Assembly: GCA_008933995.1 (NCBI GenBank) | Contig: WARS01000007.1 | Location: 10,778,623-10,842,622, forward strand | DNA: 64,000 bases | Direction of reading: 5' to 3' | From: Datnioides undecimradiatus | Lineage: Eukaryota > Chordata > Actinopteri > Lobotiformes > Datnioididae | In this document: positions 1 through 64,000 of the stretch, one piece after another | Layout of the letters: each line of letters begins with the position of its first letter | Position numbering within the stretch: the stretch's first letter is position 1 | Translations under genes and position numbers: made by a program | Notes under the pieces: model-generated | Told to the model about the DNA's origin: nothing | Databases searched by the model: none | Seen by the model: the letters and a program-made list of their open reading frames with translations, nothing else

Positions 1-235
1 ACAAGGCGCTAGCTGTCTTCATACAGAACAAGACGAACTGGCACAAGACAAGGGAAACGCAGACAATATATTCACATTGGGATCAGGGAACAGGTGGAAA
101 CAATCAGGGCGGGGAAGACAATCTCACAGGCGGGAAACACACGAGGAAGGGCAAGTCACCTGTACTTATCAAAATAAGACAGGAAGCACGAGACCAGACA
201 AACACTGGACAGCACAAACATAACTTGACTAGATC
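1..235. repeat. Dispersed repeat, cut by the left window edge
   Basis: A purine-rich stretch with phrases such as AACAGGTGGAAACAATCAGG and GGCGGGGAAGACAATC, closing with AACTTGACTAGATCATGACA. I recognise this kind of sequence as a recurrent interspersed element in fish genomes, but cannot name the family without a repeat library. The segment at 36938-37385 has the same flavour (GGAAACA, ACAGGTGAGACCAATCAACT, AAATAAAACAGGAAAT) and also ends in CATGACA, so the two may belong to one or two related nonautonomous DNA transposon families. No coding frame of interest is present. Confidence 0.5.
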
Positions 236-2355
236 ATGACATCATATTCATTCTTGCATATTTGAATGTTGGAAAATACTCTATAATACAGCTGTGAGGC
301 AGCTCGGCAGGGAGCGGGGGCTGCATCAGAACCTTTAGGACATGGCTCATTTGAATTTAAGCTGTAATAATTAACACAATGGCAAAGTTGTTGCTCATTA
401 ACCACAAATCAGGTCTATTTTCCATCACTTCTGAGGCATACCAATCATCTGTGCGTGATCCCGTCTGTCACACGGGCATCGCTGTGATTTATCTGTTGGC
501 AAGATTCCGTTATCTTTATGTGGCTAACTGGTTCCATAAGGGCTCAAAAGAAGGAGACACTGAGGTCCTGCTTTGTGTTGTCAAGGTTGTCTTATCTTTT
601 TTTTTTTGTGGCGTGTGGTTTTAGAAGCTCTTCCTCTGGTGGTTTTTTAAAAAGATCCAAGATATGAATGAATATAGCATTTCCAAACATGCAGCATTCC
701 TAAGCGGTGTTGCTAAAAAGCCCCTAGGGACTGGAGATAAGCACACACGGGCAGTAGAAAGCTAATAATGATATATTTGGTTTCCTGCATATAAGATGCT
801 CCTTTCGCCAGCTGCACCTCAAATCTCATTTTCCTTCACTGGAAGGTAGCTCGTGCTATGTTTGCCCTGCAAAGGTGCAAAAAACATTATCCCAAACCTG
901 GGGTTGAATCAGCCTAAGTGAAGGCCAGGAACCTGTTGGACCCCACAAAACCTGTTGAATGCTTCACATTTCTTTCTTTGCATTATTGAAGGAAGAAACA
1001 CTTGATTTGTTTCCAGTGGTGTCTTCAAGAGGCTGGCACCCACACGCTAGACCGAGGAATAGGCAATTATTCCCAATATAACATCAACTGGTTTTGGAGG
1101 ACAAAAACCCTTCATCACACTGGCCATGAGGAATGCTTAAGCTTGGCTGGTCCAGAGCGCTTAATTCAGCTCCTCACTGAGGTCCGTGGAGATGTTATAC
1201 ATCGGTAGTGCTGGTGAATGAACTGCGATTCCTTTGCCTCAGAGCATTTCACTTTAGGGTGGAAATGGAAATAATAGAGACGCACTGTGGCTTTCTCCTG
1301 ACAGTGAATTAATTACATAATACAGCCATTGTTCTCTATGGTACGGACATAATGATCTTTTTTTCCCCAGAGATACTGTGTAGCTTGTCAGCCGGGCACC
1401 CTCAACACCTACTGAAAGAGGAAATCCACTGATTTTACACATCAAAGTCAGTGTGTGTGTCTTAGAGAGTGCTGCTGCACAAAGCCTTTGGTGGCTGCAG
1501 AGGGAGTTGAGTGGAGCCTGATGAATTGCCTCAGGTAATGTCACTTGAGTCAGAGTGGGTTGTAAATAAATGCAAGTATATATCACAATATGATATTTAG
1601 AGATGACTTATGGTGCTTTCACAAAATACTTACACGCTATTTTCGATGAATACTCATTGGTAATTGTAGTGACTAATTGGGTGAAGACAGAACAGAAGAC
1701 CAGCTACAATAACAGCCTGGTTTATCGTGTTGTTGGCTGTTACTTCTTTATTTTTAAAGAGGTCATCAATATTGATGTTTACATATTGACGAACACACAT
1801 ATGTTGATGTTCAAGCTCTTATTCATTACGTTAAATCAGGTTGCGCCATCGCAAGTGTATTCGCTGCAAAGTCGGTAACTTCCTGCTCACGCTAATCAAA
1901 TTTTCTTATTTAACTTGAATGTAAAATTCAAGTATAAAAAACAAGTTATTGCTTTTTTTTCCCAAGCTGGATTCATAAATGAATAACAACATGACAAAGT
2001 AATTTTTTTTTTTCGTTTTCTGATTTTTCATTCCATATTGAATATGAAAACGAATGACGCAGGGGTTAGCCCTAACCACATTCGCTATTGTTATTCCATT
2101 TCAGATTATGCATAATGGCTAGCAACAACATCTGGCGGTGACATAAAATTTAAAATGTACATCACAAAGAAGCTGATTCAGTTAAGTGCTGGTCAGTGGT
2201 GTTGAATTGGTGAAAGGTAGGGCACTGACTGCGTGTGTGTGTGTGCATGTGTGTGTTTCATCCACTACGGGCAAGGCCTCAGCTCTGGTTCTGATTAACT
2301 CCCTGTAAAAACACCTCTGTTCCGAACATCGCAGCCCGTACATCACACTCTCCAT

Positions 2356-2359
<4 letters not shown>

Positions 2360-2397
<38 letters not shown>
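2360..2397. repeat. (CA)n microsatellite
   Basis: An uninterrupted CA dinucleotide run of about 19 units. It generates His/Thr-rich chance frames on one strand and Cys/Val-rich frames on the other. Confidence 0.97.
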
Positions 2398-2399
<2 letters not shown>

Positions 2400-2694
2400 C
2401 TGTGCAGCTCCTGGAGGCTCCCTGTTCACAAAGGGGAGTCTACACCCATCATTCAAAGCCTTATAGGCCATAAGAATGCTGACACACACGCTCAATCACA
2501 CACACACATACAGACACACAAAGTACTCTGTTTTCTTAGCTTTGATACACTTATAGAGTTCAGAGGTGAGAGGGCTGGAGGTAACACTGTGTTTTCCCAG
2601 AGCTTTCTAACCACCTAAATCTGCTTCTACGCACACAAGGAGGTCCAGATGGCTGGGTGGAGACAAAAACACACTCTCTCTCTCTCACACACTT

Positions 2695-2698
<4 letters not shown>

Positions 2699-2745
<47 letters not shown>
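2699..2745. repeat. (AC)n microsatellite
   Basis: An uninterrupted AC run of about 23 units, preceded by a short (CT)n stretch at about 2674-2687, so it is a compound microsatellite. Confidence 0.97.
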
Positions 2746-2747
<2 letters not shown>

Positions 2748-5700
2748 CATGCACAGATGCAAGAAAAAAAAAACAAAAACATGATAAGCGCTCATACATG
2801 CGCATCAGAGATCTGTTACCTGACATAAGCACGATGAGGCTCAGTGATCTGCCCGGGTTCAGGTCATGTTCAAGCTGTTTATTCACACAGACTCTGGATA
2901 GAGCAAAGCTAATGACCCAGTGTTGAATAACATTAGCCTTTAATACCAATTCAACTAAGTACACAAATGCTACCCATAGATTATAAGACAGTCTCCGGAA
3001 TGAGTTCAGTTTATGTAACACAGGTTAGTTAGCAGCCCTGCAGCAGCACCACCGCAGCAGGATACATGATACATGGTGGCTGACGTGTTCAGGTCCTCTA
3101 AATCTCAGCCAGCTGAGAGCAGTCACATGTGATCAATGGCTGAATTTATCACTCAGAGCCAAGTGCCATCACCCACATACGCATGCGTTGGGGTGTGTGT
3201 TTTGTGTGTATGCGCGTGTTAGGAGGCGCGACCCCCGCTACCTCTCGAGTCACGATTGACGCTGTCTTTAGTGAGCAATTATAGCCAGAACGACTGTGAA
3301 AAAGGTCACAGCCACCCGGCTATCAACACTCTGCACCAAATGCCAACTGCGCACATCAGAGAGTGTGTGAGTATGTACGTGCATGAGTGTGTGCTGTTAC
3401 CCAAAATGCCAGCAGACACACTATCAGCCCCACCCACCCCCTCTCACCTTCCCACCACCACCAGCTCCACAACCCGCACCTCGGCGCTTGTGGGTAATCT
3501 CCAGCAATCCTGCATGATTGATGAGAGAATTAGTGTTGCCAAGCATAGCAAAGCATTATGGGAATGGGGAAGTTGTATTACTGGATAGGGTGCGTGACAT
3601 TAAAGGTTACAGTGGCGACAGTTTATGCGTGATTACGTATTTGTGTATGTGCGTAAATGTGTGTGTTTGGTCAAAAAGGATCATCTGCGGGACAGTTATT
3701 GATGGATGAGGTGCCGCGGATCCATTTTTTTCCTGTTATTATGGCCACTGGGGGTCGCAGGCACAGTAAACTCATTAACATTTGTGCTAATTAAAGCGTG
3801 AATCCTGTGCGGATAAACACCTGTCAGTTAGTTTGTAGTTACTTTTGAGGCTTTGATAAGAGTTGATTCTGTCCTAAAGCATTTTAGGTAATAAATGCTC
3901 TACATTTCTGGCTTTTTCTCAGCAAAACGTGATTTTTTTAATTCTTAAACAAGACATTTGACTTTTTATTACTACAGTAGTGTGAAGAAATACTCACTTT
4001 TTTTCTTTAAAAAGCACAAAAAACCTTGAGAACTATCACTATTTCTTTGTTGTTCTTCCTTTCCTTCATGCTAATTCATCTTTTGCAGGAACTTGGGATG
4101 TACATTATGAATTGCTTTGATTAATCAGCTCTCTAAGTATTATTTAAGTTCTGTTCTGTTTCACGCTGCAGTCTTAGGAGCACAAAATGACCTTTTGCAC
4201 ACTCCAGATTTTGGACAATGCTGTTTTTTTCCCCTTCATTTCTGTATTTTGGAAGTGCCACTGTGAGGCCAAACAGAAATCTGCTGACAAAATTGCTTGT
4301 CTGCTTTAACTTAGGAAGAAAAAAAAAAAAACAAAAAAAACTTGCTTGTGTATCATTGCCCCAAGGTAGGACAGACGTGTCAAAAGTAAGTCAGTCTGTG
4401 AGTTCACCGAGTGGTTTACAGAACAAGGGTCTGCAATGAGGATCCTTTTTGATGTGCGAGTGTACCCCCTGGACAGGATGCCTTACCTCTGAGTTTCAAG
4501 GTTTTACTTTTCATGATGATGAAATTAGAATATTCTCCCTGAAAGTATCTGGAGCTGTTTGCCCTTTTTCCTTGTCCTAGGCAAGTTTCCCTGGCGATTC
4601 TCCATCATTTGCTTCCTTGCGACTGTATGCATCCTCTTTAAAAACTTTTTGGATTTAAAGAGACAAATCCTCCAGGAGGCTCTGTGTTTCCAGCTCCAGG
4701 AGAAGTGCTTTTGCGCTCTCCCCGGCTGCTATACGAGGCACTCTTTTCCTGTTTATGTGCGCAGCCCATTCCCCCAGATGGCGAGTTGCTGTGAGTCAGT
4801 ATATAAAGCAAGCAGGCAGAGGAAGGTGTGATTTTATGGACTTTTAACGTGATCCACGTTGCCAGACACGCCAGTTTCCTCCAATTACATCCCAGCAGGA
4901 TAACCCAGCACTGTCGCAGCATCATACACACTTTGATCACCTTTACGATTCCATAACTCTGAATTCAGCGCACATGAAGGAATCACCGATGGAGATTACA
5001 ACCTTTAAAAGTTAAATAAACTCATTTTGATTTTGTTGTGAACACAGTTAGTCAGAACAGGTGTCACTGTACTTTATCCTTGCATGACGGACATCTCACT
5101 TTGAAACAACCTCCCCACACACACACAAACCCACACGAGCTTCCTGCTTCCTGCTGATGGCCTGATGAACAACCATCCAAGTCATCTATTGTTAGCGTCT
5201 CCTGTACACTTGATAGCTGTGGTTGATGTTCCTGAAGGCTGTAAACTCTCCTCTTGCTATAAACCAGAGAGCTCATTTACTCCCCAGGAGGATGCTTCTC
5301 TTTATTTTCTCTGCAGACACATCTATAATGAACTATTTTATTTCTGACAGCTCGCTCACAGGGGAGGTGGAGGGATCGGGCCTGTTTTTTTTTTTTTTAC
5401 GAGAAAAAGACAGAGTGAATAAAAGTGCTTGTGTATGGATTTGTTGCATCTTTATTAAAGTCATTTATTTGACGGTTTTACTACCAATATGGACTGATTC
5501 TCAACGCTGGAAGTTTCTAAATGAAAACCACTGTTAGACGCAAAGTTGTTGTTTTTTTGGGGGTTTTTTTCCGCGGGACAAACCTCCCTCCCAAGTTTTC
5601 CCGTTACAGGATGTTCTTATGTGTTCCTGTGTGATTCTGGACGTTTCACATTGTGCGGGAGAAAAAAGGCTGAAGAAAGAAAGTAAAAGAAAGAAACGTG

Positions 5701-6209
5701 TGTGCGTTTCTTTGAGAGAAGGATGCCTCCTATCTTCACACACACACACACACACAAATGCACTGGCCCGCCTAGTGTATTTCCCTCCTGGCTTTCCAAT
5801 TTAAATGCAAATGTTCCTAAATCGGACTCCACAAAGACGCAGAGGCAAAATCATTTGACGCAGCGATGAATTATATATTTTAATTAAGCAGCCAAAAGAA
5901 TCACGCCTATTCAGCCCTTTCCCCTCCAATAAGAAATGAATAAATAAATATGGAAGAAGGGAAGAAGAAGGAGAAGAAGGGAATAAATGGGAGGGTCAGG
6001 GGAGGGATGGATGGATGGATAAAGGGAGGAGGGTTTGTATTGACTTTGTGTGATTGCAGCGCTAACCGCCTGTGGGCTGTCATTATGTGAGCGATCTGAA
6101 GCTGTCAGATTTAAAAACTGTATTGTTTGCTGATAGACGGGCTAAATACCCCCACAGTTTCAAGGGTGCACACACACCAGCGTGCCCGCACTCGGAGAAA
6201 CTCAAAATG

Positions 6210-6241
6210 CCCCCCCCCCCCCCACACACACACACACACAC
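6210..6241. repeat. C14 homopolymer joined to (CA)n
   Basis: A run of 14 C residues at 6210-6223 passes directly into (AC)n. On the opposite strand this is G14 next to (GT)n. The exact C count is the kind of place where assemblies are unreliable. Confidence 0.9.
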
Positions 6242-9200
6242 ACCCCATTTGGAATTTGATGGGCAAACTAGCACTTGAAGAGCAGAAATGGGGATTGTGA
6301 TGCTCTGACAAGGGATGCAATTTTAATTTCACCCCCTGTCACTCTCCTCAATATCTGCTCAGATGAAATACATATGAGCTGCCAATCACTCGCACATACA
6401 AATAGACACACAGGCGCGCACACGCAAACACACCCGCTATCTCCAAATTCTATGCATGCATGCAGATAATTTCAGTTACTATTTCTGTCTTTTGAAGTCA
6501 CAGGTACGCACTCGCATGGTGATTTTTCTTTTCTAATATTGAAAAGTCAAATACAGACTCTTGTGGTCACGCAGGAATCGAGATCCCAGTCTTTTACGGG
6601 ACTCCTCACTGTATTTTGCCTCTGATTGCCTCCATGCAGCTGTTTGTGACTGCATGAAGTGAAACTAAGGACCCTGTTCTGACCTGAGTGGTTCTGCTTT
6701 GTGGCTAAACGCTAAAATCCTTGCAACGCCACCATTAAAGATAATGTGGCGCGTATAAGTTCAGTGGCAAAACACCTTTTAAAGCCAAATCGTTGAGATT
6801 CAACAGGTAGCGCAGGGAGAGCGGACGATAGCAACAAAACATCCAGTACTGATGCTCCCATGCCTCACAACAATGAGCCAAAGTGGCAGCACACGATGGA
6901 TTCTCCTCCCGTGATGCTGCGTCAGCTATAAAAAGACAGTGTGATGCCCCCAGTATAAACACTCAGGCCTTTTAAAGCTGGAAGATGACGCTGACAAAAC
7001 AATTTCAACGATCCTGCTTGATTGTTGTTTTATATTTTTCACCTGAGAGAAATCAGGCTTCCACCAAAAAGACATCCATATAATGACGGCGTGTGTGACA
7101 GAATAACAAGAGAAAATTACAATAAACATGTGAAACCTTCTCAGCTGTGTTTATTGTTTTGCAGGATGCTGCTTGTTTGTAGGGAAACAGAACAGAACAT
7201 ACATCCAGAGGTGCCTTTCCCAGTTCATCCTGAACTTCTCTTGATGTTTCACGTGGAGAAACATTTTCCGTGCTTCTATCTTGATGATTTTGGCCACGGA
7301 TGACCTTCTACTAATTACTCTGTGTTGCTGTGACACAAAAAAGGAAAACACAATTTAGGATTTCTTATCCGAAAACCCCCAGATTCTCTAATAAATGAAT
7401 ATTTTAAATGGAAAAGTAAAAAAAAAAAAAAAAAAAATCTTTGTTCTTCTACTTTAATAAGCTGGGGGAGTGTTTTTAAACACCATTAGTTTGGTCATGA
7501 AAACATTTCCCGGTGCGTTTAATGTGTCTGACTGTTTTATTGCCTTTTGACATTTTAGTTGGACTGTAAAAGGTTTTTCATGTTCTTGAACATCACATTC
7601 AGCGGTGCTCGCAGATGGGTTTCTTTCTTTCTGTGATGCTTAAACATGCTGTAGCGGTGTTCATGGTCAATGTTAACAAAGAGAGACGGAAAGAGCAAAG
7701 GATATAACGGGAGGGAGGAGAGGGATGCACGATGGCTGTGCTGAGGCTAGCCCGGAGGAGTGAGATGGTAAAAGAGGAGAAGAGGTGGAAGAACAGAAGG
7801 AAGTGAGGGGAAAAGTAAAACTAGCTGAAGCTAAACTGAGACCAATGAGGTAATGGGAGATGACAGTGGTTTGTGACAGCTGGAGTCTGGCGTCAAGAGA
7901 ACAAGTAAATACACTTTCCTTTTCTTTGCCTCTATTTAGAGCGCTCACTCTGTTCTCCTCACGCAGACACACACACACACACACCTCACTCACTGCGAGT
8001 CTCAGCAGCAAGCAGACCCTTTAGAAAACCTTTGCCTGTAAGAGAGCCAACAGCCTCTCCCCGCTAAACAGAGGAGGAGCAGTCCAGAGAGGGGAGGACA
8101 AGGTGCCGCGAGAGGGAAAGAGAGCAAAGACAGAGAGGTTGCATTTTAATGGGAGGATCTGGGTTCAAGCCCCCTTCCTGGCAGGCATCCGCCCTGCTTT
8201 AATGTCCTTCAACACGACTGCGAAACCCAGTGGTGTTGTAGTTATGTTGGAGGCTGACCCTGACCCTCAACCTCTCACCTGGAAGGGAAAGGACAAAAAG
8301 TCTGTGTGTTACGCTACATAAGGCACGTTGCTGCATTTAAGATGTAGACGATGTAAAGGAAAACTAAGGGACCTGTTATCGGTGCATTTTTGAGAAATGC
8401 ACTTCTTGCCAAGAGTTAAATGTGAAGATGGATACAGATCTCATGTCAGTAAGTTTAATATGAAGCTTTTGGTTGGTTGCCAGGCAACTGATTCAGACCG
8501 TGAGATGGTCTGACACGTAAACCCGCAATTAAACAGTGATTTGTCATTTAGTGAGATAAAGAGTTGCTGGTTTACTTTGTTAGCTATTAACAGTGCCATA
8601 CTAGCAGTTTCCCCGTCTCCAGTCTGTGTGCTAAGCTAAGTTAGCCAACAGCTCTCTCTAGCTTCACATTTGCCACATGGACGAGCATCAGTCGTCTCAT
8701 CTTGGCAAGAAATCAAAATAAACATTTTTTTTTTAAGGGTTCACGCTGACATCAATGTATCTTCACCCTGAGATGTAGATCTTCTGCTTTTAACAGATTA
8801 AAACAAATGATTAAGGCAGTGAATGTTTAGAAAGCCAGACAATGAAAGGACAAGGAGCAAAGAACTGAGAGAACATGCAGACATAAAAAGCATAGAAGTA
8901 TGTTCCAGCAAGAGATAATAGCACCTTCCCCCTTCTATGTCTTCTCCATAATTCCAACAACAACAACAAGGTGATGGGATGCCCACGAAGTGTTGTTGTT
9001 TTACATGAAAGCTGTGCGTGTTTGTTTATGGTGTGCTATACCTTTAAGAGCTGCTGGCCATAGCCCATCCCAGAGAGGATGGACCCATTAGGCTGATGAA
9101 CAGAGAGAGAGAAAGAGGGAGAGAGAGAGGTTATACAGTCCAAAGGATAACAACAGTGAGAGAAGTAAGGAGGAAGGAGGACCATTTGAAATAAGGGAGT

Positions 9201-9441
9201 TTCACGAGCAGGAAGGAAACAGCAAAGGAGAGAGAAAAGGCCACTCCAGGGACCATAATAGTGAGAGCAGATAGAAAGAAGACAGGAAGCAGCTATCTCT
9301 CCATCTCCTCCATGGTGTTGTAGGCGTCTATGGGTCTGTCAGTCAATCAGGACGACAGGCAGACGCACTTACTCACCGGCTCTCTCTTGTCTCCTGCACG
9401 CGCTGATCACGCTGATGACTTTGCTGTGTGTGTGTCTACAG

Positions 9442-9523
9442 ATGGCAAACCTTGTGACATCGCTGTGCTGTGTAGTTCTGGCCGCGGTGGTGGTAGCCTA
9501 CGCTCAGAGACGCAGTCAGCTCG
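9442..9523 (+). CDS. cntfr: CNTFR first coding exon (signal peptide), ciliary neurotrophic factor receptor subunit alpha
   Basis: CNTFR is the GPI-anchored alpha receptor that binds CNTF-type cytokines and recruits LIFR and gp130 on neurons and muscle. This exon gives 27 codons plus one base. It begins MANLVTSLCCVVLAAV and ends VVVAYAQRRSQL, then G|GTGAGT. It is a typical secretion signal: short N-terminus, a Leu/Val/Ala core, and Ala-x-Ala-like AYAQ near the cleavage site. The layout MA...CC.VLAA...YAQR matches the start of mammalian CNTFR, including the YAQR after the core. The start ATG follows CTACAG (an acceptor-like sequence) immediately and has G at +4. The exon ends in phase 1, matching exon B at 47677, and the joined codon GTT gives Val. 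The upstream exon is not identified. Identification is by recall of the family and rests mainly on the two exons fitting together. Confidence 0.88.
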
Positions 9524-11618
9524 GTGAGTACGCAGCTCCTCTTCCTCTTTTCTTCATCATACTGCTCCTCTTCTCAGCCGGGGCCTAGCCCTCCCTCTCC
9601 TTTTATCCTGCGGGGTCAAACCCAGCTGTTCTCCTCTCTATTGCAGAAAGTAAATACTGTTTGACACCTTCTTCTCTTCCTCTCAACTTTCCTGCTACTC
9701 CTCTCTGCTCTTCTTCTTCTCTTCCTTAATGTATTATTTCTGCCCTCTTGTCCTCTAATCTTGCAGAAGCTCAAATACATCCTACTCGACTCTTTTCAAT
9801 CCCTCTCAGCTCCTTTCTCCTGCACTTTCATTTGATTTCACCTCTTCTCTTCCGCTCAAATTGTCTTTTATAATGCTTACAGAATAGCCGGCCCATCAAT
9901 GTGCACTGCACTGACAAAAGCCGGTGGTTTTTCTTTTATGCGGAAACTTGATTTTATGTGTCGCTCGAGCTTCTGCAAAAAAAAAAAAAAATTGCTTTTG
10001 TGTTTTTTTGTCATTGTTGAGGAGGATAAGAGTTCCTGTGTTGTTTCTGGGTGTCAGCTGTGTTTTTGCTGTGCGCCACGTGGATCACTTTGAGCTCCAG
10101 TGGCGGGCTTCCTCGCTCTCTGTGGGACCAAAGGTGCAGCGGCAAAGTGGAAAACGTACCTGTGAGAAAGCTCGTTTTGTTTTTCTCTCTCTGCGCTCGC
10201 AAGCAGAGGAACAATAGTTGACCAAATCAGCTCGTCATCCCTTGCCGCGTGGCGCTAATATTTTGTGCGCATTACCAAGGCTACCTCCATAACAAACAGG
10301 AGCCCAACAAAGAAGTCAGTCAGGTCAAATGGTGATCATGAGCATGTTTTAAATGATTTGTGTGCTGAGCGAGAGAGGAGAAGAAAAGCTGGAAAGAGCT
10401 TCATAATGCGGTGACTGCTCTTCTGAGAGTTCACACACGATGAATGACCATAAATTAGACCGTCTGTGTGCGGTGTGTGTGTGTGTGTGTGCATGTGTAT
10501 GCGTGCGCTCATGTGTGTATGTGTGTGTTTAACAGCAGAGTCAATTTGTCACTTGACTTTCAGTGAAGAGCGGCCTCGGCTCATCAGCCAATGAGGTCTT
10601 TCTGTTCAAGTCAGCTGACCCAAAGAAAGAGTCTAAGGAAGTCAATAAGTCCACAGTGACGCACATTGCTGTGTCACGAGGGTCATGCGCATACACCCAC
10701 GTGCGTGCGCACACACGCACACACACACACACGAAGAGAGCAGAAATGTCTTAGGAAATAGGAATGTTGTCTTTGGGGATTAGGCAAAAGCAGTGGAGAA
10801 GGTAAGTGAAAGAGGGAGATGGAATGAAAAACAAAAAAGGTGAAGAGGATGAAAAGTGGAAGAAACAGAGAAAACGATGAAAGGCAACAGAACGGAAACA
10901 GATGTGAGAATGAAAGTCAGGAGGAATAACAATCGATGTTTGATTGCAGAGCGCTGAGGGTAAAATGGTGAGATAGCTGCCGCTCTCCATACAATGGTGG
11001 GTGATAACCCTACTTTTTCTTTAAAACGTCTCCTCGGATAATAGTGAAAACCTCTCTGCTTTAATTCAGAAGCAGCTGTGAGCTGTAATAGGATTTATCA
11101 TCCCTCATTTTATTTGGATCCAAGTTATTTTGTTAAAAAAAAACAGATACTTGAAAGTCTTAAACTTGTTACAACAAACAGAGGGTGTATATATTTTCAA
11201 TATAAGATTACGGAGCATCGGACCGATCAATACTTATCTGTTTTATGTTTTTTTGTGCTGTTCAGAAAAGCATAAAGTAAAGAAAGTATGGCAGAGGGAA
11301 GAGGCACAGCAAAGAGAGGGAAAAGGGCGAGAGGGGAACACTTAAGGGAATAACAGATATGGATAGAGGGAGGAATGAATAACATGAAGAGACGAAAGAG
11401 AGCTGTCAGTTCTGTCTTTGGGAGAAACTGTGTGTGTGTGTGTGTGTGGTATAGCACTGTAGCGTGGCTGTCTATCACTTGCCGTTGTTGTTTTGTGCTA
11501 CGTAGCATCAGCTACACCATGCGTGCACACGTACACACAAATACACATGTATGCGTTAAGGCGTCAGAACCACATTACAGCAGAAGTATTATCGGTATGT
11601 ACAGCCAAAATGGTATGC

Positions 11619-11631
11619 ACACACACACACA

Positions 11632-11698
<67 letters not shown>
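11619..11698. repeat. Compound (CA)n-(AT)n microsatellite
   Basis: (CA)n with single interruptions runs from 11619 to about 11668 and passes into an uninterrupted (AT)14 at 11671-11698. Both halves favour non-B DNA. Confidence 0.95.
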
Positions 11699-11790
11699 GG
11701 AAGCCTTGTTTCTCTGACAAATTGCTAGACAGTTTGATTGACAGGATTCCCTGGGGTACGCCCAACTTGGAACCACTCAAAAAAGAGCTT

Positions 11791-11793
<3 letters not shown>

Positions 11794-11833
<40 letters not shown>
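11794..11833. repeat. (AC)n microsatellite
   Basis: About 20 uninterrupted AC units, only about 95 bp after the compound microsatellite at 11619-11698. Confidence 0.96.
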
Positions 11834-11835
<2 letters not shown>

Positions 11836-13737
11836 AAGCACACACAGTTAGGCCTAACAAGAGAGTCCACCCCCTCCTTCTACCCCTCTATACTGACTCA
11901 GTTTGTACAAAGCGCACACACACAGAGGAAGGCATGCAGCGTCTTTCTGGGTGCGACTGTATAGGAAATCCATTTGAGATTTCATAATTAATGACAGCAG
12001 CGCATAGCCGAACAAAGACAATGAAAAACAGTGGTGTAAAACAGGGGCAGACCAAGTCAAACAAATAGATACAAGCCTCACACATCTCACACGCCGAAAG
12101 TCAGCACTGGAGGACGGCTGGAAAGTGAGAGAGAGACAGAGAGACTGACAATGAGTGAGATGGGATTGAACAAGGAGCTCATACAGAGAATAGAGACAGC
12201 ATTAGGTGGTGCACACTCAGGTAGAAATGACCTTTAAGAGCTGATTAAAATCAGGAGAGTTGTTATTATCTGTGTGTCTTAGGTAAATGCTGGATTTTAT
12301 TCCATGATTTCATTCAAATGTCCATTTAAAGATAAAAAAGCCAAACTTTGTGATTGCAAAATCAGTAAAAATCAATTTACTCCAATATTGTCTTCGAGTA
12401 TTTGATTGCAGATGGTCAAAACAGTAATTGAACATATGGTTCGGCCAAATAAACAAGTTAGATATAACACCTCACCTCCTTTTCAAACTGAATTTGTGTC
12501 TCTGCAACGGCAATTTTTCCCTTTAAAACATCGAAACAAAGACATCAAATCGACCAGATATTTAATGTTATTTCAAGTATATTTAGACCATGATTGCATC
12601 ATTTCTCCGCCAACAAGATTTTTCCCTCCAAGTCCAGAAACTTTTGTTTTCCTCCCAAAATGTGAGGAAAGTTCATTGAATGTGCCATTTCCATTCAGCT
12701 TTTGTAATGTGATTCATGTTGCCTCAAATGAAAAAAAAAAAAAAGAAAACTCCGAGATGGAAGCCCTTGCAAAGGAAATGACAGTCCCTTAATGAAACAT
12801 CACTTGAAACAACAGAGGAAAAAGAAAATAATTGAAAGCTATAAACCCGCAGAGAGGAAGGGAGTGAGACTTGGAGGTCATGCCAATTAAGCTTCCTTGA
12901 ATGCGGATTTGATTTTTGATTGCCAGAGAGAAATAGATGATGAGATGGTTAGAAGGGGGATGGGAGAGAATATCGGGTGGGTGGAAAAAAGAAAAAAAAA
13001 AGGCAGATATGGGGAAAGACGAGAGAACACAGAACAGATGACAGATGAAGAGAGAAGACGTGTGAGCGTGGGAGACACAGAGTCGGAGAAGGACGATGCT
13101 GCAAACAGTTATTTTCATAGTTCTTTATAGCATATTACAAAGAAACACATACAAACATAATCCCTGTTACCCATATGAAAAAGTAAAGCACTGCTCCGGC
13201 CTCAGTGCTAACATGCTAGCTCCAATTTCTTGGAAACTTTACAAGTTCTCGCATCTGTCTTGAATGTGAAATGTTTCCCTGCTGTCCTTCGAGCAAGATG
13301 TTGAATGTCAACTAGTACCAGACACTGACTGCGGTGCTTTGCTGACCCTGACCCCTGTGGTTGAGGAGGAGAGGGAGAAAAAAAATCCCTTCAAGGATCA
13401 ATAACATCATTTTTATTCATCACTATCAGATAGCACTGCCAGCCAGAACAAAAGTTCATGGACAGTACAACCTGTTTTTAATGCAGGCCCACAGGCAGCG
13501 TGGTCCCATGGTGACGAGGTGGGCGACGTCTGTGTTTGCGAGCTGTCTGTCAGGATGGTTGGATCGCTTTTGTTTCAGGGGAGCACGCGTTACAAGTCCA
13601 TTGAAGTTTGAGTCCGCTACCTAGAAATCAAGGTCCAACCTGGAACCAAGATTCACATGCACGGCAACTCTTTTCAACCACTGTAATTGGTGGATCTTCA
13701 TCTGGCTGGTGGTCCTTATACTGTATGTGTATTGAAA

Positions 13738-14075
13738 GTCCATTTTCCGTAACTGCTTTATCCCTTCAGGGTTGTGGGGTTGCTGGAGCCTATCCCAGCA
13801 ATCATAGGGTGGGAGGCAGGGTACAACCAGGGTACAACCAGGACAGTTCGCTGACCTGACACACATAGACAAACTCAGTCACACTCAAATTCAAGTTCCC
13901 AATTCACCAATCATGCGTGCTTTTTTGGTAGTGGGAGGATGCCAGAGTGCTTGGAGGGAACCCTCCTCCTCCTGGACATGGAGAGAACATGCACACTCAA
14001 CACAGAAAGGACCGGTTGGGAATCAAAGCTGGGACCTTCTTGCTGTGAGGCAAGGTGCTAACCACCGAGCCACCG
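13738..14075 (-). mobile_element. tRNA-headed teleost SINE-like retroposon (minus strand)
   Basis: Read on the minus strand from 14075, the element opens CGGTGGCTCGGTGGTTAGCA, a tRNA A-box-like head, followed by CAAGAAGGTCCCAGCTTTGA with a degraded B box (TTTGATTCCC). It continues CTTTCTGTGTTGAGTGTGCA and closes with GGGATAGGCTCCAGCAACCC and GATAAAGCAGTTACGGAAAA. This layout is a very common interspersed repeat of fish genomes. The polymerase III boxes are diverged and one internal stretch (GGGTACAACCA) is duplicated, so the copy is old and probably silent. I leave the family name open. Confidence 0.8.
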
Positions 14076-16919
14076 GTAGACCTTATAAGCAGATCTCGCC
14101 ACTCAGAAGCCATCTGAACCACACTAACAGGACCAGGTCCCTATCTGAATGAATGAAGAGAAAGTCATTACTACTATCAACTTGCCATGCATGGGTATGG
14201 TTTTGGTACATCAGCTTCTTTTCCTCAATCAAAACTTCACTTGGCTGGCATCGGACGGAACTGTCAACTCCGTTTCAGTCAGCAAACCTGAGTGGAGTGG
14301 GCTGATAATTGCTAATTTAAGTCCATCTGCACCTGCTCCTGCCTGCCACCAAATCAGCCGAAACTGCTGTACCTCAGCTGTTTGCCTGTGTCAGTTTATC
14401 ATGTTTTATACATTTCCCTGTGCAACTGTTGTAAAGCAGATGATTGGCTATCAGGATAAGGGAGCAGGGTATTGGTCATTTAGTTTAATCGTCATCCCAG
14501 TAGACTTTATTTATTCATCCACGGTGTGTTTGCACTCTTATTACAACTGGGTTTATTATTATTTGTGCTTTTTGATAAAAGAATCCCAGTTACATCTTAA
14601 TTCACAGACGCAGTTAAAAAACTGGATTTTCATATCAAATAAAACCTATTACTCGCAGCTGCTCTGGATGTCTCTGTTCCAGATTATTCTCTTCCAGTGG
14701 TGATACAATCGCTCACATTACATACAAAGTGAATCCCCTCATGCACTGGGAACCTGAAGATTGATCACGTTCATGGCCAAAATGAGCCCTATTTTCTTTC
14801 ACCATTCGTCTTAATCTCTTTTTGTGTCTCCCTGCATCCATAATCGTCTCTCTGTTTCCTTCCTCATCCTTCCCTTTGTGTATGTGTGTTTGTTTGTGTG
14901 TGTGTGTGTGTGTGCTTCTCCCGATCTCATTTTAATCCTGAGATATAGCAGAAAGCCCTAACCAAGCAATACAATGTCATTAATAGGGTGCCTTACACAG
15001 TAAATACCAAGAACACGCACAACAAGAATACCAATGAGCACGAGTGCAACCGCATCCAGTAGCGGAGGAGGAGAGTGAAAAACACCGAATGAGGGAAAGA
15101 TTGTGCAACTGAGTGTGTTTACTGAGTGTGAGTGAATTTCCTGGTTCATTCTTTATGACAGCAACAATGCTGCTGCATCTGTGCCCCCCCACCCCCCCAT
15201 CACCATCTCCACCTGGTGTGTGTGTGTGTGTGAGAGAGAGAATGTGGTGACATCATGCTGCAGACTGAGAGAGCACGTTATTTATGGGAGTCCATATCCT
15301 GATTGAGAGACAAACGTTTCCGCTCATAATCATTCCCTCCATCTCTCTCTCTCTCTCTCTTTTCTCTCCCTCTATGTCTCTCTACCTTCCCTCCCTCCTA
15401 CTCCCCTCTCACTCTCTAATTTGTCCCCTTCCTCCACTTCACTGTCCACACCGTCTCACTTTTCCTTAATATCTGTTATCTTTCCTCGCTAATTTTTGGA
15501 CTTACTAATTACTTCCTCTTTCTGGTTCCCTGTTCTCAGTCCACTCCCATCTCCCTCTCCTCCTCTCCCATCCCTCAATCCATCACAACAAGTGGTCAGC
15601 AGAGCAGATTTATCACCCATGACATCATTTGGCTGCTGACGCCACGCCACTGCCACCAAACCTTTTTTTTTTGAGTGTGTGTTTCATCTTCACCCCCTCG
15701 CCAAGCTCCTATAGTTCGCACCGATTCCATCTAATCACTGTGAACACGGGGGAACGAGAGGGGAAGAGAGGCAGAGATCAGGAAACAGGGAAAGGAAGCG
15801 AATGAGAGACAGCGGGAGAGTAGGAGGTTAACTCTCACACTAATTCCATGGTATTACAGCTGTCAAAGCTGTATTTATTTCTTGAGCATTCGACACGTGC
15901 TGCCGTGACTCTCCAGTGTGCCGGGGCGTACGCTTTGCTACACTGCAGCCTTATTTATCCACACCCTTGCGAATGGATCGTGTTAAATGTTCAAATTGAA
16001 TTAATACTTCCGATTTTTACCCCGCCCCTCACCCCTGCCATGCATGACAGCCAAGCCTAATCTAATTCATATGCATGTGCAGATGCTCGTATAGGCTGAT
16101 GCAGCTTTAACAGCTCCCATCCTGCAAATGCAGACAGAAAACACACAGTATTTAGTATCACTACTGTGTTTAATTGAATGGCGTATTATATGATTATATT
16201 TACGGTTTAGCTGCTTATCTTCTCACTCATTAAACCCAGTACTTACGTGTCAATGTGAGAACTGCAGTTGTAAGCGCTATCATACAGTCGAAATGTAAAT
16301 GTCGGATATCACGTAGGGATGGAGAGTAATGGATGGGGTTTTTTTTAAAGTAAGTTTCAATTTGAAATGCAACAATTGCAACCAATCTGCTCAGCAGGGA
16401 GGATTTTTTACATTTAGGTTTGGTGTTCTGGCGGTTTTCATAATAACACAGAAGAAATGGAAGCAAAAGGCCTGCAGAGATCTATTACACAACCACGTAT
16501 ATAACCGTCCGTAATTACAGAATGGGAAAAGTAAATGCAAGTAAGGCAAAGTCGTGGGGTTTTAATGACAGCACAATGAGAAAGGCTGGACTTTTGAAGT
16601 TTTCCCTGACGGAACTAAGAACTGTTTGGTGATTTGTCTTCTTCTGCACTTTGAGCAGCGCACAAAAGACAAATCTAGACAACCAAACGAGATCAATTAT
16701 TCATGCGATTCAACCGCTCTCTGATGTGTCATCAGAGGAAACAGACAGCTGCTGTAAATAAGTAAATAAGCCCAAAGATTGACATCTGTGTGAAGGGTGT
16801 AAGTTCATATGTCAGGTATGTGTAAGCCATGTATGTGCCGGCAGGGAACCTTGATCGCACTCATTATCCTGAGTAGCACTCAGTGTAATCAGCGCTCCCC
16901 GTTTGGCACGCTGCTCGTA

Positions 16920-17760
16920 TTAAATTCAAGATGGAGCCCGACCAATTGATTGACTGACTGGATTGGCAGATGGATTACAGTCAAGACTGACTGGATGACT
17001 GGCAGGGAGGCGCTGCAAAGTAATGCTAATCCCATTCAGTTGTCGCTTTGAAATGCAAGAAAAAAAAAATAGAAAAATAACAAATGAAAGGAAAACGTGT
17101 CTTTGCCAAATATGTCTGAGCCAAAAAGAGGAGGCCAATATGAAAAGAAAGCACAAACCTTCCAGAATAACAAAACTTTTAAAGGGAACAATAACACTTT
17201 TAATAACACGTTGAAAGAAAACAAGTCCTTTTTATAAAATTCATCATAGAATATAAACTAGGGCTCTGCAATTAAAATGTACAATTCCTGGCACAGACTG
17301 TTTGCAGTGTCAACCAAGATCATTGTAACTGCACTGAACCTGCTTTATTTTTAGGTGTGATCACTAATACACTAATATCACCATGGAAACCGATGCAAGC
17401 TCAAACGGCATAATCTCAACCTCAATACCCCCGGCAAGCTGACTCACCCGCTGACTGGCTGATTAGGCGGCTGGCTGGCGTGATGGCTGACAAACTGTTT
17501 AGTCAGCCGATTGGCTGACAAATTCCTGTTGGTTAGCGTGACGCAACAGTATTGCATCCCTTCTGGAGGACCTGCAGGCAGGCAGATTGAAGACCGAGTG
17601 ACTACTTGGCCGGCTGAGTGGCCGTCTGATTGCACAGACACTGAGAAGATACAGCAGCTGATAGAGTGGTTGATTGACACTGATATGGAGGTTACCTTGT
17701 TGCCTTCTGATTGGCCGGCTAGATTACGGGACTGGATGTTTTAACTGAGGGGGAGTTGGA
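16920..17760. repeat. Cryptic, degenerate (GCTGACTGGATTGG)-type repetition
   Basis: Two clusters, at about 16940-17010 and 17440-17740, are built from variants of CTGACTGGCTGATTGG, for example TTGATTGACTGACTGGATTG, ATTGGCTGACAAATT and TGATTGGCCGGCTAG. The unit is about 4 bp ((GACT)n/(GGCT)n) but heavily diverged, so it is not a clean microsatellite. The DNA between 17020 and 17430 is ordinary. Confidence 0.6.
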
Positions 17761-20700
17761 CTTGGCCGTGTGAAATAATTTCATAGAAGGGGGGGAAGGA
17801 CGGCAATTTATGTCCATTGGAGTGTTAATGCAATACACAATAAGTGGCACGGAGAGGGAGGGGAGGAGGAGGAAGTGCCAGATGAGAGAGGGAACGTGAC
17901 AGAGCAAGTGATGCGACATGTCGTACTGTTCATCCTACACATGCATAAACACACACATTACATATTTTGAGACATCATGCCGTGCTGCAAGTGCAAGTGC
18001 TTTGGTAAATACTCGCATCCTTCTGTCATGCACAAAACCAACACTGTAACAGGTGGACCTTTGAATATGTCCAAGCATGCAGTGTCATGCAAAAGTGAAT
18101 ATGTTAGCATTAGCAGATTCAGGGTTGTGGTTTTGATTGAATTTCATTAAATACGAATCAGTTTAATATCTGATTATTAAATTTGAAATGATCTTCTCAG
18201 CACCACTCAGCTTAGCAGTACATTTTTAGGTGTCTGCTAAGTGGTGATCGTTATCTGTAGCTTCAATACAGAAAATAAATGTGCAAAAAAATATATCAAT
18301 CAGCATCAATCATCAATCAATCAGCCTGCATTTTCCATCCAGGATGCATGTCAGACGTCATGAATTAGAGTGAGAGACACAATGTGAGATATGAGAAAAC
18401 AAACAGCCGTGGAATCCATTATTGTTTCGTAGTGAACGGTCTGTAATTGATCCAGCAGTAGACGCAGGGTTCCCGACCGTCTGATAACATCTGTCTGGTA
18501 ATGGATGATTTCCAACCAATTGCAGTCCTTTATGCTAAGATATGAAATCTCACAATCTCACTGTCTGAACCGGAGTGTTGCGCGGTCAGTATGCGTCTGT
18601 GTGTGTGTGTGTGTGTCTCCTGTCCAGCTCCTTTAACTCATTAATGTTTTAAAAGGGATTCCCAGTAAAGCTTTGATCAAGGCTTCCTCTCTCTCTCTCT
18701 GTTTCCTTCTTTCTCTCTCTCTGATGGCTCCTTCCTCAAAGTCTGAAGCAATTAAAAGACACCCAACATTTATATTAACATTTCAGCTCGTGTTGAAGCT
18801 GCATAGTAAAACATTTTGATCTCCCGCTCTAAATGAAAAAGTAGGTGACACCCATTAACTCTGTCCCTCTTATCTCTTTTCCTTCCTCTCCTGAGTCCTG
18901 TATATCGACAGATGATACAGCTGCAGTCCTGTTTTAAATGTACAGATTCTTTCGTTTGTTTGCAGCACATGCATTTCAGTTGGTAGATTATATTAATGGT
19001 GAATTTACCTCAAAAGACGTTTTAAAAGTGTTGGGTGAATCAAAGCTGGGAGAGGACGCTGGTGCATCGACGACACTCCAAGCAAAGATTGAAGGTCACC
19101 TCAAGTCCTGCGGGTTTTGCTGTTCTCTGTGTTTTAAGCTGTTTGGCCTCTGGTCGGTACAGAGCTCTCATTTGCCCCGTTTCCAAAATTACAACTCCCT
19201 CAACTACAGGGATTTTCATTTATTATGCACTGCATGCAAATCATACTCTCCCACCCGCAATGAAAGAGATTTGATTGTCGGATAACTGTATGACTAATTG
19301 TTTCAGCAGAATTAAAAGCTGAGTTTTAAATCAAATTTGGGCGCTGGTTCAGGAAAACATTGCTCACCAACCAAAGCAGCAGTTGCTAATGACCGACCCT
19401 GACCTACGATGTTCCTGCACTGTTAACTGTACTCACCAACCTCTCAAAGGAGTAAATGCAGAATCTAGGTCCCATGCAAACAGCCCCTTCACCTCTCATC
19501 TTATCTGAATCGTCCAACACTGAAAATGGGCCCGGGAGATGAGAACACAATTGAGCAGCAAATTTCCTTTGCTTTAATCTCTCCACATTGCCGTCGCTGT
19601 CTTAACTGTCTCTCCAACCCCTCTACCTCCCCACATCTCCCAGAATCACTTCCTGCAACAGCACCAAGCAGACAAAAACAACTTCCACGATCTTTTAAAA
19701 CACACTCGAGATGAAAGGGGATGCAAGGCGAGGAGAATGAGCAGCGATGCGCTGCGTCAGCCGGCGTGCACCCTCCCACCATGGCTTGCCGAATTCATTA
19801 AAAGAACCAAATAATTGTGCTGATATGTGTGCCTTTTGCTTAATGCGAGTCATTAATGGAAGTGTATTCTAATGATGCTTACAGCAGGTCACAGCCCGCC
19901 AGGGTTTAATGACAAATAAATAGTGAGCAGAGTGCTGCAACGGCTTTAGGGTCAGACAGCGTTTAGCATTTTGGAGATGGAGCAATAAATTTAGTTACTG
20001 TGGGTTTTATTCATGAGTCATGAGCACACACACACGCAGCAGTGCATTTGCTCCATACTGATTGTGACAAATCTCACTTTAAGGATGGATGTGATGTTTT
20101 ACGGTAATTCCTTAGGCATGTTTGCGCACTCACACATACATATTCTGGTGTGTGTGTCTGTGTCTCTACCCGCTAGGTGTCAGTCCCATCAGGTCTTTTC
20201 AGCTACCACTTCACTGTTGCATCTCCATATTCTGCGTGTGACAATGTGTGTGGGTGGATTCACACACACCTGACTCCCGACATACAGGTGTTTCTATTTC
20301 TTCTCCATCTTCTGCGTGGGAGAAGGTCTGCGAATGTGAGTGCATTGTGTGTGTGTGCATGCATGCGAGTGGGCTCATGGTTCAGTGACCTTTTCCAGGT
20401 GGCTGTCATAATGCCCTGATTAACTTTCCACTACCCTGGTGTGCAGCTAATGAGTGCGTGCGTGCTCGCGTCTGCTTGAGCGTCGCGGTGGCGAGGGGGA
20501 AACAAAGTCAGCTTAAATATTTGGGCAGATTATGAATTTTTTAATTTCTAGTTATTAACCTGACTTCGGTGGAAGCGGTGCTTCTAACATGCTGTGATTG
20601 GCTCTAAGGCTTTCAGTGTATTTCCAATTACTGCAGCGTGCAAAATGGCAACCTCAGCACTTTAGCTTCCCGCGCTGCACGCCACACTATGTGAAAGGCC

Positions 20701-21519
20701 CCCCCCTGAACATACACAGTGATACATTTCTGGATCCTTTATTTACTTAATTTATTGTGTTACACTCTTGCTTTCACAGTGCAGTTAATCTTAAATGTAA
20801 TGTGAGAGCTCAATTTCTCAAATGTAAATCTGTGCTCATGAGAGGAAGTGGTTGTTTTTGCATGCAACCAAAAGAAATGTACAGATATGTAAAAGAGGAT
20901 TTAGGTTTAAACGGTGCAGAAGAGATGGATAAGAATAAGAAAACCAAATTCTGCAGGGGAGAGGATGCTAAAGGCAGAGTCAATATGGGGAAACAAAAGA
21001 GCTGCCTGCACTTTTAAAGGAATCAACTTTACAAATCAATTTATTTTAGTCATTAAAAAAGGCATTTCATTTGTAGATGAACAGAATGTCCCCCTCAACT
21101 GAATTGAGTGACCATTTGCAAGATAGATTTTCTGTTTCCAGAGCCATTTTGTTGATTCCAACCCATTAAATCTCAAGTTGTGTTTTCTCGTGCCATTAAA
21201 ATCACCGAGCCCCCACTAGTTCCCCCCCAGTCCCTCCTGATAGACTGTTCAATAAGTTAATGTTGCCAGGAACCTAATGTAATTCCAGCCAGTATGAGCA
21301 GAGGTTTTGGCTAATGTTGATTTGCAATAAAACTTTGTTCCAAGACATTGGAACTGAATCACCAGAGACTTAAAAGGGGTCCCGGACCCCTAAATGGTGC
21401 AACACTTCTAAATATACACATTTAATTTGATCTATTGTGAACAGAAAAGGCCCCGGCGCGATGCACTGTGGGGAGAAGTAGAGGAGAGGCAGGGTGGGGG
21501 AGGGGCATTTATCACATTG

Positions 21520-21960
21520 AACTTTAGTTTAATTCAATACAGCTCAACTTTATTGTCATTCCTCTCAACTTATGTCACTCTGCCTAACTCGAGCGCACGG
21601 AGACACAAGGAAAACACCATTGGAGGCGCAGCGATGCAAGTGAGAGTGGAATGAAAACAGCGCAATAAACACCGAGGCAGAACTAGAAGAGACAACAAAA
21701 CAATGAAACCTAATATCAACAGTAGTGTGAAAGCAACTGGTGCATAGGATTTAATAATAACAGTAATATGGCGTACAGGGTGGAGCCATTAAGGAGCTGA
21801 TGGATACAAATGTTGCATTAAATCCATGCAATACCTGAAATAAGCCAAAGTAAATTAGTCTTGCAAAGTTATGGTACACTGCTTCAGTGTATTCTGATGG
21901 GAATATTTAAAGTAGAGGAGATAATTGTGTGCACGACAGATGAAAGCCTGAGGAAAGTCA
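21520..21960. repeat. Possible decayed interspersed repeat
   Basis: TTCAATACAGCTCAACTTTATTGTCATT resembles a phrase that recurs in fish interspersed repeats, and is followed by AGACACAAGG and GAAAACAGCGCAATAAA. The family and boundaries cannot be set from one copy. Confidence 0.35.
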
Positions 21961-23711
21961 TTTGACATATTGAAAAGTAATATTAAGAAGCCGCCTTTAA
22001 CCCCTTTAGTCTGGACCCCTTACACAGCTTAATATCCTCCAACACAGGAAGCAGCTTGGGTAGGCACGTTGATTAAAATAATGACATTAAAAAGACAACC
22101 CAGAGTGGATTCAGTGTTTGATTGCTCCGAGTGCTTGTTTTCAGTCTGGAAAAGTATTTTTTTTATTATTATTCTTATTATTATTCTTATTATTTTTCGT
22201 GCAGACAAACAAAGGTTTGTCTCTTTCACTTTGTATTTCTTTAGAAAACTTTTTTTTCTAAAAAAAAGAGAATTCATAGGTGTATGGCAGCACTGTAAGC
22301 CAATACCTGTCTAGCAAAGGAAGAAAGCCGCATTAACTGAACTGAACTGAACTGAAAAAAAAAAAAAAGGAGGCGGGAAGGTAGTTGTGTGTGTGTGTCT
22401 GAAAGAGCTGTTTGTCCTTGTAGAGGAGAGGCGCAAAAGAGAGTAAAGCAGAGGAAAAGTGTGTGTGTGTGTGTGTGGGTGGGTGTGTGTGTGTCCGTCT
22501 GAGAGCTTGTGTGCATGCATGTGCGCTTGTGTGTTTATTGCCTGTGACATTGTGCAAGGACAGTCCTATCTCACCCTCCGTCTCTGTCGGCTGAAGTGCG
22601 AGTTCATGTGTAGGAGCGGATACGTGCGGGAAACCATTAGCTCCCCAAACCTTCATATTGTATTGTCTAGGGACAATAGCCCCCCCCCCCGGAACCCCTT
22701 TCAAATTCAAATTCCCAAAGCTTTCTTGTCCATCACGCTGACAAAACACTGGACCACAGCTCAGAGATATTGAAAGTCCACAGGGGCTGCACGAAATGCG
22801 GCGGTGACACAAAACTCTTCCGTGGGAGGAAATGCGTGTGTATACTGCACTCACACATACTGTACGCACACTCATTTTGCTCTGTAGAATTAATTACTAT
22901 ATGAGCTCGGGCATTGGCTCCAATCCATTGGGGAGCCTTTTAAGTTGCCGGATCAGGGGTATTTGCATTGCAGAGCAGCTTTTCTTGATGCATCACCTTG
23001 TGCGAAACCGCATTTGTGAATTTGTAGTCTTTGGAGGTCAGTAACAGTAAACCAGACTCTTCCGCTGGCGGTTACACTTGTCACATGTCTAGTTTGTTAA
23101 AGAACTCACAGGTTTTAACGTAATTTAGAAGTTTTATGTTTGGTTTTATTGGTTGAGAAGAACCAAAAATGCTGTGAAATAAAATGAGATTGCGGACGTG
23201 CAAAGTGAGTGTTTTTGGAAGAAGCGGCGTGGCCTAATGCTTCTATGAGATTTGTTCCATTATGAATAGAGAACTGGCTATGTACAATAACCACGTGCCC
23301 TTAAGTGGGACACAGAAGCCCAGTCTGTATCCATCATTGTCAGACGTGCAGCTGAGGCGCTGCCTTGAGATACCGACTTGCATAATCCACCACGGACCAA
23401 GAGGCCATTATGCAGCGTAATGTCCTGTCGTAGTCACAGGTGAGCAGCCGTGGGATTGTGATGAGGTATCTCATTTAGACAGCAGCAACACCTCCAGATG
23501 AAGCGGCAGGAATTTCTCGCCCGAACAAAGTGCATGGAGGTCAGTGCAGTGTCAGATGGAGGGAGCATGCCGACCACATATTACCGGGCTCTTACTGCAG
23601 CACTGCATGTATGGAGATGAGGCTGGTTTTGAAAGATAAATCAGAAAGTAGTAGGTCTTCAATCCTCGCCGCCACGCTGGAGCAGTACTGGCCAAGTATG
23701 CATCATCAGGC

Positions 23712-23716
<5 letters not shown>

Positions 23717-23755
<39 letters not shown>
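23717..23755. repeat. (AC)n microsatellite
   Basis: An uninterrupted AC run of about 19 units. Confidence 0.96.
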
Positions 23756-23756
<1 letters not shown>

Positions 23757-26700
23757 CCTGCGGCTGTCAACAAGTCAGAAGTCAAGTCATTTTTCCTCTT
23801 CATTGCTCTCACTCTCATCCAAGGTTTGAAGCCCAAGTTGGGATTTGAAAACAGCCTTCGCTTTGTGTTGTCTTTCTATTTTCTCCTGTTCTAATATTCA
23901 GTTTCCCCAAAGGCTGATTGCGGATATATCCCTGTGCGTTTCAGATAACTTCCAAGCTGTCACTGAACTCCTCCTGAGATGAGCGGTAGTGTCTTTAAGT
24001 AATATGCAGAAAATATACACTGCCTCCCGAGGTGTAAAATGATTCTTTAATGAGGTAATTCCTTTAAGTCGTTCAGTTTCCCCAATTTTGCACCATTTTA
24101 TTTGGTGGCAATTTAATATTTGAGAAGATTTGGTTTTGTTTTTTAATGAAAAGTGAAGCAGTGCATTCTGTAAATTTTCAACCAAATTAAAATTAGAATT
24201 ATTAGAAGAATCATGCAACGTGTTGATGCAGTGTCAAATTTCACACACACACAAACACACACACACACGATCTTGGTTGTCCAGGTCTTGCGTGTCCGGC
24301 ATATTCCTTCAGTGGGACGACATGAGGTCTGATCTGTCAGTTTGATAACGCACCATATTTATCACAGTTTGCACGCACACACACAAGCGCACGCGCAGTT
24401 CAGGTAATCTAGCATAGGTGGCGTTGCTTACACTTGTATGTGCACACAGGCACGCAGAAGAAAAGCCCGTATGTCAGGACACACTGTATACGGTGCCATG
24501 CACAGTGATGAACTGAGGCAGAGTTGTTCCATCACTCATACACACACTCATACACACCTGCTTTTTTTAAAATCTTGCAACAGTGCCAGAAGGGAGCAAC
24601 ACAGTTTTCCTCCGCGTATCTCCTCCCGTTTCTCACCCTGCTCAGCACTCTCTCAGAAAGGTTACCTCTAATCCTAAACTAATAACGAGATAAACTCACC
24701 GCACACAGTTGCTTTTGTAGTCAAACATGTCTACGGTTGGGTGCAAGATAATGGAGCGAGCAGAAATTAGCACCACCTCAGTGTAGTTTCATTAAAATAT
24801 CGTTTCCGTTCAGGATTTAGCAAGGTCAAGAATTGTTTTTCAGGCTGGGAAAAGATAAAAGAAAACAACTTTTCTTCTCTTTCACCTTCACTCCACATGC
24901 TTCCACATGCCCTATCTGTGTCCTTTGACGAAAGCTACAGTTTCTATAGATGAAGTCTATAGCTTTGGTTATCCGTGTGAGAATGTGTAGGGGGATTTAG
25001 GTTCCTTATCACTGCTGGCCAGCATGGCCGAAATCCACCCTATCCCCATGTGTTGCACCCTAGCAACCACACGAAGTAAAGCCAATGTGTTCATGATGGT
25101 AAAGAGAGCGTACAGCGTGATATGAATTTGGACTGAGCGCGAGCACCGTTGCATCCGGCCCCTCTCCTCCCGTCCGCATCCGCATGTTTGACTGAAGGTA
25201 CATTTGTGTTAGACAGGTGTGTTTGAGGACGTGCATGTGTCTGTGCACGTGCGGGAACAAGGTGTTTGTGAGGGAGTATGTGGGGCTCTAACTGATGATT
25301 ACTGTAGCTGTTTTTATTTATTTATTTATCTTATAATTTGAGTATTAAACTTATTTTAGCAGCACTTGGTGGTTGCAGGATCATAGTTCTAATTTTCTAC
25401 AAAGGCTTTTTGAATCTAATGTTGTGGGTTTCCTCACTTACATGTGCACACAACTTGTGCGTGTGTGAGCATAATTAGCGCGCGCGTGTATGTATGTTTG
25501 TGTGAAAGAGAGAGGTTATGAGACAAGGATTCTCCCCGGCAATACAAAGCATAGCTGCAACCTGGACACACAGAGGACAGAGTGCAATATTAGAGTGGCT
25601 CCAGCTTAACTCTTTGATATTGATTTTCTCTTTTTTGTCAATCTGCCCACTGTCTGACGCTGTTTGTCTGCTCTGGTCTTTGTCTGACTACCCATTTGCT
25701 TTTCTCAGCTTCTGTGATGCATGACTCTGCATGTCCGAGGGTTGCACAAAGCACGGCAGTGTGCAGAGTAAGAAAGGACTTCCGTGGGTAATCACATTCC
25801 CAGAAATGATGCAGTTTCACTAGAAAAAAGGCTCAAATTGAACATGTGACAGTATCTAGGGTCAGAGTATATCATCGTGGAATAACAGCATTGCCTTTTG
25901 ATTGTGGAATCTTCTGTTCGGTCCGGGATACTTTACCTCCAAACAAATATCCTTCTCCAGTCAGATTTATGTGGTTCTTCTTTAATTGGACTGAAACTGA
26001 AAGTATGAATTTTATAAATTTGCGTATCAGGATAAGTTTCTTTTCATTCTGTATAAAATCAGCTGTTGTTAACTTGTATATGTTCTGTCATATTTCATCC
26101 GGTCCAGCGTGACCTTCACTGGATATCTTCATTGTTGGGTTCAGTGCCATTTAGACAGCCTCAGGTGCATCGGGTCCGTGGCACCAGAGGGGAAACGTTT
26201 CCGCCATTTTCATGTGCAAATTCAGCCATGAAACGCTTTTGCCCTCTCTCCCACCTCCCACATATTGACATGCAGCACATCTGCTCCCACCTTTCCCGCT
26301 CCCTTCATCCTTTTTCTTTCCCTGTCATACATTGAATTCATTTCTCCGCGTAGGTTGGGAGGTCCTCCAGGAGAAAGGTCCCAGGTTTAATCCCTGACTT
26401 TTACACACTCTCACATCTGCCTGAAATGCAATAATAGAAAAAGACACAATGGTGGCCGTGACAGGGGCACGGCTGGATACTCTGACATTTAGAAGCATCG
26501 GCTCTGATGTATAATTTCTTGACTCTGAGCGAAACTGTTTTTGTGCGACTCCCCTGACTCATCACATCCTCAGTTCTAAATGCCCCACTTAACTGCAATG
26601 ACCATGATACAGTTTGCACAACAAGGAAAGAGCTTTTGACTCTTAAGAGAGACAGAGAGGTACCGAAATTGAAGTGATTGGCGCACACGCAGCGGCACCT

Positions 26701-28099
26701 CGTATATCCGTTGTTCCCTGGAAACACAGACGGTCAAGTTGTCACGAACAGAACAACAAACTCTCTTTTGGATGCGGTGATTAAAAGTGACCTGCTGCTC
26801 AAGTGCGAGCACAATCAGTGTGTTTAAGTGTTTCAGTAAAGGTCTGAATTTGAAAAGCAGGATTTTAAACATGTATTGTCCAAGATATTAAAAGAATAAA
26901 AATAAAAATTGTCAGTTTTTTCATTAGAATTTATTAATATCCCGGCGTGACAAATACAATATTAAACTCACATTGCTGAACTCCAAAGTACAACACAGGT
27001 ATTCTCCAAAGAAAAGCGTGTTATGAAGTACTTCCATGTTATTAAAGCCGACTCAAAAATGTTTCTTTTCCCTTTCTTCCACTCCACTTGTGATTGTCTT
27101 GTATTTTGAGATCGTATGGGATTTTCTTTAGGGGAGGGTGGACCTCATTACTCACCATCAGACTATCATCAAGGGCACTTTCGCCTATAGTGGAGAGGGA
27201 ATGCATGCAGGCTCGCATGTGCTCAGGAGGATGGAAAACGTCCTTCAACAAGTGCAGGAGACGTGAATGCTCCTGTCTTCGACTCCGGGTTTAAGACATG
27301 TACGCTCATGCTTTCAGCATTGAGATACAGAATGCAGATGCCTTTTGGTGAGTGAATGTGCATGCCCAGGCTGCCAAGCACCTTAAATAAGCAAGAAAGA
27401 GTATCATGTATGTGACATTTTAGTCTATATCTGCTTAAAAATATAATTAAACCCGACTTCATTTATCAAATTACTACCCAATTTAGGTGCTAGGCTAGGT
27501 GAGACTGGTTGGTCTGCAAGTGTGAAGTAGATTTCAGTGAACATACCCACACACCTTTGATCCTGGTGTCTGTTTCACAAACTCAAAACTTTAGGCGAAG
27601 ACTAACACCGAGGCAAATCCTGCTTTAGAGTTAGCACCAACCTGGTTCTCCGTGTCTACCAGCAGCAGCAGCAGCAGGATGAGGAGCAGGAGGAACAGGA
27701 GGATTTTCTAACTGAAATAAAACTGCTGGCTTGTGAGTCTGTGGGACAGCTGCAGGCGACAGGGGAGAGCAAACATGACCAAAACCGCACAGAAACTATA
27801 AAGATTTGAGAAGTCTCTGGTGGGAGTTTGAGAAGTGCCGGTCTGGAACAGAGGAACAGATGAGAGGCAACTTGTCTGAGGGTAGAGAGAGCACCGCGTA
27901 ATGTTACCTCCGCTGGAAAGACTGTTTCAAGGTTCTAAAGCCTCTTTGATAGTAGACATATTGCCACCTGCCTCATTAACAGTAAACAGCACAGTGCAGT
28001 ACATCGTCTGCTCCCGCTAGTCTCAAAGATGAACTCAGCAAGAGTTGCTGTACAGGTGGAGGACAAGGGAAACGTGTACACTCATGTCTTGAAGGTAGT

Positions 28100-28137
28100 A
28101 GGTAGAATAAGGTATGGAAAGTGTGTGCGTGTGTGTG

Positions 28138-28174
<37 letters not shown>

Positions 28175-28530
28175 GAGGGAGAGAGAGAGATGAGGTCTGT
28201 TTTGAATGAGGAGAGTTTGGAGCAGATGGAGAGGCCAAGCTACTGGAATGTCAACAAGCCGGGGGAGAGTGCTCTGTCTACGCATGTGGGCAAAGTCCTG
28301 CCTGCTCACGCACGCACGCATGCAAGCACACACACACACACACAAATGCACACAGGTACGCACTAATGCACGTTTGATTACACGAGCTCACGCGCAAACA
28401 AACACATGTACGAGCACACGGACGAAGCGGCGCGCGAGCTGCACACAAACACAGTGGTCTTTGTGAATATACACAAATAGCGCGCGCACACACACAGTCA
28501 CACACTCACACACACACATACTCCCCCCAT
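28100..28530. repeat. Alternating purine-pyrimidine region: (GT)n, (GA)n, (CA)n and CACGCACG variants
   Basis: (GT)13 at about 28143-28168 is followed by GAGAGAGA. From 28308 to 28520 there is a run of CACGCACGCACGCATG, (CA)n and GCGCGCACACAC stretches. Long alternating purine-pyrimidine DNA of this kind can adopt left-handed form. Confidence 0.85.
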
Positions 28531-29822
28531 CCTGATACCCTGTTTGGAGCTGCGATGAGCCATGTAAAATGAAGAGCAAACATACCTGGATGTCATTATA
28601 GCTAGACTTCAGACAGGCTTATTGCTGGAGCAGAGGAGGCTAGGCCTTTACATGTCTGCTGACTGGTGTTCCTGTAAATGTGTTATCTACATTTGAATCT
28701 ATATTCTGACATTTATAGATTGATTGGAATGGAATCTTTCTTTCTTTTTCTTTCTTTCTTTCTCTCTAAGAGCCCTCACTTCACACACTCATCCATAACA
28801 TGTGTTTTGACACTCCATCGGAGCACCAACAAAGCCTCTTAATTTCTCCCATTTGGTCGTCTTGTTGTTCCAGCTCTGACATTTTTGTGGTTTCGCTCTG
28901 CAGCAAAAAGGCCGACCTGTCTGTGGCTTAATGTGTGTGTGTGCGCGCGTGCGCCAGAGACGGAGGCTGAGGATATGAATGAAGGTTAATTTGAAAAAGA
29001 GATCCTGCACGTGTCTATATTTGTTGCGCTGATGCAGGAACCAGTGATGACAATGGTGCTGTTTCGTCTCTGCTCTTTCGGTTCCTTGCCTGCAACAGCT
29101 GAGGCATGAGTAAAAAGACAGCGTCGCAGACCTTCGCTGGCTGTGACCTACGCTCGGCATCAGACCACCCGCCTCGGAGGGAGAGAAAGAAAGAAAGGAA
29201 TAGAGAAAGAAAGAAGAAATGACCGACTTTTGGTATATTAAGGCAGAAGTCTATCGATTCTGGCTGTGTCTACTCTGGCCAGTTCTTTCCGCTTGTTATT
29301 GACTGTCTGTTTTGCACTCTTTCACAAAAGCTGCTGCCTATGTACTGTACAGTTTATATTTAGTGCATCAGGGTGGATATATTAATTAATTTCCATAGAT
29401 CTTCACACAAAGAGAGATGCCAATGTTTTGAATTAAAGAGGAGAAGTTGAAGTTTTGGATCAGAGGACTCTCAGTGTCTCATCCAACCAAGGGGATTATG
29501 CTCATTGATCCCAAACCCACCTGGACTGAAGCAAAAGCAGACAAATTGCCTTCCCCCCCAAAAACTTCTGCATGCGTGTGCTCCTCACATGTTACCGTGA
29601 GTGCCTGCCTGGAGGTGATCTCGTGTGTTCTTTCCACAGAGGGATGTTTTTGTACACTTTGGCGTACGTATTTGCTCGCAAAACATCTCTTCTCGCGATC
29701 TTGCGACGGGAATTCACACACGAACGAGCACAAAGCACACATCTTTCACTGCGGCTTCTCCGTCTCCACGCGGTGCGTGTGGGTTGTGTGCCTACGGCTT
29801 AGCGTTGCTTTCCTTTCCACTG

Positions 29823-29827
<5 letters not shown>

Positions 29828-29854
<27 letters not shown>

Positions 29855-29877
29855 AGTTGCAGGTCTTTGCTGAAATC

Positions 29878-29906
<29 letters not shown>
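29828..29906. repeat. (TG)n ... (CA)n inverted microsatellite pair
   Basis: A 27-nt (TG)n run at 29828-29854 and a 29-nt (CA)n run at 29878-29906 are separated by 23 nt of non-repetitive sequence. The arms are reverse complements of one another. Confidence 0.95.
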
Positions 29907-29910
<4 letters not shown>

Positions 29911-31373
29911 GCTCTCAGCCACGGACCCATGTCTCACAAATATCCTCTCTCTATCAAATTGTATTCTGATTTTCATAAGCAATCTGCTCAGATGAACAAA
30001 ATGCTCTTTGTGTTGTTTAGGGGTAGGACTTTGATCTTCTGATTGCCACAGTTATGGTCATTACTCCTAATCAGCATTGTAGCCTGCTGCATTAATTAAC
30101 CTACATTCCTTTAAACCCATCAGTTGAAAGAGTGTTCCCCACTCTGTGTCAAGTGTGTCTTTGAAGCCAAGAGGGCTACTGTAGAAAGAGGGGGCAGAAT
30201 TATCCACCGATAATGATTTTCATGGCAGCGACTGCTCCGTTCAGGATTGTTAGCTTCCCTCTGACAAACAACGAGCGTGAAACTGTAAGTAAACTTCAGC
30301 ATCAAGGACGGAGCAACAACACCGCGGGCGCCGCTCCAGTTCAGATAAATCTCCATGCATGCACCGCTGGGCTCCTCCAAACTTATTTGTTTTACACCTT
30401 TTCTTTTTTTTTTGTCTCCAGTCCTCCGTAGCATGCCAGCTCAGGAGAGGGTGTAGCAGTAATCTGCACGTCCTCGGCTGTTTGGATTACAGACGAGACA
30501 ATGTGTTTTGCAGGCGCCGAACCTGACAGCAGCTCTTTTCCCATCACACCTTGCTCCTTGCACGTTTATGGTGGGATCAAGCGACTTATGGCGCAGGTGG
30601 ACACACAGCTAAGTATACAGGTGTGCACGGTGTGCACGGTGGTCGCCCACTGTGCGTGGCTGTTACATTGCCACAGTCACACATGATTGATTGCAGCTTC
30701 AGAGCTACTCATGTGCCGGTCCCTCGCTACCTGCCAGCACTTGGAAAACAGTCACACAGCCAACGCTGGAAGCACGTGGCCGTGGACAAAAATCCTTCTT
30801 GAATTTCTCCACAGCTCTGGGCCGACGGGGAAATATCCTCGAGTCCCACTTGGAATGGTGGTCCTTTGATCGCTGACTCAAATAACAATGAAAATAATGC
30901 AGGGAGCTTCACTGCACAGAGGTGCGCCCGCGCTCCATTTAGCTGCCGCGGCAACAGCTTGGCAAACCGGGCTGATTGCTGTTCCAAGTGTTGGGTGATT
31001 GATAGCTCCGTGGCAGGCTACCGCTCGCTGGAGTTCAGCAGCAGGACTGAAATAACTTATGTGCGTTCCACATGCAAAGATGTGCTGTTCTACAACATAC
31101 ACATAAATCACTTGTTTTATTCCAGTTACGCTTCTGTGCATTTCACCGATTATTAATACTCATTTAAAATTCTCCCGGAACCAAAGCTGTCCACCAGTCA
31201 GTGTTTGAAATGGCCCTGCTGCTGAAATGGAACAATCTGATTTTCGCGTCGTTAATTATGGAGTTGAAATATTCACCCATTCATCAACAGCCACTCATTT
31301 CAGAACTCGTAGCCATCACCCCTGATGACTTCCTTCATACTGATCTGCACAAGATTTCAAATGTATTATTAAT

Positions 31374-31703
31374 TATATATATATATATATATCCAGATCC
31401 AAGTGGGAAGACCCAGAGGAAAGCCGTTGTGTGGAGAAAGCCTGGCAGGTAAAAACATCAGTGGTGCCTATGGTGGTTGGGGCACTCGGAGCAGTGACCC
31501 CCAAACTGGAGCAGTGGCTACAACAGATCCCAGGAAAGACAACAGACATCTCAGTCCAGAAAAGCGCAATACTAGGGACATGTAAGATACTGCGCAGAAC
31601 CCTCAAGCTCCCAGGCCTCTGGTAGAGGACCCGAGCTTGCAGAGGAGGAACTGCCCGCGGAGGGCGAGATGGGAATGTTGTTTTTTTTTTTATATATATA
31701 TAT
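31374..31703 (+). mobile_element. 5'-truncated 3' end of an R4/Dong-like LINE inside a (TA)n tract
   Basis: The plus strand encodes VKTSVVPMVVGALGAVTPKL, then LQQIPGKTTDISVQKSAILG and ends ILRRTLKLPGLW followed by TAG at 31624-31626. I recognise this as the extreme C-terminus of a LINE polyprotein common in fishes; the LINE at 53827-54861 appears to be the reverse-transcriptase part of the same family. After about 55 bp of 3' UTR it ends in T11 at 31681-31691. (AT)n flanks both sides: 31374-31392 and 31692-31703, which fits insertion within a TA microsatellite. Residues just upstream of the aligned part (KTQRKAVVW) may be an earlier portion joined by internal deletion. Non-functional. Confidence 0.8.
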
Positions 31704-32554
31704 TCACATATATCACTAATTTATGTCCTAAATTACATCGTAGGTCATGGTCGGCTGCATAAGTGAACTCCTGGTGCTGGTTAGGAGAGATCACGGTAAA
31801 CACCTGCTAGTACCAAGACAACATCCCAAACTGCTACTTCCTGTGCGATGTTAAGCTATTTCACAATCATGCATCATGTTGCTTTACACACTGCTGTATT
31901 GCTGCATTTGTAAGTAGACACAGTCAGGGGTTTGCCACCTTGCTTCACTCTGGCAGGCACCCGCCTCAGGCCTGGACATCCTACCGCCGTCAGGCTGCAT
32001 GTTGAGGTTATTTCATGCCAAGGCATTTAAACATTATAGTGTTACACGTTTGATTAAATGGACACTAACGCCTTACACTATATAAGTTAAAAAAGTAATA
32101 ATTCATCCCTTTCAAAGTAAAAACATCATGGTATTTTTTGAACATGAGCTCCTCTGTAGTTCTAAATAAATCCAAAGAGCTGTCAATAATGTGTTCGAGT
32201 CAACTTGGCGAGCCTAACGACTGCACTTAAACACTAAAATGTCCCCTTTGCTTGGCCTGGATTCTGCACTGAGGCAACGGCAGCAGATTTTAAGGCTGGG
32301 GGGGGTTCCACGTTTTTTTCATCAACCTCTCTCATAATTGGAGCTATCATAACTTTTTATCGCGGGCATGACACGTTTAGTTCCTGTCAAGAGTTTTTTT
32401 TCAAATTCTCCCTGCCACTTCAGTTCCTCTGTCAAGGTCATGCTATATTTGCACAGCGTGCCTGAGATGAAGGCTGTAATTTTTGCTGATATTATCTTGG
32501 AAGCCAGGAATATTGTCATATATTACAGTCCATTAATTAAGGCGGCCATCTCTC

Positions 32555-32830
32555 TATTCGTCCCTTCTCCTCTCATCTCTCCCTGTGAAACCCTTCCCTC
32601 CCCTATCTCCCCCTTTTACCCATTTATCACTTCATACTCTGTCTTATCCCCTTGTTATCTTCCTCCATGACCCCTCTTTTATGCCTTTTTACTCTTTCTT
32701 TTTGCTCATCTTTGCTCCCTCTGTCTCTCTCTCTCTCTCACTGTCCTCACTTTTATCATCCCTATCTCCTCATATTTCCCTCTTCTCTTTATCTTTCTAC
32801 TCTCACTGTTTCATCTCTGTGTTTCCCCCC
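32555..32830. repeat. Pyrimidine-rich (CT/CCT) tract
   Basis: About 275 bp on the plus strand is dominated by C and T, for example TCTCCCTGTGAAACCCTTCC and TCTCTCTCTCTCTCACTG. Chance frames through it are Ser/Leu/Pro-rich. Such strand-asymmetric tracts are candidates for triplex formation. Confidence 0.8.
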
Positions 32831-34506
32831 ATTTGGTTTAATAAATCAGCGGCCTGGTATTAACACTGACCTTCAGAGTTTGCCACTCTGGGAAGGCTTA
32901 GGCTGATGTTAGCCATGTTATTAAACAATAAGATTAGCACTGCGAGGGAGTTCTGCAGGCTTATGTGTGATTATCATTATTATACAGTCTTTCCAAAGGG
33001 GAGTCAGAAAACATATTTATTAGATGCAGGGTTCATTATAAAGGCAGATAATAACAATCTCATCCCCTTCTTCGAGGGTTACAATGCCACCACTGATACG
33101 CACTTCATACTTTTTTTTTTAAATGTAATTTTCTTTCCGCTAAAGGTCATATTTATTCATATCAGTTTCACTTTGAAAAAGCACCCAAATAATTATGGGC
33201 TGGAATATTCATTCATATCCAAATTCAGAGGATGCCTCGGCTGCTCAGGCCTCCTCCTAAACCAAACAATTACCATCTGCTTGTGAGCTGCGACAGCCAG
33301 TCTGGTTAGAGACAACATGTCGAGATGGGTCAACATGAGTTTTTTTCTTTTTTTTATTTTGCTGATGCGACCAGAAGTAATACGGACGAAACGCTCACCG
33401 TGATGGATTACCTGTGTCAGGCAAGACTCAAGCCCCTGCCAGTTGTCTCTCACGGCAGAGTGGAAGGAATGGGAACCAGCGTGCTGACTGGATGGGAAAT
33501 CAATTTCAAAAGCAAGGGTGTAATTTGGGAAAAGGTCAGCAGTAATACACAAGTACTCTACTCCATACAGCTTACTGTACATAGGACACCTTGTACTGTG
33601 GAGAGACTGTATGCTTTTGATAGATAATTATACTTATTTGTTGTTAAAATTGTTTTTATTCTAAAAGTGTGATGTTTTTTGTTAATTGTGGCTGTCAAAT
33701 CCAGTTAAAAATCATTTTTGATGTACGGTCATCGAAATTAGCTCAACATAATACAAAAGTAAAAGTCGAAACATTTAAGTAGGATCCTCTAAGAACACCC
33801 GAACGCGCCAAAAGAAAAAGAAAACCCGTCCCGACAAACAGACAAAGCAGGATGCAGTCGCTTCTTTCCCGTCGCTTGCTGGTTTTCCTCCCCTCCGCCG
33901 TGAAACCTACAGATGTTTCTGATCAAAGCAGCGTCATCCAGCTGTCCCACTCCTTTTCTCTCCTTCTCCCTGTAGCCGGCTCTCAGGAATCCTTCTCCCG
34001 TGCCTCATTTCATGACCTCTCTAATCCAGGCTTGTAAAATATTAACTGCCCCGCTCGCTCTCAACAATTCTTCCTCCCTCCTGCGCTGTCCCCCTTTCCT
34101 CTACCCGCGCTCCCCTCCTCATCTTTCCACTCCATCTCTTTTCCTCTCCACTCCTTCCTCTTCTTTTACGCTCCCTCTTATCTCCCCTGCTTCCACGCTC
34201 CCTCCCCAAACGCAGACGTCTAAAATGTGAAGTGTCAATTAACCCCGTTGCCTGCAAATCTTTCTGTCTTCTCTGGTGGCTTCCGCAAGCCAGATGATGA
34301 GGGCAACGATCAGACTGAGCACGAGCACAACACTGTACGTCTACATGTGCAGTGGGGCCGAGATAAGATGGCAGGAAACAGGAAGTTGATTTATTTGAGC
34401 GTTGGTGCCCTGACTCATGCGCGCACACACACTCATATACACACACACACACACAAACACTTACACAGCTGCAGCTGCCTCAGTGCTCACATGAAAGGAG
34501 AGGCAA

Positions 34507-34510
<4 letters not shown>

Positions 34511-34556
<46 letters not shown>
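34511..34556. repeat. (AG)23 microsatellite
   Basis: An uninterrupted 46-bp AG run; pure purine on the plus strand. Confidence 0.97.
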
Positions 34557-34560
<4 letters not shown>

Positions 34561-36937
34561 TGTTAATCTCTCTGTGGGAAAGAGAGACAGGAGAGGATAA
34601 AGTGATAACTTAATTCCAAGATGTTTGCAGAGGAAGTGTATGTGTGAGAGCGTGTGTGTGTATGTGTGTGTGGGTGGATGCAGAAGTGTGTACGTTCGTG
34701 TGTGCTCCAAATCCAAGTTTGTTTTTTGGTGCCTGTGTGGCCTGCGTGTGTGTGTGTGCGTGCGTACGCTCCGTGTGGATGGAGATCTACGCAGCATCTG
34801 TATCACGATGCATTAATACACGCACGACCGTGAAAGTGTCAACACCAGTTTATTACGACGCTTATTATGTCATACAGCAGTTAATCGGATCTCCATCTTA
34901 TAAATCACCGGGAGGGGGGGGTGTTAGCATTTTTGCTGTGTCATACCTTGGAGCAATGTCGGAGGAACCTGCCACACGCTGGCTGAGGCAGGAGGAGAGA
35001 TGAAATTGAAAAACTGGGCAGACAAAAAGAGGGAGAAAAAACCCAAAGTGCCTGACACAACATCGAGCCCGATTTCAGCACATTTATTATATTCATCCAT
35101 CTCTTCATTTCTTCTGATAAATTGATCAATTGTTCAATCTATAAAATGCCAGAAACCAATGAAAAAAGACGACTCCCCGGAGCTGCTTTCCCGAAATCAT
35201 TCAATGTCATTTAGGTTAAATTGATATAAAGCTGAGAAGAGCAGCAAATATTCAGCATTGTTCGTCACATTTAATCTAATAAATTTAATAAACTCATTTA
35301 GGTTAAGAGGCCTTCATACAGTGGTGCGCCCACACAGGTGCGTTACCTACCTTGGCTGATTAGAGCTCCACTTGGGACTGCGTGGGCGTGACCAGAGTGG
35401 ACACAATCAACGTTCACCAGCCTGCAGCGTAGCCGCTCAACTTCACAGTTAATGAGGAAATATAAAATGTCCAAATAAATTTTATAATGCAATCTGCTTT
35501 TGTGCCACCCAACAGATAATAATAATCTGAAAATCAATTGACAGTGATAGAAAAGAGAGAAAACCAACAAATCCAGTTTGAACTGGGTTGTTTTTACTTT
35601 TTTCTTTAATAAACAACCTTTTTTTCCTCACGGCAGACATTTTACTCTGCGCAGCAGGAGAGGCACAGTTGTTGCTAACGACATTAATGTTGACGAGGCG
35701 AGTGAAGCACGCACACGGCGCCGGGACCCTGAAACTGAAGCGGCTAATTCGGGAATCCAGTCGTAATTCATCTTATTATTTACACCTGCGCTTTGTTTTT
35801 ATCTTCTACTGTGACACGTCGACGCTCATCTCCACAGCTCTAGCCTGAGCAGAGCGTAATTAACGAAACCACCAGCAACACCTGTCGACTGTTTTCAGCC
35901 TCACCTGGCGTGGCCTGTGCGTGTGCAGGTGACACGCCCTGAGTGAAATTACTGTATAAGACTCTTCATATCCATGTGAAAACAAGCAAACAGACTCCCA
36001 GAGTTTGTTTGTCTGATACTATCTGTAGGAAACACTTGGAGCTTAAATAAGACTTGTTTGCACAGTGAACTAACAGCAAGGCTACAGCCAACAATAGCAG
36101 CCCTTAAGTGTAACGCTGTAGATAAACATGTGTTAATGCCAGCAGGGTTGCATGAGCGCCTCCACCTTTGAGATGTTTTCACCTTTTCGTTGTGGTTGCT
36201 CTTATTACAGCATTACGGTTTTCCCACGTGCGGCTGCCCATGATGAGGAGAAATTGGCTTTTAAACACTGAAAATGAGTGTGTGTGTGTGTGGGTGTGTG
36301 TGTGTGCAGGGGACCTTGATGCATCTGATCTTCTAACCACATCATTAAAGCCAAACGTTCTGACATTTAGCAGATTCTTTTATTTTATTTACTCGAGCTT
36401 CACTCTCTAAATCTCGAACAAAACCCACTTTTCGGAACAAAACGATAAACATGCACGACCCGGAGCTGCGTAATGATCTCAAGTAATTGTAGAAAACGAT
36501 GTCTGCAGCCAAGCGTCTGTGCTCACGAGGCGATGGAGAGACAAGTGAAGGCCAAAGCCGGAGTAGAGGTGGTGGATCTGAGGCCCCGAGCAACAGCCCA
36601 ATCAGATGTGAATAACCCATGCGTGATCCCATAAATCATTTGCTTCTTCTGCTCACTCCACCTTCTCTGACAAAATACCACAAGTCAGTGTTTATCTGAC
36701 CTCTGACCTGGACCGGGTTTAGCATTTTTTTTTTTTTCCCTCTTAGGTTGCTTTTTTATGACAGAGTTTCACACTGAAGATGCGGATAGAAAACATGGCA
36801 GAGGGAGAGAGGAGGGCACAACATGCAACAAATATCATGTTCCGTTTACCTACAATGTGCATTTCTTAGTGATTTAACTGAATGATTAATTAGCAGTAAA
36901 CGGACCGCCTTCTCATTAAGCTCCTCAGCTCAGTATC

Positions 36938-37385
36938 CTGTCAAGGCTTGGTTACAAGGTGAGAGCAGGACCCAGATGCAGGCAAGGACACTAGGGACAA
37001 AAGATCTTTTAACAATTTATTTAATGGGCTAGGCTTACGTATGGTCAAGACAGGCAGGGTCAAAATCCAGGTAGTCAGTCCGAACATGACATGGTAATCC
37101 AAATTACAAAAAAACAAAAATCCAAAAACCAGAAATCCAAACACACAAAGAGCACAGGAAAACAAGGTGTGAACATGAACACTAACATAGCAAATGAACC
37201 AACAACAAACAAAGGCAATGGCACAACTTAAATAGACAGGGGAGGGCAAGCAAACGAGACACAGGTGAGACCAATCAACTAATCAAGAACAGGAAACACA
37301 AGTACACAGAAACACACAAGGGAAACACTTTTCAAAATAAAACAGGAAATAACAAAACAAGAAACTCAACTCAAAACCATGACAG
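36938..37385. mobile_element. Nonautonomous DNA-transposon-like dispersed repeat
   Basis: A 448-bp A/C-rich segment with GGTGAGAGCAGGACCCAGAT near the left end and AAATAAAACAGGAAATAACA near the right. Its ends form an imperfect inverted repeat: CTGTCAAGGCTTGG on the left and, read inward on the minus strand, CTGTCATGGTTTTG on the right. There is no coding capacity. I recognise it as a frequent fish genomic repeat but do not assign a family. ATC borders both ends, which is too short to be certain of a target duplication. Confidence 0.6.
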
Positions 37386-37485
37386 ATCCAGGTTGCTTCT
37401 CTTCTAATACTGACACACAAAACCAGCAGTTTGAGTTTCTAAAAATTAAAGATGAGAACAAAATACAGTCAGATTTGTATCTGAT

Positions 37486-38060
37486 CAGCGGTGGGCCATC
37501 AAGGCCAGCAAAGCCTTCTCTGCTGGCCTAAATCTAAAGATCACTGACTTACGTTTCAATATGTTTTTCCATGAATGTGTATTAATGATTTCTATCGGGA
37601 TAGTTTATCTTCATATAATGGCTTTTCTCTTGGTTGCTTCCAGTAGTGTGTTTATATTTTAGAGCTTTTATCCAATCATATTTCAGATATGATGTGTTGC
37701 TAGGGTCAAAGAAATCTGCCTTGAGGCCCTCAGAATCATCAGTGCGGGCGTCTGTAGCTTGAAATAAATGGCAATGAAACTGTTGCTTTAACCAATCAGA
37801 TTTCGAGTTGGTGGCACCGGGGCCATCTAGTGGGTGCATAGTAACGTCAGCATTTTCACGTCCTTTGATTGGATGGTTGAGCTAGCAAACCGTATCTTTA
37901 GCAAACTTCACAAGATAAAAATAAACTAAAATAGATTCCTCTTGATTCAATTGTTGTTTTTTCAATTGACAATGGCTGAAGGTATTCAATGACAATACTT
38001 ATATGTATACCTGTCTGTGATGCAACGCCCTCTTATACTGCGTTTCTGTGTAATATTGAT
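37486..38060. mobile_element. Possible hAT-type transposon fragment
   Basis: CAGCGGTGGGCCATCAAGGC at 37486 has the CAG.GGTG form typical of hAT inverted termini, followed by a short internal palindrome (GGCCAGCAAAGCC... TTCTCTGCTGGCC). Further in, CGAGTTGGTGGCACCGGGGC looks like repeat-derived sequence. I could not find the matching right terminus, and no transposase frame is present. Confidence 0.3.
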
Positions 38061-38113
38061 AATTTCTAATAGCCGTGGCGACACAATGATGGTATTATGA
38101 GGTGGATTAATTC

Positions 38114-38294
38114 AGGTAGGAAGTTTTTCCTTGCCACTGTTGCCAAGTGCTTGCTCATGGTGGAACTGTTGGGTGTAACTAACAGTAATGAGTGTGGTCT
38201 AGACCTGCTCTGTTTGTAAAGTGCCCTGAGATGACTTTTTGTTGTGAATTGGCGCTATATAAATAAAATTGAATTGAATTGAATTGAATTGAAT
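38114..38294 (+). mobile_element. LINE/SINE-type 3' tail ending in (TTGAA)n
   Basis: The run TTTTTCCTTGCCACTGTTGC, GTGCTTGCTCATGGTGGAAC, TTTGTAAAGTGCCCTGAGAT and GGCGCTATATAAATAAAATT leads directly into a pentamer tail (TTGAA)n at about 38268-38294. This is one of the most frequent interspersed 3' ends in fish genomes. The pentamer tail indicates a non-LTR retroposon; the clade is not decided here. It carries no protein-coding part. Confidence 0.8.
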
Positions 38295-39365
38295 ACCACT
38301 GAAGGCCTAGGTGCTCCTGTGTCTGATGGGCGCTTTTCTAAAGCGTTTCCTTAAATTTGTGGATTAACAAACCAGCAATTTAGGCTTACATGACAAAAAA
38401 CAGTCTCTTAAAGTCATTCCAGGTGTGATAATGCAGAAAGTGTTAATTTAACCTAAAGAAGGCACTATCAAATTTCTAAAATGTAATATGATAATCTAAA
38501 AAAATAAATAAATAAAAATCCAAAGCAGATGCTTGTACGGAGCACAGCTTTTGAGCTTCTGTATTTTATTAAAAATGTTATGTGGAATAGAGACTGCATA
38601 AAGCTTCCAATTTCAATTTTCTATTAAAGTGAAAAGAGAAAAAAAGCATCTATCTCCAGGAGATAAGATCGATTTTATTTCTCGGTGTCGGTATAAGTGG
38701 CCCAGGCAGCGTCAGCATGTGCAGCCACCAAGTGAAAAAAAATTTGCTCTTCCAAACCTAAACTGATAATTCTCCTGGGCTCTATCTCTCCGTGTGTTTG
38801 TCACCCAATCCAATATTTTACTGTTGGACTTTGAAAAGGCACGGCTCCCTTTAGGCATACAAATGCAATTCGCTGATAAATGTGCGAGTGAGTTACAGCC
38901 CGGCTGGAGAGCGACACAGTCTGATATGTACATGCCAAACAACCCACAAGGAGGGCCACACAGACTAGCACGGAGAACTACAGACTGTCACGCAAAGACG
39001 CACACACACACGCTGACACAATAAAACTGAAACACACATGCATGCACTGTCGCGGATACGCTAATACTTTTGAGATGGTAAATCAGGATGCCAGCGCTGA
39101 GCTTCAATTTCATTTCACGCCACTGTCAGGGAGTTGGATCACAACTTAGAGCTGGTTACTCACACACTCACGTGCACACTGTAAACGCGCATGCATGCAT
39201 GCACAGACAAGTGAAGTTAGAGATGCACCGTGATAGAGCCACACATGTGAGAGGCAGATATTATTCTGTAAATTGAAACGCATACATGCACACGCGTGCA
39301 GGCCCACACAGCTGGCGCGCCGTAATCAAAATTGATCAGTATTCTAATCTCAAGAAGGTGAGTTT

Positions 39366-39414
<49 letters not shown>

Positions 39415-39933
39415 ACTCTGCATGTACCTGTCAGTCTGTTTAGCTGTTGGAGAATGTTTTCTTTCACTTGCACTGATGCTCCTGCTTTTTCCTCCGCTGC
39501 TGCTGCTCCACGAGGAAAATTCAGAAAAGAAAAGAAAGCAATTTAAAAAGTTGACGTCCATGCATTGCCTTCAAGAGCCTGTCTTTGACGGAACACCGAT
39601 GTGCTTTTTCCAAAGGCCTTTGCCAGCTGCCGCGCTGTGAAGCAGCGGTGACGGGCGGATAACGAGTCGTTGTACCTTAACAACTAAAAAGGCCGTTTGC
39701 TATTGATTCAGCGAATGTGTCCTCTGATCTAACATCGCTTTCAGCTTGACAGTATCATTTTTAAGTGCCTTTCAGAACAATATATGGGGCCATTATGAAA
39801 ACGATTCATATTAGGGCCCATATCAATATAAAAGAAATCATTAGCCGATTATTCAAAGACACAACGACATATAGGGAACTGATATTTGCTGACATGCAAT
39901 TGGTTTATTTTTATTTCATTATACACACACTAC
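38295..39933. other. Intronic stretch without genes
   Basis: Contains a (GT)n microsatellite (39367-39413) and short CA tracts near 38999 and 39180. The section 39690-39930 is AT-rich without simple repeats and includes GGGGCCATTATGAAAACGAT. No coding similarity was recognised. Confidence 0.6.
39367..39413. repeat. (GT)n microsatellite
   Basis: An uninterrupted GT run of about 23 units. Confidence 0.97.
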
Positions 39934-41072
39934 TCACAATAAGTTTTCAATAAGATATTGTTATTTACATGAGTGCTTTTCCTATTTGGTCTGAATTCTA
40001 ATGAAATAAGTAAAAGTTCCCTTTGATATTACTAATAATGAATGAGAAGAAACACCATTTTCATTAGTTTAATATTTATTACCCCAAAAATTTAGACAAT
40101 AACAAGGATAGCCCCAAATAACAAAATTGACAATGTCAGTAGCGGGTCATTTTTCCACCATTTGCCGCCAATGACAGCTTGACAACATCATGCTCCTCAC
40201 TAGCCTCATGATGTTGTTCTGAGGCAATGCAGTTCTGCCAGGTCACGTGGGGGTGGGGTACGATCATCCAGTCTCTGCTTCAGCTGGTCCCAGACATGCT
40301 CTATGGGGGTTCGGAATCAGGGCATTACAGCCCACATACCATATGAGGCACTCCGACTTCCTGAAGTCGAGCTGTGATGTAATTCTGGCACGATGTGGTG
40401 GAACATTATCATCATGAACAGAAAGTTGAGGTGTTCTGGCGGAATGGGGATGATGGGTTCTATGATGTCTCTGAGGTAGAACGTGCAGTGACTGAGCCAT
40501 CTACAATAACCGTCTGTTTTCTTGGCTGACTGGTGATGCCTGCCCAGACTGTTGCACCTCCTCCACCATGAACCCTGGGGACCATGTTGACCTCGGCAGT
40601 ATCGCTCACCTCGCCTTCTCCAGCAGCGACCATCATTTCTGTGCAAAGGTGACCCGACACTCATCAGTGAACAGGGCGGTAGACCACTGCTGCATTGTCA
40701 GGTCACATGGTCTTGTGCCCACTGCGATTCACAAGCCCGGTGTCTTGGTGTCAGTGGAGTCACCTGCAACGGTCGTCTGGCATTCAAGCCAAAGCGGTGG
40801 AGTCTGGAAACCCTAGTACCCCTCACATCTCGTAAATGGGCCTGCAGCTGTGTGGCAGTTGCATAACGATGTCTGAGTGCATAGGTCCTTAGGTACTGGT
40901 CATCGTTGCGGTCTGTCACTCGTGGGGCTCCACTCCTGGGTTTGTCACAAACTCTGCCAGTAGTTCTGTGTCTATCACCCCAATACAATTGCCTCCCTAT
41001 CCCAAAAATGTGAAACAAACACCGTATGTATGACATCCACTGAGTCTCTCACAATATCCCTAACTTATTGTG

Positions 41073-41073
<1 letters not shown>
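39934..41073 (-). mobile_element. Degenerate Tc1-like DNA transposon
   Basis: A segment of about 1.14 kb bounded by an exact 12-bp inverted repeat, TCACAATAAGTT at 39934-39945 and its complement AACTTATTGTGA at 41062-41073; diverged pairing extends further (GATATTGT appears inside both ends). The interior carries a broken Tc1-family transposase on the minus strand. The right end touches a compound (GT)n(AT)n microsatellite. TA target duplications expected of Tc1 elements are not clear, perhaps because the right flank has become microsatellite. Confidence 0.85.
40080..41036 (-). pseudogene. Tc1-like transposase pseudogene
   Basis: The N-terminal part reads HRTTGRVCDKPRSGAPRVTD, then TATQLQAHLRDVRGT and LHRFGLNARRPLQ, the paired-type helix-turn-helix of Tc1 transposases. 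A short in-frame loss lies between VSR and LHRF, where relatives have a few more residues. The catalytic part is present in pieces: WSTALFTDECRVTF holds the first Asp (about 40661-40670), VHDDNVPPHRARI the second (about 40404-40412), and IEHVWDQLKQRLDD the Glu (about 40300), readable only after a one-base C insertion. In-frame stops follow DHVT and FAQK, and the frame changes several times. AATAAATATT near 40075 could be its old polyadenylation signal. It is inactive. Confidence 0.9.

Positions 41074-41133
<60 letters not shown>
41074..41133. repeat. Compound (GT)n-(AT)n microsatellite
   Basis: (GT)15 at 41074-41103 passes into (AT)15 at 41104-41133, directly adjoining the right end of the Tc1-like element. 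Confidence 0.96.
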
Positions 41134-41135
<2 letters not shown>

Positions 41136-44100
41136 GCAGAAAAAATGCATGTGGTACTATGTTGGTGTCACTACAAAGATAAGTAAAGAATATTTAACTG
41201 ATATATACTGTTATTTATAAGAAAGTGCCTCCTGAGGCAAAAATCCACATTGAAAAGGTCGATAGAAAACGTCTCCACATTGGAAATCGTTGAGTTTTCC
41301 CTCGACAAAATCAGTATTGGTCAGGCTGTAGTACATATGAAAGTCTGATCTCTAGCTGTTGGGTTTCAGCTCACTATAGTTTGGTTTATTTGACACTTTG
41401 AGGAGGCAAACGTTAAATCACACCCACCTACAAAAATGTCAAACGTGACTCAGTGAAGCCCAAGATCAATTTCCATTGTGCTCAAAATGGCAAAGACGCA
41501 GGACCTCATGTGACCGCCGTGCCGTATGTATGATATTGTGTTTTCGTGTTATTTTGCGGTGTAGCTACAGATTAATCGAGTCGATTAATCGAGTTCAGTG
41601 AGCCTTAAACCAACTCCTTCCGCCCGAGTCGATGTCTTCACTTCATCAATAGACGTTTGGTGATGCTGCAGCGGAAAGGCAGAACAATGTCCTGCCTGAT
41701 GGCACTCGATGTTTGAACAAGTAATTCTGGCGCTGTTTAATCAGCTAATCAAACAGTGGGGCTACTTGTTCTCATGAATATCCTCTCTGACACTCGGCTA
41801 ATGGTAATTTGACCTTAATTGATCTTTCCACTTGGATTACAGTTAATCAGAGATGCAAAGGGTGAAGACGATGAATTCACGAGTGTCCTTGTGTTTGCGC
41901 AAAGCAAACAGCACGACACTGATTCTCACTACAATACTTTTCTCAGTATCTCTATCTCCATTCTAAACGCTCAATGTCAACATTTCCTTGTCTCGTGCAT
42001 CTTTCCTCCTCCACCATCTATCCCCCACCAGTCTCCACGACTTCTCATCTTGACCCCCCATCTTGGACTGTGTGACCCACCTACATGTGTCCTTCTGATC
42101 TGCACTGCCTTGTATACGCGTCCCCAGTATAAACAGCTATGTGAGAACATTTTGTTCTGTATAGCATTATGTTTATTAATGAGCTTGCATTTGTGTATGT
42201 AGTATGTGTGTCCGTGGCTCATCCCTTATGTCAGTTTGGTAAGCAGCCCATGACACCATGCATGCATTTCATTGCCTGCGAGTTCATGTCAGTGTGTGTG
42301 TGTGTGTGTTTGTGTTCATTTTTCTTTAAATAGCCTTCGGACAGAGATGCTGACTTGTAACGCCCTGCAGGTTTTAGCAGCATTGACCTCAAAATATGAC
42401 ATAAGGCTCTGCTCTTTTTGCTTCTGCCTGGGGAAGACATCATAGTGCTGCAAAAGAAGTACAAAACCCTCAGTGCCATGCTGAAGTTCAACTTTCCTGT
42501 AATGGTGAAAAGCAAGTTGCATCTTCCCAGTAATCCCTTGAGCCCCAGCGTTCCCTATTCCATAGAAACAGCTGCATATACAGAGTTGAGGTTGTTCCGA
42601 CAGACACTGAAGAAAACAGAAATATTCCCAACCAAAACATGTAATTGAGATAAAAGGTTCTTACCACTGTCTTAACATTTCTGCGGGTTTCAGACATGAC
42701 AAAGTTGGTATTTTTCAAAACCATGAAACTGTGACTGGAATTTCAAATGAAGGGTTTTGTTTGTGTAAACAGTGTGTTCATGTGCAATGGACTCGTTGCT
42801 GGGTCCGCTGGGGTGCATGAGTTTAAATGATGCATTTGGTGAGTTTTGCTCAGCACGTAGACGCAGGCTGGCATTTTAAAATTCTGAGTTTTGACTCGGG
42901 ACATTTGCAAATGAGTGTCCTGTTGTCTGAAGGTAAAAAAAAATATATATATATATTACATAGCATTAAAAGAAATATTATTAGATGACTTTATTTATAT
43001 GACTTTATTTGGTGAGACACTCTAACAAGATGGTTTTTAAATGTTAAGGCTGTACCTGATTCCCTCAGCTGAATCAGATTTGACTAGTCATGCATAATCA
43101 GCCTACATAAGTCTCATTTTTCACATTTAAGACCCACATTTTCTATGTCATCTGTGGTGTGTGATGAAAAGATTATATTTCTACACCTTTAAAGAAAGTC
43201 AAAGCGTTTGTCCCGCTCATAATTCAGTTATAAAATCCCAGCACAACACAGAACTAATTAATTGATCTGAATTGTTAGTTGATTGACAGGCTGGAGTTGC
43301 GTTGCCCTGTCATCTGTTTCTGTAACACCTGCGCTGTTAGGTCATTTGTTTTGTGGTTCGTGGTCGTCTTGAGACTGGGTTTGTAAAGTTTACAGCCTTC
43401 CGCCTTATGTTCCCCCCAGTACACTGTTTAGAATGACACAGCTAAAAAAAAGACCAAAACTGAATTTATTCATGTGACTTCCTCTGACACAATTCATTGA
43501 CTTTCAGAGGGCAAGCCCAGTTAAAAGCCCATTCTGATTCAAATGTATAGTACAAACACAATGACACTGGACACTGTTAGGCAACGTTTCATCTGCACTT
43601 CGATTTTGGACTTCACTGCCTTCAGAATAAGGTTCAGTTCATCGGGTTGGTTTCACGGGAGATAAAAATCAGATTTGTTCCCCGCCTCGTGTTGCGTCCT
43701 CGATCCTGTCGCTGTTTATCTTCTGCATTTAACGCTCATTTTATCGCTGGCATAACTCACTTCACTCCCTCTTTATCGCACGGCACGAAACTTTCAAAAT
43801 AACTGATCTGATCAGCTTTGTGGGGTCATGGACTCATCGATATGAAGACGTCGAATAGTGAGCAAAAATGGCAAAATTGAAGCTCTGTGAAGGACATTGA
43901 TGACTCTTATTCTCATTTGGTTGGGAATAACAGTGTTCTAACACTGCTTGCAACGCCCTGTATATTACCAAGAGATCAATAGCACTTGAGCTGAATGTCA
44001 TTATGGTTATTAGGCCTGCTTGTCTGTATGCTGATGAGGCATGAGGGCATTATGCAGAGTGGTGTGGTGAGCTGGCGTGCATGTGCACATCGGTACACGA

Positions 44101-47100
44101 GTGTACTCCTAAGTGGATCTACTTGTGTTTTCAGCGTTACTATAAGGTGTATAATGCATGTGCTGGTATGTGTGCGGAATACTCATGGTAAGTGATGCAC
44201 CGCTGATGAATGCTGAAGTTTCAGGCGGAATTCAGCGGGTGCAGTTTCAAGGTGAGAGGGAGAGAGAGTGATGGAGAGGGGAGAGGGAGAGGTGAGAGAG
44301 ATATACAGGGGGAGCACGAGATAAGGGGGGAAGGAGACAGTGAGAATAACTTAGGGAAGGAGAGACGAGAGGTGGCAGCGAGTGGTCGCCACAGCCGAGA
44401 CAGTGGAGGCTGAACGTGAAGCCACACATGACACACATGTCTGAACCCTAATGGAAATGCTAACATTATCATCTGCCTTTAAGATTTCCTAGTTCCAATT
44501 ACACTACATTCAGCCTGAAGCTATTAAGTTAAAGGATGAGGTTTAAGATATTTAGTATTTGTCTTCTTGTCAACAAATCCCATAAAAAAGACTAAAAGCA
44601 ACAATGAATTGATTCTGACTAACACGCCTGTGCAAGCCAAAGCCTGATGAAGCTCGTTCCTCTGTGCCACAGAGCTCCACTGCTGTCCTATTGAAGTCCT
44701 AAAGGCCCCACATTATGGTGCCCTTAGATATCACATTGTACATATATATATATATACTATCACTGCAGATGATAAATAAATATCTGAATCTGAATAAATG
44801 TTTTAAATTGTGTTTTCTAGGCAGTGGTTAGGACCCTGTCAGTAAGCTTCAGGATGTGACAGGGTGCATCCAGCAGCAATATTGTTACTATGGTAACCTG
44901 GCTTTTTATTTTCCATTACTTATTTTTAATGGACCCCTGCCAGCCAATGAGAAACAAGTATTTACCATGACCAGGGGCTCACACGTGACTTGAGCGCCTG
45001 TTGTTTATCAATCTGGCTGTCAGAGACAGATCTGTCATCGTGTTGTAGTCGAACGTGAAAAGGCTTTGTGTCTGAATAATGAAACTGTTGTTAAGCAAAC
45101 TAAAAGAGTTGGATTCATGTGCACTTGGATTCATTTGGCTCACATTTTTGGAAAATACTGTGGATGATGTTGTATATAGTTAATGAAAACTCTCAAATGT
45201 AACAGGAGGGGTTAAAAGTTTATATAAAAGATGCAGTTTGTTAGCTTGAGAGTTAATAGTTACTGCTCAGAAGGTTGTGGCTGATCCTCATATTTAGTCC
45301 ATATTAGTCTAAAGTGTTTAAATGGGAATAAAGGAGCGAGAAGAGGAGAAGCACGGAAACTTGGAAGAAAAAGTGACGGAGTGAACTAAATGAAAGGAAC
45401 AGGAAGAGAAAGACGAGAGCAGCAGAACGTAAAGTTCAAAGCAGGATCTGCGTGGCGGCAGATGGCAGGGTGGGAAGTAAGGAGACATCAGTGTAGGACA
45501 ACAGATAACGATACAGAGTGAGAGAAGCGCAAGGGGGTTGACTTTGCTACAACAGGAAGAAGTTGGGAGGAGTGAAACACAGACGGGGGAGATGGGAGCA
45601 AAGGTTAGAAAGATGAATGGATGCTGGAAAGGACAGAGGAAGAGAAGGAACGATGCAGGCAAGGAGAGGATATGTGAGAAGAACGTGATGTGGCCAGCGG
45701 AGGGAGGGAAAGAAGGTCAAAGAGCAAGTGCAGAGGCTCAAGGACGTTCAATGGATGAAGCTGCAAAAAGGTCATTTCAGCAAAATATTTGGAAATGTGC
45801 CTATAACTGCTCCTTTCTGATGACATCATTGGAAGATGATTATGATTTCACTCTTGTACTCTGAGCACCTTAATGCCACCTAAGGGCGGTCAAAGGAATT
45901 TTTATTATTAAGTTATTAAGGTTTTGAATTACATCTTCTGTCACATTGATAAAATAGTAGATTCAATAACACTCTGCAGCACATCCTGTAAAATTATGAT
46001 TTCTCTTTTCAATACTTTGCACGAATGCTCAATGACTTTCTGTAAGAACATGCACAACATCTCTTCTTCCTCCGCTTTCACTTGTCACATAAAGCACAAG
46101 GGCAGCAGCAGCATCATCATCAAAGCTAACATCAAAGTCAAACTCTATGTTTCTTTTCGCCAAGATGGAAATAACTTTTTATGTAAATAAAGTCGCACAT
46201 CCATTCAAAGTCACTATGACAGAGGAGGAGATCAAAGGAAGTTGGCATTGCTTGCCACTCACATGCATATGCACACGCATTATTTGGACACAGGGAAACG
46301 AGGAGGGGCACGCATGGAGATAACTGGGATGGACAGAAGAGGGAGAAGAGACAGTGGTAAAGAAATAAAAAGTGAGGGATGGTGAGAGCTGGAGATGGAG
46401 AGCAGAGAGTTAGGCGCTGGGGAAAGTGGGGGTGGTGGTGGGGGGAGCAGGGATGGACAGGCAGGGAGGAAGATGGAGAGAGAACACACAGTGTCAGGGT
46501 AATGTAAATGGGGACTGGGACATTGTCCTATTGAATATAGATGGCTCCAGTACGGGACATGAAATATATATGAAACACAGGGCTGACATCTGTATCAGCT
46601 GTGTTAAGAGGCATGTCTGAGGGAGCCTGCTCATGTGAAAAACAGCAAAAAGAGAGGCATTGTAGTGAGAGGGAGAGAGGAGGCGAGCGGGGACTGACAG
46701 ACAAAGGCAAAGATGGAGAGAGAGAGAGAGACATCAGAGCAAGACAAGGATCTTGACAGCATTTGATCCCAGGCCGAGGGGGGGGGGGCACTTTTTTTTC
46801 TTCTTTTCTTCATTGACGAGGGCTTTTCTTTAAGATGGGGATCAATATTTTATTGTTGTTTCTTGTTGCGCTGTTGATCCGCAGTGTTTAAGTGTTAATC
46901 TGAGGTCTTCAGCCTACGTGGCCACGACAGTGCCCGTGGGACTTGTAAACAGAGTGGGGCCGCTAACACCGGTGTCCTGGCTAAAACCTCTCATCACGCC
47001 CATGCGTACCCTTTACCCCCTGAGGTCACGGTTCCTAGTATAAACCCGCTGACAAAGGCATTGGTGGTATCTTTATTTTAATATTAAAACTGTTTTTTGA

Positions 47101-47389
47101 CGATTAAAATAGCAGTTTTCCACGCTGCATCTTGGGTGAACCCATATCTGGTTCACTGCACAGGACAAAATGACCTTCTCTTCCCAATCATCACTCAGTG
47201 TGAAGGATTGGTAATACTCAGAAGAAATTAGATCAGAACTATTTATGAACTGTACAAAAGTGGTAAAATGTTCCCTTCCTTCCCCGCCACAACAGATCCG
47301 TGGAGTCGTGCGTAGGTGGACAGTAATAAAGAAGATTAAATTCAACTATGAGCCGAGTAATAACGTTTCCATTTCTCCATATTCAGTTT
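41134..47389. other. Intronic stretch without genes
   Basis: Non-coding. Includes GATTAATCGAGTC directly repeated near 41569-41592, a short (AT)n at 42944-42956, purine-rich tracts at 44230-44400, 45330-45750 and 46310-46490, and G8 with T8 near 46783-46798. Chance frames only. Confidence 0.65.
45330..45750. repeat. Purine-rich (GGAGAAG) tract
   Basis: About 420 bp of GA-dominated plus-strand DNA, for example GCGAGAAGAGGAGAAGCACG and AGGAAGAGAAAGACGAGAGC. The complementary strand gives long Ser/Pro/Leu chance frames. Confidence 0.7.
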
Positions 47390-47438
47390 ACCACATCAGT
47401 TGAAAACTGTTATCAAATAATAAATTCTCCCTTAGCTT

Positions 47439-47720
47439 CTGTCTGCTTCTTGTTGCTAGGAACCAGCATGATAGAATGAGCAGAAATACCCCCTCAAAGA
47501 ATATTTTGCTTGTTGTATATGCTGATATGATTAGAGAGCCTTTGATTTTGACTGTCTGCTTCCAGTTGCTAGGAGCCGGCGTGCACCAAGGGCGGTGATT
47601 TAACCGCACAGATATTTCACTTGTTATTAGCTGTTGATATCACCAACGCTTAATCTTTGCTTCTGTCTGTTTGCAGTTGCTAGGAACCAATACGAGCGAA
47701 TGGGCAGTGATGTCACCATG
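47439..47720 (+). repeat. Three tandem copies of the exon B splice-acceptor region (111-113 bp unit)
   Basis: CTGTCTG occurs at 47439, 47552 and 47663, and GTTGCTAGGA at 47452, 47565 and 47676, giving spacings of 113 and 111 bp. An ATATTT..CTTGTT segment also recurs between copies (47501 and 47612). Copy 3 is the real acceptor and start of exon B. Copy 2 keeps TGCTTCCAG before TTGCTAGG, and GGGCGGTGATTTAACC matches the exon's GGGCAGTGATGTCACC. Copy 1 has TGCTTCTTG, so the AG is lost, but its continuation reads ARNQHDRMSRNT beside the exon's ARNQYERMGSDVT. The repeated unit therefore contains both intron end and coding exon start. Confidence 0.85.
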
Positions 47721-47910
47721 CAGTGCGGCTCCCTGGACAGGGAGGCGTCGGTGTCGTGGAAGGTGAACGGGACGGACGTGAAGGCCCAGCACCGTCTAGA
47801 GGGTCCCAGGTTGATACTAACCGAAGTGGACCTAGGCCACAACGGGCTCTACAGCTGCTTTCAGAACCCGCATGGAGAGAGACGCGACACCATCTACCTC
47901 CACATCGGCA
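47677..47910 (+). CDS. cntfr: CNTFR second coding exon: N-terminal Ig-like C2 domain
   Basis: The 234-bp exon follows a strong acceptor (TCTTTGCTTCTGTCTGTTTGCAG, ending 47676) and ends at A|GTAAGT. Joined to the signal-peptide exon, the reading continues V-ARNQYERMGSDVTMQCG, then VSWKVNGTDVK, LTEVDLGHNGLYSCF, and ends HIG plus one base. This is an Ig-like C2 domain: the first Cys lies in VTMQCG, the core Trp in SWKVNGT, and the second Cys in the GLYSC strand F motif. Mammalian CNTFR has YERLGSDV, TWRVNGTD and LGHSGLYACF at the same points, which makes the assignment strong. NGT is a candidate N-glycosylation site shared with mammals. The next exon should start in phase 1 with the first cytokine-receptor domain, but I did not find it before 64000. 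The sequence directly upstream repeats this exon's boundary three times. Confidence 0.95.
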
Positions 47911-50900
47911 GTAAGTAGCCAGACAATCACCCGCCAAATATTATATCAAATAAGACCCGATGAATCTTTAATCATCCCAAAGGGGACACTTAGTCGCTGC
48001 AGCAGTATGGAGTGAAGGGAAAAAGCAGAATAAGAATGACCATTATGCAATTACAACTCAAAACAAAAAAAAAGTATGAATTAATGATGAGAAATTTTCT
48101 GAATTTTATCTTGTATGTATATGCAAGAGCAAAGAAGAAAACAGTATAGAAAAACTTTGACTTGCAGCTGTAATTAATGGTTGTGACTTCAAGCGTGGAG
48201 GAAATGTAATGTTTATGATTATCTTATGGCTCTTTTATGGCGCTCCTACTGGATGCTGGACCAGCTGTGCATGTCAGTTTGTTAGTTAGCAGTGGGGAAG
48301 ATATGTATTATTATATATTATACCTGTATACAGATTTGTAACTTTAAGTCACTGACTTTAGCAGGATCTTTTTGCTAAGATTGAAGAGTCGCAGAATGAC
48401 TTTGGCGCTGCTGTTGTTTTAGCGAACTGGATAGCTGTGGCGGCAGGTGCTGAGCTTGCTAGCTTAAGGCGGGTGTGCGTGTGATTGGCTGAAAGACGTG
48501 GGGTTGGTGACGACATAAAAGTCATGGAAAGTGACAAATCAGATAAAACGTATAAAATGAAATGTACATTATTGGGGAAACCACCAGTATGAAATAAAAG
48601 CACATCCTATGAAGCTGTCTTTGTGACAATAAGGAGATTAAAATATCATATTCATGATAAATGTGTTGAGTTTAACAATAATATAAAATTACTGTTTTAT
48701 TTATACATTTTCCCCTATTTATTCATGTAATTCTTCATATCCTCGTTCAATGTTATATATTATTAAATACCAAACACCTTGGGCCTCCATAATTAACATA
48801 TTTCTTTCTTCCTTTTTCTATATATTTATGTCACTTGCACAGCAAGACCGTGAAGCAAATTGACAATTTTAATAATCAGTCATAATATTTGGAGGGCTGT
48901 TTCATTTCAATTTTAAACGTGAATATAAAACTTGAATTGTCATGATAGCAGCCCTTACCGCAGAGCCCCGCCACCAGCTGACAAGCTCTTATGATGAGTT
49001 GTTAAAATGACATTTGGTCATTTTGCAGTTACGGCTATGCATTTTAATAATCATACAAAAGCTAAATGAGTGTCAATTTAATGGCGTGTCACAGCGGCCT
49101 GTAAGTTGGCAATGGCCTCCTTTGAGATCCATTATTCTGATGGTGAAGGTTTTATACACTGGGCCTGTGCATAATCAAAACAGTGTTGAGATAGGATAGA
49201 CTTGTAAATGACAAGGACCCCTGAGGATAATTGGAATGAAAACACCTTTGTTAAACGCAGTATTTAGCTAAAGTTAAATATCTTTATTCATGAGCTGATT
49301 CGCTTTTTAAACCACACACAAAATTAACAAAAAGTGCTCAAGGAGAGAAAACCTTTGAATATTTGGACTTTAATGCCCAGCACAGACTAATACAGCTATA
49401 TTACAGGTGACTACAACCTCAGTGTGTGTTATTACTATTAAAAACACGTTGTATATGTCTTTATCTGACATCCCCTAATACCTCAAAGTTATTGTGACAA
49501 CTGTTTTCTAATCCGCACCTGGGCCGCCGCCGGCTTTTCTCCTTCAGTTCGGCCGTTTGAATGCATCCGTCATGGCAGTAATGCTGCATGATTGACGGCT
49601 GCCCCTCTTATTCAACGGCGAATGAGTGTTTTATGATTGCTGCTTGAAAAAAAAAACAGCAACACTGAGCTGGCCAGCATCTCCTCACATTATGAGTGAT
49701 GCCTTTCCGTCTCCCTCCGTTCGAGCCCGCTGGTGGTATTAGAAACAGGCAGCATTTTAAAATTTCCACGCAGGAGTCGTACTGCAGCTGCTAGCCGGCC
49801 AGCAGGTGAAATTAGATATCGCTTTGGCATCAGTCATGGCAGGCCACTTCAAAACGGTGCCAAAAGTGACACAGTTTGATACACTGCAGGAGAAAAACCT
49901 TGATTCATCACTCCCATGGCTTTGAAAAATATGAGCTAATGCCAGTTTTCTTCTTTTTTCACACTGTTATATTACAGAGGGTCCACCTTAAGGTTGAAAT
50001 CAGGGGATAGCAGAGTGAAAGAAAAAGCAAAATGCTCCTGCTGCTGCGGCTGTGATGTGTCAAAATGTTACAACGGCAGATTTTTTTTCTGCGAATCTGA
50101 CACACAGCACGTATATACAAAGACATGGTCCAATTTAAGCCGGTTTAATTAAAAAATCAAACCAGAATCATCACCTTTTGGTCTCCATCAGCTGAAAAGG
50201 AAACCACAACCGGCCTGATGCCATCCACCTGTCAATAGGAGCGATAGAGAGATGAGTGCCCATCCCACACCTGTCGAGATCTCGTTTCAGGCTGATGTTA
50301 AACGCAACATTTCCACACAAATGTTTGATGAATGAGACTGTACAGCAGTGTGACAGTTTGGTTAATCATATCGGCAATGATGAATTACTTAATGCTGAAA
50401 TAATACTGAATTAATGAGAGTTTTCTGTTATGCGAGATCGTGTCAGCAGGGTGAATGATGCAATGCATAAACAGACCAGAGAGAGTGAGTGCATGCGTTT
50501 GTGTGTGCGTGTGTATCTGTGTATGTATACCCCGTGTGCAAGCAAGTGCACGTGTGTGCATACATTTCTTTTCACCAGGGGTAATTTGCTGCATCATAAT
50601 ACACACTTTGGTGGTCTCTAACTCTTTGTGTGTGTGTGCGAAACAGTTACATTGTTTAACTATTCATCAGGGGTCAATTACAAGCTTGTAAGAACAATAC
50701 CTTAGTGGTCTTCTGGTTGTGAATATAATTACCTTGATAACAGTTGGTGATTTTATGACATGTTTGAGGCACACGCTGGGGCCGCATCGACTCTAACTCT
50801 GCTCTCCAAACTACAGAAACTCAGATCGCCATCTCACATCCTTCCTCTTTGCCTCTCACTCTCTCCCTAATTGTCTTTTTACAATCTGCTCTTTGTCTGT

Positions 50901-51539
50901 TATCGCTGCCCCGCTGCTTCCTGCCTCTCCTCTTTTGTTTTCTCCCCCTTTTCACTCCACTTTTATCTGAATTTCCATTATGTTTGCTGTCACCTACAAA
51001 ACTTTTAAGTGTTGTGCAGATACAGTGATAATGGCATCATGACAGGCTGCACTTGTTATGATTACCATCATGTTGATGGTTTGATTTTATGCAGTGTTTA
51101 TTACTCACACCAGGGGCTTGTTATGTTTCACGCAGATAGAAGTGTTATCAGGAGAACGGCAGAGAACCATCTGTCTATGTCTTTTTAAGTTTTCTCCTTC
51201 GCTCTTTTCCTCAAAACTTTGCAACCGTATCAACCCCCCTGCCTCATCCACTATTTCATTTCTGCCTCTGCCTGTCTGTCTCCATTATCCTCCTGTCTCA
51301 CTCTCTCAACATCTCTTTATTTCTCTCTTTGTGTTTTGGCTTGTAGTTTGTGGCGGCATCCGTTCGCTGGGTGTTTACACTGGTTCACATTAAGAACAGA
51401 TGATGTCATACTGTGCTCTCGCCTGTATGTGTGTTTGTGTGTGTGTGTGCCTGCTCCACCTTCACACCAATTTTATGGAGCTTTTCTGATCTTTCTCCAG
51501 GAGTGTGTCAACAGAATGTCAGCACAAGGAGACCGCAGA

Positions 51540-51570
<31 letters not shown>

Positions 51571-52360
51571 ACTTGTATTTTTATGTGAAACTTTACTGCC
51601 GCTCTGATGTCTGTTTCTCTTCCTCTCTTGCCTTATTTCACCACTGTATATAGCTGTGGGATGTTTACATTCTGTCTGTCATACTGGATACATCCAAAGC
51701 TACAATTGCTCAAGAAAACAACACAAATACATACGCATGTGAAAATTTTGTGTGCGTATACGTGCATTTGTGTCCGCATCAGTGCGTGCATGTGTTAGAC
51801 TGATGCACAAATGGTGGTTTGCATCGCCCTGCGGTGTTTAAAAGAGGTGTCTGCCTCACACACACACTCATACAAACTCCTGCACAAGAATACTCACTGA
51901 TATCTTTGGACCTTCTGTCCAAAAGGAAGTAAAACACAGTGATGGAGAGATAGAAATTGACATACTGATATACAAAAATGAAATTTAAGGACAGTGAAAG
52001 TTTACTATAATTTAATAAGCAAGAGGTCATAAAACTTAAAAGCTCTTCGGTGAAATACAACATCCCTTTCCTCTGCTGTCACAGCGTGGGAAGTTACTGC
52101 TGCCTTGCCCTTTTTTTGGCTTTGTCCACTCTTCTATCCATAGCTGTAGTTGGTGGCCGTCAGCGAAACGATTTACAGCGCAGGCTGCAGCTGCGTGGTT
52201 ATTCGGTTATTTAGCCTCCCAGCTAACACAACATACAACATCAACTGCAGTGAGTCATATATCCAGCAAGTCACCCTGGTGAACTGTCACACAGTCTCTG
52301 CCTGCAAGACACATCGTCTGCCAGTGAAACAGCCCATCAGTTATATTCTCAATTTTATAT

Positions 52361-52397
<37 letters not shown>

Positions 52398-53826
52398 TTT
52401 ACAGTACTTGTACTACATTCAACTTTGTTGTCTGCACTGACATGTCTTGTGGTGTAACTTAGCTAAGGTTCGTTTATAGCAACCGAGCTGTTGGTGCTGA
52501 CTTTACACACAAACACTGTTTTGTTGTTTGCGCGATATGCAAACCAAGAAGTCCAGGAAGCTGCAGCACGGGCCTCGAGGTTAGCTTGCCAGTTAGCACG
52601 CTAAGCGGATGCCTGCCAGACCAGTGCGTTATTTTTGTTAATTTTGTCGAGAATGGGAAGGCAATGGCAAGACCCATGCTTGTGACGGGACGTCTTGAGA
52701 GTGTTTTTGAAAACATAAATGTTTATATCATAGGGGCGGTTTCATGGTGCCTTGCCCACAGAGCAGTGAAGTTTGAACTTTCGAGTCTACATTGTGTTTA
52801 GGGCCAATACTGTCAAGAAAAAAAAGCAAAGAAACTGAAACAAACTGAAAGAAAAGGTCAAAATAGAGGGTGAAAACCTGACTGACATACCATACCCTGT
52901 GCACATGTATTCACTAAACCACAGTGGTGATTGGCTGAAATGAAGCTCTAGATGAAACAGGAAAAGGTATATGATGGAAGGTTGATACCGCAGGAGAGCT
53001 GGAACCCTCACTTCCTCAGTGCGATGATTTGGTGCAGAGCTGTGAAATCCCAATGGCGCTCCAAACATCATGCATGTGTCAAAGCTCTGCTGCTGACCAC
53101 TCCCCATCTTTAGAGCCCATTAGCCAGTCACTCAGCCTCCAGCTGACACTAGGCAAGAAGACGTAGTCTGTTTTTTTTTTTTGCTTTCTAACCAAGTTCT
53201 GACAGATAATTCATGGGACAATCAGTGCACTCTAGACAGAGCACTCCAAATTACTGCAATGACAAGATTTTAAACATCCATAATGAAGAAAAACATTTCT
53301 GTTGCGAGCTGGAGTGGCGTCGGTTTAGTAATGAATTTATACCATAAATCATCGCACAGGAAAGGGGGCTTCTAGGTTTGGCATTGGCTTGTTCTTGTAA
53401 ACAAATCCGGTCTGAGCCTGTCTCAGATCATGGCAGTGCCATTATGTAAACTGCGTTGCGGTGTGGACTTTTTTCCTTTAAACGCTACAAATGATAACAG
53501 AAGGTCTTAACCGCCAGTGTTGTGGGTGTGGGTTGGCTTACGAGGCCACGTCCATTTGGCTGAAGGTGCATGTGCGTGTGTTTGTGCGCCTGTGGTTGGT
53601 GCTGAAAACCCCTCGATAAAAGGGAAAGCTCACTTTAGACCGGAGGCGCGTTCTTTTTCCGTAAAACTTCCCCAGTCTTCCGGCCTCTGTCTTTCCCAGT
53701 GGGACAAAGAAAGGTCTGGCATGTTCATCTGGTGTTCCATGGGTGTAGAACACAGTATGCATCACCAACATCACTGATGGAAGAAGATATACAACATTTG
53801 GCTACCATCAGAGATTTTGTTATTTT
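47911..53826. other. Intronic stretch without genes
   Basis: AT-rich to 49500, then mixed. GT tracts lie at 51540-51567 and 52365-52395, and a pyrimidine-rich section at 50850-50960. Sections 48990-49200 and 49530-49680 are free of simple repeats. Nothing coding was recognised. Confidence 0.6.
52365..52395. repeat. (GT)n microsatellite
   Basis: About 15 uninterrupted GT units, preceded by TTTTATATATACT. Confidence 0.95.
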
Positions 53827-54861
53827 GAACACTCCATCCAATGGGGCCATCTTTCTGATGTATTCCCGGATCTTGGATGTTTCATCCTGAATAGTGGCCC
53901 TGACGCTCACCAGTCCTCTGTCCCCTTCCTTTCACTTAGTGTACAGTCTCTGGGTACTGGACTTGGGGTGGAACCCTCCATGCATGGTAAGGAGCTTTCG
54001 TGTCTTGATATCTGTGGTCTGTACTTCATCCTTTGGCCAATTTATTATCCCAGCAGGGTATCTGATTACTGGCAAGGCATAGCTGTTTATTGCCTGGACC
54101 TTGTTCTTGCCATTGAGCTGACTTTTCAGGACCTGCCTTACTCGTTGGAGGTATTTGGCTGTGACTGCTTCCCTTGTGGCCTTCTCATGGTTGCCATGTG
54201 CCTGTGGTATACCCAGGTATTTGTAGCTCTCCTCAATGTCTGCTATTCTGCCCTCTGGTAGTGTAATCCCCACTCTCTGGACTACCTTGCCTCTCTTTGT
54301 TATCATTCGTCCACACCTCTCCAGTCCGAATGACATTCCTATGTCATTGCTGTAGATCCTGGTTGTGTGTATCAGTGAGTCGATGTCCCACTCACTCTTG
54401 GCATACAGCTTGATGTCATCCATGTAGAGTAGGTGGCTTATTGTGGTCCCATTCCTGAGTCGGTAGCCATAGCCAGTCTTTGTTATTATTTGGCTGAGGG
54501 GGTTCAGGCCTATGCAGAACAGTAGTGGGGACAGGGCATCTCCTTGGTATATCCTGCATTTGATGGAGACTTTGGCAATTGGTTTGAAGTTGGCCTCCAG
54601 GGTAGTTCTCCACATCGAGTTTGTTATGAATGTCCGTAGAGTTGTGTTGATGTCATACATCTCCAGGCATTCCAGGATCCAGGAGTGTGGCATTGAGTCG
54701 TAGGCTTTCTTGTAATCAATCCAGGCAGTGCACAGGTTAGTTTGTCTGGTCTTGCAGTCCTGGGCGACCGTTCTATCTACCAGTAGTTGGTGTTTGGCTC
54801 CTCTGGTATTTCTACCAATGCCATTCTGTGCTTTGCTCATGTATTGATCCATGTGGCCGCT
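53827..54861 (-). pseudogene. R4/Dong-like LINE reverse-transcriptase fragment
   Basis: A long minus-strand frame encodes a non-LTR reverse transcriptase. AWIDYKKAYDSMPHSW is motif A with the first catalytic Asp, QGDALSPLLFCIGLNPLSQI is motif B, HLLYMDDIKLYAKSE is motif C with the YMDD box (54415-54426), and SYKYLGI follows as the next conserved block. The frame is interrupted by TGA at 53932-53934 inside LYTK*KEG; relatives as I recall them have Arg here, so a CGA-to-TGA change is likely. Reading then resumes GLVSVRATIQDETSKIREYI to MAPLDGVF at about 53827 and stops matching. The N-terminal domain and C-terminal endonuclease are missing. I assign the R4/Dong group, with R2-like as the alternative. 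Inactive. Confidence 0.85.
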
Positions 54862-54900
54862 ATATATATATATATATAAAAGCGGCCACATGGATCAATA
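54842..54900. repeat. Perfect 20-bp inverted repeat with (AT)n loop at the LINE edge
   Basis: The arm TATTGATCCATGTGGCCGCT (54842-54861) and its exact complement at 54881-54900 flank a 19-bp AT-only spacer (54862-54880). The left arm is part of the LINE coding sequence (minus strand SGHMDQY); the right arm is the same stretch inverted. The structure could extrude as a hairpin. Confidence 0.97.
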
Positions 54901-56281
54901 TATATGTTCATTTGCCATATTTAGGAGGAAAAAAAGTGTTTGCATTGGCACTAGTATTAAAAAAAACCCAAAACAAAACTCTGCCATATGTACCTGAAAG
55001 ATGCAAACACATCTGTCCCATTAGCAGCTTATATTTGAGGACAATGTGATGAAACATGTTCACTCTCTGGAGCTTTGCGCCTACTTTTGTTTGTACACAG
55101 GAAAACTATAATAAATAATATGGGTGCATACCTAATTTTAACCCGAGGATAATTTAATACAATTAAATCTGGCGTGCTAATGTTTAAATAGTCCACTCTT
55201 GTCCAGCTGGTTATATCAACTGGTACCCAGGAACGAAGCCCATGAGAGGCCACACACACACACACACACATACAGGGACTTGTGCTCGCACACTGACTGG
55301 TGGCCTTCAGCCTCACTGTGGAAGAGTTGAAGGAGGGGTGTGTTCTCTTGTTAGATTGATGCACATCTCTCACCCTCAGGCAGCTTATTTCCACACACAC
55401 ACAAACACACACATACCAATCTGTATCTATTTCCTTTCCCTGGGCAGCTTGTTTTTGTGTGTATCCCCACGCTCACACACACACACACACACACACTCAG
55501 GGGACCCATGCTACATCTCTGGGTAATGGAATTGTCTTGTCTCCTTGCAGACAGATCGCTGTAAGGGGGGTGAATATGTAGAGCTCCAACTCCCCAGGGA
55601 CTTCCTGTTTAAACCAGGAAGTGTTTGGCCCCCGTATGTAAGGCCACTGCAGAAACTACCCGGCTTCTATTTTAATTACTTTTCCTGTTTGTCCCAGTAC
55701 ACAGTCAATCACAATAAACAGAAAATACGTCCAAGCTGCATTTACATGGTGCGAGAATTGAATTCAGCAGAGATTTGTTTCCATTAGCAGGTGAAGCAGG
55801 TCCAATCACTATTTCAAAGTCTTCAAATACCAAATGTAGAAGGCAGAAATGACCTCAGTGACCTCATGTCTTAACTATCTTGTCCTGAGGAAGGTGACAT
55901 CCGCCAAGACCTTCATCTGTTGACTGAATGACACAAAGAAGTGGAGTTTCAGATTCACAAAATGTGAAATTCACGAGCCATTATGGGATTTTTGTCGATA
56001 TCTGCGGCGCCATTAAGTGTCCTTGAGTAAGACCTGGAATGTTTACCACTCCAGAGGAGTTGTACCGTAGCTGACCTGCAACCTCTCAAAAGCAAAATAT
56101 GACTTTTTTCTGCTGGAATCAATAAAGCCTAAACTGAACTCTTTGTCTGAATGACAGGATGAGAATTTTAATGCGAGTCGAGCCGGAGCACCTCTTGGTT
56201 GGCCGAGTCCCCTATACCTTAGGTATTACACCAAACATCTGAGTATTCCTCCTCGTCGCTGCGCTTCTCTCCCTTCCCTCT

Positions 56282-56284
<3 letters not shown>

Positions 56285-56320
<36 letters not shown>
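56285..56320. repeat. (CA)n microsatellite
   Basis: 18 uninterrupted CA units. Confidence 0.97.
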
Positions 56321-56323
<3 letters not shown>

Positions 56324-59068
56324 ACTTTATTGTGCCAGACAACCATAACAAATGGGAAAATGGGCCCGGTTTAGGAAGTCAGTGGGAAGCCATGAGGGCA
56401 ACTCAAACATATTAAAAAAAAAAAAAAAAAAAAGAAGTCATTGTGTGCTTTGGCCTCTTTGTATCCGTTGGGTATCAGGAGTAATCTGGCAAGACAGATT
56501 GTTTTCCCTTTCCCTCTTTCTCTCTCAGTGCTACTGTTTCAAAGACAGTGTGGTGAAAATCGTTAGCAGGGTCAGGACCCGAGGAAAACACTGCCTGCTT
56601 TTCATATCACTGGCTGTCCTGTCCGTTTTAGAACAGTGTATGCATTTTATATGTCGGACTAGAGCTCACTGTAAAGCAGCACCTGTACACACACACACAT
56701 GCATGCACATTAAGGTAGCTCCAAAGTCGAATTTCAAAGGCTTTGAAGCCCAGCCAAGGTTGTCTTTTCTGCAGACTTCAGTCAAGTATTCTGGTCTTTT
56801 TATACATCATTTTTCACCTCAACTCTCCATCACTCATACCCCCCCCACCCCCTGCGCTGGCTGCTGTTGCATTTTCCCTCCACAAATCTTAAAATTCTGT
56901 CCCCATCCCCTTTTTTTTGGTTTCTTTTTTTATTCTCTTTCCTTCTTTTCTCCTCCTATAATCCTCTTATATCACCCCCTCGTCCATCCCGTATCACCCG
57001 TTACTTTCCCCTCTTCTTGCTGTCCTTCCCTCTGTAGCCTGGTGCATATAGCCTAGCGGTAAGCTTCTGTTCAAAGTATCACGCAGCCATGTTCCACTCT
57101 AGTGCACTCCTGCTGTCCGCACTGGATATCACCTATGTTAGTATGTATTGTGTGGCGGTAATCTCCAGCTACAGTGCAGATAAACCCAATCGGTTGAATA
57201 CTAATGAGTCGCTGTTACCTCACGGCTGTAGACAGAGCTCCAGTTACTCTTCAGAAACGCCAATAGGTTGGAGGAAACGGGATGAAGCTGCAAATGCAAA
57301 AAAAAAAAAAAAACAGCACAAAGTTGAAGTTAATAATGGGGGCCCGGAGATCGAGTTGGCGAGTATAGTGAAAGTCTGCGCGGGTAGAGGCTGAAGAGGA
57401 GGGAGACTAAGTTAGATAAAGCACAGCTAGAGACAGAGGAGCTTAGTTAAAGGACCAGGAGCCTAACACAGGAAATAGTGCGGATAAAGAGAGAGGATTC
57501 AGAATCTTCGGGGGGGGATTTAACAAAAAATGAAAATGTGCATGCGGTGATGAGAAAAGGTAAAATGGCTGCTGCGCTTTCTCAGCTGAAAAAATATTAA
57601 CTATTATATAAAGGAAAAAGAACAGGATTCATCAGCTGAAACCAAAAAATGACACAGAAACACAGTCGGCTGGCATCTGGGCTGGATACAAACAGCAAAA
57701 ACATCCAAACTCTCAACTCCACAACCCGACGGCCAACATACAAACTCAAAAAACGTGTTGTCAGAGATTCAAAGGAGTTAGTTAAGGTGGCTAGAATATC
57801 AGATATGACAGCGTATGGTTGTGATCGGATAGGATGTGATTTTGAAGTTAGAGACACGTTTTCCTGCTTGCGTTTAAAGTCAGCATATCTGCCCCTCAAG
57901 GCGTAGCTCCTCGTGCCTGCATGACTCCTGCCGCTGTGTGTGACGAGGCCAAGGCCAAGACATGGACAACCTGGAGCGTTCTGCAAAGTGCCCACACGTG
58001 CGTCAAAAGCACAGGGCTTGTGTTTTATTTATTTATTTGCTTATTTATTTTTTTTGCACATTTTCATTCGGTGGCATTAAAGCCAACTGGAGCGAACTTT
58101 CGCAGGCCGAACTTGAGCTGCTGGAGCATCACTTCTAGTCGTCTAATATGCTGCTCCGCGCTCCAATTAAATTTGCAATGCTCCAGCTCCGTTCCACTCA
58201 AATGCTCTGCATGAAACAAAACCGTTCAAGTATATCTGGTAATTGGCAGTGTAAGATGAGTGTGTTGTTGCCGTCCTAAACCTTTGCTGCCTTTTACTAA
58301 TCCCGCACCTTCTCTAACTTTCTTTGTATCTTTGAGATGCACAGGCTCCTCCTCCCCCTCCCTCTTCTTCCTTTTTTGTCATCTTCTTCTTCTTCTTCTT
58401 CTCTTGGACAGTTATGCTCATAGATTTTTGAAAGACCACTAATCATTGCAGTAACAGGTTTGAAAAGGCCCTGGTGGGAATACGTGATTCGAAAAGTGCA
58501 TTTTGATCAACCTTTTTTCCTAATTAGAAAAAAGACACAATGCATTGACGTGAACTTCTCTCTCTCTTTTTCTCTCTCTCTCTGTCTCTCCCTCTCTTTT
58601 CCTCTGTCTCTCTCCCTTTCTCACTCTAATTACCCATACAGAGGTAGTGGAATAAACCAGCCGACTGTATTATTATCTTGTCTACTCTGTTTGCTCCACT
58701 TTCTCTCAGCTGACATGCAGCACAACAGAAATGCTTTCGCTTCGTGTGCGCGTGCGTGTGTGTGCATGTGTATGTGTGTGTGTGTGTGTGTGCGAGTGCA
58801 TCCTGGTTGTGTTTGGAGGTGTTGCTGCTCGTGGGCACCTTTTGCATGCTCCGTATTAATTTGTCACCCTGTCTTTGTGGGGTGCGCGTACACATCCTTG
58901 TTTATGCCAAATTTTGTAGCTGCACTCCTGTGTGTACATCGGTGCTGGCGTGTGCGTCAGTGGCTGTCACTGCGTGTTTTGTGCATGTGCCTGTTCCCTC
59001 TTGATTAGTGTCCAGTGAAATAGAAATTTCTGGGCTGTCTCGACCCTTTTACAACCCTGTGGGCTCAA

Positions 59069-59287
59069 GAGAGTGTGTGTGTGTGTGTGTGTGAGAGAGA
59101 CAGAGAGAGACTTTGACCAGAAAGTATTCCCCCTGCTTCAGTGTCCAGCAGTGAGGTTGAGCAGTTTGTTCTATTGACGTCAAGCATCTGAGGAATGGTT
59201 AGATATCCATGAAAACATGCTCACGGGCCATTTATGTGTGTCTCTGTGTATGTGTGTGTGTGTGTGTGTGTGAGTGTGTGTGTGTGC
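59069..59287. repeat. Pair of (GT)n microsatellites
   Basis: (GT)12 at 59069-59092 followed by GAGAGAGACAGAGAGAGA, and a second interrupted GT run at 59238-59287. The DNA between them is non-repetitive. Confidence 0.9.
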
Positions 59288-61245
59288 GCTGTGAAAAGAG
59301 ATTCAAATGTCAAATGTTTTTAGAGGTAAAACTGTTCACTCCTGCTGACCCTTTCAGCCTGCCCTGTCACATCCATTCAGTTTAATGCTTGTCAAAGCAC
59401 AGACGCACAAACTGTTCAGCCCTACAAAGATATCACTCATCTTCCCCTCTTTGATGCACATGATCCGCACTCATATACACATGCACAGGTTAAAAATACG
59501 TTACTCTTGCTCGCAGGTCAGACTAGTTTTTGTGGAACTGGTGAAATGCCCTGAGCAGACTTATTGGTTGACTACTAGTATTTCTATGTCTGACTTCCCC
59601 TGCTATGTTGCTACATACATCCTCTGTATTATCCACTATAGCTTGCCTGTTTAAATGTGGTGTGCTGGTTCGGCGTGGATGTGTTACCCCATATAACAGC
59701 AAATACGGCCCATAACTGCAAAGACATGCACACGCTTCTGCGCGTCCTGTACAGCTACACGTGCAGCAAACAAATGGAAAATAGCATAAAATGCTACAAA
59801 GCTACTACGCATAAAGCTGAAATATGACATGAAATCAGTCCGAGTTGCCATAACTCCCACTTATCCTCGCTGATCATGTTGATAATACAATATTGTGCAC
59901 TGGGTGCAGCAATCACTGTCACTGGTAATAAAGTAGACACCACGTTCATGTCTGGTATGATGGAAGTATGACTTTAAATAACCCTGCCTCCTGAAAACCT
60001 GCTCACATATTCCATGTGACATGTCATGACCAGGGCAGCTCATCAAAAATAGATCGTCACGTATCGTCGCTATAAAAGTTTAAAGCTTGCATATTACATA
60101 AAACACTGCATATGACTCCTGCAGAGACCAACTTCTAAAGATGGTCATTTTTTTTAAAATGTATATATTTCCTAAATGACATCAACAGCTATAGTTTCGC
60201 TGTGGATCTGAAGTTATAGAAAAGGGCTCATTCGGCATGTTCAGATCATCGTCGCTGCTTTCGAGCTCTGAAACAGACAAGTAAGCAAATTAGTAAGCGT
60301 CCCTCGACTCCCATCTGCCAGCCTGCTCAGATGTAGGGACAGTAACGAACCTGTGGTGCGGGTGGCGATGGATATATGTGTGTGTGTTTATGAAATGGAA
60401 GTGAGAGAGAGAAAACAAATGAGACTGCGTGAGGAAAGAACGGAGCGCAGCATCAGAAAACACAATGTGTGCATGTGCGCTTGTATGTCGAATCCAGCAC
60501 GTGCGTTTGTATCCGCATGCGTCCCTGTGAGTGTGTGCGCGTGCCCACCACTACTCATTTTCGGTGTATACTCTTATATGTCCGTGTAATGGACTAGGCC
60601 CTAACATAATTTCACGCTTCGGGATAAAAGTGGCTTCTCCATTTAGTGTATTCGGGCCATTTCTGTTTGATGCAGCAAACTAATCTGCACTTCCAAAGGA
60701 GATTGTTTCTCACTCACTCACTGACTTACTAAACGCATGATAATATACAGCCCTTTAAAGATGTGCCTCGGGAATGTATGCCGCTGCACCTACACTCCAT
60801 GCAAATACAGGAGGACATCCTCGGTGGCATTTCGGACTCCTGAAAACACAGCAAGGCTGAACCCAGAGTCGTTTTCGGAGTTTTTTCTCGCCTTTATCAG
60901 CTCAGTGCTGCCGGTAACGCACCTAACTGTAATGTCATGGAAGATAAAGACGCGGAATTAATGCTAGGAGTTCAAGGAGTGGTCTTGAACTTAGCACGGT
61001 CTCGATGTGTTACAAAAGGGCCTGAACACAATGAAATAATCACCTGCCTGTGCTTGAAAATAGCCCCGCGACGGATCTCAGCTTTGTGCGGCTTGTTTTG
61101 TACAGCAACCTCTAATCTAGCTGTTTGGACCGCTCACACCGGAAACATGAGCAAACTGCGCTAGAGGCAGTCGCAGGTGTTCTTGCTTTTGCATCCTGTA
61201 TGATTTATGTGTATGTCCAAAAGGCGTACAGAGAAAACTTCGTGC

Positions 61246-61345
61246 ACAATCAGTTGCCATTTTATTAGGTACACCTGGAGCCTAATACAACAGGCCCATG
61301 GGTTTTAATGTTCTGGTTCTCTGTTGTATAGCCTGCCCTCATTGA
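61246..61345. repeat. Probable dispersed repeat with TTTTATTAGGTACACCTGGA
   Basis: CAGTTGCCATTTTATTAGGT then ACACCTGGAGCCTAATACAA: the phrase TTTATTAGGTACACCT is a hallmark of a common fish interspersed repeat. Only a short piece is recognisable and the ends are uncertain. Confidence 0.45.
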
Positions 61346-64000
61346 AATAATAGGGAGGACAATACAGTATGTACCCAGTGCATGATGTTTGTGTGTATGA
61401 GTATGAGTGTGCCGCCTGTTAATGACGACGCTAATGGCAAACGCTGTGATATTAATGATCTGGAGTGTGTCAGAAAAACCGACAAGAAGCTAATTCACTC
61501 CAACGCAGTGTGACATCACACAAGTCTCACTAAAAACACACGAATAAACAGCTTCCAGCTCAACAAAGACAAACGCTTGCAGACTTTTCGACACAGTGTG
61601 AGACGCACACCTACAAATGAACTTGCTCCTCCACCGCTTTACACCTCTCCTGCCCCTGCCTGCTGCGTCTTTGTCGTCCCTGGGGTGAGAGTCCCGGTCG
61701 GAGCTGCCGTAAATCACCTCGGTGCTGTATTCCCTGTTGTTACAGACTGGCCTGCGCAGGGCTCTGAGGCTGTGTTTACTGGTTTCTTTGCCTGCTTCCA
61801 TTCCAGCACTAGCACTCCCCACTGAGGAGCTGCATGAGGGCCTGCAGTCGCATTAATGAAATACAGTAGATTATGACACTTATTTAGACACTTATTCATA
61901 TGGAGCCCAGTGCTTGCGCCAGTAGTCACTTTAGTAGCGAAAGCAGTTTCTTGAAAACACCAGGAGCAGTAATGTTGCAGTATGTACTGTATTTGTCCAT
62001 AGTATAGGATTATTGTCTTTTGCAAGATCCCGGGCATTAAGAGGTAGCTGCAGTGCCGCTGTCCTTTTGGAGATGTCTCAATTACACCAGCTTGTTGGTC
62101 CGCTCTCCTGGGACCAGGCAGCTGTGAGCCTGGACTGTGGCTAAATGGGATGGTCCCAAAGGACGGATACACTCTCAGAACACAGCAGCATGGGGAGAGA
62201 CAGGAAGGAAAGCAGGGCCGGGGAGAGAGAGAGATGGGAAAAGAGAAGGAAATGGGCACAGCAGAAGGACGTGGAGTGGAGTTAAAGTGGCGAAGGACAC
62301 GAGGACACTGGACGCTGGCTCACTGTTATAACATCTGTGGGAATATACCAAGCAGAAATATTTCAGGGAGAAAAAGAAAAAGAGGTGGAAGAAAGGGATA
62401 TGGGAAGTAGAAAGTCTGCTTGTGTTCAGGATAAACAAACGCTGCCTTCTGGATGTTCAGACACACATGCTCAGGCGCGCACGCACAGACACACACGTGT
62501 TGCGGTGGGAGGATGAAAGCAGACTCGCACAAACATAGCTCCCGTGTCGAATGAGCCGCTCTTATTGTGGAAAAACACAGAGATGTTGGTCTTGGCTGGA
62601 CAAGAATGTGGGCTGTATTGGTGCTGTGTGTCTGTTAGTGTGTGTGTGTGTGTGTGTGCGTGTGTGCGCGCCCTTGCAATGCAAAGCTCAAGCTTGCAAG
62701 TTATTTGTGCAGGACACACACACTCACATGCACACAAAACACACTCATAACAGGTCTAATTATCTTCTTTACAGTTTGGGAACGCATGAACCTGACTGTT
62801 TTTAGCTCATTTTCACTTTGTACGTCTAAAGAAGTGTGTTTTGGGGTGCGTGTGTGGGCGCGTGCCCATTTCCTCATCGTTTGTCCTTCCATCCTTCACT
62901 CCTTCACTCTGCTCCTTCTCATTCAGTGTTTCCTTCAACTTCAGATGCTGTTTTGTTTTGTTGTTAGTCCAGACATCAGCAGCCGATGCCGTTCACCCTC
63001 TCTGTGTTTCTTTTTGGGTTTTTTTTTTTTCTTGTTGCTCGCATTATGCAGCGTACCTGCTCATCTCATCTGCCAAAATTTGCCTTGTTAGCTTTCAAGT
63101 GTTCGTAAATGCAAATCACACAGAATCCACTTGACTACCTCAGCGCCACGAGGTGATATCTGTGTAGCTCTGACTGTCTCAGCCCTTCAGGAATGTTAAC
63201 CATTCCTGCTTTGGTTTCCTAACCGTGGTCGAGAGACACAGGGGAGATCTGTCTTCTCCAGGGCCGAAGGTAGCTTTTCCTTCGGGGCTCCCTAGACTCC
63301 CTAGACTTAACTCCACACTGGTTAAGGTGGTGGCACGCAAATAACAGACCGTTTTTGCTGAAGAGAGAGGGCTTTATTCTCTGACTGCACTGTTATCAGT
63401 AACACTTCTCTCTCTACCTTCTCTCTCTACCTGCTCTGGTTGCCGTCTCCTTCATTTCCCGGTAAGCATACACGCACCCTTTTTCTTGCTCTGTGGGCTC
63501 GTTCACAGCGGCGCACCTCGGCTGCGCGCCTCGGCCGCACGCTCACTCACTCGCGTTGACACACTGAGCTGCCTGGACTACACATCGGAGCTAGACACAT
63601 CCCACAACAGGAAACACAAAAAAACATTCAGTTGTTTATTTATTTATTTATTTATTTATTTAATCAGTTATCATTTCATCTTTGACTATAACACGAAACC
63701 TGAAAAACACTTGGCTAGCCTCGAATTGCTTTCATTCACCGCAGGTTACATAAGCACTCAGTTAAGATCCAGGCAGTTAAGTTGCTGCCCTCATTCTGTA
63801 CATTCAGTCGAATAGTTACAGTTGAACGGAACCCAAAACTGTAATTGTGGTTACAAAACAGCTGCGCTTTCTTCCGTCACATTGTTTGGAAACATTAGCA
63901 CTTGATGAACCATGAGCGCATGATGTTATAAACTGTTCTGACAGAATACTTTAAGAAAAAAAAGCACACTGTTGAGACAAAGGGCGCTCAATAATACATC
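61346..64000. other. Intronic stretch without genes
   Basis: Contains purine-rich DNA at 62185-62410, a GT tract at 62638-62658, a T10 run near 63021, and (TTTA)7 at 63634-63662. A CT-rich stretch lies at 63400-63440. No coding or RNA gene was recognised up to the window edge. Confidence 0.6.
63634..63662. repeat. (TTTA)7 microsatellite
   Basis: Seven tandem TTTA units. Confidence 0.95.

Follow-up and report, generated by a model that had tools for sequence, protein, structure and literature searches.

Known arrangements of neighbouring splice acceptors include NAGNAG and other close tandem acceptors. In addition, the 3' end of an intron can be multiplied together with exon sequence. In a human case, a tandem duplication at BRCA1 intron 9 and exon 10 comprises 395 nt of the intron end and 1617 nt of the exon start and leads to a premature stop, and the cDNA, according to the available part of the report, contains the entire duplicated sequence with the intron part included (PMC11839443). 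Furthermore, tandem exon duplication is found together with mutually exclusive splicing, for example of U2AF1 exons Ab/3 (PMC5224494; PMC9741552), intron gain via duplicated proto-splice sites has been described (PMC2891723), and SRRM4-type neuronal exons feature a UGC before the exon (PMC5247714), as far as the accessible portions of these papers tell. Concerning the gene treated here, zebrafish cntfr appears in the accessible portion of PMC1963337, and no duplicated acceptors in CNTFR were described among the literature matches listed, which comprised titles and abstract openings from searches that in part named CNTFR.

The present analysis confirms that the acceptor and start region of the CNTFR Ig exon of Datnioides undecimradiatus is repeated in three copies. 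The array lies in a 64-kb window, i.e. the whole stretch of DNA that was analysed (64,000 nt), and its features are given below, with slashes marking exon-intron boundaries and with splice scores that derive from an approximate human matrix not fitted to fish.

9442 to 9523, + strand: presumed CNTFR signal-peptide coding sequence, from the ATG at 9442 to the donor TCG/GTGAGT (donor score 8.78); translation MANLVTSLCCVVLAAVVVAYAQRRSQL
47431 to 47488, + strand: copy 1, an acceptor region without AG followed by a copy of the exon start (ARNQHDRMSRNT); 53-nt match of 79% to 47655-47707 of copy 3, as given by the repeat finder
47500 to 47611, + strand: copy 2, with intron body, an acceptor ending at 47565 and a copy of the exon start with an early stop; from the loose-scoring alignment to copy 3
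47566 to 47594, + strand: hypothetical 29-nt microexon, from the copy 2 acceptor to the donor-like site GCG/GTGATT; predicted from sequence
47612 to 47676, + strand: copy 3, the intron end with the presumably used acceptor TTTGCAG/TTGCTAGG (acceptor score 6.66)
47677 to 47910, + strand: CNTFR Ig-domain exon of 234 nt with the donor GCA/GTAAGT (donor score 6.22); best phmmer E 1.1e-18

Comparison with described systems

The array resembles the BRCA1 duplication in that intron end and exon start are arranged in tandem, the acceptor is duplicated and a premature stop ensues. However, the BRCA1 case, as outlined in the available part of the report, concerns one fresh extra copy of 2012 nt, which is the disease variant of one patient and whose upstream copy forms part of the spliced mRNA (PMC11839443), whereas the CNTFR locus holds two short, strongly diverged and apparently old extra copies, with the 3'-most copy in frame. 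U2AF1-type duplications likewise involve an upstream intron end that is duplicated along with the exon and acceptors that later diverge, judging from the accessible portions of the respective papers (PMC5224494; PMC9741552), but at CNTFR the first 40-odd exon nt were copied without the donor of the exon, and the translated upstream routes lead to stops. With intron gain from proto-splice sites, as far as described in the accessible text (PMC2891723), the array shares a local duplication that doubles a splice signal and a copied segment that is intronic and contains stops; unlike intron gain, it multiplies the 3' end of an existing intron and probably forms no new one.

A likeness to SRRM4-type exons is given by the TGC at -9 to -7 before the exon-like start of copy 2 and by the candidate 29-nt exon, although the latter is predicted and would shift the frame; moreover, the motif is non-discriminating, because copy 3 also has a TGC adjoining its AG. 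Finally, a distance of 7 nt separates CAG from TAG within copies 2 and 3, in the manner of NAGNAG-type acceptors, but the main copies at CNTFR are 111-113 nt apart and stem from duplication of a segment.

CNTFR exons in the window

The assignment of the locus to CNTFR, made in the earlier note, was borne out by phmmer, in which the Ig exon (47677-47910) matched solved CNTFR chains, presumably human, with E 1.1e-18, as compared with a weaker match to contactin-2 (E 7.2e-11). Pfam Ig models attained E 1.2e-05 or weaker on this exon, which is below their curated cut-offs. In a tblastn search with a human CNTFR sequence, the Ig exon was the sole credible match in the window, the others having E 2.2 and 4.9. 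The stretch 9442-9523, for which the acceptor score at 9441 amounts to 5.7, is presumed from its frame and resemblance, rather than from a database match, to be the signal-peptide exon of CNTFR; when joined to the Ig exon it is in frame and reads ...YAQRRSQLVARNQYERMGSDVTMQCG.... The donor at 9523 and the Ig exon are separated by a 38-kb intron, presumably without a further exon between this donor and the array, and the downstream exons encoding the fibronectin-type part of the cytokine receptor may be located outside the window. On the - strand, 3' of the Ig exon, a 320-aa open frame (53932-54894) matches RVT_1 (reverse transcriptase; E 5.4e-18) and is probably part of a retrotransposon.

Layout and statistics of the array

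The repeat finder placed copies of a 32-nt core at 47439-47470, 47552-47583 and 47663-47694, i.e. at spacings of 113 and 111 nt, with identities to copy 1 of 84% for copy 2 and 78% for copy 3, and the copies end about 40-50 nt into exon sequence. Three occurrences of the word GTTGCTAGGA are present on the + strand of the 64-kb window, all within the array, and none on the - strand; on the + strand this word is also the sole complex 10-mer with three occurrences within 400 nt at spacings of at least 50 nt. Several details that had been read from the letters beforehand proved accurate: copy 2, credited with two or three changes, differs from GGGCAGTGATGTCACC at 3 of 16 positions, copy 1 has indeed lost its AG, in the place of which stands TG, and the genuine exon boundary is that of copy 3 at 47676/47677, the sole copy that continues into the whole Ig exon. 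Copy 3 alone does so, and it shares QYER.GSDVT with the solved CNTFR chains, from which we infer, as we do for the age of the event below, that the exon start was copied upstream, in agreement with the direction originally proposed.

Since copies 2 and 3 comprise an intron end as well as an exon start, the array represents a tandem duplication of an intron-exon junction. It does not represent a tandem exon duplication, as the donor of the exon was not copied; among the 15 GTs listed for 47440-47720, none constitutes a donor resembling GCA/GTAAGT.

The pairwise alignment that the earlier note had suggested was carried out on disjoint segments, and for all three pairs and both scorings the observed score exceeded that of every one of 3000 dinucleotide shuffles. 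With pairs drawn at random from the big intron, it was reached in 7 of 2960 (copies 1 and 2), 3 of 2950 (1 and 3) and 8 of 2948 cases (2 and 3) with strict scoring, and in 8 of 2948, 1 of 2951 and 0 of 2967 cases, respectively, with loose scoring, shuffles and random pairs alike ignoring the position of the copies at an exon boundary and their even spacing. Tandem Repeats Finder, applied to 47000-48200 with loose weights, reported 47431-47689 with a period of 111, 2.3 copies, 67% matches, 8% indels and a score of 296, and with strict weights it did not report the array. When the window was scanned for direct repeats without gaps at offsets of 60-400, 8 clusters emerged for 32 nt and 3 for 53 nt, among which the array was the sole cluster not of the CA/GT type, each cluster being judged by its best member listed.

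An assembly artefact or a chance similarity is a most improbable source of the array. It could draw on the flank of copy 1, the likeness of which is at chance level, and on the up to 8 of about 2950 intron pairs that reach the observed scores, but the core of the other copies differs from that of copy 1 by 16% and 22%, unlike assembly duplicates, and the shuffle tests, all six of which gave 0 of 3000, leave boundary position and even spacing uncounted. Just as little credence is due to a dispersed repeat or mobile element with an acceptor-like end that inserted several times into the intron: the repetition itself, and nothing more, speaks for such an element, whereas the copies contain CNTFR coding sequence and no further credible copy was detected in the 64-kb window (best E outside the array 0.53 with the array and 0.41 with copy 2 as query).

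Uneven homology of the flanks and probable age of the duplication

With loose scoring, 47501-47605 of copy 2 aligned to 47612-47717 of copy 3 over about 105 nt including intron, and with strict scoring the match spans just 47540-47577 and 47655-47688 (34-38 nt). The score of the intron body in this pair was reached by 2 of 5000 shuffles and 15 of 5000 intron pairs; the intron bodies of copies 2 and 3 are thus related, which implies that intron and exon sequence were duplicated together. On the contrary, the left (intron) flank of copy 1 is no more alike than expected by chance, its score being reached by 1963 of 5000 shuffles against copy 2 and by 3643 of 5000 against copy 3 in a test with free end gaps, in which the alignment of copies 1 and 2 is not constrained to their register. 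Intron homology of copy 1 is recognisable for about 8 nt 5' of CTGTCTG and no further. The exon match past GTTGCTAGGA is weak on its own, as it is reached by 528 (copies 1 and 3), 1467 (2 and 3) and 4025 (1 and 2) of 5000 shuffles. Likeness outside the core, on which the earlier note had made the repeat depend, is therefore present in the intron body of copies 2 and 3 but absent from the left flank of copy 1, with weak exon flanks. Owing to this uneven homology, the three units of 111-113 bp claimed at the outset are supported in full for copies 2 and 3, but for copy 1 in part, namely for about 8 nt of intron flank, the core and the exon start. The dissimilar left flank of copy 1 requires that this flank was subsequently deleted or replaced, or that the event was of greater complexity; a remnant of the copy 2/3 intron body 5' of copy 1 was sought in 45000-47438, where no credible match emerged (best E 0.2).

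The copied exon part shows Kimura distances of 0.69-0.77 (all three pairs) and the intron body of copies 2 and 3 one of 0.47, which argues for an old duplication and against a recent assembly error. For the intron part of copy 1, where homology is not recognisable, forced alignment gives 1.15-1.17.

We consider it probable that the array arose by old local duplication, with the 3'-most acceptor being used and the upstream copies representing decaying leftovers. In one old local duplication, or in two in succession, the 3' end of the 38-kb intron together with the initial 40-odd nt of the adjoining Ig exon would have been copied upstream, and splicing from 9523 would lead mainly to 47677 in copy 3. 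Copy 1 would be decaying, its AG being lost, while copy 2 would still be acceptor-like, so that a minor mis-splice may result in an early stop and presumably in nonsense-mediated decay. What this explanation does not predict is the left flank of copy 1: plain tandem duplication would give a shared flank, but that of copy 1 is unlike copies 2 and 3.

Splice signals and reading frames

By the same approximate human matrix, the copy 2 acceptor (ending at 47565) scores 7.47, the 97.4th percentile of 4143 AGs in the window, against 6.66 (96.2nd percentile) for the genuine acceptor at 47676, in line with its initial description as plausible. Nevertheless, this score is weak evidence, because a score of 7.47 or more is attained by 107 of the 4143 AGs of the window and, inside the intron, by 56 of 2536. 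In copy 1, a TAG 7 nt 3' of the lost AG and ending at 47459 scores 7.55 (97.5th percentile), the top score among the listed AGs of the array. An AG that ends at 47386, and thus outside the copies, reaches 6.14. YTNAY branch-point-like words are found 5' of copies 2 and 3. Every copy features a TTGCTAG, the AG of which lies 7 nt past the main acceptor position (47459, 47572 and 47683).

The donor-like GCG/GTGATT of copy 2 at 47595 scores 5.61, the 95.4th percentile of 3976 GTs (genuine exon donor 6.22), and might delimit a new intron together with the acceptor at 47676. At the matching position, the genuine exon has GCA/GTGATG with a score of 1.62. The donor-like site was rejected as a remarkable feature, about 5% of GTs scoring equally and 15 GTs being present in the listed stretch.

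A recursive splice site consists of an acceptor directly followed by a donor (AG/GT). No such site was found in the array, where TTGCTAGG comes after the CAG acceptors and GA after the TAGs. Moreover, RNA structure in 47430-47720 did not surpass that of shuffles (z -1.01), 23 of 200 of which did equally well, and Rfam returned nothing at gathering score in the window.

Among the routes translated, 47677 is the sole one giving an intact reading frame. As had been predicted, splicing from 9523 to 47566 yields VARSRRAPRAVI and then a stop, which falls after 39 residues; splicing to 47573 or to 47460 (the TAG of copy 1) leads to a stop after 35 and 33 residues, respectively, while inclusion of the 29-nt microexon leads to a frameshift and to a stop after 66 residues. 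The upstream routes translated are hence unproductive, since all end in early stops. The premature stop of a poison splice choice is found with 47566, and mutually exclusive splicing, in which the frame is kept in each choice, does not apply, as all four upstream routes stop early.

These outcomes bear on an unlikely alternative, in which copy 2, and perhaps the TAG of copy 1, would be a selected decoy competing with 47677 and directing CNTFR RNA to decay in some tissues or stages. Such a poison-acceptor switch would be in keeping with the early stops of both upstream routes and with a copy 2 acceptor that outscores the genuine one (7.47 vs 6.66), but the AG of copy 1 is gone, 107 of 4143 AGs equal or exceed the copy 2 score, even the AG at 47386 attains 6.14, and the scoring matrix is an approximate human one rather than one for fish. 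Mere decay of the upstream copies is also called into question by BRCA1, where the duplicated intron part was contained in the cDNA, as stated in the available part of the report (PMC11839443). An upstream copied acceptor is thus usable, which speaks for leakage or more at the CNTFR array.

Divergence of the acceptor core

In all three pairs, Kimura distances are 0.13-0.18 in a 25-nt core, compared with 0.69-0.77 in the exon part next to it. Between copies 1 and 2, neither of which is needed for the protein, 22 of 25 core positions agree compared with 17 of 32 in the rest of the copied exon sequence (one-sided Fisher p 0.005; Kimura 0.13 vs 0.74), and the same comparison gives p 0.029 for copies 1 and 3 and p 0.013 for copies 2 and 3, the core having been delimited post hoc, once the alignment had been seen. 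Invariant columns of the three-way alignment are clustered (23 of 29, matched in 6 of 20000 permutations; the longest run, of 10, in 209 of 20000) in a test that takes in the unrelated left flank of copy 1. Pairwise window permutations are weaker, with 327 (copies 1 and 2), 6622 (1 and 3) and 1120 (2 and 3) of 20000.

A core that is better kept than its flanks even between copies 1 and 2, which have no protein role, is at odds with the decaying-leftover explanation, as pure decay predicts otherwise. For the selected decoy, on the other hand, this difference (22 of 25 vs 17 of 32) and the clustered invariant columns are favourable, but the post hoc choice of the core, the weaker pairwise permutations and the unrelated flank within the three-way test detract from them. 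The slower divergence of the core may thus be taken as a thin hint of constraint on the decoy acceptors. A more elaborate version, to which we assign a low probability, holds that the acceptor array is kept as a poison-splicing dial of CNTFR, in which the 29-nt microexon and the shifted TAG would matter while the rest decays, and which would determine how much receptor is made, perhaps in neurons. Gene conversion between copies, holding the core alike without function, appears decidedly improbable: the low distances of the core in all pairs, vis-à-vis 0.69-0.77 next to it, would fit, but tracts of about 25 nt would be very short for gene conversion.

Implications

Taken together, the CNTFR array is likely to be another case of the known junction duplication, most probably a decaying fossil. 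If decay is all there is to it, the array would be a tidy but minor fossil of gene-structure change. Duplication of a junction alone creates decoy acceptors in one step, and an old, diverged three-copy array with a usable-looking decoy would allow decay to be tested against retention for the tuning of expression.
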